Shown piece after piece: positions 1 to 64,000 of a DNA stretch of 64,000 nt (positions are counted from its first letter, which is position 1; every line of letters begins with the position of its first letter). The position numbers and the translations under genes are program-made. Source of the DNA: Desulfofustis limnaeus (GTDB lineage: Bacteria; Desulfobacterota; Desulfobulbia; Desulfobulbales; Desulfocapsaceae); contig NZ_AP025516.1 of assembly GCF_023169885.1 (NCBI RefSeq), positions 4,071,501 to 4,135,500 on the forward strand, read 5' to 3'. The notes under the pieces were generated by a model, which had not been told where the DNA came from, did no database searches, and was given only the letters and a program-made list of their open reading frames with translations.

Positions 1-518
1 TTCAGAAGCCGGCCATCACTGAGGGCTGTCATCCAGTTTCGTATTTCATACTTCCCGGGAAAAGCAAGCAACATCGCCAGTTTGCCAAAATCATGGAGGA
101 GCCCGGCCATGAAAAATTGCCCGGACTGCAGACCGATATACTCGGCAATAATCCGAGCCGCCAGGCCGCACGTAAAGGCGTGATCCCAGAATCCTTCCAG
201 TTCGGCCTGGTGATTCCGGAGCATATCCCGGAACGTAGTGAGCGCCGCCTTACCGAGGACGATGGAGCGAATTTCATCGAATCCGAGAACGACGATGGCC
301 TTTTCTAAAGAGGCCACCTTTTTGGGCCTGCCGTAGAGGGCAGAATTGGCGACTCTCAGGATGGTCACGCACATTGTCTGATCCGGCAGGATCGCTTTCA
401 TTAGATCGTTCGCCGAACTCTCCGGGTTGGCGGTCACGTGCAGGACCCGGGTAACGGTGACCGGCAGCGGCGGCAACCGCTCGAGTTGCTTGTCGATGGA
501 CGGGTGTTGCGTGGTCAT
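1..518 (-). CDS. HDOD-domain protein (C-terminal part beyond window)
   Basis: The minus-strand frame from the ATG at 518 stays open to the window edge (172 codons). The translation has the hallmarks of an HDOD domain: a start near residue 15 with LPPLPVTVTRVL, then a region with ILRVANSALYGRP, an LEKAIVVLGFDEIRSIVLG stretch and an HD-type LLHDFGKLAML motif near residue 140. HDOD proteins are degenerate relatives of HD phosphohydrolases and usually act in signalling (chemotaxis, c-di-GMP or stress networks) rather than catalysis. No strong Shine-Dalgarno sequence is seen before the ATG, so the start is moderately certain. The C-terminal part, which could carry a partner domain such as GGDEF, is outside the window. 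Confidence 0.85.
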   Translation of the reverse strand, partial: MTTQHPSIDKQLERLPPLPVTVTRVLHVTANPESSANDLMKAILPDQTMCVTILRVANSALYGRPKKVASLEKAIVVLGFDEIRSIVLGKAALTTFRDMLRNHQAELEGFWDHAFTCGLAARIIAEYIGLQSGQFFMAGLLHDFGKLAMLLAFPGKYEIRNWMTALSDGRLL

Positions 519-738
519 GGTGTCTGTATGTGACGTGATACCTTTGTTTTCAGAGCGACACAACAACAACCCATTACAGCAGGGAACGGACCGACATGCA
601 AGGCCTTTCTTGGTGAGGAGTTGTAAAAAAGCCGGTGTGTTATCCGGCAAAACCGGGTAGAAAAGGGGCAACAGCCGGGTCGCAGCCGTCTGGCCGGCTG
701 GCAGATTACCTAAACACGGATCTTACCGGGGTGTTGTC

Positions 739-1659
739 GTGATCGTTCTGAATGCGCTTTTCCCTATCTTTTCCCTGCTCTTTCTCGGGAGTATGCTGCG
801 AAGCCGGGGGCTGACCACTGCCGCCTTCCTCAAGACCGCCGATCGCCTGGTCTACTACATTTTTTTTCCCATCATGCTGTTTTGGAAAGTCGGGAGCGCC
901 CCGCAGGGTTCCGGCGACCAGTGGCAGTTCATCGGTGCCACCATGGTCGCGGTGGTCATCGCTTTCTGCCTCAGCATCCTGCTCATCAGGATACTGCCGG
1001 TGGCCCCGTTTCAGGCCGGAACCTTCTCCCAGAGTTGCTACCGGTTCAACACCTATATCGGGGTTGCGGTGATCATGAACAGCCTTGGCTCGGCCGGTAT
1101 CGGCTACTACGGCGTGATGATCGCCATGGTCATTCCGCTGATCAATGTCGGCGCCGTTACCGTTCTCATCTGGTATTCCGGAGTGGCCGCCGACAGCAGG
1201 GAAAAGGGGAGGATCGTGCTCCGGGCCCTGCTCGCCAATCCTTTGATCATCGGCTGTGTGCTCGGGGCCTTGTTCGCCCGTTTCGGTGGCGGCCATTTCC
1301 CGGTGTTCATAGATAATTCCCTGCAGTTGATGTCGATGGTCACCCTGCCCCTGGCCCTGCTTTCCATTGGCGGCGCTCTCTCGTTTCGCGGCGTGTTTCG
1401 TCATCTGCCGTTGTCACTGGTGGCCGCAGCCGTTAAACTGGCGGCCTTGCCGCTCATCGGCGCGGCCGTCTATGGCTGGTTTGGCGTGGCAGGGGTTGCC
1501 TGGCAAACGGGAATGATCTTTTTCTGCCTGCCCACCTCCACCGCGATCTATGTGCTGTCGTCCCAGTTGAACAGCGATACGGAATTGGCCTCGGCGGCGA
1601 TCGTCATCTCAACGCTGCTGTCCTTTGCACCGTTATCGGTAGTCCTGCTTCTCTCCTGA
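739..1659 (+). CDS. AEC-family (auxin efflux carrier-like) transporter
   Basis: The 306-residue product is almost wholly hydrophobic, with about ten membrane segments split into two five-helix halves, as in the AEC/bile-acid transporter superfamily. The start fits the family (a short periplasmic tail, then a first helix with LFPIFSLLFLGS). The central YRFNTYIGVAVIMNS and the C-terminal FFCLPTSTAIYVLSSQLN segments are typical of bacterial AEC permeases annotated as malate, malonate or auxin carriers. Substrate cannot be read from the sequence. Translation begins at a GTG. The gene is alone on its strand, converging with selO: the two stop codons are only about 12 bases apart. Confidence 0.88.
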   Translation: MIVLNALFPIFSLLFLGSMLRSRGLTTAAFLKTADRLVYYIFFPIMLFWKVGSAPQGSGDQWQFIGATMVAVVIAFCLSILLIRILPVAPFQAGTFSQSCYRFNTYIGVAVIMNSLGSAGIGYYGVMIAMVIPLINVGAVTVLIWYSGVAADSREKGRIVLRALLANPLIIGCVLGALFARFGGGHFPVFIDNSLQLMSMVTLPLALLSIGGALSFRGVFRHLPLSLVAAAVKLAALPLIGAAVYGWFGVAGVAWQTGMIFFCLPTSTAIYVLSSQLNSDTELASAAIVISTLLSFAPLSVVLLLS

Positions 1660-1671
1660 TCGGGTAAACGT

Positions 1672-3240
1672 TCAGGAGCTACAGGACAGCATTGAGCAGC
1701 CGGCTCTGTTGCGCGCCCACTCCGGGCGCCGGGCGGCAAGATGGGACCTGTCCGGCTGATCGTCGTAGGGATGGCGCAGGACATCGAGGAGCTCCGTCAG
1801 CAGCGCCGTATTGCCCTGTTCGACCTGCTCGATGGCAAGTTGGGCCAGATAGTTGCGAAAGACGTATTTGGGGTTGGTCCGGTTCATCTGGTGCCGTCGT
1901 TGCAGGGGGGCGAGGCGGTAGCTGTTCAAGCGGCGTCGATAGGCACCCAGCCAGTCGTCCAGCGCTGTTTGCTCCGATGCGGGGATCGAGTGATACAGGG
2001 CATCGGCAAACAACGAGCAAAAGCGCTGATTGTCGTCATCGTCGCCGGTGACACCGGCCAGCCGACGGAAAAAGATGGTCATATCGATTTCATGGAGTCG
2101 CATCAGGTCGAGCATGCGTTCCATTAGGCGAAAGTCCTCTTCCTTGGCGCTGGGAAGACCGAATTTTGCCGCCAGGGTCTGCTGCCAGGTCGTTTGAAAG
2201 GTTCGTTGATACTCGCCAAGCGTCTCCTGCAAGGCTTCGGCGGAGCCGATCAGCGGGTAGATCGCATTGGCCAGTTGGACCAGATTCCACAGGGCGATAC
2301 GCGGCTGATTGCCGTAGCAATAGCGGCGCCCCTGGGCGTCGGTGGTGTTCGGGGTCCACAGCGGATCATACGCCTCCAGCCAGCCGTAAGGACCATAGTC
2401 GATGGTCAGACCGAGCACCGACATGTTGTCGGTGTTCATGACCCCATGGACAAAGCCGACTCGCATCCAGTGCACCATCAACTCGGCCGTCCGTCGGCAG
2501 ACGTCGCCAAACCAGCGCAGGTATCGATCCCGCTCCTGTTTTTCGGATAACTCAGGAAAACCGGCTGCCAGGGTATGGTCGAGCAGCTTCTGCAGCAGGC
2601 TTGTTTCACCATGGGCGGTGTGTATCTCGAAATTTCCGAAGCGAACGAACGACGGAGCCAGACGGCAGACGATCGCTCCCGGCTCCAGGCGGGGGTGGCC
2701 GTCGTAGAACATATCCCGCAGGACCTGTTCGCCGGTAGCTATCAGGCTGAGGGCCCGGGTGGTCGGAATACCGAGATGGTACATGGCCTCGCTGCAGAGA
2801 AATTCACGCAGTGAGGAGCGCAATACAGCCAGGCCGTCAGCTGAACGGGAATAAGGGGTCGGTCCAGCCCCTTTGAGCTGTAGTGTCCACCGTTGTCCCT
2901 GGCGATTGATCACTTCACCCAGATTGATGGCCCGGCCGTCACCGAGTTGTCCGGCCCAGGAGCCAAATTGGTGTCCGCCGTAGCGCATGGCGAAGGGCTG
3001 CATACCCGGCAGGACAGTGTTCCCCGAGAAAACCTGAAGAAAAGCCTCGGAGCGGCAGTCCTCCTCGGTGAGATCGAGAAGGGCTGCCGCTTCTGGCGAG
3101 AAACCGAGCAGCTGCGGTGATGAGACCGGAGTCGGTGCAACAAACGAGTAGCAAGCGCCGGAAACCTGCCGGCGCTCATTGGTCAGATCGGGATCTCCCG
3201 GTAAATCATGAACAAAACGATTGGTAAAAACAAGATTCAT
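1672..3240 (-). CDS. selO: SelO/YdiU-family protein adenylyltransferase (AMPylase), 5' end rebuilt by an insertion
   Basis: This 522-residue pseudokinase-fold protein belongs to the SelO family, which transfers AMP from ATP to protein Ser/Thr/Tyr residues. Visible motifs are GGHQFGSWAGQLGDGRA at about 88-104, the nucleotide-binding Lys in LQLKGAG (120-126), HGVMNTDN at 265-272 and DYGPYGWLE at 281-289. The C-terminus ends SMLSCSS: Cys stands where eukaryotic SelO has selenocysteine. The present ATG at 3238-3240 lies in the terminal repeat of a small mobile element. The homologous upstream codons are found on the far side of that element (3498-3542). Removing the element plus one copy of the 11-bp duplication restores an uninterrupted frame beginning MMSVTAASGLEDLVFTNRF. 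The catalytic body is intact, so the protein may still be functional. Confidence 0.93.
   Translation of the reverse strand: MNLVFTNRFVHDLPGDPDLTNERRQVSGACYSFVAPTPVSSPQLLGFSPEAAALLDLTEEDCRSEAFLQVFSGNTVLPGMQPFAMRYGGHQFGSWAGQLGDGRAINLGEVINRQGQRWTLQLKGAGPTPYSRSADGLAVLRSSLREFLCSEAMYHLGIPTTRALSLIATGEQVLRDMFYDGHPRLEPGAIVCRLAPSFVRFGNFEIHTAHGETSLLQKLLDHTLAAGFPELSEKQERDRYLRWFGDVCRRTAELMVHWMRVGFVHGVMNTDNMSVLGLTIDYGPYGWLEAYDPLWTPNTTDAQGRRYCYGNQPRIALWNLVQLANAIYPLIGSAEALQETLGEYQRTFQTTWQQTLAAKFGLPSAKEEDFRLMERMLDLMRLHEIDMTIFFRRLAGVTGDDDDNQRFCSLFADALYHSIPASEQTALDDWLGAYRRRLNSYRLAPLQRRHQMNRTNPKYVFRNYLAQLAIEQVEQGNTALLTELLDVLRHPYDDQPDRSHLAARRPEWARNRAGCSMLSCSS
3226..3236. repeat. Target-site duplication, left copy
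   Basis: AAAAACAAGAT is repeated exactly at 3498-3508, immediately outside both ends of the MITE-like element. Joining the flanks through one copy restores the selO reading frame. Confidence 0.85.
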
Positions 3241-3497
3241 CCGGATTGAGCGTGCTTTTTTGAGTTAGCGGCGAAGAACCCGGCGACGGGCATCGCTGGA
3301 AAACGCCTCGCGGAGGCCCGCCGGCGCGACACAGCAGGCCCGCAGGGTTGCGGACAGGACGTCCGCAACTGACAGCAGGCCACGGATGGCCTGTCTGTCA
3401 GCCGTGGCGTGATGGCGATGGGGCCGAAGAGCAGCGTTTGGAAGCGATGCCCGTCGCCTCCCCGGTTGTAGATACGTACGCTTGAGTCGGATGAACC
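3237..3497. mobile_element. MITE-like element inserted in selO
   Basis: A 261-bp segment has imperfect inverted ends: TCATCCGGATTGAGCGTGC on the left against the complement of the right end, GGTTCATCCGACTCAAGC. A second inverted pair lies further in (GGCGACGGGCATCGCT at both ends, about 40-60 bases from the termini). The middle has a perfect 8-bp hairpin (TTGCGGAC/GTCCGCAA, about 3347-3367). Perfect 11-bp direct repeats flank the segment. It encodes no transposase, so it would need one supplied in trans. Related copies occur at 56545-56768 and in part at 26738-26800, 28351-28400 and 56880-56901. Confidence 0.82.
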
Positions 3498-3508
3498 AAA
3501 AACAAGAT
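3498..3508. repeat. Target-site duplication, right copy
   Basis: Perfect 11-bp match to 3226-3236. It lies next to the right terminus of the element and within the original 5' codons of selO. Confidence 0.85.
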
Positions 3509-3550
3509 CTTCAAGACCGGAAGCTGCAGTGACAGACATCATCGACTAAC

Positions 3551-3579
3551 ATGGGAATTATTATTAATCTCATTCCCAT
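3551..3579. promoter_or_regulatory. Palindrome upstream of the original selO start
   Basis: ATGGGAAT at 3551-3558 is the exact inverted repeat of ATTCCCAT at 3572-3579, with an AT-rich 13-base centre. It lies about 10 bases upstream of the original selO ATG at 3542, where a transcription-factor operator could sit. The AT-rich centre is loosely Fur-like, but no regulator can be assigned. Confidence 0.4.
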
Positions 3580-3711
3580 ACATAATCATGCCGATTCCGC
3601 CTGGCAAGGGTTTTGCGACAGGACCGAATCAGCGTTTCCCCGCAACTGGCGGGCAGATGTCCGAAGGGGCGCTGGCCCGATGAAGGTCTTGTTCGAGCAG
3701 TTGGCGGGGGA

Positions 3712-4398
3712 CTAGAAGATCAACTGAATGGTGCCGTTCACCGAGACCGTGATGCTCGATTCACCCGCGGCAACTTCCGGCGCGGGTGCGGCCGCCCGGA
3801 GGGCGTCCATCTCCATGGCGTAGGCATGTCTGATCGGCATCCCGCCACCCTCGTTGATGGTGAGGTTGACCAGACGGAAATCTTGAGCGCCAAGGGTTGT
3901 GGCGACCAGTCGCGCCTTGGCGGTAAAAGCGGTCAGCGCTTCGCCGATCAGGAGCGTCTGGGTTTCCTTGCGGCGTTCCGGGCTGGCGGTGAAATGCATG
4001 GAAGCGACGGTGAGGACCTCTTGCAAACGCCCGACCAGGGTGGTCAGTCCTTCGATATTCTGGCTCTCCAGGCGAATTTGTTGAGAGACCTGCCAACCGA
4101 TGATGGCCCTGTTTTTGTAAAGCGGGGTCGTTTGATAGTTGAGGGTCTGGTAGGTGACGTCGTCATTTTCCTTGATCATCGTCACGGCGCGAGTCATCGC
4201 TTTATTGACCGAGGCTGCCGCCTCCTGGGCCGCGGCGTTTTCGGCAGCGGCCGTCAGGAGGACGATCTGCAGGTTGTTGTCGACCTGCTGGGAAGCATCT
4301 GCCTGCAGATTGACCAGATGATAGTTGAGATCGTCGTCCGCGTGGACCGGAAAACAAAAGATGAGGAGAAGGGCGAGGCTGATCGGAAGTGTTTTCAT
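3712..4398 (-). CDS. SIMPL-domain (DUF541) periplasmic protein
   Basis: From the ATG at 4398 the product is 228 residues. It has a clear Sec signal peptide (MKTLPISLALLLIFCFPVHA, then acidic DDDLNYH), which is why this start was chosen over an upstream ATG. The mature part matches the SIMPL/DUF541 pattern: VNLQADASQQVDNN near the start, an alternating helical region, YQTTPLYKNRAIIGWQVSQQIRLES, a central LVNLTINEGG and a C-terminal VSVNGTIQLIF strand. SIMPL proteins are periplasmic or outer-membrane-associated oligomers; some are linked to oxidative-stress protection, but a molecular role is not established. The gene stands alone between the selO promoter region and a divergent FAH-family gene. 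Confidence 0.82.
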   Translation of the reverse strand: MKTLPISLALLLIFCFPVHADDDLNYHLVNLQADASQQVDNNLQIVLLTAAAENAAAQEAAASVNKAMTRAVTMIKENDDVTYQTLNYQTTPLYKNRAIIGWQVSQQIRLESQNIEGLTTLVGRLQEVLTVASMHFTASPERRKETQTLLIGEALTAFTAKARLVATTLGAQDFRLVNLTINEGGGMPIRHAYAMEMDALRAAAPAPEVAAGESSITVSVNGTIQLIF

Positions 4399-4548
4399 GG
4401 AAGCATGAGGCCGTTTACATTTTCCCCTGATTTGGGTAGTGATGGATGAATACCTGTGCAGCAGCATAGCTGAGCGGCTGGTGACGAACAAGATTTTTCT
4501 TACCGGGCCGCTCAGACCAACACGACTTCAAACAACGAGGAATTGATC

Positions 4549-5262
4549 ATGAGTGTCAGGTTGCCGGTGAGCGACGGAAGCGAGTACCTCCTCAATCCCC
4601 AGAAAATTATCTGTCTGGGACTCAATTATCGGGATCACATCACAGAGAGCGCCCAGGCCGATGGAGATCGTTTCAAAGACGAGACGCCCGCAGAGCCGAT
4701 TCTCTTTGCCAAGACGCCAAACACGCTGATCGGGCCCGATCAGGCCATCGTCTTGCCGGCGCTTCTGGATAGCTACGGATTTCGAACCTGCCGCACCGAT
4801 TATGAGGCCGAATTGGCGCTGATCGTCGGTAAGGACGGGAAAAACATCCCGGAATCCAAGGTGTACGACCATGTTTTCGGCTATACCTGTTTCAACGACA
4901 TCAGCCAGCGCAATTTTCAAAAGCATGATAAGTCCGGCTGGTTTCGCGGCAAGTCGCTGGACACCTTCGGCCCGATCGGTCCACGCATCGTTCGTCGCGA
5001 AGATATGGGTGACCCCCAGAACCTGGACATCGTCTGTCGTTTGAACGGAAAAGTGGTGCAGAGCGGCAATACTTCACAGATGATCTTCTCCATTCCTGCC
5101 ATGGTCGCTTTTATCTCCCGCCATTTTACGCTGAAGTCAGGAGACATCATCGTTACCGGTACCCCGAGTGGCGTCGGACCGATCGCTCCCGGGGATGTGG
5201 TGGAGGTGGAGATTTCCGGCATCGGCGTGTTGCGCAACCAGGTGATGGCAGAAGGTCGTTGA
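4549..5262 (+). CDS. Fumarylacetoacetate hydrolase (FAH) family protein
   Basis: The 237-residue product has the C-terminal FAH fold used by fumarylpyruvate hydrolases, acylpyruvases and oxaloacetate decarboxylases. Seen in order: an IICLGLNYRDHITE motif near residue 23, the metal ligands in DYEAELALIVG near residue 85, a FNDISQRNFQ stretch, KSLDTFGPIGP near residue 135, and TGTPSGVGPIAPGD near residue 205. A GAGG Shine-Dalgarno sequence lies eight bases before the chosen ATG (4549); a TTG two codons upstream is less likely. The substrate is probably a small 2,4-dioxo or acylpyruvate-type acid, but this is not resolved by sequence. The gene is not obviously in an operon. Confidence 0.87.
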   Translation: MSVRLPVSDGSEYLLNPQKIICLGLNYRDHITESAQADGDRFKDETPAEPILFAKTPNTLIGPDQAIVLPALLDSYGFRTCRTDYEAELALIVGKDGKNIPESKVYDHVFGYTCFNDISQRNFQKHDKSGWFRGKSLDTFGPIGPRIVRREDMGDPQNLDIVCRLNGKVVQSGNTSQMIFSIPAMVAFISRHFTLKSGDIIVTGTPSGVGPIAPGDVVEVEISGIGVLRNQVMAEGR

Positions 5263-5324
5263 CGCATCGTTTCCCTGTGTCTGCGGCGACTATCGGCGAC
5301 CAGGATTGCTACGCTGTCACAATT

Positions 5325-5343
5325 GAAAATGATTCTCATCTTT
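5325..5343 (+). promoter_or_regulatory. Fur-box-like site before the bd-like oxidase genes
   Basis: GAAAATGATTCTCATCTTT matches about 13 of 19 positions of the classical Fur box (GATAATGATAATCATTATC). It lies about 120 bases upstream of the oxidase subunit I start. A Fur-type site would link this haem- and oxygen-related operon to iron supply. This is inference from one motif. Confidence 0.4.
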
Positions 5344-5465
5344 TGTACTATGAGGGCAGTTCCGCCCTTGTTCCCGGAGGCCTTAAGCATGGTAGGGATA
5401 TATCCGAAGAGGAAGGGTGAAGGGAGTGTGCCGGGGTCTGTCTCCTCCTGTCACGGGGTGTTATC

Positions 5466-7217
5466 ATGAACTATCCTGTCTGGTATCTGCCCGAGGTTGG
5501 CGGCGGAATGCTCATTGCGCTGATCGCAATTCTTCATGTCTTTGTCTCGCATTTTGCAGTGGGCGGTGGTTTGTACCTGATTTACGCCGAGAAAAAAGGC
5601 CTGCGTGAACATCGTCAGGACATCCTTGCCTTCACCAAACGGCACGCCCGGTTTTTTCTGCTGCTGACCATGGTGTTCGGTTCCATCACCGGGGTCGGTA
5701 TCTGGTTCATCATTGCTCTGGTCAATCCGGCTGCCACTTCGCTGCTGATTCATATCTTCGTCTTCGGTTGGGCGGCCGAGTGGGTTTTCTTCGTGGTCGA
5801 GATAGTTGCCGCGTTCGTCTATTTCTATATGTTTGACAAGATGAGTCCGGCCAATCACCTGCGGGTGGGCTGGGTCTATTTCATCAGTGCCTGGATGTCG
5901 CTGTTTCTGATCAACGGCATTATCGGTTTCATGCTGACGCCGGGTTCCTGGCTGGAAAACGGCAATTTCTGGAGCGGCTTCTTTAATCCCTCCTTCTGGC
6001 CGTCGCTCGGTCTGCGGACCTTCATCGCCATCATGCTGGCCGGAGTCTACGGCTATCTGAGCGCATCGTTCACTCGTGAAACCGAAGTGCGGTTGGCGAT
6101 GACCCGATTTTCCGGTGCCTGGTCCCTGGGTGCTCTCTTAGCCTCGGTGCCGTTTGCCTGGTGGTACGTGGCGGCGCTTCCCGAACCGGCTATGGGGCTG
6201 GTACTCGGCAAATCCCCGACCATTGTCGCCGCCGTTCAATGGGGGACAATCGGCACGGCGGTTCTGCTGGTCATTATCCTGCTTGCCGGTATCATCAAGC
6301 CGGTGCTCAATCTTCGGCCTGTTGCCGCGGCAGCGATGATCTGCGCCTTGATCAGTATGGGGGCGTTTGAATGGATCCGAGAGGCGGCCCGACGACCATA
6401 TGCCATCAACGAAGTGATGTATTCCAACATGATCCGCAAAGACGATTTAAGCCGGCTTGCCGATCAGGGGTTTCTTCAGACCGCCGTCTGGGTGCAGGGT
6501 CGGGACCTGAACCAGGATACCCAGAAGGCAGCCGGCGAGGAGTTGTTTATCCAACAGTGTTACGCCTGTCACACCGCCGGTGGTTTCAACAATGATCTGA
6601 AGGCCCAGACGGCACGAATGAGCTACAGCGCCATGAGTTCCTACATCAAACGAATACACGAAGTGCGCTATTTCATGCCGCCCTTTGCCGGTACCGAGGC
6701 TGAGGCCGAGACCTTGGCCGCCTATCTGGTTGGCGAGTGGCACGGCAAGGATGTCGCCTTGCCTGCCAAACAGGCTGGTGTGATCTCCGGCGACCGGTTG
6801 TTCGAGCAGCATTGTGCCGCCTGCCATGTTCCCGAAGACCTGCACGAAACCTTGGCGGCCCTGGAGGCAGGCGAAGTCGTCGATCTCCTCGGCAGGCTCG
6901 ATGAAATATCGGCGGAGATGGAGCCATTTACCGGTACGGAGGAAGAAGCGAAAGTATTGGCTGGTTTTATACGAGGGGAGGGGACTGCCCCAGTGGTCGT
7001 CGTCCCGGACGGAGCGCTTTTGTTTGAAGAACAGTGTGCCGTCTGCCACGATTCAGCGGAATTGGGTGCCACTCTTACCGGCTGGGAACGGCCTGCCTTG
7101 CGTGATGCCCTAGACCGGCTTGAGGAGCTATCCGAAGAGATGCCGCCTTATGAGGGGAGTCCCGAAGAAAAAGACGCCCTGGCAGACCACCTGTTTACCC
7201 TCGGGAGGAACCAGTGA
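5466..7217 (+). CDS. Cytochrome bd-superfamily subunit I with three C-terminal c-haem motifs
   Basis: The 583-residue protein has a CydA-like membrane part (residues 1-310, about eight or nine helices) fused to a periplasmic cytochrome c part. Helix 1 carries His in AILHVFVSHFAVGGG. A helix with two glutamates (AAEWVFFVVE, near 103-112) is where CydA has its proton-channel or haem-ligand acids. WIREAARRPYAI near 305-316 is in the place of the GRQPW motif. Three CXXCH sites follow: CYACH 365-369, CAACH 450-454 and CAVCH 524-528. The long quinol-binding Q-loop of E. coli CydA is not evident. The family resembles the c-haem-bearing branch of the bd superfamily. Its terminal stop overlaps the ATG of the next gene, its likely subunit II. 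Electron donor (quinol or cytochrome c) and acceptor (O2) are inferred. Confidence 0.8.
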   Translation: MNYPVWYLPEVGGGMLIALIAILHVFVSHFAVGGGLYLIYAEKKGLREHRQDILAFTKRHARFFLLLTMVFGSITGVGIWFIIALVNPAATSLLIHIFVFGWAAEWVFFVVEIVAAFVYFYMFDKMSPANHLRVGWVYFISAWMSLFLINGIIGFMLTPGSWLENGNFWSGFFNPSFWPSLGLRTFIAIMLAGVYGYLSASFTRETEVRLAMTRFSGAWSLGALLASVPFAWWYVAALPEPAMGLVLGKSPTIVAAVQWGTIGTAVLLVIILLAGIIKPVLNLRPVAAAAMICALISMGAFEWIREAARRPYAINEVMYSNMIRKDDLSRLADQGFLQTAVWVQGRDLNQDTQKAAGEELFIQQCYACHTAGGFNNDLKAQTARMSYSAMSSYIKRIHEVRYFMPPFAGTEAEAETLAAYLVGEWHGKDVALPAKQAGVISGDRLFEQHCAACHVPEDLHETLAALEAGEVVDLLGRLDEISAEMEPFTGTEEEAKVLAGFIRGEGTAPVVVVPDGALLFEEQCAVCHDSAELGATLTGWERPALRDALDRLEELSEEMPPYEGSPEEKDALADHLFTLGRNQ

Positions 7218-8296
7218 TGGAAACCATGTACGTTCCTGCCGCCGATACCATCCCGGTTGCCTGGGGCTGGTTTCAGTTTTTTCTGCTTCTTACGTTCCCT
7301 CTCCATCTGTTGACCATGAATGCCATGCTCGGCGGGTTGGCGGTCGGCGTCAGTCAGCATTTTCTCGGCGGTGCGGTGCGTCAACGGTTGGCGCATCGGC
7401 TGGCTCTGGTGCTGCCTCTGGTGATCGCTTTTGTCGTCAACCTCGGGGTTGCCCCCCTGCTGTTCCTCCAAGTCCTCTACGGCCAGTTCGTCTATACCAG
7501 TTCGATTCTGATGGGGATGTTCTGGATCGCTATCGTACCGATATTGATCGTTGCCTATTACGGAGCCTACCTATACGATTTTCGCTTTTCCCGGTTGGGG
7601 GCCTTGGGAAAATGGGTGGGCCTGGCGGTGCTGGTGATGCTGTTGGTTGTCGCCTATTTCTTTGTCAACAACATGCTATTGATGTCATTGCCGGAGCAGT
7701 TTAACCGCTATTTTGAGCATCGTTCCGGCACGTTGCTGGCCTCAGGCCAGGCGGTGTTTCTGCCCCGTTATCTGCATATGATAACCGGCGCGTTGGCGGT
7801 AGGTGGTTTGTTTGTCGCGCTTGTCGGCCGTTACCGTGGTGGTGCCGACGATGAGCTGGCCATTCATGCCCGCTTGGTCGGGATGCGTGTCTTTTTCCTG
7901 CTGACCCTGGTTAACGTTGGTTTCGGTGTCTGGTACCTGATCTCCCAGCCTCGCGATACCATGCTGCTGTTCATGGGCGGTAACCCCTTGGCAACGGCGG
8001 TATTCATCCTTGCTCTGGTATTGGTGGCAGCGGTCCTGGTGACGGCCTATCGGCAGCAACTCGGCCTGACGGTGGCCGGGGTGGTGGTCCTCGTTTATCT
8101 GATGAGCTTCATGCGGGCCTGGCTGCGCAGTGACTACCTGGAGCAGGTCTTCCGGCTCGATCAGCTGCAGGTGGTGCCGCAGTACTCACCCTTGTTGTTC
8201 TTTTTGGTCACCCTGCTGATCGGGATAACCGTCATCTACTGGTTATTGAGAAAGACTCTCGAGGCCCTCCGCGACAGCGGGGCAACGCACTCATAA
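7217..8296 (+). CDS. Probable subunit II of the c-haem bd-like oxidase (membrane protein)
   Basis: A 359-residue polytopic membrane protein with about nine hydrophobic segments. The ATG overlaps the TGA of the upstream subunit I gene and is preceded by GGGAGG. The first helix region (AWGWFQFFLLLTFPLHLLTMNAML) and the His in PRYLHMITGALAVGG resemble the haem-surrounding segments of bd-type subunits. It therefore looks like a diverged CydA/CydB-like partner, not a classical CydB. No soluble domains are present. Translational coupling strongly suggests a heterodimer with the upstream protein. Function is inferred from that pairing; sequence similarity to E. coli CydB is weak by eye. Confidence 0.7.
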   Translation: METMYVPAADTIPVAWGWFQFFLLLTFPLHLLTMNAMLGGLAVGVSQHFLGGAVRQRLAHRLALVLPLVIAFVVNLGVAPLLFLQVLYGQFVYTSSILMGMFWIAIVPILIVAYYGAYLYDFRFSRLGALGKWVGLAVLVMLLVVAYFFVNNMLLMSLPEQFNRYFEHRSGTLLASGQAVFLPRYLHMITGALAVGGLFVALVGRYRGGADDELAIHARLVGMRVFFLLTLVNVGFGVWYLISQPRDTMLLFMGGNPLATAVFILALVLVAAVLVTAYRQQLGLTVAGVVVLVYLMSFMRAWLRSDYLEQVFRLDQLQVVPQYSPLLFFLVTLLIGITVIYWLLRKTLEALRDSGATHS

Positions 8297-8319
8297 AAGG
8301 GTTACCGGGGCGGCCCGCG

Positions 8320-9438
8320 ATGCGCGACAAGCTTTTTTTCAGGCGTCTTCTGCGTGAGCTACCAGGCTTGCTGACGATGTGCCTGTCAACGTTACTGTGT
8401 GCTTCATGCCTGCTCACTCCTCCCCCCTTTGCCGAACAGCAGTGGCGTCAGCAGGTTCTGAGCCAGGATCCGGCTGCTCTCTACGCCCCCCATGAGCGGG
8501 ATGGCAGGTTCTTCAACCCGTGGCAACCGGAAGAAAAGCGAGGTTTTTCTCAGGTTATCCGTTGGCGACTGACCCGTTCGGCTGATTATACCGACGAAGA
8601 GGAAGCGTTTCGTCCGCCGTTTCAGCCAGGACTGCTCGATCGGCTCAGAATCATGGAGCCGGATCGTAACATCCTGGTGTGGATCGGCCACGGAACCTTC
8701 CTGATCCGGCTGAACGGCGGCTGGTGGCTGACCGACCCGATGTTGTCGGAACGGGCCTTGCTGCCCAAACGCGTGTCACCTCCGGCCCTGCGGAAACAGG
8801 ACTTGGCCGCCTTGCCTGGTCCTCTCAATGTCATTATTTCGCATAACCATTACGACCATCTGGATGCGGCGACCATTGCGTCGTTACCTGCCACAAGCCG
8901 TTTTTATGTGCCGCTCGGGGTGGGCGAGTTGATCAGCTCGCTGCATGACGGAGCGGTAGTGGAGCTTGATTGGTGGCAGCGGGCGTTCGCCGGGGCGGAT
9001 GAACTGATCTGCCTGCCGGCCCAACACTGGTCCCTGCGGTTGGGAAGGGGGCGAAATGACTCTCTCTGGGCCAGTTTTCTGATCCGTTCCGGTGACATGA
9101 CCATCTATTTCGGCGGTGACAGCGGCTACTTCGTCGGTTATCGCGAATTTGGCCGGGTCTTCGATAATATCGATTACGCCCTGTTGCCGATCACCGCCTA
9201 TCATCCCCGCTGGTTCATGCATTATCCCCATCTCAACGTGGAGGAGGCCCTCCAGGCCTTTGATGACCTTGGCGCCCGGTATTTCGTGCCGAGCCAGTGG
9301 GGAACTTTCCATCTGGGTGATGAGCCGCCCGGTTATCCGCTGCTGGATCTGAATCGAGTCTTGCAGCTGGCCATGCGGCCGGAAGAACGCTATCTCCGGC
9401 CGGAACTTGGCGAAATAATCGTACTTGACGGTAATTAA
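8320..9438 (+). CDS. MBL-fold metallo-hydrolase, exported (NAPE-PLD/UlaG-like)
   Basis: The 372-residue product starts with a basic region and a hydrophobic segment ending LSTLLCASC, so it is probably exported and perhaps a lipoprotein, although the lipobox is not canonical. The metallo-beta-lactamase fold is shown by WIGHGTFLIRLNG (about 126-138), the metal motif SHNHYDHLD (about 175), AQHWS near 230, YFGGDSG near 268 and a distal His in SQWGTFHLGDE. The pattern with long N-terminal extension, WIGHGTFL and GDSGY is typical of the N-acyl-phosphatidylethanolamine phospholipase D-like and UlaG-like group. The native substrate is unknown. It follows the oxidase genes by 23 bases and could be co-transcribed. 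Confidence 0.85.
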   Translation: MRDKLFFRRLLRELPGLLTMCLSTLLCASCLLTPPPFAEQQWRQQVLSQDPAALYAPHERDGRFFNPWQPEEKRGFSQVIRWRLTRSADYTDEEEAFRPPFQPGLLDRLRIMEPDRNILVWIGHGTFLIRLNGGWWLTDPMLSERALLPKRVSPPALRKQDLAALPGPLNVIISHNHYDHLDAATIASLPATSRFYVPLGVGELISSLHDGAVVELDWWQRAFAGADELICLPAQHWSLRLGRGRNDSLWASFLIRSGDMTIYFGGDSGYFVGYREFGRVFDNIDYALLPITAYHPRWFMHYPHLNVEEALQAFDDLGARYFVPSQWGTFHLGDEPPGYPLLDLNRVLQLAMRPEERYLRPELGEIIVLDGN

Positions 9439-9522
9439 TGCAGATTCCGCTTTCGTGCGAAGCCGGGAAAAGGTATTGATATCCATACAATGAACTTGAC
9501 AGGTAAGACAGGAATTACGAAT

Positions 9523-9825
9523 ATGGTATCGAGGCGGCGGGTAATGCCGGCGAGTGGGGAGATGGCGGTTAGTTCTCGGGTAGTTTTCGGAATCCGACGT
9601 CCCTTCTTCGTGGGAATGTGTATTGCGAGTTGGGTGCTACTTCTCTGCGTCAGTTGCGCTTCCTTCAGCGAAAAGCATTCCCGCACGTTGTTGTTGAACC
9701 GCAACACCGGCGAAATCAAGGAGTGTACCGTCGACCGCTGGCGGACTGAACAGTCCTATAAGGCGTATCAGGAGTGTATCGGCTCGTATGAAAAACAGGG
9801 CTACTCGATCTGGAATCAGTATTGA
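9523..9825 (+). CDS. Small putative lipoprotein
   Basis: About 100 residues from the ATG at 9523, which has AGGA nine bases upstream. An ATG at 9490 and another at 9562 are also in frame. A hydrophobic segment ending VLLLCVSC gives a plausible lipobox and lipidated Cys. The mature part is short: NRNTGEIKECTVDRW followed by YKAYQECIGSYEKQGY, with two further Cys that could form a disulfide. The motif pattern is seen in many small outer-membrane-associated proteins of unknown function. No specific role can be assigned. Confidence 0.6.
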   Translation: MVSRRRVMPASGEMAVSSRVVFGIRRPFFVGMCIASWVLLLCVSCASFSEKHSRTLLLNRNTGEIKECTVDRWRTEQSYKAYQECIGSYEKQGYSIWNQY

Positions 9826-9842
9826 TATACGTTTGTGATAGT

Positions 9843-9959
9843 TTGACCTTTCGGCGGCCCGGCTGGTCCCGAGCAGCCGCTCTCGATTATATTGCCGCCC
9901 ATTCCGGTTCCCATTTCGATCCCGAGGTTGTCAAGATCTTTCGGGCAATCATTCATTGA
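9843..9959 (+). pseudogene. Relic of an HD-GYP phosphodiesterase/response-regulator gene (C-terminal end only)
   Basis: A 38-codon plus-strand segment ending at TGA 9957-9959 translates to the characteristic C-terminus of HD-GYP proteins: RRPGWSRAAALDYIAAH then SGSHFDPEVVKIF. In intact proteins this stretch follows the RPYK motif and ends the domain that hydrolyses c-di-GMP. Upstream DNA (the small lipoprotein gene) contains none of the HD or GYP motifs. This is therefore the tail left after a deletion or recombination, not a gene. Confidence 0.7.
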
Positions 9960-10171
9960 ATCTGTTGACGGTTCCTTCGTAAATCGTGTGTTACACAAGC
10001 CTGGCCACCGGGAAAAACAAGGCCCCATGCTGCACCGGCTTGTGGCTTGCGGTGATTCGGGCTATCATCGGGGCCAGAGTTGTGAACCTGATGAGAAACC
10101 GGAGCTGCGCTCAGCGACAGGGCAGGTAGCGGTTGTCTTGAAAAGCAAAAGAATGAACCATTTCCTTGGTC

Positions 10172-11059
10172 GTGGAAGCTGCTATTAACAGCAAACGTCG
10201 CCTGATTCTGCTGGCGGGCTGGTTGTCGATTGTCGGCAATATCATCCTGTTTTTGCTGAAACTATGGGTAGGGGTGATAACCGGATCGGTGGCGTTGATT
10301 GCCGATGCCTGGCATACCTTGGCCGACTCGCTGGGGTCGGTAATCGTTGTCTTGAGCGGTTGGGTCGGCGCCAAGCCGGCAGACGATGAGCACCCCTTCG
10401 GTCACGGACGGGCGGACCTCATCAGTTCGGTGGTGATTGGCGTATTGCTGGCCCTCATCGGTCTCGAATTCGTCTTCAAGGGTGTCGAGCAATTGCGTGC
10501 CGGAGCCGCCGTTACCTACGGATGGTTGGCGGTGGCGGTCACGGTGTTGTCCATTGTCGTCAAGGAAGGGATGGCGCAATATGCCTTCTGGGCTGGCCGG
10601 CGGGCCCGCAGCCCGGTATTGAAAGCAGATGGCTGGCACCATCGAACTGATGCCCTTTCCTCACTGGTGGTGCTGGCCGGCATACTGGTTGGTTCCTGGT
10701 TCTGGTGGATCGATGGTGTGTTGGCGATCCTGGTGGCGGTAATGATTTTTTACGCCTCGTACGAGATACTCAGGGATTCAATCAATCGGTTGATTGGAGA
10801 GACTCCCGATGAAAGCATGCTCATGGACATCGAAGCTGCCATTGAAGGTCTGCATCTCGGCGTGGTTCCCCATCATTATCACCTGCATCGTTACGGTGAT
10901 CATCTGGAGTTGACTTTCCACGTGACCATGACCCCAACCCTGACTCTGCGTGAGGCTCATCAACAGGCTTGTCAGATAGAAGAACTTTTACGCCGGCGCT
11001 TCGCCATTGAGGCGACGGTTCATATGGAGCCGGAAGGAGAAACCAAATGCGGCAGATAG
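10172..11059 (+). CDS. Cation diffusion facilitator (CDF) family metal exporter
   Basis: About 295 residues: six membrane helices followed by a cytoplasmic ferredoxin-like domain (from about residue 205). Metal-site motifs of the CDF family are visible: HxxxD in helix 2 ([10 protein letters not shown]), the HPFGHGR loop and HxxxD in helix 5 ([12 protein letters not shown]). The His/Asp pattern at both sites is typical of Zn2+-type transporters, whereas Fe/Mn-type FieF has Asp at the first position. No ATG fits; GTG 10172 is used here and TTG 10166 is the alternative. The last 13 bases overlap the threonine aldolase start, so the two are probably co-translated, though no functional link is known. 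Confidence 0.88.
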
Positions 11060-12063
11060 ACCTGAGAAGCGATACGGTCACCAGACCCACCGCGGCGATG
11101 CGGCAGGCCATGGCCGAAGCCCCGGTGGGTGATGATGTGTACGGCGAGGATCCAACGGTCAATCGGCTGGAGGAATTGGCTGCCCGGATGATCGGGACCG
11201 AGGCGGCGCTCTTCGCATCCAGCGGCACCCAGGCCAACCTCCTGGCCTTATTGACCCATTGCCAGCGGGGAGACGAATACATCGTCGGACAGGTTGCCCA
11301 TACCTATAAATATGAGGGCGGCGGTGCTGCCGTGCTCGGTTCGATTCAGCCGCAGCCGCTTGATTTCGCCCCTGACGGCACGTTGGACCTGGAACGGGTC
11401 GCGGCGACGGTGAAACCCGACGACTTCCATTTCGCCAAGACGAGACTGCTATGCCTGGAAAACACTCAAAATGGCTTAGCGCTACCGCTCGGCTACGTGG
11501 AGCAGGCTCGGGAGTGTGTGGATCGTTTCGGGTTGAAACTGCATCTGGATGGTGCCCGGATATTCAACGCTGCCGTCAAGTGCGGGGTAGACGTGCAGCA
11601 GTTGTGCCGGCCTTTTGACACTGTCTCGGTTTGTCTTTCCAAAGGCCTTGGTGCCCCGGTGGGGTCCGTTTTGTGCGGAAGACGCGTCGATATCGATCAG
11701 GCCCGGCGCTGGCGCAAGATGCTGGGCGGCGGCATGCGGCAGGCCGGCATCCTGGCCGCCGCCGGGATCCATGCCCTGCAGCATCACCGGGAGCGATTGG
11801 CCGAGGATCATGAACGTGCACGAATGCTGGCCGACGGCTTACAGGCGGTGGCGCGGTGCAGCGTAGAATACGAAACGATGCAGACCAACATGGTCTTTCT
11901 CACGGTGCCTCCGGAGATGGTTGTTCCATTGCGTGCTTTCATGGCCGAGCATCAGGTGTTGATCAGCGGTGGTCCGCGGATCAGGCTGGTTACCCATCTC
12001 GATATCGATGCGGCAGCTGTCGAACGAGTGGTAACCCTGTTTCAGCAGTTTTTTGCTGGCTGA
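11047..12063 (+). CDS. ltaE: Low-specificity L-threonine aldolase
   Basis: A 338-residue PLP enzyme of fold type I that cleaves L-threonine and L-allo-threonine to glycine and acetaldehyde. Diagnostic segments are [11 protein letters not shown] at 5-15, [15 protein letters not shown] at 28-42, [10 protein letters not shown] near 60, [13 protein letters not shown] near 165 and the PLP-lysine motif [10 protein letters not shown] near 198. Length is normal for the family. It overlaps the end of the CDF transporter gene. It gives the cell a route to glycine or a way to degrade threonine. Confidence 0.95.
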
Positions 12064-12659
12064 TATCGCCGGACCGGTGGAAAACCAATGGGGCGAAGGC
12101 GGTGGTTTGCCTATCATTTTGGTGGGGCTTTGCTCTCTGTTGCCGTCCCTTCTGTCGTGCCCCGTCCCTTTGTTGGGATACGGTGTAGTACCATTATCCT
12201 TATATCAATAATCTCAGATCCATAGTCATTAGTCCCGGTTGGCATAAGTTCTCCTGCACGATCTGTTACATATTACTGATCAGCATGATCGGCTATCCAG
12301 CGGGGACGATTGTTCTGTGCGCAATGTGCAGGCGCGGCCGGGTTCTGAAAACGAGTCCGTTTTCTCGTTTTCGATGGTGATGCCCTGCTGCCTGAAGAAT
12401 AGAGCTGTCTTGGCTGATGATGCGGGTGGTCATCGGGCAGAGGCGCAGATGGTAAGCTGGGTCGCTTTGGCATAGCATGCACAAATTTGTCTAGGTTTGC
12501 ACAACAAACGGTGTGTGGCGTCGATGCTAAGTGTTTGAAAAGATAGATTTGTTCTGCTTGACAGCGAACAATGGTGCTTGGTATCAGATGATAGTTCGCG
12601 GGCCCACTGGTCCGTTGTCTGGTGAAAGTCTGTCTGCCAAGAAATGACGAGGTGCTTCG
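12064..12659. other. Long intergenic region upstream of the nuo operon
   Basis: About 600 bases without a convincing gene. It holds a perfect 9-bp hairpin (GAAAACGAG at 12347-12355 with CTCGTTTTC at 12364-12372), a probable promoter at 12558-12587, and a minus-strand reading frame of 63 codons (12293-12484, TTG start, two CxxC-like cysteine pairs) with no recognisable relatives. The AT-rich part around 12190-12290 contrasts with the GC-richer flanks. Confidence 0.5.
12558..12587 (+). promoter_or_regulatory. Candidate sigma-70 promoter of the nuo operon
   Basis: TTGACA at 12558-12563 and TATCAG at 12582-12587 are 18 bases apart, 72 bases before the nuoA ATG. The -35 is perfect, the -10 matches 4 of 6. 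It is the best promoter-like pair in the region. Confidence 0.45.
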
Positions 12660-13019
12660 ATGTCGACGGAATTGGTCCTATCGGGTGCGATCTTCATCGG
12701 CCTGGCCTTGATCATCCCGACCGTTATGGTCCTGACGGTGGTATTTGGTCCACGCTCCCGGGGGGGAGCCAAGGACGATCCCTATGAGAGCGGCATCAAG
12801 CGGATGGTCGGCATGGCTGACCAGAAATTCAGCGTCAAATTCTATCTGCTGGCCATCCTCTTCCTCATATTCGATATCGAGGCGGTTTTCATGTATCCCT
12901 GGGCGGTGAGCCTGCGAGACCTCGGGGTGCTCGGTTTCGTGGAGATGACGGTGTTCATCCTGCTGCTCCTGACCGGCCTGATCTACATCTTAAGAAAAGG
13001 GGTGCTCAATTGGCGTTAG
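12660..13019 (+). CDS. nuoA: NADH-quinone oxidoreductase subunit A
   Basis: A 119-residue membrane subunit with three helices and the family signature between helices 1 and 2: GGAKDDPYESGIKR, including the conserved Glu-Ser-Gly. LIFDIEAVFMYPWAV in helix 2 carries the buried acidic residues close to the quinone cavity. GAGGTG precedes the ATG. It is the first gene of a 13-gene complex I operon; its end overlaps nuoB by 10 bases. Confidence 0.96.
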   Translation: MSTELVLSGAIFIGLALIIPTVMVLTVVFGPRSRGGAKDDPYESGIKRMVGMADQKFSVKFYLLAILFLIFDIEAVFMYPWAVSLRDLGVLGFVEMTVFILLLLTGLIYILRKGVLNWR

Positions 13020-13522
13020 GATTGGAAGCGAGTCTCGGCGACTCGGTACTCACGACGAAGCTTGATGCCATCATCAACTGGGGACGGCAATACTCGCTCT
13101 GGCCCATGGTCTTCGGGACAGCCTGCTGTGCCATTGAATTCATGAGCGCGGCCGCGAGTCAGCATGATATCTCCCGGTTCGGGGCCGAAGTGGTGCGCTT
13201 TTCGCCACGACAGGCCGATTTGCTGTTGGTCTGCGGCACCATCAGCTACAAGCAGGCCCCGATTCTCAAGCGGATCTACGAGCAGATGCCGGAACCGAAG
13301 TGGGTGGTGGCGATGGGCGCCTGCGCGAGTTCCGGTGGCATCTATGACAACTATTGTACGGTACAGGGCATTGACACGATTATCCCGGTCGATGTTTACA
13401 TCTCCGGATGTCCGCCGCGGCCGGAAGCGGTGCTCGACGCCTTGATCAAGATCCAGCAGCAGATCCAGACGGAGAGTGTGCTTGTCGACCGCCACAAAGA
13501 ATTCAAAGGAATCCTCGACTGA
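13010..13522 (+). CDS. nuoB: NADH-quinone oxidoreductase subunit B
   Basis: The 170-residue subunit carries cluster N2, the last iron-sulfur cluster before quinone. The tandem Cys in FGTACCAIEFM near residue 39, the Cys in MGACASSGGIYDNY near 105 and CPPRPEAVLDAL near 135 are all present. Translation appears to start at TTG 13010 inside the end of nuoA (MALGLEASLGD), because no ATG fits the family N-terminus. Confidence 0.96.
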   Translation: MALGLEASLGDSVLTTKLDAIINWGRQYSLWPMVFGTACCAIEFMSAAASQHDISRFGAEVVRFSPRQADLLLVCGTISYKQAPILKRIYEQMPEPKWVVAMGACASSGGIYDNYCTVQGIDTIIPVDVYISGCPPRPEAVLDALIKIQQQIQTESVLVDRHKEFKGILD

Positions 13523-13524
13523 CC

Positions 13525-15243
13525 ATGAATGAGACCCTGCAGGATAAACTCCGGATGCTGTTTCCCGCCAACCGGTGTCACCAAGTGCTGGACTCCATCG
13601 TCATGGAGGTGGCCCCGGAGATGCTGGTTCGTACCATGGAGCGCCTGAAGACGTACCCGGATCTCGGGTTTTCCCTGCTCCTCGACATTACGGCAGTCGA
13701 TTACCTGGACTACCCGGGACCCCCCCAGCCGACCCGCTTTCAGGTGAGCTATATCCTGCGCAACTGGAACAGGAACTGGCTGCTCCACGTGGTTGTTCCG
13801 GTGGCCGATCCGGATCGGGGGCTGCCCACCGTCAGCACCGTCTGGGGTGCCGCCGACTGGGCTGAGCGGGAGGTGTATGACCAGTACGGCATCGTTTTCA
13901 CCGGTCATCCCGATCTGCGACGCATCCTCAACCACTGGCAGTTCAAAGGTCATCCGCTGCGCAAGGATTATGACATCTATCAGGGCCAGGTCTGTTACGA
14001 GACCGACAGCTTGGAGCGGGAGATCAGGGCCCGGTTGGCGACCAAAGGTGTTGATGAAAGTACCATGTCTGACATCAATACCGAGATGATGTTTCTCAAT
14101 CTCGGGCCATCTCATCCGGCGACCCACGGCGCCATCCGCATCTTCACCGCCCTGGATGGTGAGACCATCATGGCCAACGTCAACGAGATCGGCTACCTGC
14201 ATCGAGGTTTCGAAAAAACCGCCGAGAACCGGACCTACAATCAGGTCATCCCGCTCACCGACCGGCTCAATTATTGTTCGGCGCTGATCAACAACATCGC
14301 CTACGTGAAGGCCGTGGAATCCTGGCTAGGCCTGGAGATAACCGAGCGGACCAAGTTCATGCGGGTGATTCTGACCGAATTTTTCCGTGTTCAGGACCAT
14401 CTGGTCTGCCTTGCCGCCAATCTGGTGGACATGGGCGGCCTGACCAACTACTGGTATCTCTATAATGAAAAAGAAGCCTCATACGATCTGATCAGCAAAC
14501 TGACCGGGGCCCGTCTGACCAGCTCGTTTACCCGGATCGGCGGGATGTACCGAGATTTTTATGACGGCTGGCAGGATGACATGGAACAACAGCTGCGGGC
14601 CATCGAAAAAGGGGTCAACGATTCCTTGGCCCTGGTCCTGCAGAATCGCATCGTTCACGACCGTACCCAGGGAACCTGCGTACTGCCGGCAGAGACTGCC
14701 CTTGCCTACGGATATACCGGGCCGAACCTGCGGGCCAGCGGCGTTGCGTTTGATCTGCGTAAGGACAACCCGTACTATCACTACGATGCCTTCGATTTCG
14801 CCATCCCCATCGGCAGCACCGGTGATATCTATGACCGGATCATGGTTCGTTTCGAAGAGATCTTCGAAAGCATCAAAATCATCCGCCAGGCCATGCGGAT
14901 GATCCCCGACGGCGACATCTTCGTCACCGATCACCACTGTGTTCTGCCCCCCAAAGAGCAGGTTTACCACCGGATCGAAGGGCTGGCCAACCACTTCAAA
15001 CTGATTTTTGAAGGCATCAAGGTGCCCCGTGGCGAATGGTACGACAGTTTCGAAGCGGCCAACGGCGAGTTGGGTTTCTATATCGTCTCCGATGGTTCGG
15101 GGCGACCCTACAAAGTGAAGGTCCGTCCACCCTGCTTCTATGCGATGGCAGGGTTCCATACCATGGTTGAAGGGGAGATGATCGCCGATGCCATCATCAA
15201 TCTGGGCAGCATCAACATCATTGGCGGGGAGCTGGATCGATGA
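13525..15243 (+). CDS. nuoCD: NADH-quinone oxidoreductase subunit C/D fusion
   Basis: A 572-residue fusion of the 30-kDa (NuoC, residues 1-170) and 49-kDa (NuoD, from about 185) subunits. NuoC is recognised by EREVYDQYGIVFTGHPDLRR; NuoD by LNLGPSHPATHG, IGYLHRGFEKTAE and the C-terminal GSINIIGGELDR. The conserved His and Tyr near the quinone head (GPSHPATHG and the Tyr of the NYCSALINN region) are present. The ATG at 13525 lies two bases after the nuoB stop. Fused nuoCD is common in gammaproteobacteria and some Desulfobacterota. Confidence 0.96.
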   Translation: MNETLQDKLRMLFPANRCHQVLDSIVMEVAPEMLVRTMERLKTYPDLGFSLLLDITAVDYLDYPGPPQPTRFQVSYILRNWNRNWLLHVVVPVADPDRGLPTVSTVWGAADWAEREVYDQYGIVFTGHPDLRRILNHWQFKGHPLRKDYDIYQGQVCYETDSLEREIRARLATKGVDESTMSDINTEMMFLNLGPSHPATHGAIRIFTALDGETIMANVNEIGYLHRGFEKTAENRTYNQVIPLTDRLNYCSALINNIAYVKAVESWLGLEITERTKFMRVILTEFFRVQDHLVCLAANLVDMGGLTNYWYLYNEKEASYDLISKLTGARLTSSFTRIGGMYRDFYDGWQDDMEQQLRAIEKGVNDSLALVLQNRIVHDRTQGTCVLPAETALAYGYTGPNLRASGVAFDLRKDNPYYHYDAFDFAIPIGSTGDIYDRIMVRFEEIFESIKIIRQAMRMIPDGDIFVTDHHCVLPPKEQVYHRIEGLANHFKLIFEGIKVPRGEWYDSFEAANGELGFYIVSDGSGRPYKVKVRPPCFYAMAGFHTMVEGEMIADAIINLGSINIIGGELDR

Positions 15244-15746
15244 GAGACCGTTCACAACTGCAGGCGGCCGGACAGCCGTTCACCTTCGATGCGGAAAGAA
15301 ATGATGAATTCGAGCGGCTTTGCACGCGTTATCCGATCCGTGAATCAATGATCATGCCGGCCCTCTGGCTGGCCCAGGAACAGCAAGGGTGGATCAGCGC
15401 CGAGGTCATCGAGTATATCGCCGAGCGTCTCGATACTTATCCGGCCAAGGTCTATGAACTGGCCACTTTTTATACCATGTATCATCTGCGCCCGGTCGGT
15501 ACCTACCATATCTGTGTCTGCCGCACCCTGTCGTGTTATCTCCGCGACAAACAGGAGATCGTCGATTTCATCACCGACGAAATCGGTATCAAGCCGGGCC
15601 AGGTGAGTGAGGATGGGCGCTTCAGTCTCGAGGAGGTGGAGTGTCTCGGTCACTGCGGCACTGCTCCAGTGGTGCAGATCAACGGCGAGTTTCACGAGGA
15701 GATGAACGTCGAGAAGCTCAAAGCGGTGTTGGCACACCTGGATTAG
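15240..15746 (+). CDS. nuoE: NADH-quinone oxidoreductase subunit E
   Basis: A 168-residue thioredoxin-like [2Fe-2S] subunit. The N1a ligands are the Cys pair spaced CxxxxC in VCRTLSCY near residue 100 and CxxxC in ECLGHCGTAP near 140. EFERLCTRYP and YYTMYHLRP-type stretches match the family. The ATG overlaps the nuoCD stop (ATGA). NuoE, F and G form the NADH dehydrogenase arm, so this complex is likely to accept electrons from NADH and not only from ferredoxin. Confidence 0.95.
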   Translation: MRDRSQLQAAGQPFTFDAERNDEFERLCTRYPIRESMIMPALWLAQEQQGWISAEVIEYIAERLDTYPAKVYELATFYTMYHLRPVGTYHICVCRTLSCYLRDKQEIVDFITDEIGIKPGQVSEDGRFSLEEVECLGHCGTAPVVQINGEFHEEMNVEKLKAVLAHLD

Positions 15747-15759
15747 GGGAGATGAGCGG

Positions 15760-17040
15760 ATGGAAGTGAAGATTCTCAGTGCCCGGTTCGATATCGACAA
15801 TGCGCACCGAATCGATGTGGCCAGAACCCATGGCGCCTACCGGGCCCTGGATAAACTCTTTGCCATGGCCCCGGCCGAGGTTATCGAGGAGGTCAAGGCG
15901 AGCGGTTTGCGCGGCCGCGGCGGAGCCGGTTTTCCGACCGGTATGAAGTGGGGGTTCCTGCCCAAAGATACCGGTAAACCGGTATACCTGGCAGTCAATT
16001 CCGACGAGTCTGAGCCGGCCACCTTCAAGGATCGCTATATCCTGGTGCGTGATCCACACGCACTCATCGAGGGCATCATCATCTGCTGCTGGGCCATTGG
16101 CTGCCACGATTGTTATATCTATATCCGTGGCGAGTATACCAGCCAGGTCAAGATTCTCCAGGCGGCCATCGACGAGGCCTATGGTGCCGGTTATCTCGGG
16201 GCCCGGGTGGCGGGCCGTGATTTTCGGCTTGATGTGACGGTGCATCGAGGCGCCGGTGCCTATGTCTGCGGTGAGGAGACGGCCTTGTTGGAATCCATCG
16301 AGGGAAAGAAGGGACAGCCGCGCAGTAAGCCCCCCTTTCCGGCGGTGGTCGGCCTGTTCGGCTGCCCGACCATCATCAACAATGTGCAATCCATAGCCTC
16401 GTTGCCGTACATCATCGCTAATGGCGCTGCGGCCTATCGGGCCTATGGTACGGAAAAGAGCTGTGGTACCCATCTGTTCGGTATCTCCGGCCATGTGGAA
16501 CGGCCGGGTATGTACGAACTACCGCTCGGCCTGCCGCTCCTCGAGGTCTTGGAGAACGTGGCCGGCGGCGTCTGGAAGGGGCGGAAACTCAAAGGGGTGA
16601 TCCCCGGCGGCAGTTCGACCCCGGTATTGACCCCCGCCGAGGCGGCCACCGTGACGCTGGATTATGAATCGATGGCTGCGCACAAGACCATGTTCGGCTC
16701 CGGCGGGATTGTTGTCCTTGACGAGACGGTTGACATGGTACGACTGGTGGAGAATCTGATCGCCTTCTACCATCACGAGTCGTGCGGCCAGTGCACGCCC
16801 TGTCGGGAAGGGCTTGGCTGGATGTTGAAAATCGTTCGGAAGTTACTGGCTGGCGAAGGAACGGTGGCCGATATCGATCTGTTGCGTGAGCTGTGCGACA
16901 ATATCGAAATGAAGACGGTCTGCGTGCTTTCGGCGGCGTGCACCATGCCGGTGCGTAGCTATCTGGAAAAATTCCGGGATGAGTTCGAGGCCTACGCCCT
17001 TGACGGCGGCTCGCCGCAACCCGAACAGCGTGAGGGATAG
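15760..17040 (+). CDS. nuoF: NADH-quinone oxidoreductase subunit F
   Basis: A 426-residue flavoprotein that binds NADH, FMN and cluster N3. GLRGRGGAGFPTGMKW near residue 50 is the NADH-binding glycine-rich loop; NSDESEPATFKDR near 85 and GAGAYVCGEETALLES near 165 form the FMN site. ESCGQCTPCREG near 345 plus a later Cys (SAACTMPV) ligate [4Fe-4S] N3. The N-terminal thioredoxin-like region of some homologues is absent, and length is normal for the short form. Confidence 0.96.
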   Translation: MEVKILSARFDIDNAHRIDVARTHGAYRALDKLFAMAPAEVIEEVKASGLRGRGGAGFPTGMKWGFLPKDTGKPVYLAVNSDESEPATFKDRYILVRDPHALIEGIIICCWAIGCHDCYIYIRGEYTSQVKILQAAIDEAYGAGYLGARVAGRDFRLDVTVHRGAGAYVCGEETALLESIEGKKGQPRSKPPFPAVVGLFGCPTIINNVQSIASLPYIIANGAAAYRAYGTEKSCGTHLFGISGHVERPGMYELPLGLPLLEVLENVAGGVWKGRKLKGVIPGGSSTPVLTPAEAATVTLDYESMAAHKTMFGSGGIVVLDETVDMVRLVENLIAFYHHESCGQCTPCREGLGWMLKIVRKLLAGEGTVADIDLLRELCDNIEMKTVCVLSAACTMPVRSYLEKFRDEFEAYALDGGSPQPEQREG

Positions 17041-17048
17041 GACAGACC

Positions 17049-18611
17049 ATGGCGGAAACGGTGAAACTCTTTGTCAACGGCCGAGAAGTCGAGGTCGAAG
17101 CGGGCAAAAACCTGATCGACGCCCTGCGGGTGGTGGGCATCGAGATCCCGCACTTCTGTTATCACCCGGCTCTGGGGGCCGACGGCAATTGCCGGATGTG
17201 CCTGGTCGGCATCGAAGATGGCCGGCCGCCCCTGGTGCCCGCTTGCAAGACTCCGGCCCAACCGGGCATGAAGGTGCTGCTCGACGACCAGAAGATCAGA
17301 AAGATCCAGCGCGACATCATGGAACTGGAGTTGATCAATCACCCGGTCGATTGCCCGGTCTGCGATCAGGCCGGTGAATGCAGGCTGCAGGACTATTACA
17401 TGGAGTATGACCTGCAGGACAGCCGCATGCGGGTACCCCAGGTGACCAAGGGGAAGCGGATGGATTTCGGCTGCGGCGTCGTCCATGATCAGGAGCGCTG
17501 TGTGCTTTGCGCTCGCTGCGTGCGGTTTACTCGGCAGATCACCAAGACCGGCGAGCTGGGTATCGTCAATCGCAGCGACCAGGCACGGGTCACGATTTTT
17601 CCGGGACGACCGCTGAACAATCGCTATGCCCTGAATATCGTCGACATCTGTCCAGTGGGGGCGATGACCAGCAGAGATTTCCGCTTCAAACAGCGCGTCT
17701 GGTTCCTGCAGAAGGATGAGGGCATCTGTCACGGCTGCAGTACCGGTTGTGCCATTTATATCGATCACCATCGGGAGAAGAACGGCGACGATGTGATCTA
17801 CCGCTACCGGGCACGCACCAATATGCAGGTCAACGGTTATTTCATCTGCGATGCCGGCCGGCTCAGCTACAAACGGGAAAACGAGAACCGTCAGGACCTG
17901 ACCTTGGTGGATGGCGTCGTGGTGGACTTCGAACAGGGGATCGCTGCGGCCCTGGAAAAAATGAACAAGGCCCGCCGACCCCTGCTGCTTGTCTCTCCCG
18001 ACGCTACCCTGGAGCAGATGTGGGCGATCAAGCGGATCGCCACGTTCTATGGGGCGACCTTGTCCGGCTATAGCGACGCCTACCGGATCGATGACGATGG
18101 TGATGACTTCCTGATCAGCGACGATAAGGCGGCTAACCGGTACAGCCTTGAGCTGCTCGAGATCGACCGTGATCGTGAATCGTTTCAGGCGGCCCTGGCT
18201 CACGCCGATCTGCTGGTCAATTTCGACAACGACCTGTTCTTCTCCCCGATCAATGAATCGTTGCAGCGCTTGCTCGGGGAACAGGACCGGATCAGTGTCT
18301 GCAGCCATCAGCTGCCGGTTTTCTCCGGTTCTTCGGTGATCCTGCCTTGCGCTTCCCCAAGCGAATATGGCGGTTCGATCATCAATCGTCACGGGGTGTT
18401 GCAGCGCTTTCGTCGGGCCGTACGGCGCAATGCGGATCCGCGGGATATCCTGGAAATCACCCATCTGCTTGGCGGTGCCATCAGCTCCGCCGAGCGTGCC
18501 TGGCCGGGGATCCGGCAATCGGTGCCGGTCCTGCGGTCGGTCGAACCGGAACAGATTCCGGTTGAAGGGTTACTTCTGAACAACAGCGAGGAGCGCGATG
18601 TCGGGCCTTGA
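17049..18611 (+). CDS. nuoG: NADH-quinone oxidoreductase subunit G, short form
   Basis: The 520-residue subunit has the N-terminal [2Fe-2S] domain (CYHPALGADGNCRMC near 38-52), the His-containing N5 motif HPVDCPVCDQAGEC (near 98-111), a CVLCARC...CPVGAM [4Fe-4S] region (near 150-205), and a CHGCSTGC set with a later Cys that could bind cluster N7. The molybdopterin-oxidoreductase-like domain is present only in part: many NuoG proteins run to 680-900 residues. The frame is clean and the end overlaps nuoH by 14 bases, so it is a genuine short form and not a truncation by mutation. Confidence 0.93.
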   Translation: MAETVKLFVNGREVEVEAGKNLIDALRVVGIEIPHFCYHPALGADGNCRMCLVGIEDGRPPLVPACKTPAQPGMKVLLDDQKIRKIQRDIMELELINHPVDCPVCDQAGECRLQDYYMEYDLQDSRMRVPQVTKGKRMDFGCGVVHDQERCVLCARCVRFTRQITKTGELGIVNRSDQARVTIFPGRPLNNRYALNIVDICPVGAMTSRDFRFKQRVWFLQKDEGICHGCSTGCAIYIDHHREKNGDDVIYRYRARTNMQVNGYFICDAGRLSYKRENENRQDLTLVDGVVVDFEQGIAAALEKMNKARRPLLLVSPDATLEQMWAIKRIATFYGATLSGYSDAYRIDDDGDDFLISDDKAANRYSLELLEIDRDRESFQAALAHADLLVNFDNDLFFSPINESLQRLLGEQDRISVCSHQLPVFSGSSVILPCASPSEYGGSIINRHGVLQRFRRAVRRNADPRDILEITHLLGGAISSAERAWPGIRQSVPVLRSVEPEQIPVEGLLLNNSEERDVGP

Positions 18612-19884
18612 TCTGATCATGATCCTCTTGCGGATCGCCTTTGGCGTGTTGGTACCGCTCAGTTTTGTGGCCGTCCTGGTCTGGATGGAGCGGCGTGGTG
18701 CCGCCTATTTTCAGGACCGGTCCGGACCGAACCGCTGCAACATCGGCGGCTTCAGGGCCGGCGGCTTGATCCAGAACCTGGCCGATGCGATCAAGCTGGT
18801 GTTCAAGGAAGACGTGGTACCGGGGCACATCCGTCACAAATTCTATTTCATCCTGGGCCCGATGCTCGTCTTCATCACGGCGTTGCTCTGTTTTGCCGTC
18901 ATCCCTTTTGCCGATGGCCTGGTGCTCGCCGGTCACACCTATGTGATGCAGGCTATTCCCACCGATATCGGGATCCTCTGGTTCCTGGCCATCGTCGGTT
19001 TCGGCGTCTACGGCATTATCCTGGCCGGCTGGTCATCCCACAACAAATACGGCATCCTCGGTGGGCTGAGGGCCGCCGCCCAGGTTATCAGTTACGAAAT
19101 CCCCATGGGGCTGGCCCTGGTCAGCCTGCTTGCCGTCTATGGAACCGTCAATCTCTCCGAGATGGCGCAGTTTCAAGGCCGTTTACTGTTCGGCTTCATC
19201 CCCATGTGGGGGGTGGTTCTGCAGCCGCTCGGGGTGGTCATCTTCATCGTCGCCGCCTTCGCCGAGACCAACCGGACGCCGTTCGATCTGGCCGAGGGTG
19301 AGAGCGAGATCGTTGCCGGCTATCACGTGGAGTATTCATCGATGAAATTCGCCCTCTTTTTCATGGGCGAGTACGTGGCGATGTTCGTCTCCAGCGCCCT
19401 GATCGTCACCCTTTACTTCGGCAGCTATCAGATACCCTGGTTCAATACCGAGACGCTGCTTGCCCAGGCCGGGCCGGTGGCGGTCGCGTTGCTGATCGGG
19501 GTGCCGGTACTGGGCTACTTTTTCGGCGGCTGGATCAAGAAGAACAACAGCAGCCACTACCGCCGCACCAACGACCACCGGATCCGCGAGACGAAAGTCT
19601 ACATCGCGTTGCTCTGGACCCTGGTGGTGGTCCTGGAATTGGTGCTGCTCGGCTATCTGATCTTCGCCGCCGGCGGGGTGGCCGACCGTATTCTGGTGGT
19701 CCTGCTGCAGATCGGCAGCTTCCTGCTGAAGACCTTTCTCATGTGCTTTGTCTATGTCTGGGTCAGGTGGACCTTGCCGCGATTCCGCTACGATCAGCTG
19801 CAGAAAATCGGCTGGGAAAAGCTGTTGCCGCTGTCCCTGTTGAATATCTTTATCACCAGTGCGGTCATTGTCGCGTTTGGTTAG
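18598..19884 (+). CDS. nuoH: NADH-quinone oxidoreductase subunit H with a two-helix insertion
   Basis: The membrane subunit that forms the quinone tunnel. Family motifs are ERRGAAYFQDRSGPNR near 31-46, LADAIKLVFKED near 61-72, FAETNRTPFDLAEGESEIVAG near 221-241 and the C-terminal TLPRFRYDQLQKIGWEKLLPLSLLN near 392-416. The protein is 428 residues against the usual 320-350. The extra residues lie at about 285-370, between the usual penultimate helices. They contain two hydrophobic segments separated by a basic loop (GWIKKNNSSHYRR). Confidence 0.94.
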   Translation: MSGLDLIMILLRIAFGVLVPLSFVAVLVWMERRGAAYFQDRSGPNRCNIGGFRAGGLIQNLADAIKLVFKEDVVPGHIRHKFYFILGPMLVFITALLCFAVIPFADGLVLAGHTYVMQAIPTDIGILWFLAIVGFGVYGIILAGWSSHNKYGILGGLRAAAQVISYEIPMGLALVSLLAVYGTVNLSEMAQFQGRLLFGFIPMWGVVLQPLGVVIFIVAAFAETNRTPFDLAEGESEIVAGYHVEYSSMKFALFFMGEYVAMFVSSALIVTLYFGSYQIPWFNTETLLAQAGPVAVALLIGVPVLGYFFGGWIKKNNSSHYRRTNDHRIRETKVYIALLWTLVVVLELVLLGYLIFAAGGVADRILVVLLQIGSFLLKTFLMCFVYVWVRWTLPRFRYDQLQKIGWEKLLPLSLLNIFITSAVIVAFG

Positions 19885-19895
19885 GAGGTTGGTTC

Positions 19896-20420
19896 ATGGG
19901 CGCAAAAGTACGGGTTATAGAGCGAAAGGGCCGGACCTTTCTTGAACAGCTCTATCTGCTCGAGGTGTTCAAAGGGATGACCGTCACGCTTGGTCATTTC
20001 TTTCGCAATCTCCTCGACAATTCCCGACTCTACGTCCGGCATTACCCGGAAGTGCAACCGGATATCCCGGCGCGCTGGCGGGGACGGCACCGCCTGACCC
20101 GGCACCAGGACGGTACGGTCAAATGTGTCGCCTGTTTCATGTGTCAGACCAACTGCCCCTCCAATTGTATCAGGATCGAGGCCGGGGAACGGTTTGACGG
20201 CAGGTCGGAGAAAATGCCGGTGCGCTTCGAAATTGATCTGCTGGAATGCATCTATTGTGGTTATTGCGTCGAGGCTTGCCCAATGGACGCCATCAGGATG
20301 GATACCGGGATATTTTCGGTCAACAGCAATGATCGCCAATCGTTGCTGATTGGGTTGGAGCAGTTGCTCGAGACACCGGGAGCCTACGACGAGGAGATCT
20401 ATCAGAAGGGGGCACGCTAA
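19896..20420 (+). CDS. nuoI: NADH-quinone oxidoreductase subunit I
   Basis: A 174-residue 8Fe ferredoxin-like subunit with clusters N6a and N6b. The ligands are CVACFMCQTNCPSNC near 70-84 and CIYCGYCVEACPMDAI near 115-130. The ATG at 19896 has a perfect AGGAGG at 19883-19888; longer frames upstream run through nuoH and are not used. Family features such as YPEVQPDIPARWRGRH are in place. Confidence 0.95.
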   Translation: MGAKVRVIERKGRTFLEQLYLLEVFKGMTVTLGHFFRNLLDNSRLYVRHYPEVQPDIPARWRGRHRLTRHQDGTVKCVACFMCQTNCPSNCIRIEAGERFDGRSEKMPVRFEIDLLECIYCGYCVEACPMDAIRMDTGIFSVNSNDRQSLLIGLEQLLETPGAYDEEIYQKGAR

Positions 20421-20424
20421 GCAG

Positions 20425-20925
20425 ATGATCGCCACATACCTTTTTTTCGGCTTGGCCCTGCTGGCGGTACTGGGATCGCTGGGCCTGATTTTGTTCCGCC
20501 ATCCGATGAACGGCGCCATGAGTTTCGTGGTGACACTGATTGCCCTGGCCGGCTTGTATGCCCTGTTGTCGGCCAAGCTGATTTTCGCCATTCAGCTCAT
20601 CGTGTATGCCGGCGCCATCATGTCTTTGATTCTATTCATCATCATGTTTCTCAACATCCAGGAAAAAGACCTGCCGGTCGATACCGGTCGATGGTTCTAT
20701 CTGGCCGGCGGCATCGTCGTTCTGGCACCGGTGGCCGGGTTGTTGCTCAAAATTGTCCAGACCTTGCCGGAACAGCAGGCCGCAGTCCCCGCTGCCGGCT
20801 TCGGAGAAGTCCGTGAAGTGGGCAAGGTCTTGTTCCAGCAGTGGTTGCTGCCGTTTGAAATCGTGTCGATCCTGTTGCTGGTGGCCTTGGTCGGAGCCGT
20901 GGTCCTGGCCGGGAAGAGGGGGTGA
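20425..20925 (+). CDS. nuoJ: NADH-quinone oxidoreductase subunit J
   Basis: A 166-residue protein of five membrane helices. [18 protein letters not shown] and [24 protein letters not shown] are the conserved helices 2-3, the latter containing the pi-bulge helix found in NuoJ. The ATG lies four bases after the nuoI stop. Confidence 0.94.
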
Positions 20926-20929
20926 ACCG

Positions 20930-21226
20930 GTGATCGAACACTATCTGTCGCTTAGCATCGTACTGTTCTGCCTTGGTGTGCTCGGTGTTATTTCCCGCCG
21001 TAACGTCTTCGTTGTCTTCATGTCCATCGAACTCATGCTCAATGCTGCCAACCTCGGTTTCGTGGCGGTGGCGCGTTTGCACCAGAGCATGGACGGACAC
21101 GTTCTGGCCCTGCTGGTCATGGCGGTGGCTGCCGCTGAGGCGGCGCTGGCGCTGGCGGTAGTGATTCTGCTGCACAAACACAAAGGCAATCTCGATACCA
21201 ATATCTTCAGCCTGCTGAAAGGGTGA
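20930..21226 (+). CDS. nuoK: NADH-quinone oxidoreductase subunit K
   Basis: A 98-residue three-helix antiporter-like subunit. The conserved acidic residues of the proton path are seen in [15 protein letters not shown] (Glu in helix 2) and [14 protein letters not shown] (Glu in helix 3). Translation begins at GTG 20930 behind AAGAGGGGG, just after the nuoJ stop. Confidence 0.94.
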
Positions 21227-21230
21227 TCAG

Positions 21231-23147
21231 ATGGAAGGAAACCTCATATCCCTCGGCTTCATTCCTCTTCTGCCGCTGACCGGAGCACTGCTGCTCGGCT
21301 TGCTGCACCTGTCTGGTCGCCGGGGCCGGCGGTTCCCCGAACGGGTCTACGGTATCATCGGCTGCATCGGACCAATCCTCTCGTTTCTTCTCGCCCTCTC
21401 CGTGTTCTTCAGCTTGTCCTCGCTTCCGGCCGGGCAGCGGTTTCTCAGCCATCAGGTCTACACCTGGTTCAGTGTCGGAGATCTCAAGGTGAACATGGGT
21501 TTTCTCGCCGACCCGCTCAGTGTCTTGATGTTGCTGTTCGTCACTTTTGTCGGCTCACTCATCCACATCTACTCTATCGGCTATATGGCCGGCGACACGA
21601 GTTTCGGCAAATTTTTCTCCTATCTCAATCTCTTTCTCGGCAGCATGCTGATCCTGGTCCTCGGTGACGGGCCGTTGGTGCTGTTTGTCGGCTGGGAAGG
21701 CGTGGGACTGTGCTCGTACCTGTTGATCAGCTATTACTGCGATGATCGCAGCAATGTGGTTGCCGGCAACAAGGCCTTCATCGTCAATCGTATCGGCGAT
21801 TTCGGTTTCGTGCTGGGCTTGACCTTTCTTTTCTGGGCGATCGGTGCCGGCGGCTTTGATTACCTTTCTCTGCAGGCCAATGCTCATCTGTTGACGCCGA
21901 CGCTCGGCCTTGTCATCTGCCTGCTGCTTTTTGTCGGCGCCACCGGAAAATCGGCCCAGATCCCGCTCTATGTCTGGTTGCCCGATGCCATGGCCGGGCC
22001 GACGCCGGTTTCGGCCCTGATCCATGCGGCAACCATGGTTACTGCCGGTGTTTATATGGTCGCCCGGTTCAGTTTCCTCTACGCTCAGGTGGAAATCGCC
22101 GGTCTGGTGGTGGCCTGGGTCGGCATCATCACCGCGTTGATTGCCGCACTATTCGGGATGTTCCAGAATGACATCAAAAAGATCCTCGCCTATTCGACAG
22201 TCAGCCAACTCGGCTACATGTTTGTCGGGGTCGGGGTGGCTGCGTATTCGGCCGGCATCTTCCACGTCTTTACCCATGCCTTCTTCAAGGCGCTGCTCTT
22301 TCTCGGGGCTGGCTCGGTGATCATTGCCCTGCACCATCGCCAGGATATCTGGCAGATGGGTGGGTTGAAGCGTAAGCTGCCGATCACTTACTGGACCATG
22401 TTGATCGGTGCCCTGGCGCTCGCCGGATGTCCGCCGTTTGCCGGTTTTTTCAGCAAGGATGAAATCCTTTACGCGGCGCTCGCCTCCGGCCATACCGGGA
22501 TCTGGCTGCTTGGCGTACTGGTTGCCGGATTCACCGCCTATTATACCTTCCGTCTCATCTTCGTGGTCTTCCACGGAACACCCCGGGAACGGGAACCGTA
22601 TGACCACGCTCACGAGTCGCCGAAGGTGATGACCGTGCCCCTGCTGGTCCTGGCTGTCGGCGCGTTTTTTGCCGGTTTTCTCAATCTGCCGGCGCTGTTC
22701 GGTGGGCACCAGCAGGTCTCGCACTGGCTGGCTCCCTCTTTGACGGAAACGCACCCGCACGGTTCTTTGAGCACCGAACTTATGGCCATCGGTGCGAGTA
22801 TTTTGGCGTTTCTCATCGGTATCACCGTTGCCTACCGGAAATTCGCTGCCGGTGCTGAAAAACCGAGTTACCAGGGGTTCAGGAAGTTCGCCGAGCATAA
22901 ATTCTATGTGGATGAGTTTTACGACGCCGTGGTGGTGCGACCTTACCGCACTGCCGGACTGATGATCCATCGGTTGGCGGAGCCGTATCTGATTGATGGT
23001 GTGGTCCGTGGGGTTGCCTGGTTATACCGGATGGCAGGACTCGCCTTCAAGGTGCTGCAGGTGGGTTATGTCAGGGTCTATGCCGTCTATATGGTCATTG
23101 GATTGAGCATCATGAGTCTGCTGCTGTCCCAGTCACTGAACTTCTAA
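21231..23147 (+). CDS. nuoL: NADH-quinone oxidoreductase subunit L
   Basis: A 638-residue antiporter-like proton-pumping subunit with about 16 helices. Key features are LFVGWEGVGLCSYLLI with the proton-path Glu near residue 145, KSAQIPLYVWLPDAMAGPTPVSALIHAATMVTAG near 240-275 and YSTVSQLGYMFVG near 320. The C-terminal lateral helix and its final transmembrane anchor are present in the last 100 residues. Confidence 0.95.
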   Translation: MEGNLISLGFIPLLPLTGALLLGLLHLSGRRGRRFPERVYGIIGCIGPILSFLLALSVFFSLSSLPAGQRFLSHQVYTWFSVGDLKVNMGFLADPLSVLMLLFVTFVGSLIHIYSIGYMAGDTSFGKFFSYLNLFLGSMLILVLGDGPLVLFVGWEGVGLCSYLLISYYCDDRSNVVAGNKAFIVNRIGDFGFVLGLTFLFWAIGAGGFDYLSLQANAHLLTPTLGLVICLLLFVGATGKSAQIPLYVWLPDAMAGPTPVSALIHAATMVTAGVYMVARFSFLYAQVEIAGLVVAWVGIITALIAALFGMFQNDIKKILAYSTVSQLGYMFVGVGVAAYSAGIFHVFTHAFFKALLFLGAGSVIIALHHRQDIWQMGGLKRKLPITYWTMLIGALALAGCPPFAGFFSKDEILYAALASGHTGIWLLGVLVAGFTAYYTFRLIFVVFHGTPREREPYDHAHESPKVMTVPLLVLAVGAFFAGFLNLPALFGGHQQVSHWLAPSLTETHPHGSLSTELMAIGASILAFLIGITVAYRKFAAGAEKPSYQGFRKFAEHKFYVDEFYDAVVVRPYRTAGLMIHRLAEPYLIDGVVRGVAWLYRMAGLAFKVLQVGYVRVYAVYMVIGLSIMSLLLSQSLNF

Positions 23148-23157
23148 CGGGTGAATC

Positions 23158-24675
23158 ATGCTTGATAACATGTTGTCTGTCATGATCTTTCTGCCGATTC
23201 TCGGCGGCTTGACGATCCTGCTCCTGCCGTTCGGCAGGGACGCTGCTCGGGCGATCGGTCTGGCCGGCTCGGCAGTGGTGGCCCTGTTCAGCTTGAAGCT
23301 CTTTTTTTCCTTTGACCCTTCGGTGGTGTTGGCCTTTGTCGAGCAGCGGCCGCTGCTCGAGTCGTTCGGTATCAGCTATCACCTCGGTATCGACGGCATC
23401 AGCTTGCTGGTCCTGATGGCGGCGGGGCTGCTCTTCCCCCTCGTCTATCTGCTGTTTCGAACCAGGGACAAGGGTTATTACGGAAATCTGCTGCTCGTGC
23501 AGGGAGCCATGATCGGTGCGGTATGCGCTGCCGACATGGTGTTGTTCTACGTCTTCTGGGAGATCATGCTACTGCCTATGTTCTTCATGATCGGCCTTTA
23601 CGGCGGACCCAGGCGGCTGCCGGCAACCATCAAGATCACCATTTACACCATAACCGGATCTCTGCTGATGCTGGCCTCCATTGTCTATCTCGGCCTGGCG
23701 CACCACGCTCAGACCGGTCAGTGGAGTTTTGCCATGGCTGCCTTGACCGAGCTTTCTTTGAGCGGACCGGGTGCCACGCTGGCCTTTTTCGGGTTCATGG
23801 CGGCCTTTGCCATCAAGATCCCGCTCTTCCCTTTTCATACCTGGCTGCCCGACGCATACACCGAGGCGCCCGCCGCCACCACCTTCGTGCTTTCGGCGAT
23901 CATGGCCAAAATCGGGGTGTACGGGGTTATCCGTTTTGTGTTGCCGGTCTTCGACGAGAGCCTGGTCCGCTATGCGTTACTGTTCAGCTGGGCCGGTGTC
24001 ATCTCCATGCTCTATTGCGGTTTGGCGGCATTGGCTCAGAATGATTTCAAACGGTTGCTGGCGTTTTCCTCCGCCTCGCACATGGGGATTATCGCTCTGG
24101 GCGTCTTCTGCCTCAATCTCCAGGCCTTGACCGGGACCCTTTATCAGATCGTCGCCCATGCCACCAGCACCGGATTGCTTTTCTTGCTGCTCGGTTTGGT
24201 CGAAGAACAGAGTGAGTCCCGACAGATTGATTCGTTCGGGGGGATGGCCTCTCGGGCCCCGATTCTGGCGGTCTTTTTCGCCGTAGCCATGCTCGCCTCG
24301 GTCGGCCTGCCCGGGACCAGCGGTTTCATCGGCGAGTTTCTGATTATTCTCGGCGCCATCAAGTTCAACGTGGTGATTGGGGTGCTGGCGGCGACCACGC
24401 TCGTGGTCGGGGTCTGTTATATGCTCTGGCTGTTCCAGCGGCTCTTCTTCCAGAAACCGGGGAAGAGCACTGATCGTTGTCGTGAACTCTCCTTGGTCGA
24501 AGCGGCGACGATCCTGCCGGTTATCGTCCTGATCATCGTCATGGGCGTGTATCCGCAACCGTTTCTCGACAGGATTATTCCCTCGGCCGAGCGGCAGATA
24601 GTAAAAGTAGTGTCCGAACGGGCGGCTGTGGCGGAACATGCGCCGGTAAGCAACCAGTTTCAGGAACAGAATTGA
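23158..24675 (+). CDS. nuoM: NADH-quinone oxidoreductase subunit M
   Basis: A 505-residue antiporter-like subunit. FYVFWEIMLLPMFFMIGLYGG near residue 125-145 carries the conserved Glu; FAIKIPLFPFHTWLPDAYTEAPAATT near 218-243 and FSSASHMGIIALGVF near 303-317 are NuoM-specific. The start has a GGGTGA stretch before the ATG. Confidence 0.95.
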   Translation: MLDNMLSVMIFLPILGGLTILLLPFGRDAARAIGLAGSAVVALFSLKLFFSFDPSVVLAFVEQRPLLESFGISYHLGIDGISLLVLMAAGLLFPLVYLLFRTRDKGYYGNLLLVQGAMIGAVCAADMVLFYVFWEIMLLPMFFMIGLYGGPRRLPATIKITIYTITGSLLMLASIVYLGLAHHAQTGQWSFAMAALTELSLSGPGATLAFFGFMAAFAIKIPLFPFHTWLPDAYTEAPAATTFVLSAIMAKIGVYGVIRFVLPVFDESLVRYALLFSWAGVISMLYCGLAALAQNDFKRLLAFSSASHMGIIALGVFCLNLQALTGTLYQIVAHATSTGLLFLLLGLVEEQSESRQIDSFGGMASRAPILAVFFAVAMLASVGLPGTSGFIGEFLIILGAIKFNVVIGVLAATTLVVGVCYMLWLFQRLFFQKPGKSTDRCRELSLVEAATILPVIVLIIVMGVYPQPFLDRIIPSAERQIVKVVSERAAVAEHAPVSNQFQEQN

Positions 24676-24691
24676 TTTCGGGGGAGCAGCA

Positions 24692-26104
24692 ATGTTCGAT
24701 GTCATGGTAGTTTTGCCGCTGATCGCCACCGGTGCCGGCGCCATCCTGATTATGCTGGTGGCGGCTTTCGAGACGTTTCGCAAGGAAGGTTTGTCGATCC
24801 TAGGCATGGGATTGTTCGCCTTCGCTTTCTTTGTTCAGCTGACCGTCGACAATAGCGGTGACATTACCCCGTTTGCCGGGGTGTTCAACGGCATGCTGGT
24901 GGCCAACACCTTCACCAAGGTTGCCGGCCTGATCATCCTTGCCTGCGGGTTTTTCTCGGCGATTGCCGCTCAGACCTATTTTACCCAGAACAAAGGATTC
25001 GTTCCGGAGTTTTACTGCATGCTGCTGTTTGCCGCCTTCGGCATGTTGTTGCTGACCATGGTTGCCGAATTGATCACCCTGTTCATCGCCCTAGAGATCA
25101 TGTCTCTGGCGGTGTATTCCTTGGTCGGCTACGACCGCCGCAGTGTCGTTCGTTCCGAGGCCGTTTTGAAATACCTGATGCTGGGCGCTTTTGCCGGTGC
25201 TTTCTACGTCATGGGGGTGGTGTTGATCTATGCCGGTGCCGGCAGCACCCGCTTTGCCGAGATCGGAGCGACGATCGCCGCGTATGGTTTCCTTGCCAAT
25301 CCGGCCTTGGTTGGCGGTTCTTTGCTGGTTCTCTTTGCTTTGCTGTTCAAGGCAGCGGTTTTCCCACTCCATGCCTGGGTGGTCGATGTCTACGACGGCG
25401 CCCCGTTGCCGGTGACCGGTTTCATGGCCACGGCCGTCAAGGCTGCCAGTTTTGCGGTACTCGCCAATTTCTTGACGATCGACAGCGCCATTCATCAGGA
25501 ATGGCTCATCTTTCTCTTTTACATCTCGATCCTGACCATGTTTGCCGGCAACCTCATTGCCATCGGTCAAAACAACATCAAGCGGATGTTGGCCGCCTCC
25601 GGTATCGTCCATTCCGGCTATCTGCTCATCGCTCTGGTGGCTCTGGGCAGCGAGCAGGTGTCCGGGGCGATCATCCTCTATTACCTGGCCGCCTATGGTA
25701 TTGCCACCCTTGGACTGTTCGTGGCGCTTTCCTATCTGAGCGGTGTCGAGGAGAAGCGGACCGTCTTTGACGATTTTCGGGGCCTGGCCAAGGTTAGACC
25801 GTATTCAGCTGCCTGCATCGCCGTTTTTCTACTGTCCATGGCCGGGATTCCACCGACCGCCGGCTTTATGGGCAAATTATACATCATCGCTGGTGCGTAT
25901 CAGGCCGGCCATGTGGTGTTGGCGGTGATCGGGATAGTCAGCAGCATTTTGTCGATCTGGTACTACCTGCGACTGATTGTGGTGATGTATTTTCGTGAAC
26001 CGGAAGACGATTTTGCGGTCGCCGAGATGACTCTGGCACCGCTCGGAACGATGGTGCTTGCCATCGGTATCTTTGCCATCAGTCTGTATCCGGTGGCCTG
26101 GTAG
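24692..26104 (+). CDS. nuoN: NADH-quinone oxidoreductase subunit N
   Basis: A 470-residue antiporter-like subunit. LFIALEIMSLAVYSLVGYDR near 130-149 carries the conserved Glu; FKAAVFPLHAWVVDVYDGAPLPVTGFMATAVKAA near 220-253 and MLAASGIVHSGYLLI near 300 are diagnostic. It is preceded by GGGGGAGCAGC and is the last structural gene of the operon. Confidence 0.95.
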   Translation: MFDVMVVLPLIATGAGAILIMLVAAFETFRKEGLSILGMGLFAFAFFVQLTVDNSGDITPFAGVFNGMLVANTFTKVAGLIILACGFFSAIAAQTYFTQNKGFVPEFYCMLLFAAFGMLLLTMVAELITLFIALEIMSLAVYSLVGYDRRSVVRSEAVLKYLMLGAFAGAFYVMGVVLIYAGAGSTRFAEIGATIAAYGFLANPALVGGSLLVLFALLFKAAVFPLHAWVVDVYDGAPLPVTGFMATAVKAASFAVLANFLTIDSAIHQEWLIFLFYISILTMFAGNLIAIGQNNIKRMLAASGIVHSGYLLIALVALGSEQVSGAIILYYLAAYGIATLGLFVALSYLSGVEEKRTVFDDFRGLAKVRPYSAACIAVFLLSMAGIPPTAGFMGKLYIIAGAYQAGHVVLAVIGIVSSILSIWYYLRLIVVMYFREPEDDFAVAEMTLAPLGTMVLAIGIFAISLYPVAW

Positions 26105-26161
26105 TATTTTTCAGGCCGCTGTCGACCCGGCTGCCAACCTTATGAGACAAAGGACGAGGAC

Positions 26162-26602
26162 ATGAGAGTAAAAGACATTCTCGCCGAGAAGGGAACACGG
26201 GTGGTAACCATCCACGAGGAAAACCTATTGATCGACGTGGTTTCGTTGTTTTTTGCCAACCGTATCGGTTCGCTGGTCGTCGTCGACAAATATGATCGGA
26301 TTCTCGGCATCGTCGCGCCGAACGATATTCTCAGGGCGGTGCATAGCCGGCCCGACTCCATATCTCGCGTGTCGGTGCGGGAGGTGATGACCAGAGATGT
26401 TATCGTCGGTACCCCGGACGACAAGGTTGGGCACTTGATGACCGTCATGACCGAAAACCGAATCCGCCATATCCCGATCATCGAAGACGGCAAGCTTGCC
26501 GGGCTGGTCTCCATCGGCGATCTGGTCAAAGCGCAACTCACCGAGCAGGATGTGGAGATCCGGCACCTCAAAGATTACATCCAGGACCGCTATCCCAGCT
26601 GA
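26162..26602 (+). CDS. Tandem CBS-domain protein
   Basis: A 146-residue protein made of two CBS motifs. The first ends IGSLVVVDKYDRILGIVAPNDILRAV near residue 35-60; the second ends IRHIPIIEDGKLAGLVSIGDLVKA near 100-123. VREVMTRDVIVGTPDD starts the second motif. Stand-alone tandem CBS proteins bind adenine nucleotides (AMP, ATP or SAM) and modulate partner proteins. It follows nuoN by 57 bases on the same strand, has AGGACGAGGAC before its ATG and may be transcribed with the complex I genes. The partner is unknown. Confidence 0.88.
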   Translation: MRVKDILAEKGTRVVTIHEENLLIDVVSLFFANRIGSLVVVDKYDRILGIVAPNDILRAVHSRPDSISRVSVREVMTRDVIVGTPDDKVGHLMTVMTENRIRHIPIIEDGKLAGLVSIGDLVKAQLTEQDVEIRHLKDYIQDRYPS

Positions 26603-27150
26603 CTCCCTCGCCCGTTACCAGATCTCAACGGGTCACGTCAGCATGGCGTCGGGATGGGGTTGATGGTGACGAAACGCTTGCTTGCCGAGCGTTATTGTGC
26701 TCGTTCGTCGGTGCCATGGCCCGCTTTTCATGATCTGGCAGCGATGCCTTTCGCCGGTTCTCTGCCGGGAACTCCAAAAAGTAGGCTCAATCGGGATGGA
26801 TTCAAAATAATTTGTCTCTGATGAAAAAATGCGTTAGGCTATGTGTATACAGTAGCAGACGAAATTCAGGGCCAGGGACACCAGCGCAGGTGTCGGCCCG
26901 AGCATGTCGACGGCCTTTTCTGTGGCCGTCACGCTCTGACGGAATCTCCTGGTGGATGTTGATGGCACTACCGCCTTCCTCCAGTGATTTCTCAGGCCCG
27001 GTGAATGACCCCCGACCTGCCCGTGATGTCCTTTGATCCTTTCGGGTCGTTGGCCTTGGTGTGGCAAAGGGCGCCGGGATCCCGCTTTTCTGCGTGATGC
27101 AGCTTCGGTAAGCTTCAGAATACGACCCGCCGCCCGTTTTCAATGGGGGA
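26603..27150. other. Intergenic region between the CBS gene and cfa
   Basis: About 550 bases with no convincing gene. It contains a partial copy of the MITE-like repeat (26738-26800) and a short GC-rich hairpin (ACGGCC/GGCCGT near 26910-26930). Reading frames in it have no recognisable domains. Confidence 0.5.
26738..26800. repeat. Partial copy of the MITE-like repeat
   Basis: The segment GCAGCGATGCCTTTCGCCGG through CAAAAAGTAGGCTCAATCGG aligns without large gaps to the reverse complement of the left end of the selO-linked element (CAGCGATGCCCGTCGCCGGG to AAAAAAGCACGCTCAATCCG). It ends at the equivalent terminus, GGATGGA. The other half of the element is not recognisable. Confidence 0.6.
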
Positions 27151-28308
27151 ATGGCGACCATGAGACGGATCATTCGATCGATGGCCCAGCGATATTTGGG
27201 CAACCTGTTCGAGAAGGCAGACATCGCCGTAGACGGCCAGCGGCCCTGGGATATCCGGATCAACGACCAGCGCTTCTACGAGACGGTAGTTGCCGGAGGG
27301 TCCCTGGCTCTCGGGGAGTCGTACATGGATGGTTGGTGGGACTGCCAGGCTTTGAACCAATTCTTCTATCGGCTCCTGAAACAGGGGATTGATCGAACCT
27401 ATTGTCAAAAATTTCCGGCGCTGATCGGCAAGATGAAAGCGCTCTTGTGTAACCGCCAAAACCGTCGACGCGCCTTCCAGGTCGGAGAGCGTCACTATGA
27501 TGCCGGCAACGATCTGTTCGCCCTGATGCTCGATTCCTCGTTGACCTATAGTTGCGGTTACTGGCGCCGGGCCGAGACGCTCGAGCATGCCCAGCAGGCC
27601 AAGCTCGATCTGATCTGCCGCAAGCTCAATCTGCAACCGGGTATGCGCCTGCTCGATATCGGTTGCGGGTGGGGGAGTCTGGCGCTGTTTGCGGCTCGCA
27701 ACTACGGTGTCGAAGTGGTGGGCCTGACGGTTTCTGAAGAGCAGGCCCACCTTGCCCGGGAGCGGTGCGCGGGTCTGCCGGTGGAGATCAGATTGCAGGA
27801 TTACCGGGAACTGGACACCACGTTTGACGCCATCGCCTCGGTGGGCATGTTCGAGCATGTGGGCTATAAGAATTATCGTGCCTTTATGAGGGTGGTGCAG
27901 CGATGTCTGGCCGGAGATGGGCTTTTCTTGCTACACACCATCGGAGCCAACAGTTCCGTTCGCTGTTGTGATCCCTGGTTTGACAAATATATCTTTCCCA
28001 ACGGCATGTTACCGTCCATCAGGCAGCTCGGAGCGGCTATCGAACCACTGTTCATCATGGAAGATTGGCAGAATCTCGGGGTCGATTACGAAAAGACCGT
28101 TTTGTCCTGGTACCGTAATTTCGAGGCCAACTGGGAACGGATAAAACGACGATACAGCGAACGATTCTATCGCATGTGGCGCTATTATTTGCTCTCCGTA
28201 GCAGGAGGTTTTCGCGCCCGTCACATTCAGGTATGGCAATTGGTCCTGGCTCACCATGGGACGAGCCGGGGATACCGGAGCATCCGTTGTCCGCAGTGTG
28301 TGGCGTGA
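27151..28308 (+). CDS. cfa: Cyclopropane-fatty-acyl-phospholipid synthase
   Basis: A 385-residue SAM-dependent methyltransferase that adds a methylene bridge to unsaturated acyl chains of membrane phospholipids. GGSLALGESYMDGWWD near residue 50 and RHYDAGNDLFALML-type (ERHYDAGNDLF, near 113) are family signatures; LDIGCGWGSLALFAA near 167 is the SAM motif; FEHVGYKNYRAFM near 232 and FPNGMLPSIRQL near 283 follow. The C-terminus carries a short extra tail, RCPQCVA, with a CxxC pair not usual in E. coli Cfa. Start is ATG 27151; ATG 27160 is a close alternative. Confidence 0.94.
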   Translation: MATMRRIIRSMAQRYLGNLFEKADIAVDGQRPWDIRINDQRFYETVVAGGSLALGESYMDGWWDCQALNQFFYRLLKQGIDRTYCQKFPALIGKMKALLCNRQNRRRAFQVGERHYDAGNDLFALMLDSSLTYSCGYWRRAETLEHAQQAKLDLICRKLNLQPGMRLLDIGCGWGSLALFAARNYGVEVVGLTVSEEQAHLARERCAGLPVEIRLQDYRELDTTFDAIASVGMFEHVGYKNYRAFMRVVQRCLAGDGLFLLHTIGANSSVRCCDPWFDKYIFPNGMLPSIRQLGAAIEPLFIMEDWQNLGVDYEKTVLSWYRNFEANWERIKRRYSERFYRMWRYYLLSVAGGFRARHIQVWQLVLAHHGTSRGYRSIRCPQCVA

Positions 28309-28350
28309 CTGGTCGGCCCGCCGCACAAGCGTCTCCTCCTAAACGGTTTA

Positions 28351-28400
28351 GGTTCACCCGGATGACCGTGCTTTTTTCCCCCGGACGTCATCGCATGGTG
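28351..28400. repeat. Solo end of the MITE-like repeat
   Basis: GGTTCACCCGGATGACCGTG followed by CTTTTTT matches the terminus of the selO-linked element (TTCATCCGGATTGAGCGTGC then TTTTTT), continuing as CCCGGACGTCATCGC against CCCGGCGACGGGCATCGC. It is preceded by a small palindrome, CCTAAACGGTTTAGG (28338-28352). No second end is recognised in the 287-base intergenic stretch between cfa and purL. Confidence 0.5.
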
Positions 28401-28595
28401 ACCGGGCAACTGCAAGGTGCCATGAACCGTGCTGTGCCTATCCCCGCCGGCAGGAATTGATTTCTGAGGACATTTCTGCCAATTAATGCTAGCTTTGCAG
28501 GCGGGTTGAAACATGCCCAGCAACCTGTTCAGACCGGTCCTGTCTGCCGTTCGCCATCATTTATTCCTGCAACGGATCATACTTTGAGGTTACTC

Positions 28596-31500
28596 ATGAA
28601 GTCCATTGTACAGCATCTGTTTCGCCGAACCGGTGAGTCGACTGAGTTCTGTTTCAATATCGAGTCGTCGCGGCCGCTTGCTGAGGCTGAGCTGGATTGC
28701 CTCAGACTCGTTCTCGCCGAAGGGTTTCTTGTTGAAACGGTTACCGATCAACCGCAGCTACACGGGGACCGACTCGTTGAAGTCGGTCCCCGGCTCAATT
28801 TCGCCACCGCCTGGTCTTCGAACATGGTGTCCATTTGCCAGTCCACCGGCCTGGAAACGGTGCTTCGGGTGGAGCGGTCGCGTCGTTACCTGGTTCCTCA
28901 GGGCGAGGATCAGCAAGCCTTCATCGATGCTCACCATGACCGGATGACCGAGTGTCTGTACCCTGAGCCTCTGTCGAGCTTCGAGACCGGTATCGAGCCG
29001 GAACCGGTCTATGAGGTGGATCTGCGCTCCAAGGGACCAGATGCCCTGCTCGAAATCCCCGGGATCTCCATGGATGAGTGGGACCGTAATCTGTATTACG
29101 ACTATTTTGTCAAGACACAGGGGCGCAACCCCACCATCGTCGAGATCATGGATCTCAACAATGCCAACTCGGAGCATTCTCGCCATGGGTTCTTCAAAGG
29201 GCGTCAGGTAATCGACGGAGAGGAGCAGCCAGGGACACTATTGGATCTCGTAGCTGATACCCTGAAGGCAAACCCCGAAGGTTCGGTGATTGCGTTTAAG
29301 GATAATTCCAGCGCTATCCAGGGGTACGATATCGAAACCATCACCCCGACCCGGCCGGGTGAACCATCACCGCTGGTTCGCATAAGGAGCTGTTATCACC
29401 CGCTGCTGACCGCCGAGACCCATAACTTTCCAACCGGCGTGGCGCCGTTTCCCGGGGCTGAAACCGGGACCGGCGGGCGAATCCGTGACGTGCAGGGGAC
29501 CGGTCGCGGTGCCTTTGTGGTTGCCGGGACAGCTGCCTATTGCGTCGGCAATCTCCGTATACCTGGGTACGATCTCCCCTGGGAGGTGGAGTACAAGCAA
29601 CCGGACAACCTGGCGACCCCGTTGGAAATCGAGATCCAGGCGAGCAATGGTGCGTCCGATTACGGGAACAAGTTCGGCGAGCCGGTCATCCAGGGGTTTA
29701 CCCGGTCCTTTGATATGCGCCTGAACGGCGGGGAACGATGGGGGTTTCTCAAACCGATCATGTTCACCGGCGGTATCGGCCAGATCGATGCCCGGTTGAC
29801 CGAGAAGAAGCAGCCGGAACAGGGGATGTTGATTGTTCAGATCGGTGGTCCGGCGTATCGGGTCGGTTTCGGCGGCGGTGCAGCCTCGAGCATGCTACAG
29901 GGTGAGAATGCTTCAGATCTTGATTTCGACGCCGTCCAGCGGGGCGACGCGGAGATGGAGCAAAAGATGAACCGGGTCATTCGGGCTTGCAACGAGATGG
30001 GCGGCAAGAGCCTGATCGAGGTGATCCACGATCAGGGGGCGGGTGGGCCGGCCAATGTCTTGAAAGAACTGGTGGAAAAATCTGGCGGTCGGATCGATAT
30101 CCGCAATATCCGGGTCGGTGATCCGACCATGTCGGTGTTGGAAATCTATGTGGCTGAATATCAGGAACGGGCTGGCTTGTTGATCAGACCGGAAGCCATT
30201 GAACAATTCAAGGCCATCTGCCAGCGGGAAAAAATCGGCTGCGAAGTGCTCGGCGAGGTGACCGGCGATCTGCGTTTCGTCGTCAACGATTCGCTTACCG
30301 GCACGACGCCGGTGGATATCGAACTGGATAAACTGCTCGGCAGTATCCCCCAGAAGACCTTTGTCGACCAGAGGGTGAAACCGTCCCTACGGCCGCTGAG
30401 CCTGCCGCAGAATCTCACGGTTCGTGAGGCACTGCAACAGGTCCTGCGGCTGCTCTCGGTTGGTTCCAAACGGTTTCTGACCAACAAGGTGGACCGGGCG
30501 GTAACCGGCCTGGTGGCTCAGCAACAATGTTGCGGTCCGCTGCAGCTTACGGTTGCCGATGCGGCAGTGGTGGCCCAAAGTCATTTCGGGGTAACCGGAA
30601 TTGCCACGGCGATTGGCGAACAATCGATCAAGATGCTCGTCGATCCGGCCGCCGGTGCTCGGATGGCGGTCGGTGAAGCGCTCACCAACCTGGCCGCCGT
30701 GGTCATCGAGGATCTTGAACAGGTGAAATGTTCAGCCAACTGGATGTGGGCGCCAAAGCTGCCTGGTGAGGGGGCGGCGTTGCGGGATGCGGTCAAGGCC
30801 ATGCGAGACGTGATGATTCCTTTGGGTATCGGTGTGGACGGCGGTAAGGACAGCCTGTCCATGGCGACCATGGTGGACGGAGAAATGGTCAAGTCGCCGC
30901 GGGAACTGGTGGTCTCGTTATATGCTGCGGTGCCCGATATCCGCCGCAAGATCACGCCCGATCTGAAAAAGCCGGGTTCGGTGCTGCTGCTCGTCGATCT
31001 CTCCGGCGGCCGGCAGCGGCTCGGTGGGTCGGCCCTGGCTCAAGTGCATGGGCAGATCGGCGAGCAGGCTGCCGACCTCGATGATCCGGTTCTGGTGCGG
31101 CGGGCTTTTTTCGGCATCCAGGAATTGATATCCCGGCACTTGATCAGTGCCGGGCACGACCGGTCCGACGGCGGTCTGGTAACCACCCTTCTGGAAATGG
31201 CGTTCAGCGGCAATTGCGGTTTGTCCATCGATCTGCCGGAAACGGCTGATGTGCTGGCACTTTTGTTTGCCGAGGAGTTGGGCTATGTGGTCGAGTGTGG
31301 TGAAGATCAGGTGGAACAGATCAAGACCCTGCTTTCTCTGGTCGATGTGCCGGTGGTCCCGATTGGCAGAAGCAGCGTGGAGCACCGCATCAGCATCCGT
31401 TCTAACGGTAAGCTGGTGTTGGATGAGGAGATGGAGGAACTGCGGCAATGGTGGGAGGAGACTAGCTACCAGCTGGAGCGGCTGCAGATGGACCCGGCCT

Positions 31501-32399
31501 GCGCAGAATCGGAAAAGAAAAGCAGCTTCCGACGCAACGGGCCACGGTATCACCTTCCCTTCTCGCCTGAACCGCCCCCGAAGGAGGTGCTCCAGAGAAC
31601 GGATAAACCACGGGTGGCCATCCTGCGCGACGAGGGTTCCAATTCCGATCGGGAGATGAGTTCGGCCTTTTATCTGGCCGGATTCGAACCGTGGGATGTG
31701 TGCATGAACGATCTGTTGTCCGGTCGTATCAGTCTCGACGGCTTCCGCGGTCTGGCGGCCGTGGGCGGCTTTTCCTATGCCGATGTTCCGGAGTCGGCAA
31801 AAGGGTGGGCGGCGACCATTCTGTTCAATGATCGGCTCAAGCAGCAGTTCGATGTCTTTTACGAGCGTCCGGACACCTTCTCGCTTGGAGTATGCAACGG
31901 TTGTCAGCTCTTTGGGTTGATCGGCTGGGTCCCCTGGCTAGGGATCGAACCGGAGCGGCAGCCGCGGTTTATCCATAACGAGTCGGGCCGGTTCGAATCG
32001 CGCTGGGCTACGGTCCGGGTGAACCGGAGTCCGGCCCTGATGTTCAAGGGGATGGAGGATCTGGTCTTCGGCATCCACGTCGATCACGGTGAGGGGCGGC
32101 TGGTCTTTCCTGACCCGACGCTACAAACTGCGGTGGTCGAACAGGGATTGACGCCGCTGGTTTTCGTGGATGACGATGGCCGGCCGACCGAGATCTATCC
32201 GTTCAATCCGAACGGTTCACCGGGAGGTCTGACCGGTCTCTGCTCACCGGACGGTAGACACCTGGCCGTTATGCCTCACCCGGAGCGGGTCTTCCTTCCC
32301 TGGCAAGCCCATTGGCTGCCCGAGGCGTTCCGCAATCTGCCGGTGAGTCCGTGGCTGCAGATGTTCCGCAATGCGTACGACTGGTGTGTTCGACCATGA
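28596..32399 (+). CDS. purL: Phosphoribosylformylglycinamidine synthase, single-chain large form
   Basis: A 1267-residue enzyme of purine biosynthesis that converts FGAR to FGAM using ATP and glutamine. It combines the N-terminal PurS-like region, the two AIRS-type synthase halves and a C-terminal class I glutamine amidotransferase. Visible landmarks: NNANSEHSRHGFFKG near 185, the ATP-site stretch FGGGAASSM near 425, and in the amidotransferase RDEGSNSDREMSSAF near 1018, catalytic Cys in GVCNGCQLFG near 1105 and the His/Glu of MPHPERVFLPW near 1230. The ATG at 28596 has a TGAGGT ribosome site; an upstream in-frame ATG lacks one. Many anaerobes use separate PurS/PurQ/PurL, so the fused form is worth noting. 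Confidence 0.95.
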   Translation: MKSIVQHLFRRTGESTEFCFNIESSRPLAEAELDCLRLVLAEGFLVETVTDQPQLHGDRLVEVGPRLNFATAWSSNMVSICQSTGLETVLRVERSRRYLVPQGEDQQAFIDAHHDRMTECLYPEPLSSFETGIEPEPVYEVDLRSKGPDALLEIPGISMDEWDRNLYYDYFVKTQGRNPTIVEIMDLNNANSEHSRHGFFKGRQVIDGEEQPGTLLDLVADTLKANPEGSVIAFKDNSSAIQGYDIETITPTRPGEPSPLVRIRSCYHPLLTAETHNFPTGVAPFPGAETGTGGRIRDVQGTGRGAFVVAGTAAYCVGNLRIPGYDLPWEVEYKQPDNLATPLEIEIQASNGASDYGNKFGEPVIQGFTRSFDMRLNGGERWGFLKPIMFTGGIGQIDARLTEKKQPEQGMLIVQIGGPAYRVGFGGGAASSMLQGENASDLDFDAVQRGDAEMEQKMNRVIRACNEMGGKSLIEVIHDQGAGGPANVLKELVEKSGGRIDIRNIRVGDPTMSVLEIYVAEYQERAGLLIRPEAIEQFKAICQREKIGCEVLGEVTGDLRFVVNDSLTGTTPVDIELDKLLGSIPQKTFVDQRVKPSLRPLSLPQNLTVREALQQVLRLLSVGSKRFLTNKVDRAVTGLVAQQQCCGPLQLTVADAAVVAQSHFGVTGIATAIGEQSIKMLVDPAAGARMAVGEALTNLAAVVIEDLEQVKCSANWMWAPKLPGEGAALRDAVKAMRDVMIPLGIGVDGGKDSLSMATMVDGEMVKSPRELVVSLYAAVPDIRRKITPDLKKPGSVLLLVDLSGGRQRLGGSALAQVHGQIGEQAADLDDPVLVRRAFFGIQELISRHLISAGHDRSDGGLVTTLLEMAFSGNCGLSIDLPETADVLALLFAEELGYVVECGEDQVEQIKTLLSLVDVPVVPIGRSSVEHRISIRSNGKLVLDEEMEELRQWWEETSYQLERLQMDPACAESEKKSSFRRNGPRYHLPFSPEPPPKEVLQRTDKPRVAILRDEGSNSDREMSSAFYLAGFEPWDVCMNDLLSGRISLDGFRGLAAVGGFSYADVPESAKGWAATILFNDRLKQQFDVFYERPDTFSLGVCNGCQLFGLIGWVPWLGIEPERQPRFIHNESGRFESRWATVRVNRSPALMFKGMEDLVFGIHVDHGEGRLVFPDPTLQTAVVEQGLTPLVFVDDDGRPTEIYPFNPNGSPGGLTGLCSPDGRHLAVMPHPERVFLPWQAHWLPEAFRNLPVSPWLQMFRNAYDWCVRP

Positions 32400-32504
32400 C
32401 CAGGTACAAAGCCGCGCGGCAGCCGGCTGGCAGTTCGCGAGTGCGGTGAAGGCCGGATTGCCGGTGGGCTGGCAGTAGCCCGGTCGTTTTCTTCAGCTGT
32501 GTGT

Positions 32505-34268
32505 TCAGGCCGCTGTTTCTCCGGCGCCGCAGATGCGATTGCGCCCGGAGGCCTTAGCTCGATACAGGGCTTCATCCGCCAGCTTCAAGGCCACCTCTAT
32601 CTCGTGTTCGGCAGACGCCAGGCAAAAGCCGATACTGACAGTGACATGCGGGCCGGTTTGTTCGGAGCCGGAGTCGATCCCGGTTCGGATACGCTCGCCG
32701 ATCTGCTGCAGTGTCGTGAAATCACATGGGGCGAGTAGAGCCAGAAATTCGTCTCCCCCCCAGCGTGAGACATGATCGTAGGTGCGGATACTGTCTTGCA
32801 ACAGCTGGGCCGTCGCAATGAGAACCTGGTCTCCGACCGCATGTCCGTGCGAATCGTTGATTTGCTTGAAGTGGTCGAGATCGATCCAGATTATTCCGAA
32901 TCGTGAGCGATCTCGATGAGCCCGGGCCCCTACTTTGCGAAGCGCTTCCGTCATGCCGCGCCGATTGAGCAGTCCGGTCAGGGCGTCGATTCGAGCAAGA
33001 CGATCCAGATCCTCGGTACGGTCGCGAATCTTGTCTTCCAATTCCCGCGTGTGTTCGGAGATGGACTCGGCCATGGCGACAAAATGGCCGATCAGGCGGC
33101 GAATCTCTCCATATCCGCGGGGTGGCAGAGACGGTTTGAGATCGCCGTCACGGGCCCGAACCATTGCCTGCTCCAGCGAATTGAGGGGAGACAGAAGCAG
33201 ATAGTTGAGGAAAACGAAAAAAACCAGTAGTGATGCCACCAGGATTACCAGAAACAAAACGGCAATCGGCAGGAACTGACTGAGGGGAAGCAGCTGATCC
33301 AGGTCCATTAGGGTGACTTCATACCATCCGATAGAAGGAAGATAGGCGATTCCGAGCAAGTGGCGTTTGCCTTCCACCGTGACGAAATCGGTTTTGACGA
33401 CGCCATCGTTTGCTGGTTTTTTACCCAATTGTTCCATCGTTGCTTGCAGGCGTAGGTAATCAGCAGGTTTGTCCAGAAGTACTGCAATCGTATTTTTTTG
33501 GCCTTCGGGTTTGATGAAGCTGGCAAATTCGATGAAATGCTGGTCCTTGTAGAGTTGGATGGCGCCGTGGTAGTCGAGAAACAGAGTGGTAATGCCGGGC
33601 TGTTGGATATCGACGATATCGTCTAGGAAGTTCTGCAGTTCAAGGCCAGTCCCGACAATTCCCAGAATCCGGGCTCCATCGCGGATCAGCACATCGATCC
33701 AGAGTTTGGTTACCCCCAAGGTTTCATCCGGGTTGACGTTCAGGTGGAACGGCCGGTTTTCTTCCACCAGGCGATAGAACCAAGCATCGGCCGGATTCTT
33801 CGGATCGAGTCGGTAGCGCCATTGACGACCGGCGAACTCGTTGCGACTGTTGTTGTGATAATAATCGCCGCTGTCGAGTAGCGCGAGGAAGTAACTTTGA
33901 TCGAGAAAGTTACGGCGATAACTTTCCATCTCTTCCATCGCCTGCGCCTTCAGAGTGGGGACTTCGGGATCGACGATCCAGCGTTTGATGATTTTCGATT
34001 CGGCCATCTGTCTGGCCAGGGCGATCTCCCGCTCCAACGGCTGCAGGAGACGTCCGCTATCATAATGGACCTGGATTTCGGCAATTCGCCGGCCCCACTG
34101 TTCGATAATCTTTTCCGCGATGAGGTGGAAAGCTGTCCACATGGCCAGGGAGGCTATGGCCAGCAACACGGCCGTGATAAGGGCGAATGATGTCTTGAGG
34201 CTCAAAATGATTGACAGGATAAGAGGGTTTGCCCGGGTTCTATGCCGAGTTGTTCGCGTTTGACGCAA
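32505..34268 (-). CDS. Membrane diguanylate cyclase (Cache-like sensor, HAMP, GGDEF)
   Basis: A 587-residue protein with a transmembrane helix near residues 25-50, a periplasmic sensor of about 260 residues that looks like a double Cache domain (YYHNNSRNEFAG, PDETLGVTKLWIDV, IVGTGLELQNFLDDI), a second helix near 310-335, a HAMP segment (LSPLNSLEQAMVRARDGDL), a short coiled coil and a GGDEF domain. The active-site motif RWGGDEFLAL is intact, and an inhibitory RxxD site (RTYD) lies five residues before it, so product feedback is expected. It makes c-di-GMP from GTP. The start appears to be TTG 34268. No EAL or HD-GYP domain is attached. Confidence 0.92.
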   Translation of the reverse strand: MRQTRTTRHRTRANPLILSIILSLKTSFALITAVLLAIASLAMWTAFHLIAEKIIEQWGRRIAEIQVHYDSGRLLQPLEREIALARQMAESKIIKRWIVDPEVPTLKAQAMEEMESYRRNFLDQSYFLALLDSGDYYHNNSRNEFAGRQWRYRLDPKNPADAWFYRLVEENRPFHLNVNPDETLGVTKLWIDVLIRDGARILGIVGTGLELQNFLDDIVDIQQPGITTLFLDYHGAIQLYKDQHFIEFASFIKPEGQKNTIAVLLDKPADYLRLQATMEQLGKKPANDGVVKTDFVTVEGKRHLLGIAYLPSIGWYEVTLMDLDQLLPLSQFLPIAVLFLVILVASLLVFFVFLNYLLLSPLNSLEQAMVRARDGDLKPSLPPRGYGEIRRLIGHFVAMAESISEHTRELEDKIRDRTEDLDRLARIDALTGLLNRRGMTEALRKVGARAHRDRSRFGIIWIDLDHFKQINDSHGHAVGDQVLIATAQLLQDSIRTYDHVSRWGGDEFLALLAPCDFTTLQQIGERIRTGIDSGSEQTGPHVTVSIGFCLASAEHEIEVALKLADEALYRAKASGRNRICGAGETAA

Positions 34269-34338
34269 TCGGCTGGACGCATGGATTCAATCACTGTCCG
34301 CTCTATTTTGACCAAGACGGTAATGATGTGCTGAAAGG

Positions 34339-34375
34339 GTCTCTCTGCGATCCGGATAGCGACTCGCAGAGAGAC
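34339..34375. repeat. Perfect 12-bp inverted repeat
   Basis: GTCTCTCTGCGA at 34339-34350 pairs exactly with TCGCAGAGAGAC at 34364-34375 around a 13-base loop. It lies between the end of cyuA and the start of the diguanylate cyclase gene, both on the minus strand. It lacks a following T-run on either strand, so it may be a factor-assisted terminator for the cyuA operon or an operator for the cyclase gene. Confidence 0.5.
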
Positions 34376-34510
34376 AGACTATCGTGATCCTCGAGGTTTT
34401 ACAAGCGTTCAGCAGGTCCTGTTGCTGGAATTAAAGGAAACTGCCGGGCGTGGTGTCCTCCAGAGTGAAGGTGCGTCGTTCCCGTTTGTCAGCACAACAG
34501 CTCATTTGTG

Positions 34511-35824
34511 CTATGGACTCTGCTTTTTTTCCCTCATGATGGTGAGGATGGTCCGATCAGCAGCCGCCATTCCCTCATGGCTCAATTTCCCGAGGTTTCT
34601 GACGGTCTGTTCGGGGGAATGGCCGATGATTCCGTCCGTGTCCTTGACGTTGACTCCTTGCAGTGAAAAAAGCGCTGCCTGGACGGCGGCTCCGGCGGCT
34701 GTGTTGAGCTTCAGGGCGCAACCGGCCTTGGCCCCGTCGCAGATGACCCCGGCCAGGTCTTCCATGATGTTCTTGATCGCTCCGGCCATATGATCGACGT
34801 TACCGCCGACAAGATAGGTTATTCCCGCGGTCGCGCCGGCCCCGGCGGCAACAGAACAGCCGCAGACGGCGGACAGGCGACCGGTGTGAGCCTTGACGTA
34901 GGCGGTGATGATGTGACTCAGGCCGATGGCTCGCAGTACCGTTTCCTCGTCATGATCGACAAAGTCCTTGATGGCCCAGATTGGCAGAATGGCAGTCAGA
35001 CCGTGGTTGCCGCTACCGGCTGAACTCATGGCCGGCAGATTGACCCCGCTCATTCGGGCGTCGGCCGCCGCCGAGGTGAGGATTCGTGCCGAGGTGGCCA
35101 TGTCCCGGACCAGCAGTTTCTGCTTGAGCAACCGATCGATTGCTTTGCCGATGCCCAGGCCGCTGCCGTACTTGAGGCCGTGCTCGGCGAGCCGGACGTT
35201 GAACTCGACCCCCTTTTTGAGAAACTGGAGATCATCTTCGTCGAGTTGGTCGATCATCTCGTAGATTTCGGCCAGGCTCAGGTTCATCAACCATTCTTCC
35301 ATCAACGCCAGGGCCGATTTGCCGCTCTGGTCGGCGGCCGGGCTAAGCAGAGGTGAGTCGGTGATGGTGACGCCATTGAGGGAGAGGGCAACAATCTGAT
35401 TGTGTAGCTCTCTGATTTCCGCCTCCGCCTGGTTGTCGCCACTGATTACCGTGACCCGGATGTGGAGGCCGCTGTCGTCGAACAGATGGATGGTGACCTG
35501 GTTGTGGGCCAGTAATTCTCGTGCCTTGGCCAGCGCTTTCTGGTCAAGCGAATTGAGCACTTCCAGTCCCAGGGTCGGATCGCCGCCGCAAGCTCCGACC
35601 GCTGCCGCGGCGTCGAGCCCGTTGAGGTTGCCGGTACCTGGGATGGTGACGGCGGTCCCGTTTTTATAAATATTCGGGTCAACCCAGACGTCTATGGCGT
35701 CCACCATGCGCCCGGGGAGCAGCGATGCGGCACTTGCCGCTGCAAGGGCGACGGCGACCGGCTCGGTACAGCCAAGTGCTGGCATCACTTCCAGATGGAG
35801 AATGTCTTTGACGGTGAAATGCAT
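34511..35824 (-). CDS. cyuA: L-cysteine desulfidase / CyuA-type (UPF0597) enzyme
   Basis: A 437-residue protein of the YhaM/CyuA family, which degrades L-cysteine to H2S, pyruvate and ammonia. The N-terminal LGCTEPVAVALAAA carries the proposed catalytic Cys (residue 19). Iron-sulfur ligand positions of the archaeal homologue are matched by Cys in AVCGCSVAAGAGAT near 320 and the CDGAKAGC pair (spaced seven) near 365. GSGNHGLTAILPI near 268 is also characteristic. It lies 30 bases after ridA and belongs to a regulator-ridA-cyuA operon. The family resembles L-serine dehydratase alpha chains, so serine could be a secondary substrate. Confidence 0.9.
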   Translation of the reverse strand: MHFTVKDILHLEVMPALGCTEPVAVALAAASAASLLPGRMVDAIDVWVDPNIYKNGTAVTIPGTGNLNGLDAAAAVGACGGDPTLGLEVLNSLDQKALAKARELLAHNQVTIHLFDDSGLHIRVTVISGDNQAEAEIRELHNQIVALSLNGVTITDSPLLSPAADQSGKSALALMEEWLMNLSLAEIYEMIDQLDEDDLQFLKKGVEFNVRLAEHGLKYGSGLGIGKAIDRLLKQKLLVRDMATSARILTSAAADARMSGVNLPAMSSAGSGNHGLTAILPIWAIKDFVDHDEETVLRAIGLSHIITAYVKAHTGRLSAVCGCSVAAGAGATAGITYLVGGNVDHMAGAIKNIMEDLAGVICDGAKAGCALKLNTAAGAAVQAALFSLQGVNVKDTDGIIGHSPEQTVRNLGKLSHEGMAAADRTILTIMREKKQSP

Positions 35825-35854
35825 GTTATTATCGGCCTTGTTCGGAAAGGTGGA

Positions 35855-36238
35855 TCAGTTGAGCACCGCCACAGCTTCGATCTCCACCGGTGAGCCAAGA
35901 GGCAAGGCTGCCACTTGGACGGTCGAGCGTGCCGGTGGAGGTCCGCTGAAGAAAGTGGCGTAGGCCTGGTTGACCTGCGCAAAGGAGTTGAGGTCGGTAA
36001 GAAAGATGGTCGTTTTTACCAGATCGTCGAGGCGACCGCCGGCAGCCTCGACCACGCTCTTGAGGTTGACCATGATCCGTTTGGTTTGTTCTTCGATCGA
36101 GCCGTTCAGCAGTGTCCCACTTTCCGGATCGATTGGCAATTGTCCGGAGATGAAGAGCAAGGAACCCGCCTTGATGGCTTGCGAATAGGGGCCAATAGCT
36201 CTGGGAGCCGAATCGGTGGTAATTGCCTGGTTGGCCAT
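35855..36238 (-). CDS. ridA: RidA-family 2-iminopropanoate/2-aminoacrylate deaminase
   Basis: A 127-residue YjgF/RidA protein. APRAIGPYSQAIKAG (near residue 12), LLFISGQLPIDPESG, the NLKSVVEAAG segment and the substrate-binding Arg in PPPARSTVQVAALPLGSPVEIEAVAV are all present. It hydrolyses reactive enamine/imine intermediates to keto acids. The ATG at 36238 follows AAGGAGATG in the end of the regulator gene, four bases downstream of its stop. Cysteine desulfidase releases 2-aminoacrylate, so its place next to cyuA makes biochemical sense. Confidence 0.95.
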   Translation of the reverse strand: MANQAITTDSAPRAIGPYSQAIKAGSLLFISGQLPIDPESGTLLNGSIEEQTKRIMVNLKSVVEAAGGRLDDLVKTTIFLTDLNSFAQVNQAYATFFSGPPPARSTVQVAALPLGSPVEIEAVAVLN

Positions 36239-36242
36239 GTGT

Positions 36243-36947
36243 TCATCTCCTTGTCGTGATGGTTTGGTTGATTGTAAGGTTGTTGATTTTTTTAAGATAA
36301 TTGTAGACGGTGTATTTGGAAACACCGAGCAAGCCGGCGATACGCTCGACGGCGCCCTTGAATTGTAATACCCCTGAATCCTTGAGCAGAGCGACGAGTT
36401 TGCGTCTTTCCTCACTACGCATGGTAGTCGGGTGTTTGCCTATGGTTGCGACCGCTTGATCAAACAGGTCTGCGATGGATTTTTCGGCCGAGAGGGCGGT
36501 TGGCACCTTTTCGTTGTCGGTTTGTCTGTGCTGTTGGTGGGCGAGAAACGGTTCTATGGCCTGGCGGGCATTGAACAGATCGGTCGCGTCAAACTGGAGA
36601 CAGAAAGCAAACGCTGGTTGTTCATTTTCGTCCTTGACGAGAATGCTGGTAGTTTTGACGGTTCGACTCTTGAGCGGTTGTTCCGGGTCGACTGGCGGAG
36701 GCTCATGCTGTGCGGATGCTGGAGCGACTTTTAAAACTCTGGACAAGGAAGCCGTGGTCCGCCATTGATCGTATCCCGTTCTGGATACCGGTCCGATTCG
36801 GTACCGTTCGGGACACTGCTCGTCGCGCAGGTCGTAAATGACAACTCCGCAATACCTTCCGAAAAAATCGACCAGAACGTCTGCCAGTTGGACGAGGTGC
36901 TGCGGCACGTGTGCCGACGGAGATAGGAGCGGATAGTGTTTGTGCAT
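36243..36947 (-). CDS. YheO/DauR-type PAS-HTH transcriptional regulator
   Basis: About 234 residues: an N-terminal YheO-like PAS domain (HLVQLADVLVDFFGRYCGVVIYDL to FCLQFDATDLFN) and a C-terminal helix-turn-helix (AVERIAGLLGVSKYTVYNYLKKIN). CyuR and DauR belong to this family and sense cysteine or D-amino acids. As first gene of the operon it probably controls ridA and cyuA in response to cysteine, by analogy with E. coli CyuR. The ATG at 36947 coincides with the transcription start predicted from the promoter at 36954-36981, so the message may be leaderless. Confidence 0.87.
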   Translation of the reverse strand: MHKHYPLLSPSAHVPQHLVQLADVLVDFFGRYCGVVIYDLRDEQCPERYRIGPVSRTGYDQWRTTASLSRVLKVAPASAQHEPPPVDPEQPLKSRTVKTTSILVKDENEQPAFAFCLQFDATDLFNARQAIEPFLAHQQHRQTDNEKVPTALSAEKSIADLFDQAVATIGKHPTTMRSEERRKLVALLKDSGVLQFKGAVERIAGLLGVSKYTVYNYLKKINNLTINQTITTRR

Positions 36948-36953
36948 ATGCCC

Positions 36954-36981
36954 ATTATAGGGCCGTTCCACGCCGAGTCAA
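36954..36981 (-). promoter_or_regulatory. Sigma-70 promoter of the regulator-ridA-cyuA operon
   Basis: On the minus strand TTGACT (36981-36976) and TATAAT (36959-36954) are 16 bases apart. Both boxes are near perfect. The expected start point, six or seven bases downstream, falls on the regulator ATG. Confidence 0.65.
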
Positions 36982-37099
36982 TACCATTTGTGGAAGCTTT
37001 GCAAAAAAAGTGCAAGTTCGGCGTGGATCAACCGAGCCTTGTGGTGTAGGGACAGGTTGTCATCATCCCTGGCTCTTCTGGCCGATGGCCGGGGGGCGA

Positions 37100-37888
37100 T
37101 TACTCGACTTGGCCAAACGGTTTGATCGATTGTCTACGAGTTTGGGCGTGCTCGATATGATCGGCGAAAATCTCTGCTATACCGGGCAAAACAGCGATAC
37201 CGTGGTGGCAAATCGACAACTCAAGCCCCCGCTGTCGGATGCGGCTTGCCCATGAAGACGAAGATTCCCCTGCGATATCACGAGCAAAGTGAGTGCCGGT
37301 GGCCATGAGCAAGGGCACAACCAGCACTTCTTGATAGCCGGCGGCGACTATCTCGTCAATCACCCCCGATGAGTCCGGATAGTGGTTAAAAACCGCCAGG
37401 AAGATGTGAGACCTGACGTGTTTTTGGAGAGTGGCGGCAAATACCGGCAGGGTCGTCCAGCTGGGGTGATTGGTGCCATGGCCAATCAGCAATACCGCTT
37501 GCGAGCCGGTTGGCGGTACGATCGGCAGAAGACTGCAGGCGACCCGATGATGGTCTTCGGGGTGACAGAGCAGCGGCATACCGATGGCGATGTCGGTGGC
37601 GCATCGGAAAACCTCGTCCATCAGCTGGTGGAACTCGATGCCAGGTGTCAGATGCAGGGACTGCACGACGATACGGTCTCCAGGCGTGGTTGCGTTGCTC
37701 ACGATATCCTTGAGAGACCTTTTGTTTGCAGAACCGTGGTGATTGGCCCTGCGGCTGGAGGCTGGAGAGGAGTAATACCAGTGTCGCTGGGCGTGGGGAA
37801 AGCGTTCGGCCACCGCTTCGTCGATTCGACGGTAGGCAGGCTCCGCCGTTTCTCGGACGCCGAAGGCCGCAAGGATAATATGGAGCAT
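37100..37888 (-). CDS. cbiK: Sirohydrochlorin cobaltochelatase, CbiK type
   Basis: A 262-residue class II chelatase that inserts Co2+ (or Fe2+) into sirohydrochlorin in the anaerobic cobalamin or sirohaem pathway. ILAAFGVRETAEPAYRRID near the start, VQSLHLTPGIEFHQL near 95 and the metal-binding LLIGHGTNHPSW near 150 with later His residues fit CbiK. The ATG at 37888 has AGGAGA seven bases upstream. No signal peptide is present, so it is the cytoplasmic type; Desulfovibrio has both cytoplasmic and periplasmic forms. It is a single gene here, away from other cobalamin genes, and hemC (a shared upstream step) lies a few genes away. Confidence 0.88.
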   Translation of the reverse strand: MLHIILAAFGVRETAEPAYRRIDEAVAERFPHAQRHWYYSSPASSRRANHHGSANKRSLKDIVSNATTPGDRIVVQSLHLTPGIEFHQLMDEVFRCATDIAIGMPLLCHPEDHHRVACSLLPIVPPTGSQAVLLIGHGTNHPSWTTLPVFAATLQKHVRSHIFLAVFNHYPDSSGVIDEIVAAGYQEVLVVPLLMATGTHFARDIAGESSSSWASRIRQRGLELSICHHGIAVLPGIAEIFADHIEHAQTRRQSIKPFGQVE

Positions 37889-38207
37889 GCATATTCTCCT
37901 GAAGCATGGAACAATTGACGCTGCCAAGAGCGTCGGAGCGAACAAGCGTACCCGGTTCGTTCCTTCCTGTCACAAAAAAACAGCCTGTCATGCCCTTGCG
38001 CTCCTTCTCGCGACTTCGAAGAATAGGCAAATTTGTTGCTACAGCGTGAGAGTTTCCCCTTGACAAAGAAACGGCACAGCGATAGAAGGAAAATATTAAA
38101 TAAAATAATTAAATTTTATATTGTTGTGTATCAAGGCGTGGCGTCGGATACGGTTGCGGCGATCCGTCCACGTTTGGTTCATAAAACATCAGTGCAGGAG
38201 GAGCGGC
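37889..38207. promoter_or_regulatory. Divergent intergenic region between cbiK and the porin gene
   Basis: About 320 bases separating divergent genes. For the porin, TTGACA at 38060-38065 and TAGAAG at 38083-38088 are 17 bases apart, and the following 60 bases are AT-rich. No cobalamin riboswitch (B12 box) was recognised upstream of cbiK. Confidence 0.4.
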
Positions 38208-39731
38208 ATGATCAAAAAAATGTCAATTGTGGCGATGCTGGGGATGATGGCGTTTCCGTTGAACACGATGGCGGGCGCTACCGTAAACGTGGAAGAATTG
38301 GAACGTAAAATTATGGAGTTGAGCCGGCAACTCGAGGAACTCAAGGCGCAGGTAAGTCAGCAGGAGCAAGCCGGAAAGGCGGCAAGCGAGCAGATTGCCG
38401 AACTATCCGATACGGTGGGCGACATGGACAGCCGCTCGGAAGAGTGGGACTTGGCGTCCCGGTTCAAGCTCAGCGGCGATTTCCGCTCCCGCTACGATTT
38501 TTATAACGCCGAGACGGTTTTTGGCCGCACGCTGGAGAACGATTCGCTGTTTACCAACCGTCTTCGTCTTAATCTGCAGGTGTTGGCCACCGAGGATGTT
38601 GAGTTTAAAGGTCGCCTGGCCATGTATAAGACATGGGGAATGCAATCCGCTTTTGCCGATGAGTCCGGCGCTCTATGGCCGGTGTTCGACGGTAATGTCA
38701 GCCGTTCTCCGGTTGGCGACAGTGCCCTTTACGTGGATCGCGCCTACATCAATTGGAATAATGTGGGAGACCTGCCGGTGTGGATCTCAGTGGGCCGCCG
38801 ACCGACCACCGACGGAGTCCCGGCACAGATCAGAATGGGCGTAGATGAGCGACTGGCTACCCCGGTGGCGTTCATGGATTGGCCGTTTGACGGGTTTGTG
38901 CTTGGTTACGGCTACTATTGGGGCAACGAAAGTCTGGGTACCGGCAAGATCCGCTTCTGCTATGGCCGGGGATTCGAGGACGGACTGCGGGAAGACAGCG
39001 TCATCAATGATGTCGATTTCGCCGGTTTCAACTGGGATGTGTTCGATAGCGGCGAACGATTGCTCAACCTCCAGTCCTTCATGGCCTTTAATGTGTTCAA
39101 CTACCCCAACTTCCAGGATCCGATCATTGATGCCAACTTTGGTACTCTGTCGGGTATGGGAGATCGAAAGACGCTGGGCAATATCCTGCATACCGATATG
39201 GTCTACCAGGCCCAGACCGGTAGCTGGAACTATTTCGTTGCCGGCGGTTGGTCGCAGACGCGCCCGAACGAGAATGGCATGTTCAACGATTTTGCCGCTA
39301 TGGCTGCGGGCCTGAGTGGCCCGGAAACCGATGAAAACAACGGTTATGCGATATACGCCGGCCTGCGCTACGATTTCGCCGACCCTGGCCTGAAGGTGGG
39401 GGCCGAGTATAATTACGGCTCTGAGTACTGGTTGGCCATGACCCCTGGCCACGATGATCTCTACCAGTCCAAGCTGGCTACTCGCGGACAGGTCTTTGAA
39501 GTCTACACCATCTACGATATTCCGGCCGGTGAGGCGATTTCGCGCTATGGCAAGGCCTTTATCCGGCTCGGCTATCAGCATTATCAGTATGACTATTCCG
39601 GTTCCGGTGATTGGAATATGAAGCCCTATGACCTCGACAACGCCGGGGATCGGATGATGCTCCAGATGATGGGGTTGGATCCGGTGGAAAGTGCGGATCA
39701 GGTCTATGTGACATTGGAAGCGCACTTCTGA
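38208..39731 (+). CDS. DUF3373-type outer-membrane porin with N-terminal coiled coil
   Basis: A 507-residue exported protein. A signal peptide (MIKKMSIVAMLGMMAFPLNTMA) is followed by a coiled coil of about 60 residues (VEELERKIMELSRQLEELKAQ), then a beta-rich, aromatic and glycine-rich barrel part with alternating patterns (LSGDFRSRYDFYNAE, RVDRAYINW-like strands) and a terminal strand ending VYVTLEAHF with C-terminal Phe, the usual outer-membrane insertion signal. The coiled coil is typical of porins that anchor to peptidoglycan by trimerisation. AGGAGGAGCGG precedes the ATG. Substrate specificity is unknown. Confidence 0.85.
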   Translation: MIKKMSIVAMLGMMAFPLNTMAGATVNVEELERKIMELSRQLEELKAQVSQQEQAGKAASEQIAELSDTVGDMDSRSEEWDLASRFKLSGDFRSRYDFYNAETVFGRTLENDSLFTNRLRLNLQVLATEDVEFKGRLAMYKTWGMQSAFADESGALWPVFDGNVSRSPVGDSALYVDRAYINWNNVGDLPVWISVGRRPTTDGVPAQIRMGVDERLATPVAFMDWPFDGFVLGYGYYWGNESLGTGKIRFCYGRGFEDGLREDSVINDVDFAGFNWDVFDSGERLLNLQSFMAFNVFNYPNFQDPIIDANFGTLSGMGDRKTLGNILHTDMVYQAQTGSWNYFVAGGWSQTRPNENGMFNDFAAMAAGLSGPETDENNGYAIYAGLRYDFADPGLKVGAEYNYGSEYWLAMTPGHDDLYQSKLATRGQVFEVYTIYDIPAGEAISRYGKAFIRLGYQHYQYDYSGSGDWNMKPYDLDNAGDRMMLQMMGLDPVESADQVYVTLEAHF

Positions 39732-39756
39732 TTTCTTAGCCGTGCGCTTACGCCAG

Positions 39757-39791
39757 AGGGAGAAGGTCCACTGCGGGTCTTCTCCCTTTTT
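39757..39791 (+). terminator. Rho-independent terminator after the porin gene
   Basis: AGGGAGAAG (39757-39765) pairs with CTTCTCCCT (39779-39787) and is followed by a run of T residues, 26 bases after the porin stop. Confidence 0.8.
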
Positions 39792-39814
39792 CATGGAACC
39801 GATGGCAGCGATGG

Positions 39815-40606
39815 TTGACAGGTTATGTCTGCTTTTGCTTAAAGGAGACGATTGACGAGATAGCCACAATAGCAGCCAAGAGAGCAAGAAAGGTGCGGTA
39901 TCGTTTTTATACGAGGGAAGGCGGCGTCAGTGACGGGGTTTATGCCAGTTTCAACGTGAGCTATGGCGTCGGCGACGATCCCCTGAAGGTGACTGAGAAT
40001 CGCCGTCGGGTGAAAGAGGACTTCGGTGCTTGTCGAATGGTCAGCGCCCGCCAAGTTCATGGCGACCGGATTTATCTGGATCGAGGGGGAGAGACCGCGG
40101 ATGTGGAGGTGGACGGTTATGATGCGCTGATCACTGCCACCCCGGGGACTGTCCTGCTGGTGCAACAGGCGGATTGTCAGGGGGTGTTGCTCCATGATCC
40201 GCTCCGTCGCGTTGTCGCGGCCGTTCACTGTGGCTGGCGTGGCAGTGTCGCCGGCATTATCGGTAAAACGATCGCTGTTCTGGAACGAGAGTTTCACGTT
40301 ACCACAGCGGAGCTTGAAGCCTTTATCGGACCGTCTCTGGGGCCATGCTGCGCCGAGTTCGTCAACCATGCTCGTGAGTTGCCGTCATCATTTCGGCTCT
40401 TTCAGGTAACTCAGAACCACTTCGATTTCTGGCAGATCTCTGCACAGCAATTGAGAGAAGCAGGTGTCCCAAAGGACAATATCAGGATCGATGGGGTCTG
40501 TACCTGCTGTCAACCTGATTACTTCTCTTATCGACGCGCCTGTAGAAACGGCAACGGCGTTACCGGTCGGCACGGTACGGCTATCTGCCTGGGTTATCCG
40601 CACTGA
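39815..40606 (+). CDS. pgeF: Peptidoglycan editing factor PgeF (YfiH/DUF152, multicopper-oxidase-like)
   Basis: About 263 residues from a TTG at 39815; a GTG at 39892 is an alternative start that removes 26 residues with no family match. The metal-site residues of the family are seen as His in QVHGDR (near 81), Cys in QQADCQGVLL (near 120) and His in AAVHCGWRGSV (near 138). TREGGVSDGVYASFNVSYGVGDDP marks the N-terminus of the domain, and DGVCTCC and SYRRACRNGNGVTGR close it. YfiH removes mis-incorporated amino acids from muropeptides in E. coli; laccase activity has been reported for relatives. Confidence 0.88.
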   Translation: MTGYVCFCLKETIDEIATIAAKRARKVRYRFYTREGGVSDGVYASFNVSYGVGDDPLKVTENRRRVKEDFGACRMVSARQVHGDRIYLDRGGETADVEVDGYDALITATPGTVLLVQQADCQGVLLHDPLRRVVAAVHCGWRGSVAGIIGKTIAVLEREFHVTTAELEAFIGPSLGPCCAEFVNHARELPSSFRLFQVTQNHFDFWQISAQQLREAGVPKDNIRIDGVCTCCQPDYFSYRRACRNGNGVTGRHGTAICLGYPH

Positions 40607-40783
40607 GCTGAAAACCGTCTTGGCCGATGAGCGTCGCGGAGGGTTTTCTTTGTCAATTCGATCCTCTCTATCCACGGTTCAAAGACCCGGCAATACCGGT
40701 CTTGCGATCTCTTACATTTCCGACCGAGGTATGGTAGAGTGCCCCACTCATTGACCATATGTAGCGTGTAACGAGGCCTTTTT

Positions 40784-41719
40784 ATGACCACGATCACCAT
40801 CGGTACAAGAAAAAGTAAACTTGCTCTCTGGCAGGCCGAGTCAGTGGCGCGTGTGCTTGAGGCTAACGGCGCCAAAACAGTTATTGCCGCCTTTGAAACG
40901 CGGGGAGATAAAATCCTTGATCGTTCCATCGCCAAAATCGGGAGCAAGGGTGTTTTCACCGAAGAGCTCGAGGAGCAGCTCGCCAATGGCACGACCGACA
41001 TCGCTGTACATAGCGCCAAGGATATGCAATCAACTTTGCCGGAAGGCTTTGAACTAATTGCATTTACCGATCGGGAGGAGAGTCACGATGTGTTGTTGAG
41101 TCATCGGCAATCGATCGATCTCAACGATATATCGCGTCCCTTGACCATCGGCACCTCGTCGGTTCGGCGGGTCGCTTTGCTACAGCATTACCATCCGCAC
41201 CTCAAGACGGTACCGATGCGAGGGAACCTCCAGACGCGGTTGAGGAAACTCCGCGAAGGGGCGTGTGACGCCCTGATGCTCGCCTATGCGGGGGTGGTGC
41301 GCATGGGCTATCAGGACATGATCGTTCACTCCTTCTCGATTGACCAGTTTATTCCGCCAGTCGGTCAGGGCTGTATTGCTATCGAAGCGGCAACCATACT
41401 CTCTGAGGAAAAGCGGAAATTGATCCGTTCCTGTTTGAATAATCCGCAAAGCGAACTGGTGCTGCGTGCCGAACGGGCTTATTTGAAAACGTTGGAAGGT
41501 GGCTGCAGTATTCCCGCCTTCGGCCATGCCCGCCTCGTCGATCAGGTGATTTATCTGACCGGGGGGCTCTCCAGCTTGGATGGCAGTTGGCTTCTCTTTA
41601 AGACCATGAGCGGGTCAACAGATGATCCCGAGGCCCTCGGCTCGGCCCTGGGGACCTATGTTCTGACCACTGGTGGACGAGCCGTCCTGGAGGCCATCCG
41701 TGCCGACCAGTCCGAGTAA
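40784..41719 (+). CDS. hemC: Porphobilinogen deaminase (hydroxymethylbilane synthase)
   Basis: A 311-residue enzyme that links four porphobilinogens into hydroxymethylbilane for haem, sirohaem and cobalamin. TIGTRKSKLALWQA at the start, VHSAKDMQSTLPEG near 80 (catalytic Asp is in this region), IGTSSVRRVALL near 125 and the Cys that holds the dipyrromethane cofactor in EGGCSIPAFG near 240. Length is normal. The gene stands alone. Confidence 0.96.
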   Translation: MTTITIGTRKSKLALWQAESVARVLEANGAKTVIAAFETRGDKILDRSIAKIGSKGVFTEELEEQLANGTTDIAVHSAKDMQSTLPEGFELIAFTDREESHDVLLSHRQSIDLNDISRPLTIGTSSVRRVALLQHYHPHLKTVPMRGNLQTRLRKLREGACDALMLAYAGVVRMGYQDMIVHSFSIDQFIPPVGQGCIAIEAATILSEEKRKLIRSCLNNPQSELVLRAERAYLKTLEGGCSIPAFGHARLVDQVIYLTGGLSSLDGSWLLFKTMSGSTDDPEALGSALGTYVLTTGGRAVLEAIRADQSE

Positions 41720-41899
41720 ACGGTCGACGAAAGCGAAGCTTCGGACAAACGCATGTAACCTTGTCACCTTGCGGTCATGCCTAGTCGAGAGGAAGGGGAG
41801 AAGGAGCAGCGCAGATGAGGTTGGTTCGTGATCCGGGATGCGCTACCTGATCTATACAACGCAATTTGTCTTTTCCGCTAGTAGTTAGTTCGCAAAATA

Positions 41900-43111
41900 A
41901 CGTTACGCTTAAGCGGTGGTAATTTCTTCCATTTTATACCGCCACCGGAAGACCACGGGGTCCTTGTTGATTTCCTCGATCCCCTGGTAAATACGCTCCA
42001 CGAGTTCTTGCTTTGAATCAACGCGGATATGGCGGAGAAAGGATCGGGCAATCTTGCTGAAAAACGATTCGATCAGGTTGAGCCAGGAGCCATGTTTCGG
42101 TGTGAAAACAAAATGAAACCGGTTCGGTCGTGACTGAAGATATCGTTGCGTTTCTTTTGACACATGAGCAGAATGGTTATCCAAAACAATCCTGATTACC
42201 CAGTCTTCCGGGTACCTGCCATCAATCAGATCAAGAAACTCAACAAACTCGCGACTCCGATGGCGGTCTTTGACCAGTGCATGAACCCTGCCGGTATGGA
42301 GATCAATACCGCCGAGCAAGGAGACGGTGCCCAAGCGTTTGTATTCATAATCACGGCCGATGGTCGAGTGCTTTCCCGGTACCGGTCGGAGTTGGGCAGC
42401 AATATTTTTGATGGCTTGAATGCCCGGTTTCTCGTCGTATGACACGGTGGTTGATTCCCGATTCTGGGTACTGTCAGGAGACTGATTGATCATTTCCACG
42501 TCCTTGTAGACACAGAGGACGTCGATCATTTTCTCCTCAAACTGAGGGTCCCGCTGCTCCAGATAATAGCTGATTTTATGTGGGCGAATGTCTCCTTCGG
42601 TCAGAATATCATGAACCTTGCTCCTGCTCACTTTCTTCAAGCAGTGGTGCCCGCTCCGGTCGGCATGGGTCCTGATATGCGTGACGAGACTGCTGTAGGT
42701 CCAGGTTTCGGCGGCATAGCCACGTTCGGTCGGTCGCTGGCAAGCCAAAGAAATAACCCAGCTCTTCGCCGCGTCATCGATGACACGACTTCTGCCGGAA
42801 CGCTTCATATCGTCAAGCGAGGCCAACGGCCCAAAGGCCAAGGCTTTATCGACGGTTCGATACACCAGCGGGCGGGTGGTGCCCAACGTCTTGGTAATTG
42901 CCGTAATGGTGGTTCCGCTGGCATACATCAGAAGTATCGTGGCTCGCTGAACACGGCTTGCCGGCTCGGTCCGGCTCCGGCTGATTTTGTCGAGTTCTTG
43001 CCGGTCGCTGTCGGCAAGAACCAAATCCGGCTTCTGGTTGCGCATTGCACTCCTCCTTGGTTGATTATAGCCCAAGAAGGAATGTAACACGATGACAAAC
43101 AAATGTAACGT
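41900..43111. mobile_element. Complete IS630-family insertion sequence
   Basis: A 1212-bp element carrying one transposase gene. Ends are inverted: ACGTTACGCTT at the left and ACGTTACATTT as the complement of the right, matching 9 of 11. TA is present on both sides (41898-41899 and 43112-43113), the duplication expected of IS630/Tc1-type transposition. It landed 17 bases beyond the stop of the last gene of the hydrogenase operon and interrupts no gene visible here. Confidence 0.85.
41909..43045 (-). CDS. IS630-family transposase
   Basis: A 378-residue DDE transposase. The N-terminal half has a helix-turn-helix of the homeodomain-like type (GTTITAITKTLGTTRPLVYRTVDKAL); the C-terminal half holds the catalytic triad in VSYDEKPGIQA (Asp), VLDNHSAHVS (Asp) and GSWLNLIESFFS (Glu). 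The ATG at 43045 has AAGGAGG upstream; a longer frame reaching 43102 lacks a ribosome site. The reading frame is intact, so the copy may be active. Confidence 0.92.
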   Translation of the reverse strand: MRNQKPDLVLADSDRQELDKISRSRTEPASRVQRATILLMYASGTTITAITKTLGTTRPLVYRTVDKALAFGPLASLDDMKRSGRSRVIDDAAKSWVISLACQRPTERGYAAETWTYSSLVTHIRTHADRSGHHCLKKVSRSKVHDILTEGDIRPHKISYYLEQRDPQFEEKMIDVLCVYKDVEMINQSPDSTQNRESTTVSYDEKPGIQAIKNIAAQLRPVPGKHSTIGRDYEYKRLGTVSLLGGIDLHTGRVHALVKDRHRSREFVEFLDLIDGRYPEDWVIRIVLDNHSAHVSKETQRYLQSRPNRFHFVFTPKHGSWLNLIESFFSKIARSFLRHIRVDSKQELVERIYQGIEEINKDPVVFRWRYKMEEITTA

Positions 43112-43129
43112 TATATAGAGAACTTTATA

Positions 43130-43522
43130 CTAGATATTGACAAAGGAAGAACGGTCGACTTTGCCGAGGAATATCGAGGTGCAGATGAGGATATTACGCG
43201 GTGAATCTCCCGCCTGAATGCGCAGTAACCCCTCCCGGATGATGATCTTGCCGAGAAGTTCACGGCCGTTAGATTCGTTGTAGTAGATGTCAGAATCCAG
43301 CACGTCTTTGACGTTTTCCGGCTCGGTTCTATCGATGATTAGTTGCAGGCCGAGGCGAAGAAAACGATCCTTGATGTTCGGCAATTCTGTTTCCAGAGCG
43401 AGGAGGCCGTTCTTCTGAGCGATGAGGCCCAAGTCCCTGATCTGCAGGACCAGGGGAACCAACGTTTCCTGATCATCTGCTGAGCAGGCTGCTTTGGCGG
43501 CCAGGGCGAGGTCTCTGATCAT
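43130..43522 (-). CDS. Small protein resembling the cytoplasmic part of MotA, last gene of the hydrogenase operon
   Basis: A 130-residue protein without membrane segments. The stretch AQKNGLLALETELPNIKDRF continuing with LRLGLQLIIDRTEPENVKDVL closely follows the pattern of the MotA cytoplasmic domain (KxGLLALExE...IxDPFLxxGLQLVVDGTDPExV), yet the flanking MotA helices are missing. The second half (GKIIIREGLLRIQAGDSPRNI) is not recognised. It follows hypB by about 40 bases. A stator role is unlikely; a scaffold or assembly role with the hydrogenase is a guess from position. Confidence 0.6.
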   Translation of the reverse strand: MIRDLALAAKAACSADDQETLVPLVLQIRDLGLIAQKNGLLALETELPNIKDRFLRLGLQLIIDRTEPENVKDVLDSDIYYNESNGRELLGKIIIREGLLRIQAGDSPRNILICTSIFLGKVDRSSFVNI

Positions 43523-43563
43523 GGCGAGTCACTGGCGGTGTAGAAGTCTCATGGCTGGTGGGA

Positions 43564-44364
43564 TCAGGCGCGGGCGGTCCGCTCCTGGTTACTCTTAACC
43601 AGTGATCGGAGGTAATTGATCCAGGCCTCGAACCCATCACCGGTTTTTGCCGACAGAGCCATCACCTGTAAAGCCGGATTGAGCGACAAGGCCTCCCTAG
43701 TTGCTTCTTCAATGGGGAAATCGAAGTAGGGCAAGAGGTCGGTCTTGGTGATCAGGAAGACCTGAGAACTGGTGAATGCTTTCGGGTATTTTGCCGGTTT
43801 GTCCGGGCCTTCCGGAACCGAAACGAGAACGATCCGCTGATGCTCTCCCAGTGAAAAAGTGGCCGGGCAGACTAGATTGCCGACGTTTTCGATCACCAAC
43901 AGGTCGAGCTGGTCTCCTCCCGGCTCTCTCTGCAGTTGGTGGAAACCGCGATGAATCATGGCCGCGTCCAGGTGGCAGGCACCGCCGGTGGTCAACTGGA
44001 CGGCAGGAACACCCTTGGCCCTGATTCTCTCCGCATCGCGCTCGGTTTCGATGTCGCCCTCGATGACACCGATCCGAATTTCCGAGCCAAGCCGATCAAT
44101 GGTGTGTTCGAGCAAGGTAGTCTTTCCAGATCCCGGACTGGAGATGAGGTTCAACACGACAATGCCATCGGTGTCGAAATGCTCCCGGTTGCTGCGCGCC
44201 AGGGCATCGTTGGCGGCAAACAGTGAACGGTTGATGTCAACAATCAGCGAATCGTTGCCGTTGGGCCGGGGCTCATGCTGATGATCATGATCGTGAGCAT
44301 GATCATGGCCGTGCTGATGGTTGTGTCCGTGAGTAGGGGCATGGCAGCCGCATGCGTCGCACAT
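43564..44364 (-). CDS. hypB: Hydrogenase nickel incorporation GTPase
   Basis: A 266-residue G3E-family GTPase that delivers nickel to the hydrogenase large subunit. The N-terminus has the high-affinity metal motif CDACGC followed by a His-rich run (HGHNHQHGHDHAHDHDHQHE). G-domain motifs: P-loop SSPGSGKTTL near 78, switch EGDIETERDAERI near 105, ENVGNLVCP near 160 and ITKTDLLPY near 208. The ATG at 44364 lies six bases after GAGGTG; an upstream GTG is in frame but less likely. Confidence 0.96.
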   Translation of the reverse strand: MCDACGCHAPTHGHNHQHGHDHAHDHDHQHEPRPNGNDSLIVDINRSLFAANDALARSNREHFDTDGIVVLNLISSPGSGKTTLLEHTIDRLGSEIRIGVIEGDIETERDAERIRAKGVPAVQLTTGGACHLDAAMIHRGFHQLQREPGGDQLDLLVIENVGNLVCPATFSLGEHQRIVLVSVPEGPDKPAKYPKAFTSSQVFLITKTDLLPYFDFPIEEATREALSLNPALQVMALSAKTGDGFEAWINYLRSLVKSNQERTARA

Positions 44365-44509
44365 GATGGTCACCTCGTGTTTGGCAGGTGGTTTCGAGAG
44401 AAGTATCGTTTTCGTGACGTTTTATTACATCAAGTCCTGCACTTGTGACGCACGACAGCAGGAGCAGGGCAAGGGCTATCGCGTTGCTGTCACCGCGGTT
44501 CTGCGTTTT

Positions 44510-44857
44510 TCACTCCAATTCAACCTGCTGTAAGATAAGATCGTCACCACCTTCTGGCATGAGGATCGGTTCCGAGCAGGCAAGGCAGCCTGATGGGCGC
44601 TGGCCATCGGTTTCCATCTCGTGGCCGCAGCGAACGCAGCGAAATACTACCTTTGGTATGGAAATCTCCAAAGTGGCCTGATCAAAGAGCTGTTCCTGTT
44701 TGGTCAAGATATCGAAACCGAAGGTAAATGAATCGATTACGACGCCTGATAAAGGTCCGATCACCATCTTCACGCGGAGAATCCGTTGGGCGTTGTTCTG
44801 GTGCGCCAGATCTCGCAGTTGCTCAAGCAGGTTCTGGACCAATGATATCTCGTGCAT
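44510..44857 (-). CDS. hypA: Hydrogenase maturation nickel metallochaperone
   Basis: A 115-residue HypA: N-terminal MHEISLVQNLL with the Ni-binding His2-Glu3 pair, and a zinc ribbon of two CxxC pairs (FRCVRCG near 71 and GCLACSEP near 89). The gene lies four bases after the maturation protease stop. A gap of about 145 bases separates it from hypB, larger than the other gaps in the operon. Confidence 0.95.
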   Translation of the reverse strand: MHEISLVQNLLEQLRDLAHQNNAQRILRVKMVIGPLSGVVIDSFTFGFDILTKQEQLFDQATLEISIPKVVFRCVRCGHEMETDGQRPSGCLACSEPILMPEGGDDLILQQVELE

Positions 44858-44860
44858 GTC

Positions 44861-45379
44861 TCAACCGAACTCCACATCGGGAACTATCGTCTTCGCTGTG
44901 GCCGCAACTCCTAGTTCCTGCAACCGTTTCAGGACCAGACCGGTGACCTCCTGGACGCGCGGCGCAAGTGCGTCGGAGAGGGTGGTCGCGGTCGTCAGGC
45001 TCTTGGGTACGACACAGAAGAACTCAAGATGTTCGGGGGCTGCATCACGTAATTTGCAGAGTTCGATAATCTCGAGAAGACCGAGCTGATGCGGTGACAT
45101 CCGGGTGCTGATCTTTCCGGCCTTGACATCATCGCTGCTGTAGTAGTGTAAGGAGCCCGGCTCGGCATCAAGGTCAACCACATCAATGACGATGACGTGG
45201 TAACATTCTTCGAGAAAGGGGCTGAGAAAGATGCCGGCCGTACCGCCGTCCTGCAGGACGACGTTATCGGGGAAGCTATAATGATCCATAAGATACTGGA
45301 TTGTGTGAACGCCGAAACCTTCGTCTCCCACAATGGTGTTGCCGACGCCGAGGATGCCGATTTTTTTGGTCGTATTCAT
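44861..45379 (-). CDS. hyaD: Hydrogenase maturation protease (HyaD/HybD family)
   Basis: A 172-residue peptidase that removes the C-terminal extension of the large subunit after nickel insertion. ILGVGNTIVGDEGFGVH near the start carries the metal-binding Glu; IVIDVVDLDAEPGSLHYY near 60 carries the Asp; SPHQLGLLEII near 90 carries the His. The target large subunit here still has a 15-residue tail after its CxxCxxH motif, which fits. The ATG at 45379 is chosen to match the family N-terminus. Confidence 0.92.
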   Translation of the reverse strand: MNTTKKIGILGVGNTIVGDEGFGVHTIQYLMDHYSFPDNVVLQDGGTAGIFLSPFLEECYHVIVIDVVDLDAEPGSLHYYSSDDVKAGKISTRMSPHQLGLLEIIELCKLRDAAPEHLEFFCVVPKSLTTATTLSDALAPRVQEVTGLVLKRLQELGVAATAKTIVPDVEFG

Positions 45380-45395
45380 AACGTTCTTCAGTTCC

Positions 45396-46424
45396 TTAAC
45401 AAATGCGCGGCAGCGGTTCGCCATGCAGGGGGCTGACCACCCGGGAGCCGCCGATCGGGGTATTGATTACCACGCGGCCGGCGGTCCCGGCAACCACCGT
45501 GCCGATAATTGCCGCATCCTGTCCCTCCGGTGTAGCCTTCAGCAGAGAGAGAAGCGCGGGGGCCGGTTCCGGGGCAACAACAGCAAGCAGCTTGCCTTCA
45601 TTGGCCAGATAGAGCGCTTCGAGTCCGAGGATTTCGCAGGCGGCACGGACCTCGGGGCGGACCGGCAGAGATTTCTCATCCAGCTGGATGGATAGACCAC
45701 TGGCTGCCGCGATTTCGTTGAGTGACGTTGCCACCCCTCCTCTGGTCGGATCGCGCAGCGTGTGTACTGACCCGGGGAATTCTGCCAGCAATCGGGCTAC
45801 CAGCCGATGCAACGGCATGGTATCGCTTTGCAGGTTTCCTTGCAGCGCGATGCCGGCGCGTCGGGTCATAATGGTTATGCCGTGATCGCCCATCGTGCCC
45901 GATAGAATAACCTTATCTCCCACGGCTGCTTGGCGGGATGATAACGAGATGGTTTCAGGAACGATGCCGACTCCGGAAGTATTGATGAATATTTTGTCAG
46001 CCTTGCCTCGGGGGACGACCTTGGTGTCTCCGGTGACGATGGGAACCCCGCTTTGCTTGCAAGCCTCGCTGATGGAGCTGATGATCGTCTCCAGGTCGGT
46101 CAGCGGGAGTCCTTCTTCGAGGATCAGACCGAGGCTGAGACAGATCGGCTCGGCGCCGCGCATGGCCAGATCGTTGATGGTTCCATGTACGGCGAGTTTG
46201 CCGATGTCACCGCCGGGAAAGAAAATGGGGTCGACCACATAACTGTCGGTGGTAAAGGCCAACCGACCGGGGCGATTGTCGACCACGGCGCTGTCCTCCA
46301 GGCCTCGAAGGATAGGGTTATCGAGATATTTCAGAAACAACTCTCCGATCAATTGCTGGCTGGCCAGGCCGCCGCTGCCGTGATCGAGGAGAATGACCTG
46401 ATCGGAAACGGGTTCGTTAGTCAT
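45396..46424 (-). CDS. hypE: Hydrogenase expression/formation protein HypE
   Basis: A 342-residue PurM/ThiL-like enzyme that dehydrates the carbamoyl group on its C-terminal Cys to make the cyanide ligands of the active site. LLDHGSGGLASQQLI near the start, TTDSYVVDPIFFPGGDIGKLAVHGTINDLAM near 58-88 (ATP site) and DPTRGGVATSLNEIA near 225 are diagnostic. The last residues are PRIC, with the modified Cys at the very end, as required. AGGA lies just before the ATG. Confidence 0.96.
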   Translation of the reverse strand: MTNEPVSDQVILLDHGSGGLASQQLIGELFLKYLDNPILRGLEDSAVVDNRPGRLAFTTDSYVVDPIFFPGGDIGKLAVHGTINDLAMRGAEPICLSLGLILEEGLPLTDLETIISSISEACKQSGVPIVTGDTKVVPRGKADKIFINTSGVGIVPETISLSSRQAAVGDKVILSGTMGDHGITIMTRRAGIALQGNLQSDTMPLHRLVARLLAEFPGSVHTLRDPTRGGVATSLNEIAAASGLSIQLDEKSLPVRPEVRAACEILGLEALYLANEGKLLAVVAPEPAPALLSLLKATPEGQDAAIIGTVVAGTAGRVVINTPIGGSRVVSPLHGEPLPRIC

Positions 46425-46478
46425 GGAATCCTGTCGTTCTCTTGGATAACAGTGAGATTATAGCATCTACCACCGGGG

Positions 46479-47567
46479 TCAGGTGTCCGCGCCGTATTTA
46501 AAAAAAGCGGCACAGGTTCCTTCGCTGGAAACCATGCATGGTCCGATCGGGTGCGCGGGTGTGCACCGTTTGCCGAAGAGAGGGCACCGAGGAGGTGTGG
46601 TCTGTCCTTTGAGGATCTGACCGCAGATGCAGCCTTTTGCCTCCGGTACGTCGGGAATGACTATTTCGAGGCGTTGTTCGGCATCGTAATGATGGTACGC
46701 TTGCTTGATTTTCAAACCGCTTCCAGGGATCGGACCGAGCCCCCGCCACTCCATGTCTGCCGGTTCGAAAACGGTATCGACTAGTTCCCTGGCCCTTCGG
46801 TTTCCTTCCCAGGAAACGACGCGGGTATAGATGTTGTCCACGGCAGGGCGGTCCTGCGCAATCTGACGGGCCAATCGGATCAGACCGTTGAGCAGATCGG
46901 CTGGTTCGAAGCCGGCGACAACGCAAGCCAGGCGATAACGATCGACGAATGGCTGGTAAGCACCGGCGCCGATGATCGCAGAGACGTGGCCGGGACAAAG
47001 GAGGCCGTTGATCCTCAGTTCAGGGTCCTGCATCAAGACGTCCAGCGGTCCGGGGATCACCTTGTGGGTTGAGAAGACGCAGAAATTGTCGATCCTTTGA
47101 CGGTGGGCGGCGAGGATGGTGGCAGCGATTCCCGGCGTGGTCGTCTCAAAACCGACGCCCAGGAAGACGACCAGGTCATCGGGATGATTTCTGGCAATAT
47201 CGAGGGCATCCATTGATGAATAGACCACGTCAATCTTAGCGCCTCGAGAACTGGCGTGGGCAAGCGAACCCCGGCTGCCGGGTACGCGGAAGAGATCGCC
47301 GAAGATGGCCAGGCGCACCGCGTCGCGGTCGGCCAGATCGATAAAGGCATCCATATGCGCCGCAGAGGTAACACAGACCGGACAGCCGGGACCGGAGACG
47401 ATTTCCATACCGGCAGGAAGGATTGATCTGATGCCGCTACGAAAGATGGCCATGGTGTGGGTGCCACAGACCTCCATGAGCCGTACCGGTTTTTGCACTG
47501 ACCTGTGCAGTTCGGCTATGAGGGGCTCGATGAGGGCCTGGTCCCGGTATTCGTCAACGTGCCTCAT
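46479..47567 (-). CDS. hypD: Hydrogenase expression/formation protein HypD
   Basis: A 362-residue iron-sulfur protein that with HypC assembles the Fe(CN)2CO unit. MEVCGTHTMAIFRSGI near 33 holds a catalytic Cys; GPGCPVCVTSAAHMDAFI near 60 the CPVC pair; GFETTTPGIA near 145; and C-terminal Cys ligands appear in GCICGQILKG and a CPLFGKRCTP segment. The ATG overlaps the hypC stop (ATGA), giving tight HypC-HypD coupling. Confidence 0.96.
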   Translation of the reverse strand: MRHVDEYRDQALIEPLIAELHRSVQKPVRLMEVCGTHTMAIFRSGIRSILPAGMEIVSGPGCPVCVTSAAHMDAFIDLADRDAVRLAIFGDLFRVPGSRGSLAHASSRGAKIDVVYSSMDALDIARNHPDDLVVFLGVGFETTTPGIAATILAAHRQRIDNFCVFSTHKVIPGPLDVLMQDPELRINGLLCPGHVSAIIGAGAYQPFVDRYRLACVVAGFEPADLLNGLIRLARQIAQDRPAVDNIYTRVVSWEGNRRARELVDTVFEPADMEWRGLGPIPGSGLKIKQAYHHYDAEQRLEIVIPDVPEAKGCICGQILKGQTTPPRCPLFGKRCTPAHPIGPCMVSSEGTCAAFFKYGADT

Positions 47568-47842
47568 GAACCGTTGTCACTCCGCAGCAGTTCTTCCGGC
47601 ATATGTGAGGCCAGTTCTCTTATCAGTTCGATATTGCGTTTGGCTTCTTCCTCCACCAGGGAGTGGATGGCGAAGCCGGCATGGACGATGACATAATCGC
47701 CGACCTCCGGCCAACGGTCGACCACGTCGAGACGCACCTTGCGGCTGATCCCGTCCATATTGACGGTGGCCAGTTGTTCGCTGGTAAAATCATCGGGACT
47801 GCCCTCTACCTGTTCGACTCTCATGGGTACCGCGAGACACAT
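47564..47842 (-). CDS. hypC: Hydrogenase assembly chaperone HypC
   Basis: A 92-residue OB-fold chaperone. MCLAVPMRVEQVEG has the essential N-terminal Cys; GISRKVRLDVVDRWPEVGDYVIVHAGFAIHSL is the family core. The ATG at 47842 follows TTGGAGG; the longer in-frame start at 47986 would overlap hypF and bury the Cys, so it is rejected. The first 53 bases lie inside the end of hypF. Confidence 0.95.
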   Translation of the reverse strand: MCLAVPMRVEQVEGSPDDFTSEQLATVNMDGISRKVRLDVVDRWPEVGDYVIVHAGFAIHSLVEEEAKRNIELIRELASHMPEELLRSDNGS

Positions 47843-50216
47843 GTTGCAAACCTCCAATAACCGCCTGTCCAACGGAAATCCCGCCATCGTTGTTGGGAAT
47901 GGCCGACCCGGTATAGACTGACAGGCCGCGTCTGGACAGAGAAAAAAGCAAGCCTTCGAGCAGCAGACCGTTTTGCAAACAACCACCGGACAGCACTATT
48001 TCCTTGATTCCTGAAGTGCCGGAGATTTTCTCTACCAGATGTGAGATCCGACTGATAAGCCAGGAGTGAAATTGCAGCGCAACCACGGATCGGTCAGTGC
48101 CGAACTTACTAGTATGTACCACTCTTTTAACAAATTCCGAGGAAATAATCTCCCATCTTCGGTCTTTTTCCAGAAAACGAATATCTCCAGCGGGTTCTGC
48201 ATTGGTATCCAGTTCATCAGACCAGTTCCCGGAAAATGCGGTTCGGGCGCAGGCTTCGAGTCGCATCGCCGCTTCGCCCTCAAAGCTGGAAACAAATTGT
48301 AAGCCGAGTAACGCTGCCACGGCGTCGAACAGCCGGCCGCAGCTTGAGGTCAGCGGTGAGTTGAAACCGCTGGCCACCATCTGCATAACGATGCGGCGGC
48401 GCTCCTGGTCGATTCCATCCACAAGCGGGGATGATTCAGCGTCAGAGCCGAGGGTGGCGTAAAGGGCTGAAAGGGCCATGCGCCACGGTTCCGACGAGGC
48501 GGCGTCCCCACCCGGCAGGTGCAGCGGTTGCAGGGAGCCGAGGCGACGGTAGGAAACGCAGTCGGCTTGCAGGAGTTCTCCTCCCCAGATGGTTCCATCT
48601 GGACCGTAGCCGGTCCCGTCGAGAACGACCGCCAGTACCGGTCCTCTCAGGCCATGCTCAGCCATGACGGCGACGGTGTGGGCATGATGGTGTTGAATGC
48701 GATAGAGTGGCAGGCCACATTGTTCAGCATAGCGAGTGCTCAGGTAGTCGGGGTGAAGGTCGCAGGCGACCGCCTGCGGGTCAAGAGTGAACAAGCGTTT
48801 GAGGTTGTCGATCGACTCTTGATAGAAATCGTATGACGCCAGGTTGAAAAGGTCGCCAATATGCTGAGAGGGAAAAATGGTGTGGCCGCGGCCTAAACTG
48901 AAAGTGCTTTTCAAACCACCGCCGCAGCCGAGGATCGGCGGCAACTCATAGGGTACGAAAACCGGGGTTGGCACGTAGCCCCGGGATCGGCGCATGAGCC
49001 GGGGTTGGCTTGCAATAACCTTGACCACCGAATCGTCGACTCGGGTCACGATATGGCGATCATGCAGGAGGAAAAAATCGGCAATGCCCCTTAAGCGCTG
49101 CAAGGCTTCTTTATTTCCGGTGCAGATCGGTTCGCCGGCTACGTTGCCGCTGGTCATGACCAGTGCAGTGGGGCAGTCCGGTTCACTGAACAGCAGGTGA
49201 TGAAGGGGGGTATACGGCAGCATGATACCGATATCGCTCAGCGCCGGTGCCACCGACTCGGCCAGCGGATGTCCAGGCCGGGGGTGCAGCAGAATGATGG
49301 GATGTTCCGGAGACACCAGGATTGCCGCCTCTTTGTTGGTGAGATAGCACACGCGGGCGGCATCATCGCCATCTCGGACCATCACTGCCAGCGGCTTGGC
49401 TGGCCGGTTTTTCCTGGCGCGAAGCAGAGCAACTGCCGCCTCGGAACAGGCGTTGACACAGAGATGGAAGCCACCGAGCCCGCGAATGGCAAGGACCTTG
49501 TCGTCGTTTATGGCATCAATCGCAGCCCTGACGACATCTGCTACCTCGATCCGTTTTCCCTGGGCGTTGTGCCAGCTGATACGGGGACCGCACTGGGAAC
49601 AGGCGTTAGGCTGGGCGTGATAGCGGCGATTGGCCGGATCACCATATTCCGTCGTGCAGAGGCGGCACATGGGGAACACCTTCATTGACGTCCGCGGACG
49701 GTCATACGGCAGGGTTTCAATGATCGAGAAGCGCGGGCCGCAATTGGTGCAGTTGATAAATGGGTAGCGGTGGCGATGGTCCTGCGGGTCATGCAGTTCA
49801 CGCAGACAGTCATCGCACAGGGCGACATCCGGTGGAATGATGGCCTGTGCAGTGGCGGTGGTCTCGCTGGCCTTGATCTGGAACGAGTCGGTTTCTACCG
49901 GCTTGTCCGCAGGTTCACGCTTTTCGATGGAAACAATTCTGGCCAGCGGTGGGGCCTGATTAACCAGATCGTCGAGAAAGCGGAGCAGGGCGCTGTCCGA
50001 GGCATGGGCCTTGATGACCACGCCATCGCTGGTGTTGGTGACCGAACCGCTGATGCCAAGTCGGGAAGCGAGCTGAAAGACGAAGGGTCGAAACCCGACG
50101 CCCTGGACAATGCCCCGGACGAGGATTTCGACCCAACGTTTTTGAGGATCAGGTTTTGTGGACGAATTTGTCACCGGTAAAGATCGAGGAAACAAGCCCC
50201 TCCGGTTGTCGCACAT
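47790..50216 (-). CDS. hypF: Carbamoyltransferase HypF
   Basis: An 808-residue multidomain enzyme that makes thiocarboxamide on HypE for cyanide ligand synthesis. In order: acylphosphatase domain (VRGIVQGVGFRPFVFQLA near 33), two zinc fingers (CDDCLRELHDP, CTNCGPRFS; CRLCTTEYGDP, CSQCGPRISWH, about 120-220), a YrdC/Sua5 domain (IRGLGGFHLCVNA near 240) and a Kae1-like C-terminal part (QHHHAHTVAVMAEHG near 510). The N-terminus overlaps the cytochrome b gene by 68 bases if ATG 50216 is used. A GTG at 50174 is an alternative. Confidence 0.94.
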   Translation of the reverse strand: MCDNRRGLFPRSLPVTNSSTKPDPQKRWVEILVRGIVQGVGFRPFVFQLASRLGISGSVTNTSDGVVIKAHASDSALLRFLDDLVNQAPPLARIVSIEKREPADKPVETDSFQIKASETTATAQAIIPPDVALCDDCLRELHDPQDHRHRYPFINCTNCGPRFSIIETLPYDRPRTSMKVFPMCRLCTTEYGDPANRRYHAQPNACSQCGPRISWHNAQGKRIEVADVVRAAIDAINDDKVLAIRGLGGFHLCVNACSEAAVALLRARKNRPAKPLAVMVRDGDDAARVCYLTNKEAAILVSPEHPIILLHPRPGHPLAESVAPALSDIGIMLPYTPLHHLLFSEPDCPTALVMTSGNVAGEPICTGNKEALQRLRGIADFFLLHDRHIVTRVDDSVVKVIASQPRLMRRSRGYVPTPVFVPYELPPILGCGGGLKSTFSLGRGHTIFPSQHIGDLFNLASYDFYQESIDNLKRLFTLDPQAVACDLHPDYLSTRYAEQCGLPLYRIQHHHAHTVAVMAEHGLRGPVLAVVLDGTGYGPDGTIWGGELLQADCVSYRRLGSLQPLHLPGGDAASSEPWRMALSALYATLGSDAESSPLVDGIDQERRRIVMQMVASGFNSPLTSSCGRLFDAVAALLGLQFVSSFEGEAAMRLEACARTAFSGNWSDELDTNAEPAGDIRFLEKDRRWEIISSEFVKRVVHTSKFGTDRSVVALQFHSWLISRISHLVEKISGTSGIKEIVLSGGCLQNGLLLEGLLFSLSRRGLSVYTGSAIPNNDGGISVGQAVIGGLQHVSRGTHESRTGRGQSR

Positions 50217-50793
50217 CGTTCCATATCACCAGGTAGACATGGATCAAAGCGAAGATCATGAACCACCACATCAGCAGATGGTGGATGAACCGTGCATTCT
50301 GCTGACTACCAAACAGCATTAACCCCCAGCCCTCCCAAACGGCGAGTTCCGGGTAAAGAAGATAAAAGCCGCTGACCAACTGAAACACCGCCGCGATGAT
50401 GGTGATCACATAGGTCAAACCGGCCAGGACGTTGTGACCGAGTCGATCGGTATCGTGTCCTTCCTTGATGTAACTATAGCGCAGTAACGTATTGAACAGG
50501 TTCTTGATGTTGCGCGGAGTAACCGGCAAATGCTCGAGAATACGCTCCTGCTTGTTACCGAAGAGATAAAGGAAAATCCTGGCAAGCACCGCTCCGGTGA
50601 AAACGAAACCGGCCACGAAATGGATATAACGGGTCCATGCCATGGGAAAGCCGGCGCTGCCTTCCTGTAGCGAGTTGGTCCAAGGGCTGTTGATATAGAA
50701 ACCCGTGATCACCAACGCGACGATGGAGAGCGCAAACGCCCAGTGGTAGAGCCGGAGCAAGATGCTCCAGCATTTCTTCTTCTCATACGTCAT
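50149..50793 (-). CDS. hyaC: Ni/Fe-hydrogenase b-type cytochrome subunit
   Basis: A 214-residue four-helix dihaem cytochrome b that passes electrons from the hydrogenase to quinone. Haem-ligand His residues are visible in ILLRLYHWAFALS (helix 1), RYIHFVAGFVFTG (helix 2) and FIHHLLMWWFMIFALIHVYLV (helix 4). AGGAGGCAACT precedes the ATG. Its end overlaps hypF, and it lies 54 bases after the large subunit gene. Confidence 0.93.
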   Translation of the reverse strand: MTYEKKKCWSILLRLYHWAFALSIVALVITGFYINSPWTNSLQEGSAGFPMAWTRYIHFVAGFVFTGAVLARIFLYLFGNKQERILEHLPVTPRNIKNLFNTLLRYSYIKEGHDTDRLGHNVLAGLTYVITIIAAVFQLVSGFYLLYPELAVWEGWGLMLFGSQQNARFIHHLLMWWFMIFALIHVYLVIWNDVRQPEGLVSSIFTGDKFVHKT

Positions 50794-50847
50794 AGTTGCC
50801 TCCTGTCGGTCGTCGCCGAGAATCGAAAGTTGGTTTGCGTTCTGCCA

Positions 50848-52548
50848 TCACAGCGCTTTGACTTTCACAACTTCACGGCCTTCCGGATCCAGCATATGGA
50901 TAGCGCAGGCGATGCATGGATCGAAGGAGTGGATGGTGCGTAAGACTTCCAACGGACGTTCCGGATCGGCGATCGGGTTGGCCAGCAATGAGGCCTCATA
51001 GGGGCCAAGCTGATCCTGGGAGTCACGCGGTCCGGCGTTCCAGGTCGAGGGCACGACGCATTGGTAGTTCTTGATCTTGCCGTCTTGGATAATGATCCAG
51101 TGGGACAGCAGACCGCGCGGCGCCTCGTGCCAGCCCATGCCCTTTTGTTCGCCTTTGGGGAAGACCGGCGGGTTGAAGATCTCCAAATCGCCCTTGCCGA
51201 TGTTGTCCACCAGCATCTCCCAGTGTTTCAGCGTCAGATCGGCCATCAACGAACAACGGACGGCACGGGCGGCGTGGCGGCCAAGGGTGCCGAACAGCGC
51301 ATCCGGTCCGACCCGGACGCCGGCGATGCTGCTGACCAGGTCGAGGGCGCCATTGACCCGCTTGACAATCTCGTCGTGACCGGAGGCGTAGCCGACCAGC
51401 ATTTGGGCCAGTGGTCCGACCTGCATCGGTTTTCCTTCGAAGCGCGGTGCCTTGAGCCAGGTGTAGCGACCATTCTCGTCGAAGTCGCCGGGCTTCGGCT
51501 TGGTGTCTTCTTCGTAGGGGTGTTTCTGCCAGTCACCATCGTACCAGCCGCGTGCGATGGATTCCTGAACGTTGTCGCGGAAGGATGGATCTTTGAAATC
51601 GGAGAACAGTTTGACACTGGCCAGGTCGCCGCCCATGATCGTGCCGCCGGGCAGATCGAAAGAAGTAGCTGCGGCGTTGGTCGGCATATCCGGTGCCGCC
51701 AAATAGTTGGTGACGCCGGCGCCGTAGGGCAGCCACTCGGCATACAGGGCACCGACTGCGGCCAGGTCGACCAAGTAGACGTTGTTGATGAAGTCCCGGA
51801 CCTCCTCCACCTGCTGCTTGATCTTGTAGAGACGCTCCATGTTCAGAGTCGCCTGGTTATCCGGGTTGACGGCGGTGGCAACGCCGCCGACGGCAAGGTT
51901 TTGGACGTGCGGGTCTTTGCCACCGATGATGCCCAGGGCGACGGTGGCCTTGCGTTGATAGTCGAGGGCCTCAAGATAGTGGGAGACGGCCATCAGGTTT
52001 GCTTCCGGCGGCAACTTCATGGCAGCGTGGCCCCAATAGGCGTTGGCAAACGGGCCAAGCTGCCCACTCTCCACCAAGGCCTGAACCTTGGCCTTGACGG
52101 CGGCAAAACGTTTGGCGCTATTGCCCGGCCAGTTGGACAGAGATTCGGCCAACCGCTGGGTGGCGACCGGGTCGGCATCCAGGGCGGAGACCACGTCAAC
52201 CCAGTCAAGGGCGGACAGCGCGTAGAAATGAACGATGTGATCTTGTAGACAGTGAATGCCCTGCACCAGGTTTCTGATCAGCTGGGCATTGAGCGGGATT
52301 TCCAGTTTGAGTGCGTCTTCCACGGCCCGAACCGAGGCGAGGGCGTGGACGGTGGTGCAGACGCCGCAGATGCGTTGCACAAAATGCTGGGCGTCACGAG
52401 GATCACGCCCTTGCAGAATGATTTCCAGGCCTCTGAACATCTGGCCTGATGACCAGGCGTTGGTGATTGCCCCGCCGTCGACTTCCACATCGATTCGTAA
52501 GTGACCTTCGATCCGAGTGATCGGATCAATGGTGATTTTCTGAGCCAT
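50848..52548 (-). CDS. hyaB: [NiFe] hydrogenase large subunit, group 1 membrane-bound
   Basis: A 566-residue catalytic subunit. The N-terminal cysteine pair is RICGVCTTVHA at 59-69, and the C-terminal pair DPCIACAIH at 543-551, the four thiolates that hold Ni and Fe. The tail MLDPEGREVVKVKAL after His551 is the extension to be removed by the protease. Cys, not selenocysteine, is in every ligand position, so this is not a [NiFeSe] enzyme. DPITRIEGHLRIDVEV near residue 8-23 is the usual start motif. The ATG at 52548 has TTGGAGG upstream. Confidence 0.96.
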   Translation of the reverse strand: MAQKITIDPITRIEGHLRIDVEVDGGAITNAWSSGQMFRGLEIILQGRDPRDAQHFVQRICGVCTTVHALASVRAVEDALKLEIPLNAQLIRNLVQGIHCLQDHIVHFYALSALDWVDVVSALDADPVATQRLAESLSNWPGNSAKRFAAVKAKVQALVESGQLGPFANAYWGHAAMKLPPEANLMAVSHYLEALDYQRKATVALGIIGGKDPHVQNLAVGGVATAVNPDNQATLNMERLYKIKQQVEEVRDFINNVYLVDLAAVGALYAEWLPYGAGVTNYLAAPDMPTNAAATSFDLPGGTIMGGDLASVKLFSDFKDPSFRDNVQESIARGWYDGDWQKHPYEEDTKPKPGDFDENGRYTWLKAPRFEGKPMQVGPLAQMLVGYASGHDEIVKRVNGALDLVSSIAGVRVGPDALFGTLGRHAARAVRCSLMADLTLKHWEMLVDNIGKGDLEIFNPPVFPKGEQKGMGWHEAPRGLLSHWIIIQDGKIKNYQCVVPSTWNAGPRDSQDQLGPYEASLLANPIADPERPLEVLRTIHSFDPCIACAIHMLDPEGREVVKVKAL

Positions 52549-52613
52549 CTGTAAAACCTCCAAAGCTAGTGGTTAAATACCTTCGTTTGTGCGATAAGCG
52601 ACCAGCAGGCCTA

Positions 52614-53699
52614 TCATTCACCGCCATCGGACTTGCCTTTGATGAGGCGCTTGCCGATACCGACGGCAGCGTGGACACCGACTGCGGCAGCAGTCACTCC
52701 GAGAATCTTCGTGCCGAGTCTGTCAGCATCTTCGATGATTCCGGAGCCGGGGATTTTCACATTGGGGATCCGGTCGTAGAATGGTGTCATGGTATCCCAG
52801 AAGTTTGGCTCAGTACAACCGATACAGCCGTGGCCCACCGATACCGGCCAGACGCCGGCTTCGTTGTTGAAACGGGCCACCGGACAGTTGGCGAAGGTCT
52901 CCGGTCCCTTGCAGCCGACCTTGTAAAGACAGTAGCCGAGTTTATGAAATTGATCGCCGAACTGTTCAACAAAGCGACCTTCGTCAAAATGGGCTCGACG
53001 CTCACAATGGTCGTGAATCCGACGTCCATAGGCAAACTTGGGACGCTTCAGTCCGTCCAGCGCCGGCAGCCGGTTGAAGGTCAGATAATGGAGAATGGTG
53101 CCAAGCAGGTTGACCGGGTTTGGCGGGCAGCCGGAGATGTTGATGATCGGCTTGTCGCTGATAATGGAATCGACGCCGACGGCGCCGGTGGGGTTCGGTT
53201 TGGCCGCCTGCACCCCGCCGAAGGTGGCACAGGTGCCATAGGCGATGATGGCGGCTGATTTGGCGGCTACCTCCTTGAGGATGTCGACGGCGTTTTTTCC
53301 GGCTATTTTGCAGTAAACACCGTTTTCCGCCAACGGAATGCCGCCCTCTACCACCAGCAGGTACTTGCCGGCATTTTTCTCCATCGATTGGTGCATGGCT
53401 TCTTCGGCCTGATGGCCGGCTGCCGCCATGACCGTCTCATGGTAATCCAGGGAGATGATGTCAAGAATCAGGCGGGCCAGATCCGGATGGGCGCCGCGGA
53501 GCAGGGTCTCGGAACAGCCGGTGCATTCCTGAAAATGCAACCAGATAACCGGTGGCCGTTGGGCCGAGGTGGCCGCTTCCACCATCTTCGGGACCATGGT
53601 TTCGGAGAGTCCCAGGGCTGCTGCTGCCATGGTACATCCCTTCAGGAAACCGCGGCGGTTCAGGCGCGGATCCAGCGTTTTGTTTACCGTGTCTGCCAT
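52614..53699 (-). CDS. hyaA: [NiFe] hydrogenase small subunit, TAT-exported, membrane-anchored
   Basis: A 361-residue electron-transfer subunit. A twin-arginine signal (NRRGFLKG at 14-21) exports the folded heterodimer to the periplasm, and a C-terminal hydrophobic segment (TKILGVTAAAVGVHAAVGIG) anchors it. Cluster ligands: proximal ECTGCSETLL, GTCATFGG and GCPPNPVNLLG; distal HDHCERR with CLYKVGCKGP; medial NCPVARFNNEAGVWPVSVGHGCIGC. Gly replaces the two extra Cys of oxygen-tolerant enzymes (ECTGC and TFGG), so the proximal cluster is the ordinary [4Fe-4S]. AGGAGGTTGAT precedes the ATG. It is the first gene of the operon. Confidence 0.96.
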   Translation of the reverse strand: MADTVNKTLDPRLNRRGFLKGCTMAAAALGLSETMVPKMVEAATSAQRPPVIWLHFQECTGCSETLLRGAHPDLARLILDIISLDYHETVMAAAGHQAEEAMHQSMEKNAGKYLLVVEGGIPLAENGVYCKIAGKNAVDILKEVAAKSAAIIAYGTCATFGGVQAAKPNPTGAVGVDSIISDKPIINISGCPPNPVNLLGTILHYLTFNRLPALDGLKRPKFAYGRRIHDHCERRAHFDEGRFVEQFGDQFHKLGYCLYKVGCKGPETFANCPVARFNNEAGVWPVSVGHGCIGCTEPNFWDTMTPFYDRIPNVKIPGSGIIEDADRLGTKILGVTAAAVGVHAAVGIGKRLIKGKSDGGE

Positions 53700-54055
53700 A
53701 TCAACCTCCTATTGCTCATACGACAATTTGGCGCATAGCGCATTCATACCGGCAAAACACACCGATACAACGTGAATATAGTCAAAAAAACCGTTTCGTT
53801 TTGTCCTCCTGAAACGCTCCCTTTTCGTTTCAGAAGGCCGTGGAGCCGGTTTTTTCGCCAAAATAGAAATGATTCTAGTTAATAGAAGGCTTAGGGATGA
53901 ATGTCAATTCATTTCTCGGTCTTGATTTTAAGAAAATTTTAAGAAAAAATGATCGTGAAGACAACCGAAATCGAATTGTGCCATTTGAGCGCACCACCAA
54001 CGGCGGGTGCCGCCGCCTGTGTGATGAGGCCGAGTCGTTGCAGGAGAGTAGTCGC
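53700..54055. promoter_or_regulatory. Upstream region of the hydrogenase operon
   Basis: About 355 AT-rich bases between the hydrogenase small subunit and the end of the nucleotidyltransferase gene, both on the minus strand. A hairpin CTGAAACG/CGTTTCAG lies at 53809-53833, with another CGTTTC at 53792-53797. No confident promoter was found: a sigma-54-like TTGGC...GGC pair on the minus strand has the wrong spacing. Confidence 0.4.
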
Positions 54056-55384
54056 CTAACGTTTGAACCCGAAAATGCCGCCGGGATGTGTGGCGGAAAT
54101 AGCCGGTTTGCTCTTGCGATGCGGGTTTCTTTTTGAGGGGGTGGGGGATGACGGGCGCGGCGCCGAGTCGGCGGTCGCCAGTAACAAATGGTCGGGCACC
54201 GGGGCCTGCTCAGTTGCTTCGAGGGAGCAGAAATACAGGAGGCGGCATTTTTTGAAATAGCTTTTTCGTTTAAGCCACTTGGGCCAATTGTTCTGTTTGT
54301 GGTAGGCCGACATGATCGGGAGGTGGGCGAGCATGGTGCTGATTTCCTGGCGGCAGGAACGAGTCAGGCCCAGCGACGATCCGATTGTGGCATCGATAGT
54401 GTCGCGCAGATCGGCGGACACCTGATCACGGTTCGAGCTTTGCTGGGATGGCTTCAGCACCTGGAAATGTTCGTTGGCCCAGGGGAGCAGGATCAAGGAA
54501 AGCAGAAGATGATCGGGCAGAGGTTGTTTTCCGCCACTTTTCATTCGAGCGTTGAGCCGATCAATGGTGCGGAAATAGGGTTGCAGACTCTCTGGGGGCA
54601 CGCCAGTAAAAGCCGCGCGGTTCTTGTAGATAGGAAAGAGTTGATAAAAAATTCCCGTTTTGCAGGAGAGTTCAAACCACTCCGCTGAACTGCCGCTGTA
54701 GATGTCCTTAAGCAATTCATCGCGCAGCCGGGCTGCTGGACACAATACCAACTTGTGACTGTTGGCGCTTAAAGCCAGCCAGGTACGTTCCTCAATGGTG
54801 AAATGATTGCGAGCCGCGTGCCTGATGGCGCGCAGCATACGGACGGGGTCACGGTTAATCCGCTTGTTCGGTTCACCGATCATGCGGATCACGCCCTGCT
54901 TCAAGTCGGCAAAACCGTTGACGTGATCGATAATCGTTTGTGTCTCGATTTCGAAAAAAAGGGCATTGATGGTGAGATCCCGGCGCTGTGCGTCCTCGCC
55001 CGGCGATCCGTAGGTGTTGTTCGACGCGAGTACGGCCTCCGGGCCGTCCAGATCGTGCTCGCTCAGCGACCGTAACGTTGATACTTCGATGATCTTGCCG
55101 TTGCGAAAAAAGACCTGGACCAGACGGAAACGTCTGCCGATGGTTCGACTGTTGGAAAACAGACGACGAACTTGGCCCGGTCGAGCATCGGTGCCGATAT
55201 CGAAATCTTTGGGAGGCTTACCCAGGTAGAGATCACGGACACCGCCACCGACGAGGTAGCTGGAAAATCCTGCCTTGCTGAGTTTTCGCAGAACAAAAAG
55301 GGCATCACTGTCGATCATGTCGAGCGTGATGCCATGTTCTGCGGGAAGGATGATAGCCGGTTCGCTCAAGTGATTATGAGACAT
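54056..55384 (-). CDS. pcnB: Poly(A) polymerase / tRNA nucleotidyltransferase family protein
   Basis: A 442-residue class II nucleotidyltransferase. GFSSYLVGGGVRDLYLGKPPKDFDIGTDA near 40-68 is the catalytic head with the DxD pair; RRDLTINALFF near 135 and the RNA-binding NRDPVRMLRAIRHAAR near 178 fit PcnB-type poly(A) polymerases. The C-terminus is a basic, proline-rich tail (SKRNPHRKSKPAI), as in E. coli PcnB, which polyadenylates RNA and speeds its decay. A CCA-adding role cannot be excluded by sequence alone. Confidence 0.88.
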   Translation of the reverse strand: MSHNHLSEPAIILPAEHGITLDMIDSDALFVLRKLSKAGFSSYLVGGGVRDLYLGKPPKDFDIGTDARPGQVRRLFSNSRTIGRRFRLVQVFFRNGKIIEVSTLRSLSEHDLDGPEAVLASNNTYGSPGEDAQRRDLTINALFFEIETQTIIDHVNGFADLKQGVIRMIGEPNKRINRDPVRMLRAIRHAARNHFTIEERTWLALSANSHKLVLCPAARLRDELLKDIYSGSSAEWFELSCKTGIFYQLFPIYKNRAAFTGVPPESLQPYFRTIDRLNARMKSGGKQPLPDHLLLSLILLPWANEHFQVLKPSQQSSNRDQVSADLRDTIDATIGSSLGLTRSCRQEISTMLAHLPIMSAYHKQNNWPKWLKRKSYFKKCRLLYFCSLEATEQAPVPDHLLLATADSAPRPSSPTPSKRNPHRKSKPAISATHPGGIFGFKR

Positions 55385-55417
55385 GGTAAGAATCGTGGGG
55401 CCATCAATGGCGCGGTA

Positions 55418-56416
55418 TCAGGCTGGCGCGGTCAGTGGTTGGTCAAATCCCCGATTTTCTTTATAAACCGATTCTGCTTGGGTGACGAATTGACGAAAGA
55501 TCTCGGCAACCGGGAGAATGGATTTCATCTTGTAGGTGTTCTCTCCGGAAAAGAACAGGCCTTCCTGAAGATCGCCTTGGCGGGAAGCGTTCAATCGTTC
55601 GTTGATGCAGTAGTGATGATCGCATTTTTTCAGGCACAGGTGTTTGCATGATTTTGCGGTCATTTTAACGCCCTCGGCTAGGGCTTGGACGAACGGCGTG
55701 CGCAGCGCCCGTCCGGGCAATCCGACCGGAGACGTGGTGAGGACAATGTCATCCTTTTCGGCGCGCAGGTAAGCCTGTTTGAATTCGTCGTCAACATCAC
55801 ACTCCTCGCTCAACACGAACCGGGATGCGATTTGTATCCCATCGGCGCCATAACGGTCCATCATTTCTGCCATTTCATAGCCGTTGGTGATGCCGCCGGC
55901 GGCGATCAGCGGGATTGTTTTCACCACATCGCGAATTGGCGGGAAAATGGTGCGCAGCGGTTGGTCGGTGCCAAGATGGCCGCCCGCTTCTTTTGCTTCG
56001 ACGATGACGGCGGCCGCCCCGAGCTTTTCGGCAAGTTTCCCAAGCGTTGGCGAAGAGACAATCATGACGATGGGGATATCGAACTTTTTTCCTATCTTGA
56101 AAATATCACGAGAAAAACCTGCCCCGGTGATGATCATGTCGACCCCGGCCTCGATGGAGCCGATGACCAGTTCGTAAAAATTCTTCATCGCGTACATGAT
56201 GTTCACAGCGATGACGCCATCGGTGGCCTTTTTGGCTTTGCGGATATCTTCCTGCAACTCTTCGGTGGGAATGCCCGACCCGCCGATCACACCGATGCCG
56301 CCGCATGCCGCCACAGGTACCGCCAATGAAGACGTGGAGACGCGGATCGACATGCCGCCTTGAATCAGGGGTATGGGTGCTGTCAGCCGGCCGATAGTAA
56401 GTGATGGTAATTTCAT
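55418..56416 (-). CDS. Nitronate monooxygenase-like FMN protein with Cys-rich tail
   Basis: A 332-residue TIM-barrel protein of the nitronate monooxygenase/2-nitropropane dioxygenase family. IPLIQGGMSIRVSTSSLAVPVAACGGIGVIGGSG at the N-terminus, EAKEAGGHLGTDQPL near 143 and IPLIAAGGITNGYEMAEMMDRYGADGIQIASRF near 172-204 bind FMN and hold the catalytic His. The C-terminal part has an unusual run of Cys (SCKHLCLKKCDHHYC), which could bind a metal or cluster. The ATG at 56416 has AGGAGG eleven bases upstream; longer frames read into intergenic DNA. Physiological substrate unknown. Confidence 0.87.
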   Translation of the reverse strand: MKLPSLTIGRLTAPIPLIQGGMSIRVSTSSLAVPVAACGGIGVIGGSGIPTEELQEDIRKAKKATDGVIAVNIMYAMKNFYELVIGSIEAGVDMIITGAGFSRDIFKIGKKFDIPIVMIVSSPTLGKLAEKLGAAAVIVEAKEAGGHLGTDQPLRTIFPPIRDVVKTIPLIAAGGITNGYEMAEMMDRYGADGIQIASRFVLSEECDVDDEFKQAYLRAEKDDIVLTTSPVGLPGRALRTPFVQALAEGVKMTAKSCKHLCLKKCDHHYCINERLNASRQGDLQEGLFFSGENTYKMKSILPVAEIFRQFVTQAESVYKENRGFDQPLTAPA

Positions 56417-56544
56417 GTGGTGCGTGATCCTCCTGCTGCATGGCAGCGTTCTAACTGCGTCTCGATAATGCCCATTGTCCTGAGGTTTGTCAAGCTGACT
56501 CTGGGAAAGGCTCTTCGTTAGCGCAAGACGAGGAGCTGTTTCAC

Positions 56545-56768
56545 GGTTTAACCGACCCAAACGTGCGAATCTGCATCCGGGGATGCGAAGGATATCGCTG
56601 AAAAACGGTTCGCGAGGTCCGCCGACGCGCCACAGTAGGCCTGCTTGTCAGCCGTGGCCTGACAGCGATGAGGCCAAAGAGCAGCGTCTGGAAGCGATAC
56701 CCTTCGCCGGAGCCTCTCCCCATACCTCTACAGGGAGCCATAAAAAATACCATTCCGCCCAATCGCAT
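56545..56768. repeat. Second copy of the MITE-like element
   Basis: Starting GGTTTAACCGACCCAAACGT, the first 60 bases align with the complement of the right end of the selO-linked element (GGTTCATCCGACTCAAGCGT). The rest, through GTCAGCCGTGGCCTGACAGC and AGAGCAGCGTCTGGAAGCGA, follows the selO copy with a deletion of about 50 bases over its central hairpin. The minus-strand frame across it (56541-56768) shares the peptide pattern RFQTLLFG with the selO copy, which reflects common DNA and not a gene. The right end is ill-defined. Confidence 0.7.
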
Positions 56769-56879
56769 CGTTGCGCAATCTGATATTATTCATGCACTAT
56801 CTTGTGTATGTCTGCGGTGCAATGTTCGTGCGCGCCTTGATCTTGAACGAGATTTCTCATTTTTTAAACTCCCCTGAAG

Positions 56880-56901
56880 AATTCGTTTGAGTCGGATGAC
56901 C
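56880..56901. repeat. Solo terminus of the MITE-like element
   Basis: GAATTCGTTTGAGTCGGATG followed by ACC is the near-exact counterpart of the right end of the selO-linked element (GTACGCTTGAGTCGGATGAACC). It stands alone about 110 bases after the 56545-56768 copy and may be the end of a larger or composite copy. Confidence 0.5.
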
Positions 56902-57089
56902 TGCGTTTTTACCATCGATGTGTCGGAACGTACCAATAGCCGAATGGTTCTGCTGCAGCACGAGAAACGACCTGCTTCGGCGCAGATAAGCAGCGCAGAG
57001 ACTGTACCTTGACATTTGCTGAAAACGACGAGTATAGTAAAAATTTTTTCATCACCTAATTGATGTCCTTTCGTATTGGAGGTACCTCG

Positions 57090-58340
57090 TTGAAAGTACA
57101 GGCCTTACTTGGTTTCCGGGATATTCTTCCTGCTGAAATCGCAGTATGGCGCCACGTGGAGCAGGTTGCCCGAGATCTGCTTGAGCGGTTTCATTTTGCT
57201 GAGATTCGCTTGCCCATACTGGAAAAGACAGAGCTCTTTGCCCGGTCGATCGGAGCTGAAACCGATATCGTTGAAAAGGAGATGTACACTTTTGTCGACC
57301 GGCAGGAAACGCTGCGCCCGGAAGCGACGGCGTCGTTGATTCGCGCCTATGTCGAGCACAATATGCATCTGGCGAAACCGGTGCAGCGTCTCTACACCAT
57401 GGGCCCGATGTTCCGCCGAGAGCGCCCGCAAAAAGGCCGCTTACGCCAATTCCATCAATTGAGCGTGGAAGTAGTTGGCTCTTCAAGCCCGCATCTCGAT
57501 GCCGAGCTACTGACCCTGGCGGCGACATTTTTGGCTGAACTTGGCATCACTGCCAGCCTGGAAATCAATTCTCTTGGGTGTCCTGAATGTCGTCCGGCTT
57601 ACCGCAATGCACTTCTCGCCTTTATTAACGAACGCTTGGATCGGCTCTGTGATGATTGTCGTCGACGCAGCGTAACCAACCCGTTGCGCGTGCTCGATTG
57701 CAAAAAAACTGCCTGCAGGGCTGAAGTGCAGGATGCCCCCTCCATTCAGGACCATCTCTGCTCCTCCTGTGCTGCTCATCTGGACGGCGTCCAGCAAGAC
57801 CTGCAACTCTTGGCGATCGATTATCGGTTGAACAAGTTCATGGTGCGCGGTCTCGATTATTACGTGCGGACCACGTTTGAATTCGTCAGTGATGATCTTG
57901 GGGCCCAATCGGCTGTCCTGGCCGGTGGACGTTACGACGGCCTGGTTGAAATGCTCGGTGGGCCGGCCATGCCCGGCATCGGATTTGCCGTAGGGTTGGA
58001 GCGATTGGTCCTGCTGCTGCAACAGCAGGGGGAGACGTCGTCATCGGCCCCGGAGATCGACATCTTTCTTGCCGCACTGGGAGAGGCGGCGGTGGGGTAT
58101 TGTGTCGGATTGCAGCACCGGCTGCGTGGCGATGGTTTTCGAGTGGATATGGATTATGCCGGCAAGAGTTTGAAAAGTCAGATGAAGCAGGCAGATAAAG
58201 CAAGGGCGGCGCACGTTCTGATTGTCGGGGATCAGGAACTGAACAGCGGTCAGGCCGTGCTGCGCAACATGGAAACGAAGCAACAGGCTGAGCTCAGCCT
58301 TGATCATACAATTATCGGCTCCGCCATTAAAACGAGCTGA
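57090..58340 (+). CDS. hisS: Histidine--tRNA ligase
   Basis: A 416-residue class II synthetase. The start is taken as TTG 57090 (MKVQALLGFRDILP) because GGAGG lies seven bases upstream and this gives the canonical N-terminus; an ATG at 57063 would add nine atypical residues. Motif 2 (MFRRERPQKGRLRQFHQLS near 110), the histidine-specific RGLDYYVRTTFEFV near 252 and AGGRYDGLVEMLGGPAMPGIGFAVGLERL near 275-303 are all seen. The C-terminal anticodon domain is complete. It precedes aspS, a common gene order in this phylum. Confidence 0.96.
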   Translation: MKVQALLGFRDILPAEIAVWRHVEQVARDLLERFHFAEIRLPILEKTELFARSIGAETDIVEKEMYTFVDRQETLRPEATASLIRAYVEHNMHLAKPVQRLYTMGPMFRRERPQKGRLRQFHQLSVEVVGSSSPHLDAELLTLAATFLAELGITASLEINSLGCPECRPAYRNALLAFINERLDRLCDDCRRRSVTNPLRVLDCKKTACRAEVQDAPSIQDHLCSSCAAHLDGVQQDLQLLAIDYRLNKFMVRGLDYYVRTTFEFVSDDLGAQSAVLAGGRYDGLVEMLGGPAMPGIGFAVGLERLVLLLQQQGETSSSAPEIDIFLAALGEAAVGYCVGLQHRLRGDGFRVDMDYAGKSLKSQMKQADKARAAHVLIVGDQELNSGQAVLRNMETKQQAELSLDHTIIGSAIKTS

Positions 58341-58382
58341 AAGCAGAGGAGCGGCACCGCTCCCGACCATGGGTTGAACATT

Positions 58383-60167
58383 ATGGATGCATTGGGCACA
58401 GCACGCAGAACTCATCATTGCAACGAACTGGGAACAAAAAACATCGGCGAGAAGGTGACCCTGATGGGCTGGGTGCTTCGTCGTCGGGATCACGGAGGGG
58501 TGATCTTTATCGATCTACGTGATCGTGAAGGGATTACGCAAGTGGTTTTCAACCCGGAGATAAATCCCGCCGTTCATGAGAAGGCCCATCGGTTACGGAG
58601 TGAGTGGGTGATTGGCGTCAGCGGTGTGGTCGAGCCTCGCCCGGCCGATATGGCGAACGAAAAACTGGCCACCGGCGATATTGAGGTGCTCGTCGATCAC
58701 CTGCTGATACTCAATACCAGTGAAACGCCGCCGTTTCCCCTCGATGAAGACAAGGATATTTCCGATACGTTGCGATTGCAATATCGGTACCTCGATCTAC
58801 GCCGGCCGGATATGGTGGCCAATCTGGTGGCTCGCCATCGCGGTGTACAGGCGGTCCGTAGTTACCTGAACGACAAGGGGTTTCTTGATATTGAAACACC
58901 GATGCTGACCAAGTCCACGCCGGAAGGGGCTCGCGACTATTTGGTGCCCAGTCGGGTCAATCCCGGCCGTTTTTTCGCGCTGCCGCAGTCACCGCAATTG
59001 TTCAAGCAGTTGTTGATGGTGGCCGGCCTGGATCGCTACTATCAGGTCGTCAAATGCTTTCGCGACGAAGACCTGCGTGCCGATCGTCAACCCGAATTCA
59101 CGCAGATCGACATGGAGCTGTCTTTTGTCGATGAGGAACAGATCATTGCCCTGGTCGAGGGCATGATTTCGGAGCTTTTTCAGCAAACCATCGGCCGGGA
59201 GGTTCGGGGGCCTTTTGCCAGGATCACCTATGACGAGGCGATGAACCGGTTTGGCACCGATCGGCCCGATACCCGATTTGGTATGGAACTGGTTGACCTC
59301 ACGGAGATTGCCGCTGATTGTGATTTCAAGGTCTTCCGCGGCGCGGTCGAGAGCGGCGGCACCGTCAGAGCGATCAATGCCAAAGGTTGCGGCTCTTTTA
59401 CCCGCAAGGAACTTGATGACTTGACCGATTTCGCTCTGCAACTCGGGGCCAAGGGGCTGGCCTGGGTGAAGGTCAAGGAGGGCGGTGAGTGGCAATCGCC
59501 GATAGCCAAGTTCTTTTCAGATGAAGAGCGTGGGCGGATTGCCGATGCCTTGCAGGCTGAGACCAACGATGTCCTGTTCTTTGGCGCCGACAAAAACGAA
59601 ACCGTTTTTCAGGTGCTCGGAGAGTTGCGGATAGAGTTGGCTCGGCGGTTGAATCTGCTGGATCCGAAACGGTTTCAGTTCGTCTGGGTCACCGATTTTC
59701 CCTTGTTGGCCTACGATGAGAAAGAGAAGCGGTTTCAGGCGCTGCATCATCCGTTCACGGCCCCGCGCGATGAAGATATCGAAAAATTGGACACAGCCCC
59801 GGAAACGGTGTACAGCCGCGCCTACGACTTGGTCCTTAATGGAACCGAGATTGGCGGCGGTTCCATTCGTATTCATAACCGAGACGTCCAGATGAAAGTG
59901 CTGCACGCCCTGTCGTTTTCGGAAGAAGAGGCCCACGAAAAATTTGGCTTCCTGCTGCGCGCCTTGGAGTTCGGGGCCCCGCCGCACGGCGGTATCGCCT
60001 TCGGCCTCGATCGTCTGATGATGCTGATTACCGGCAGTGATTCAATCAGAAAAGTAATTGCTTTCCCGAAAACGCAGAAAGCGACCTGCCTCTTGACCGA
60101 TGCCCCTGACCGGGTGGCTCGCCGTCAGTTGACCGAGTTGCATATCCGGCCGGACTGGACGGAATAG
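58383..60167 (+). CDS. aspS: Aspartate--tRNA ligase, probably non-discriminating
   Basis: A 594-residue bacterial-type AspRS with N-terminal anticodon-binding OB fold, catalytic core, GAD insertion (about 290-420) and C-terminal extension. Motif 2 is [19 protein letters not shown] near 218 and motif 3 [13 protein letters not shown] near 538. In the anticodon domain [18 protein letters not shown] (33-50) has His at position 37, where discriminating enzymes such as E. coli and Thermus AspRS1 have Leu. His at this site is the mark of non-discriminating AspRS, which also charges tRNA-Asn with aspartate for the GatCAB route. Confidence 0.95.
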
Positions 60168-60204
60168 ACGTGCCGCCACACGCACGGGTGGCGTCCGGTA
60201 GACC

Positions 60205-60435
60205 TTACCACCCGTGCTCCGCCAATTGATATAAAAAGAGATAGCTGGCAAGCAGAAGAAGCGCTGCGATCCACAGGGAAGCAGCGGTGGTTGCCAGCAG
60301 GTCGCGACGAGTCGGTTTGAGTTTGCGCAGGCCACCAAGCAGTAGAGCCGCAGCCGTGCTGATCAGATGATTGCTTCTTGCGGATGGTTGTTCGAAGTCG
60401 AGGGGTTGTGCGAGTATCTCGGATCCGTTTTTCAT
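60205..60435 (-). CDS. Small single-pass or two-helix membrane protein, function unknown
   Basis: A 76-residue protein with a polar N-terminal third and hydrophobic segments (HLISTAAALLLGG and TTAASLWIAALLLLASYLFLYQLAEHGW). The ATG at 60435 has GGAGAGG eight bases upstream; ATG 60441 is closer to the site. No family is recognised. It converges with aspS, 37 bases from its stop. Confidence 0.55.
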   Translation of the reverse strand: MKNGSEILAQPLDFEQPSARSNHLISTAAALLLGGLRKLKPTRRDLLATTAASLWIAALLLLASYLFLYQLAEHGW

Positions 60436-60649
60436 GATCATCCTCTCCAGTGTTCGTTGTGAGTCCGTTCGATTTTTTTCTAGTCTACCGGAAGGGGGGT
60501 ATCACCTAGTGAGCACCCCCGTCACTTTTTTGCACCGTTGTGTTTTTTTGTTCTTTCGGTCGGGGCAAGGGGGTAAAAAGGGATAGGAAGCGTTTGGGCC
60601 CGTCACCGGGATGCCCGCAGACGAATCGAATCGTGAAGAGGAGAAGATT

Positions 60650-61213
60650 ATGCAAAAATCATTGGTAATGGCGCTGATCGTTTTGTTTTGCTCACTTCCC
60701 GCCATGGCACGGGAAGTGGCCGGGATACACATGGAAGATGAAGTGACCCAGGAAGACGGTACGGTGCTCCTGCTTAACGGCGTCGGCGTCAGGAGCAAAT
60801 TCTTCTTCAAGATTTATGCAGCCGGCCTCTATCTGGAGAGCAAAAGCAGTACCACCGAGGAGATACTTGCTCAGGATGAGGGCAAGCGAGTGGTGATGCA
60901 TTTCCTCTACAGCGAAGTGGGCCGGGACGATCTGGTAGAGGCTTGGAACGCCGGCTTTACCGCCAATGGTACGGCTGAACAACTGGCTTCTTTGGCCGGA
61001 GAGATAGCGACATTCAACCAATTGTTCGATACCGTCAAGGAGGGAGATCGTATTATCCTGGATTATCGTCCCGGAACCGGCACTTCGGTAACCATACGCG
61101 ACGAAGTCAAAGGGGTCGTTGCCGGCAAGCCATTCAACGATCTGCTCTTGTCCATTTGGCTCGGCAAAGAGCCGGTTGCCGAAGACCTGCGGGCCGGCCT
61201 GCTTGGTAGCTAA
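60650..61213 (+). CDS. Chalcone isomerase-like exported protein
   Basis: A 187-residue protein with a Sec signal peptide (MQKSLVMALIVLFCSLPAMA) and a chalcone-isomerase-like fold. Family marks are VLLLNGVGVRSKFFFKIYAAGLYLES near 40-65, VVMHFLYSEVGRDDLVEAWNAGF near 82-104 and GDRIILDYRPGTGTSVTI near 135. GKPFNDLLLSIWLGKEP ends the domain. Bacterial homologues are periplasmic and not flavonoid enzymes; a fatty-acid-binding role is likely by analogy. AAGAGGAGAAG precedes the ATG. Confidence 0.88.
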   Translation: MQKSLVMALIVLFCSLPAMAREVAGIHMEDEVTQEDGTVLLLNGVGVRSKFFFKIYAAGLYLESKSSTTEEILAQDEGKRVVMHFLYSEVGRDDLVEAWNAGFTANGTAEQLASLAGEIATFNQLFDTVKEGDRIILDYRPGTGTSVTIRDEVKGVVAGKPFNDLLLSIWLGKEPVAEDLRAGLLGS

Positions 61214-61293
61214 AGAGAAGGGTTCGAAACCGCGAGAGAAAAATCGGCCTGTTTAGGCATGGCCTGGACGGGCCGATCAAGATGTGTGGGTAA

Positions 61294-61647
61294 TCAAAGT
61301 TCCGGAGCCCCTGCCGGGATGAGGCAGACGAAGACCAGATCTTCCTCGGAGTCGTTGCGAATCTGATGTGTCTCGTGGCTCGGGATGAAAAGTACCGAGC
61401 CGGCTGCAATGTTTCGCCATGCTCCTTCTTGCAGCACCTGTCCTTTGCCGGAGTGGACTACTATCTCGTGTTCCCAGGCGTGTTCGTGTCGGAGAGTATG
61501 GCCCTGCGGTTCGATGGTGAAGATCCGCATGCAAAAATGCGAAGCTCCGTCTGCGGCGCCGATGGCAACACGGCCGGTGACGCCCTGAGCGGTATCACCG
61601 AAAAAGGTGTGTCCGGCCAGTTCTGAATAATGATTGATGATCTTCAC
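61294..61647 (-). CDS. Cupin-domain protein
   Basis: A 117-residue single-domain cupin. The first motif, RHEHAWEHEIVVHSGKGQV, supplies His-His-Glu and His metal ligands; the second, IPSHETHQIRNDSEED, supplies a further His. The start is GTG 61647 (MKIINHYSELAGHTFFGD); no ATG fits. It lies downstream of the EamA-family transporter gene on the same strand, with a gap of about 150 bases. Function is unknown; many such small cupins act on metals, sugars or as dioxygenases. Confidence 0.82.
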   Translation of the reverse strand: MKIINHYSELAGHTFFGDTAQGVTGRVAIGAADGASHFCMRIFTIEPQGHTLRHEHAWEHEIVVHSGKGQVLQEGAWRNIAAGSVLFIPSHETHQIRNDSEEDLVFVCLIPAGAPEL

Positions 61648-61798
61648 GGTTATGCGGTCCGTTTGTTGTGGTGTCTGCGTCTGATTGTTCCTCGATACAA
61701 TCCCTGCTGCCGCTATTTTACTCAAACGGGGCGATGAAGCCACTTCTTCCGGTCGGTGATGGTCCCCTTGTCGGCGGCCGGGGCCATCCACCCGGTTT

Positions 61799-62710
61799 TC
61801 ACTGCTCTTGCGGACGTTGCCGGGTCTCTGGGCGGTTAGCTGACATGCCCAGGTAAATGGCAACGAGGGTGATGAGGACCCCGACCCACTGCAGTAACGA
61901 GGTTGGCCGATCGAAGATCAATACATCCCAGATGAAAGCGAGTGCCGGCTGGAGGAGCAGGATGAGTCCGGCCACCGATGGGATGGCCTTGGGGAGCGAA
62001 TTGGCGATGAATGCCCAACCAATGGTTTGACTGAAAAGTGCCAGGCAGAGCAGTGATCCGAGAGGCAGCAGTCCGGGTATCTGCCAGGATGCTCCGGAAA
62101 AAAGAATCATCAGGCCAAGAAAGAGGGCGGATGCGGCAGAGGCGAGCATTAAGCCGTAGAAAAAGGAAATGGCCTGCTGCGTCTGCTGGATTTTCCTGAG
62201 GGTGAGTAGAAAGGCAGAATAGAAGAGGGCGGTGGCCAGACCGAGGTAGATCCCGGCGCGGTAATCAGCCGACAGTGTCGACCAGGAAAAGCCGATGATC
62301 AGATACAACCCGAGAAAGGCGAGCGGGAGCGACAGATAAAAGACCGGACGAATTTTCTGACCGAAAAAAAGGACAGAGACCAGTGTCAGAACGAAAACCT
62401 GGAAGTTCCCGATAATGGTGGCCAGCCCGGGACCGATGAATTGAATGCTGGCATGCCAGCAATAGAGGTCGATGGCAAAGCATAACCCGCACAGCAAGAC
62501 AAGCAGAGTCTCGCCCGTCGTCAACCAGCGCCATTCCTTGCGGATCAGTGCTGCGACAGCAAGAAAAAGGGCGCCGAAAAAAACTCTGTAAAAGGCTGAA
62601 ACGGTTGGATCAGTGTTGGACCATGTCACCCATATACCGGAAAAGCTGATGAAAATAGCTCCGATAAAAATAAAGAGCAGAGGGCGATGGTGCGGTGGCG
62701 GTGCAGGCAT
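61799..62710 (-). CDS. EamA/DMT-family transporter
   Basis: A 303-residue permease with ten helices in two EamA repeats (first repeat ending about residue 140). VSAFYRVFFGALFLAVAALI in helix 2, GLATIIGNFQVFVLTLVSVLFFGQKI in helices 4-5 and PSVAGLILLLQPALAFIWDVLIFDRP in the second repeat are typical of drug/metabolite exporters. GGGAG precedes the ATG at 62710; a longer frame to 62854 adds a hydrophilic stretch without family match. Substrate unknown. Confidence 0.88.
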   Translation of the reverse strand: MPAPPPHHRPLLFIFIGAIFISFSGIWVTWSNTDPTVSAFYRVFFGALFLAVAALIRKEWRWLTTGETLLVLLCGLCFAIDLYCWHASIQFIGPGLATIIGNFQVFVLTLVSVLFFGQKIRPVFYLSLPLAFLGLYLIIGFSWSTLSADYRAGIYLGLATALFYSAFLLTLRKIQQTQQAISFFYGLMLASAASALFLGLMILFSGASWQIPGLLPLGSLLCLALFSQTIGWAFIANSLPKAIPSVAGLILLLQPALAFIWDVLIFDRPTSLLQWVGVLITLVAIYLGMSANRPETRQRPQEQ

Positions 62711-63161
62711 GGATTTTTCTCCCGACAAAGCGTGGAGAGCAAACATAGAGCAGCGGTTCGTAACTTTGCAAGAACAATCAGCGGCGGCCCGCGACGGGAG
62801 GAGAGAAAACGCGGATCTGGTTACAGCGCGATGAATACCACAAGGTAGTGGCATTGGTAAGACCAGAAAATAAATTATTAATGCCAGTTACTTATTGCTC
62901 TTCCGTCGGTCATTTGAGCTAAATCCCTTGCCTTTTTGATCACGATTTGTTACCGGGATACCAGTGTCTTGCGAATTGTTAAGATGTCGAAGGAGAGAGT
63001 TTTTCTTGTTGTGCCGGTTGTGCGATCAGGTTTGAGTTTTTGGGCGGTCGGCCCGGTGCGCTCTGTCGCTGTTTGACATCGCCGGTCACCGGAGTGCCTG
63101 ATATCGGAATATCGGCAGCGAGCTGCCTTGAGTATCCAGCAAAAAAACGGGATATACCATC
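62711..63161. other. Divergent intergenic region before the dihydroorotate dehydrogenase-like gene
   Basis: About 450 bases with no gene recognised. It holds a short AT-rich stretch near 62865-62895 and an interrupted palindromic part near 62830-62860. No riboswitch or clear promoter was identified. Confidence 0.4.
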
Positions 63162-64000
63162 ATGACAGATCTGACCACGAGCTATCTCGGCTTGCAGTTG
63201 AAAAATCCCATCATCGCAGGAAGTTGCGGACTGACCGGAGCGCTGGCAAAAGCCAGAGAATTGGCTGACGCAGGTGTCGGTGCGGTTGTTCTCAAATCGT
63301 TGTTTGAAGAACAAATCGAGGCCGAGCTGAAAAGTAATATCGCCACCTATCAGACCGATTATCCTGAAGCGTATGATTACATCAAGGAATATACGCGCGA
63401 CTCGGCCGTCTCCGATTATCTGGATCTGATCAGCGAAGCAAAGCGCCAGTTGGACATTCCGGTAATAGCCAGCCTCAATTGTGTTACCGCGGCCGAGTGG
63501 ACCAGTTTTGCAAAAAAAATAGCAAAAGCTGGTGCGGATGCCCTGGAGATCAACATTTCCCTGCTCCCCAGCGACCCTCGAAAATCATGCTCGGACTACG
63601 AGCAGGTGTATTTTGATGTCGTTGCCAAAGTCACTGACGGCCTTTCCATTCCGGTCGCCCTGAAGATGAGCAGTTACTCATCCTCGCTGGCAAGTTTGGT
63701 TTCCCGCCTGTTCTGGACCGGCAAAGTGGGCGGCTTTGTTCTTTTCAATCGCTATTACCAGCCCGATATTGATATCAAAACCATGACCTCCACCTCAGCC
63801 GGCGTGTTCAGCACTCCTTCCGATATAACTACGCCGTTGCGCTGGGTGGCGCTCTTGTCCGGGATGGTGGACAGCGACTTCGCGGCTTCAACCGGCGTTC
63901 ATGATGGCACCGGAGCAGTGAAGATGCTGCTGGCCGGGGCACGGGCCGTGCAAGTGGTTTCGACCCTCTACCAGAACGGAACGAAGCAGGTAGGCGTGAT
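63162..64000 (+). CDS. Dihydroorotate dehydrogenase-like FMN protein (C-terminus beyond window)
   Basis: The frame from ATG 63162 is open to the window end (279 codons). It encodes a TIM-barrel FMN protein: YLGLQLKNPIIAGSCGLTG near the start, GVGAVVLKSLFEEQIEAE near 40, VIASLNCVTAAEW near 101, AGADALEINISLLPSDPR near 123, IPVALKMSSYSSSLAS near 162 and HDGTGAVKMLLAGARAVQVVSTLYQNG near the end. This is the pattern of the dihydroorotate dehydrogenase-like group adjacent to PyrD and PreA, whose substrate is not always dihydroorotate. The three-cysteine or iron-sulfur part of PreA is not seen. The final residues are missing. Confidence 0.85.
   Translation, partial: MTDLTTSYLGLQLKNPIIAGSCGLTGALAKARELADAGVGAVVLKSLFEEQIEAELKSNIATYQTDYPEAYDYIKEYTRDSAVSDYLDLISEAKRQLDIPVIASLNCVTAAEWTSFAKKIAKAGADALEINISLLPSDPRKSCSDYEQVYFDVVAKVTDGLSIPVALKMSSYSSSLASLVSRLFWTGKVGGFVLFNRYYQPDIDIKTMTSTSAGVFSTPSDITTPLRWVALLSGMVDSDFAASTGVHDGTGAVKMLLAGARAVQVVSTLYQNGTKQVGV

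Follow-up and report, generated by a model that had tools for sequence, protein, structure and literature searches.

What would a cytochrome bd-like membrane protein with a c-haem tail do in a sulfur-cycling bacterium, and from where would it draw its electrons? The question is raised by two overlapping genes, here called S1 and S2, in a window of 64,000 nucleotides from Desulfofustis limnaeus (the whole stretch of DNA that was analysed). We consider it probable that the pair encodes a two-subunit, c-haem-bearing O2 reductase of the bd superfamily, fed by cytochrome c through the tail of S1. The features on which the argument draws are as follows.

5466..7217, + strand: S1, subunit I, 583 aa, a bd-superfamily membrane core with three c-haem domains (ORF, Pfam, AlphaFold model)
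5466..6434, + strand: S1 membrane core (residues 1-323) with eight long helices (model, fold match, residue table)
6558..6572, + strand: first CXXCH of S1, residue 365, Met partner 404 (motif search, S1 alignment)
6813..6827, + strand: second CXXCH of S1, residue 450, Met partner 485 (motif search)
7035..7049, + strand: third CXXCH of S1, residue 524, Met partner 559 (motif search, model fold)
7214..8296, + strand: S2, 360 aa, paralogue of the S1 core with nine long helices (profile comparison, model)
7304..7306, + strand: S2 H31, corresponding to H19 of E. coli CydA, in 45/45 S2 rows (residue table)
7775..7777, + strand: S2 H188, equivalent of the b558 ligand H186 of E. coli CydA (residue table)

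The Pfam model Cyt_bd_oxida_I matches S1 at 35.3 bits against a cut-off of 26.2, over residues 17-225 only, and Cytochrome_CBB3 matches the tail in three stretches; the NCBIfam scan of S1 returned c-domain matches only, all under their cut-offs. When 58 genomes of the class were surveyed with PF01654, the matches, found in 53 of them, separated into canonical CydA, scoring 480-611 bits, and a second set of bd-like proteins that stay under 57 bits and match mostly along the first half of the profile (some short fragments excepted); window S1 has 35 bits. The AlphaFold model of S1, built with 55 sequences (pLDDT 86.5), shows eight long membrane helices. Ten solved bd entries align to it at Z 27.8-29.9 (303-318 residues), best of all the CydA chain 7ose_A (Z 29.9, 314 residues). 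Since direct profile comparisons with canonical CydA are weak, both for S1 (50% probable, E 1.6e-4, a point against) and for S2 (3.3%, E 0.013), what carries the kinship with canonical CydA is the Pfam match together with both models and the residue table. The CydA-like membrane part fused to a c-haem tail, as recognised in a preliminary description of the locus, is thus a bd core by Pfam, predicted fold and residues alike.

After the bd proteins, the S1 and S2 models fit best the membrane subunits of alternative complex III and polysulfide reductase (Z 14-19), which for S1 come next after the bd entries at Z 17-18. These fits stand above the unrelated rows, and it is possible that they reflect a deep kinship of bd and NrfD-like proteins.

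The residue table comes from an alignment of 55 S1, 45 S2 and 9 canonical CydA sequences (E. coli included) with three solo homologues described below, the last two groups being small. S1 residues H24, E105, E112, E306 and R309 are the equivalents of E. coli H19, E99, E107, E445 and R448, and all five are kept in 55/55 S1 rows. Profile, predicted fold and residue tests together point to a real bd active site in S1. The quinol-binding side of the enzyme is another matter. The Q-loop residues K252 and E257, present in 9/9 canonical rows, fall in a gap in all 55 S1 and all 45 S2 rows, and the haem b558 ligands H186 and M393 are each found in 0/55 S1 rows; in window S1, no histidine lies between residues 132 and 345. 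With the site residues kept, both b558 ligands absent and no histidine in that span, one would expect two haems at the active site of S1 and no b558, as far as its residues can tell. The preliminary description had proposed that electrons could enter from a periplasmic cytochrome c and not only from quinol. The first half of this remains probable, given the loss of quinol residues and b558 ligands from every S1 row; the second fails, since the canonical-type quinol site is gone from S1. From these residues, cytochrome c is most likely the electron source instead of quinol.

The spacing of the two glutamates had also drawn attention, seven residues in the motif AAEWVFFVVE as against eight in E. 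coli. The count is true of window S1, where E105 and E112 lie seven apart (both invariant in the S1 alignment), and the spacing is eight in all 9 canonical CydA rows aligned. The unusual active-site geometry that was read into it does not follow, because the solved Geobacillus subunit (5doq) aligns gap-free at this place, its glutamates likewise seven apart, and E. coli carries an extra Leu101, described in the part of PMC6853902 available to us as an insertion in its helix 3 relative to Geobacillus. Seven versus eight is a known variation, and spacing was dropped as a sign of odd geometry.

The tail of S1 carries CXXCH at residues 365, 450 and 524, just as first reported, and three or more such motifs arose in 0/20,000 shuffles of the tail sequence. 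Each of the Met partners (404, 485 and 559) lies within an M(P/E)P(F/Y) motif. C365, C368 and H369 are invariant in the 55 S1 rows, the sole c-haem site that is invariant there, and in the model the third c domain adopts a cytochrome c6-like fold (Z 8.9 to 4eif over 67 residues). Next after the E306 helix comes the c domain, and in E. coli it is the Glu445 haem that lies closer to the periplasm (PMC6853902, in its available part); on these two grounds we infer that the c domain is periplasmic. The preliminary description held that the case would fall if S1 were a canonical bd protein whose relatives all lacked the tail; among the best 80 of at least 505 relatives, two or more CXXCH motifs were found in 79 and one in the other.

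The second gene begins within the end of the first. At the junction, CAGTGATGG, S2 may start at GTG 7214, in a 4-base GTGA overlap, or at ATG 7217, in a 1-base TGATG overlap; S2 is a second polytopic protein overlapping S1, as had been noted, with a GTGA or TGATG overlap in place of the ATGA then given. No Pfam or NCBIfam model matches S2. Its profile matches that of S1 at 96.4% (E 1.2e-9) over 265 columns in the same order and, run against whole genomes, also finds S1 frames (E 1.0e-9 and 2.0e-8), whereas the comparison with CydB gives 0.4% (E 0.15). A PDB search with the S2 profile returned only sulfotransferases, at E 0.09 and above, which we judged to be chance. The S2 model has nine long helices (pLDDT 91.9) and resembles ten bd entries at Z 26.2-29.4, the CydA chain being best in each; CydB chains also occur in the Foldseek list at lower rank, the CydA and CydB folds being alike. 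Predicted structures of both subunits, suggested earlier as a check, thus both match bd entries. The candidate that S2 is a diverged CydB was ruled out by sequence, on the profile comparison above.

S2 is thus a diverged paralogue of the S1 membrane core that has lost the catalytic glutamates and kept the H19 and H186 equivalents, a paralogy overlooked in the earlier reading of the locus. Over its 45 rows S2 is without equivalents of E99, E107 and M393, while that of R448 is kept in 45/45; the place of E445 is taken by Asp in 24, Glu in 9, Ala in 8 (window S2 among them) and other residues in the rest. The H186 equivalent is His in 44/45 S2 rows, against none in S1. That retained b558 histidine would suit a different role, in which S1S2 links the quinone pool to periplasmic cytochromes by electron exchange, with a b haem and quinone bound to S2 and O2 not the main substrate, and so would the resemblance of both models to the quinone-linked subunits of alternative complex III and polysulfide reductase (Z 14-19, as above). 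We nonetheless think such an exchange very unlikely, for S1 keeps its entire O2 site without variation, neither protein has K252 or E257, and S2 lacks an M393 partner.

The distribution of the pair was followed in 117 genomes of the host order, with per-genome counts taken by hand from the result tables. The S1 core was matched in 74 of these and S2 in 66. Wherever S1 matched strongly, in 65 genomes, S2 was present too; one further genome yielded a piece of S2 cut off by the contig end. In the remaining 9 of the 74 the S1 match is weak, and S2 is absent. The two genes are inherited together. Gene order was read from 80 loci, the best of at least 505 relatives and not a random sample. S2 adjoins S1 on the same strand in 75 of them; in the other five, two S1 genes lie at a contig end, and L098, L100 and L110 have room for S2 and lack it, a point against a cytochrome c-fed oxidase made of both subunits. 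At L014 (1486-4094), S1 and S2 are both broken over several reading frames, through either decay or sequencing error. The closest relatives among the matches listed come from records titled Desulfofustis, Desulfobulbaceae, Desulfopila and Desulforhopalus, and the S1S2 pair occurs, again among the matches listed, in records titled Desulfobulbaceae, Desulfuromonadales, Acidobacteria and Aminicenantes. A tree was made from 22 of the 55 S1 and 16 of the 45 S2 rows, with no named OR-C or OR-N rows, and in it the single rows L029 and L030 sit on long branches in unsure places. Such a spread, together with active-site residues that are invariant over 55 diverse S1 rows, makes it highly improbable that S1S2 is a degenerate or structural membrane protein in which only the c-haems work and oxidase function is gone, even if the missing catalytic glutamates of S2 could be taken that way.

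Tail type goes with gene order. Among the same best 80 of at least 505 relatives, S2 lies downstream of S1 in 31 loci, where S1 has 2 CXXCH motifs in 9, 3 in 20 and 4 in 2, and upstream in 44, of which 36 have 8 CXXCH and one has 9; the other upstream loci are five in which the contig end truncates the gene (3 or 6 motifs), L077 with 1 and L105 with 2 (in an 806-aa frame). The tails of two 8-haem proteins match MtrC/MtrF-like and cytochrome c3/c7 families in Pfam. Tails are thus modular, with 1, 2-4 or 8 haems.

Haems can sit on the other subunit as well. Five genomes have an S1-like frame (458-461 aa) adjoining an S2-like frame (362-652 aa). Within this set the S2 side was read in L166, L167 and L169 and both sides in L167 and L169, with G115 left out; longer antisense frames had kept the gene caller from showing the S1-like gene in L166 and either gene in L168. 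L167 (1271-5099) and L169 (618-4458) each have a two-CXXCH gene, an S1-like gene with one CXXCH and an S2-like gene with two, and the S2-like protein of L166 also has two. A more tentative view, for which we would claim a modest chance, is that S1 and S2 share the work of one bd subunit, S1 supplying the O2 site and S2 the b558 histidine with a b haem, and that the exchangeable tails wire the pair into the networks of different hosts. On that account S1 would have shed the b558 ligands and S2 the O2 site, S2 would bind a b haem, and tails of 1, 2-4 or 8 haems, or tails carried on S2, would fit different periplasmic carriers.

A further CydA homologue stands alone in eight genomes of two genera, all without an S2 match. 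Six of the eight were read (L157, L158, L159, L170, L171 and L172), and each has a C-terminal c domain, with one CXXCH in five and two in L158. No canonical CydA was found in G075, G082 and G087, the three solo genomes within the PF01654 survey. The solo proteins share with S1 a bd core and a C-terminal c domain, as does CydAh, the CydA homologue of cable bacteria (PMC13047784 and PMC10030654, in the parts available), which the same part of PMC13047784 names as a candidate for oxygen reduction. Our guess is that the solo homologues are possibly CydAh itself. Unlike S1, the three aligned solo rows keep H186 and M393, along with E99, and lack E107; window S1 differs from the solo type in lacking both b558 ligands and in having S2.

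Compared with the canonical CydAB of E. coli and Geobacillus, then, S1S2 is alike in fold and oxygen-site residues (and, for Geobacillus, in the glutamate spacing of seven), and unlike in the absence of the Q-loop residues, the b558 ligands and a CydB-like partner and in its added c-haems. A closer likeness is to the OR-C family of the cytochrome bd superfamily, reportedly set out by Murali, Gennis and Hemp in the ISME J in 2021. We take OR-C to be the c-haem branch of the superfamily, with haem c on subunit I and no quinol-binding site; the bd core of S1S2 would share both traits, the missing quinol site and the added haem c. When these traits were looked for in S1, covalent haem c motifs were present and the quinol-site residues absent. 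The preliminary description had also mentioned a c-haem-bearing branch. The name OR-C stands in print, with qOR and OR-N, in the available part of PMC13189123; in the corresponding part of PMC11707229 these families serve as profiles, and that of PMC10839748 uses them too. CydAA' pairs, archaeal ones and the OR-N pairs of Nitrospinota and Nitrospirales, are similar in having two paralogous bd-superfamily subunits and no CydB, according to the parts of PMC10839748 and PMC12342949 available. They differ from S1S2, in which S1 has a covalent c-haem tail and S2 is without the oxygen-site glutamates. The subunits of CydAA' are not known to carry haem c. In the literature searched, the founding OR-C paper lying outside it, no description of S2 or of tails with 2-4 or 8 haems was found, nor the combination of an S1 that has lost its b558 ligands, an S2 that has kept the histidine, and exchangeable tails.

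On the oxygen defence of an anaerobe, which the preliminary description had in mind, the host genome points both ways: it encodes dsrA, but also three COX1-family proteins and, apart from this locus, a canonical CydA (533.7 bits) with a CydB-like frame beside it. These other oxidases make the need for S1S2 doubtful, a point against reading it as a cytochrome c-fed oxidase. Two cytochrome c assembly proteins favour that reading; cytochrome b gave one short match only, a further point against, as it bears on how electrons would reach cytochrome c. Downstream of S2 in the window, 8320-9438 encodes a beta-lactamase-fold hydrolase (Lactamase_B_2, 112.5 bits in Pfam). For the neighbours in relatives, the Pfam scans covered a single member per cluster. 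Among the best 80 of at least 505 relatives, canonical cydA lies near in 6 loci and cydB in 7; the six mapped cydA neighbours are on the opposite strand, with an Rrf2-like gene between in four (one scanned by Pfam). All the cydA-neighbour loci fall within one group of related genomes, so this neighbourhood may represent a single event. In five Geobacter-type loci (L042, L044, L046, L048 and L058) a gene with eight CXXCH motifs directly follows S2, and the one scanned is Pfam Cytochrome_cB.

Some of these neighbours could be taken to mean that S1S2 mainly reduces nitric oxide, or another small oxide of nitrogen or sulfur, drawing on cytochrome c for electrons. There are NO sensors among the Rrf2 proteins, and an Rrf2-like regulator gene stands by S1S2 in four loci; relatives of octahaem cytochromes such as those encoded after S2 in the five Geobacter-type loci reduce nitrite or tetrathionate. 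We regard this substrate as unlikely, however, given that the bd oxygen-site residues are all retained and that several relatives have canonical cydAB, an O2 reductase, as a neighbour. The role may in any case be filled in the host, where two COX1-type frames of 774 and 799 aa are of a size that suggests quinol NO reductases.

For the favoured reading, the cytochrome c-fed O2 reductase, a route can be sketched from these residues and models. A periplasmic c-type cytochrome would pass electrons to the His/Met c-haems of the S1 tail, and from there they would go directly to the active site of S1, in place of the route through quinol and haem b558. Two close haems, at H24/E105 and at E306, would reduce O2. 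S2 would take the position of CydB in the canonical enzyme, possibly with its own haem. Were the protons taken up from the cytoplasm, as in canonical bd, turnover would build a proton motive force.

Automated annotation of such a locus would give at most a partial CydA without a partner, since window S2 matches no Pfam or NCBIfam model, yet the pair is present in 65/117, over half, of the order's sampled genomes. Because S1 has lost the b558 ligands, it allows the need for individual bd haems to be tested sharply. The S1S2 pair bears both on the oxygen tolerance of sulfate reducers and on oxygen reduction in cable bacteria: if it does reduce O2, electrons from the periplasmic cytochromes of these anaerobes would pass to oxygen, bypassing the quinone pool.
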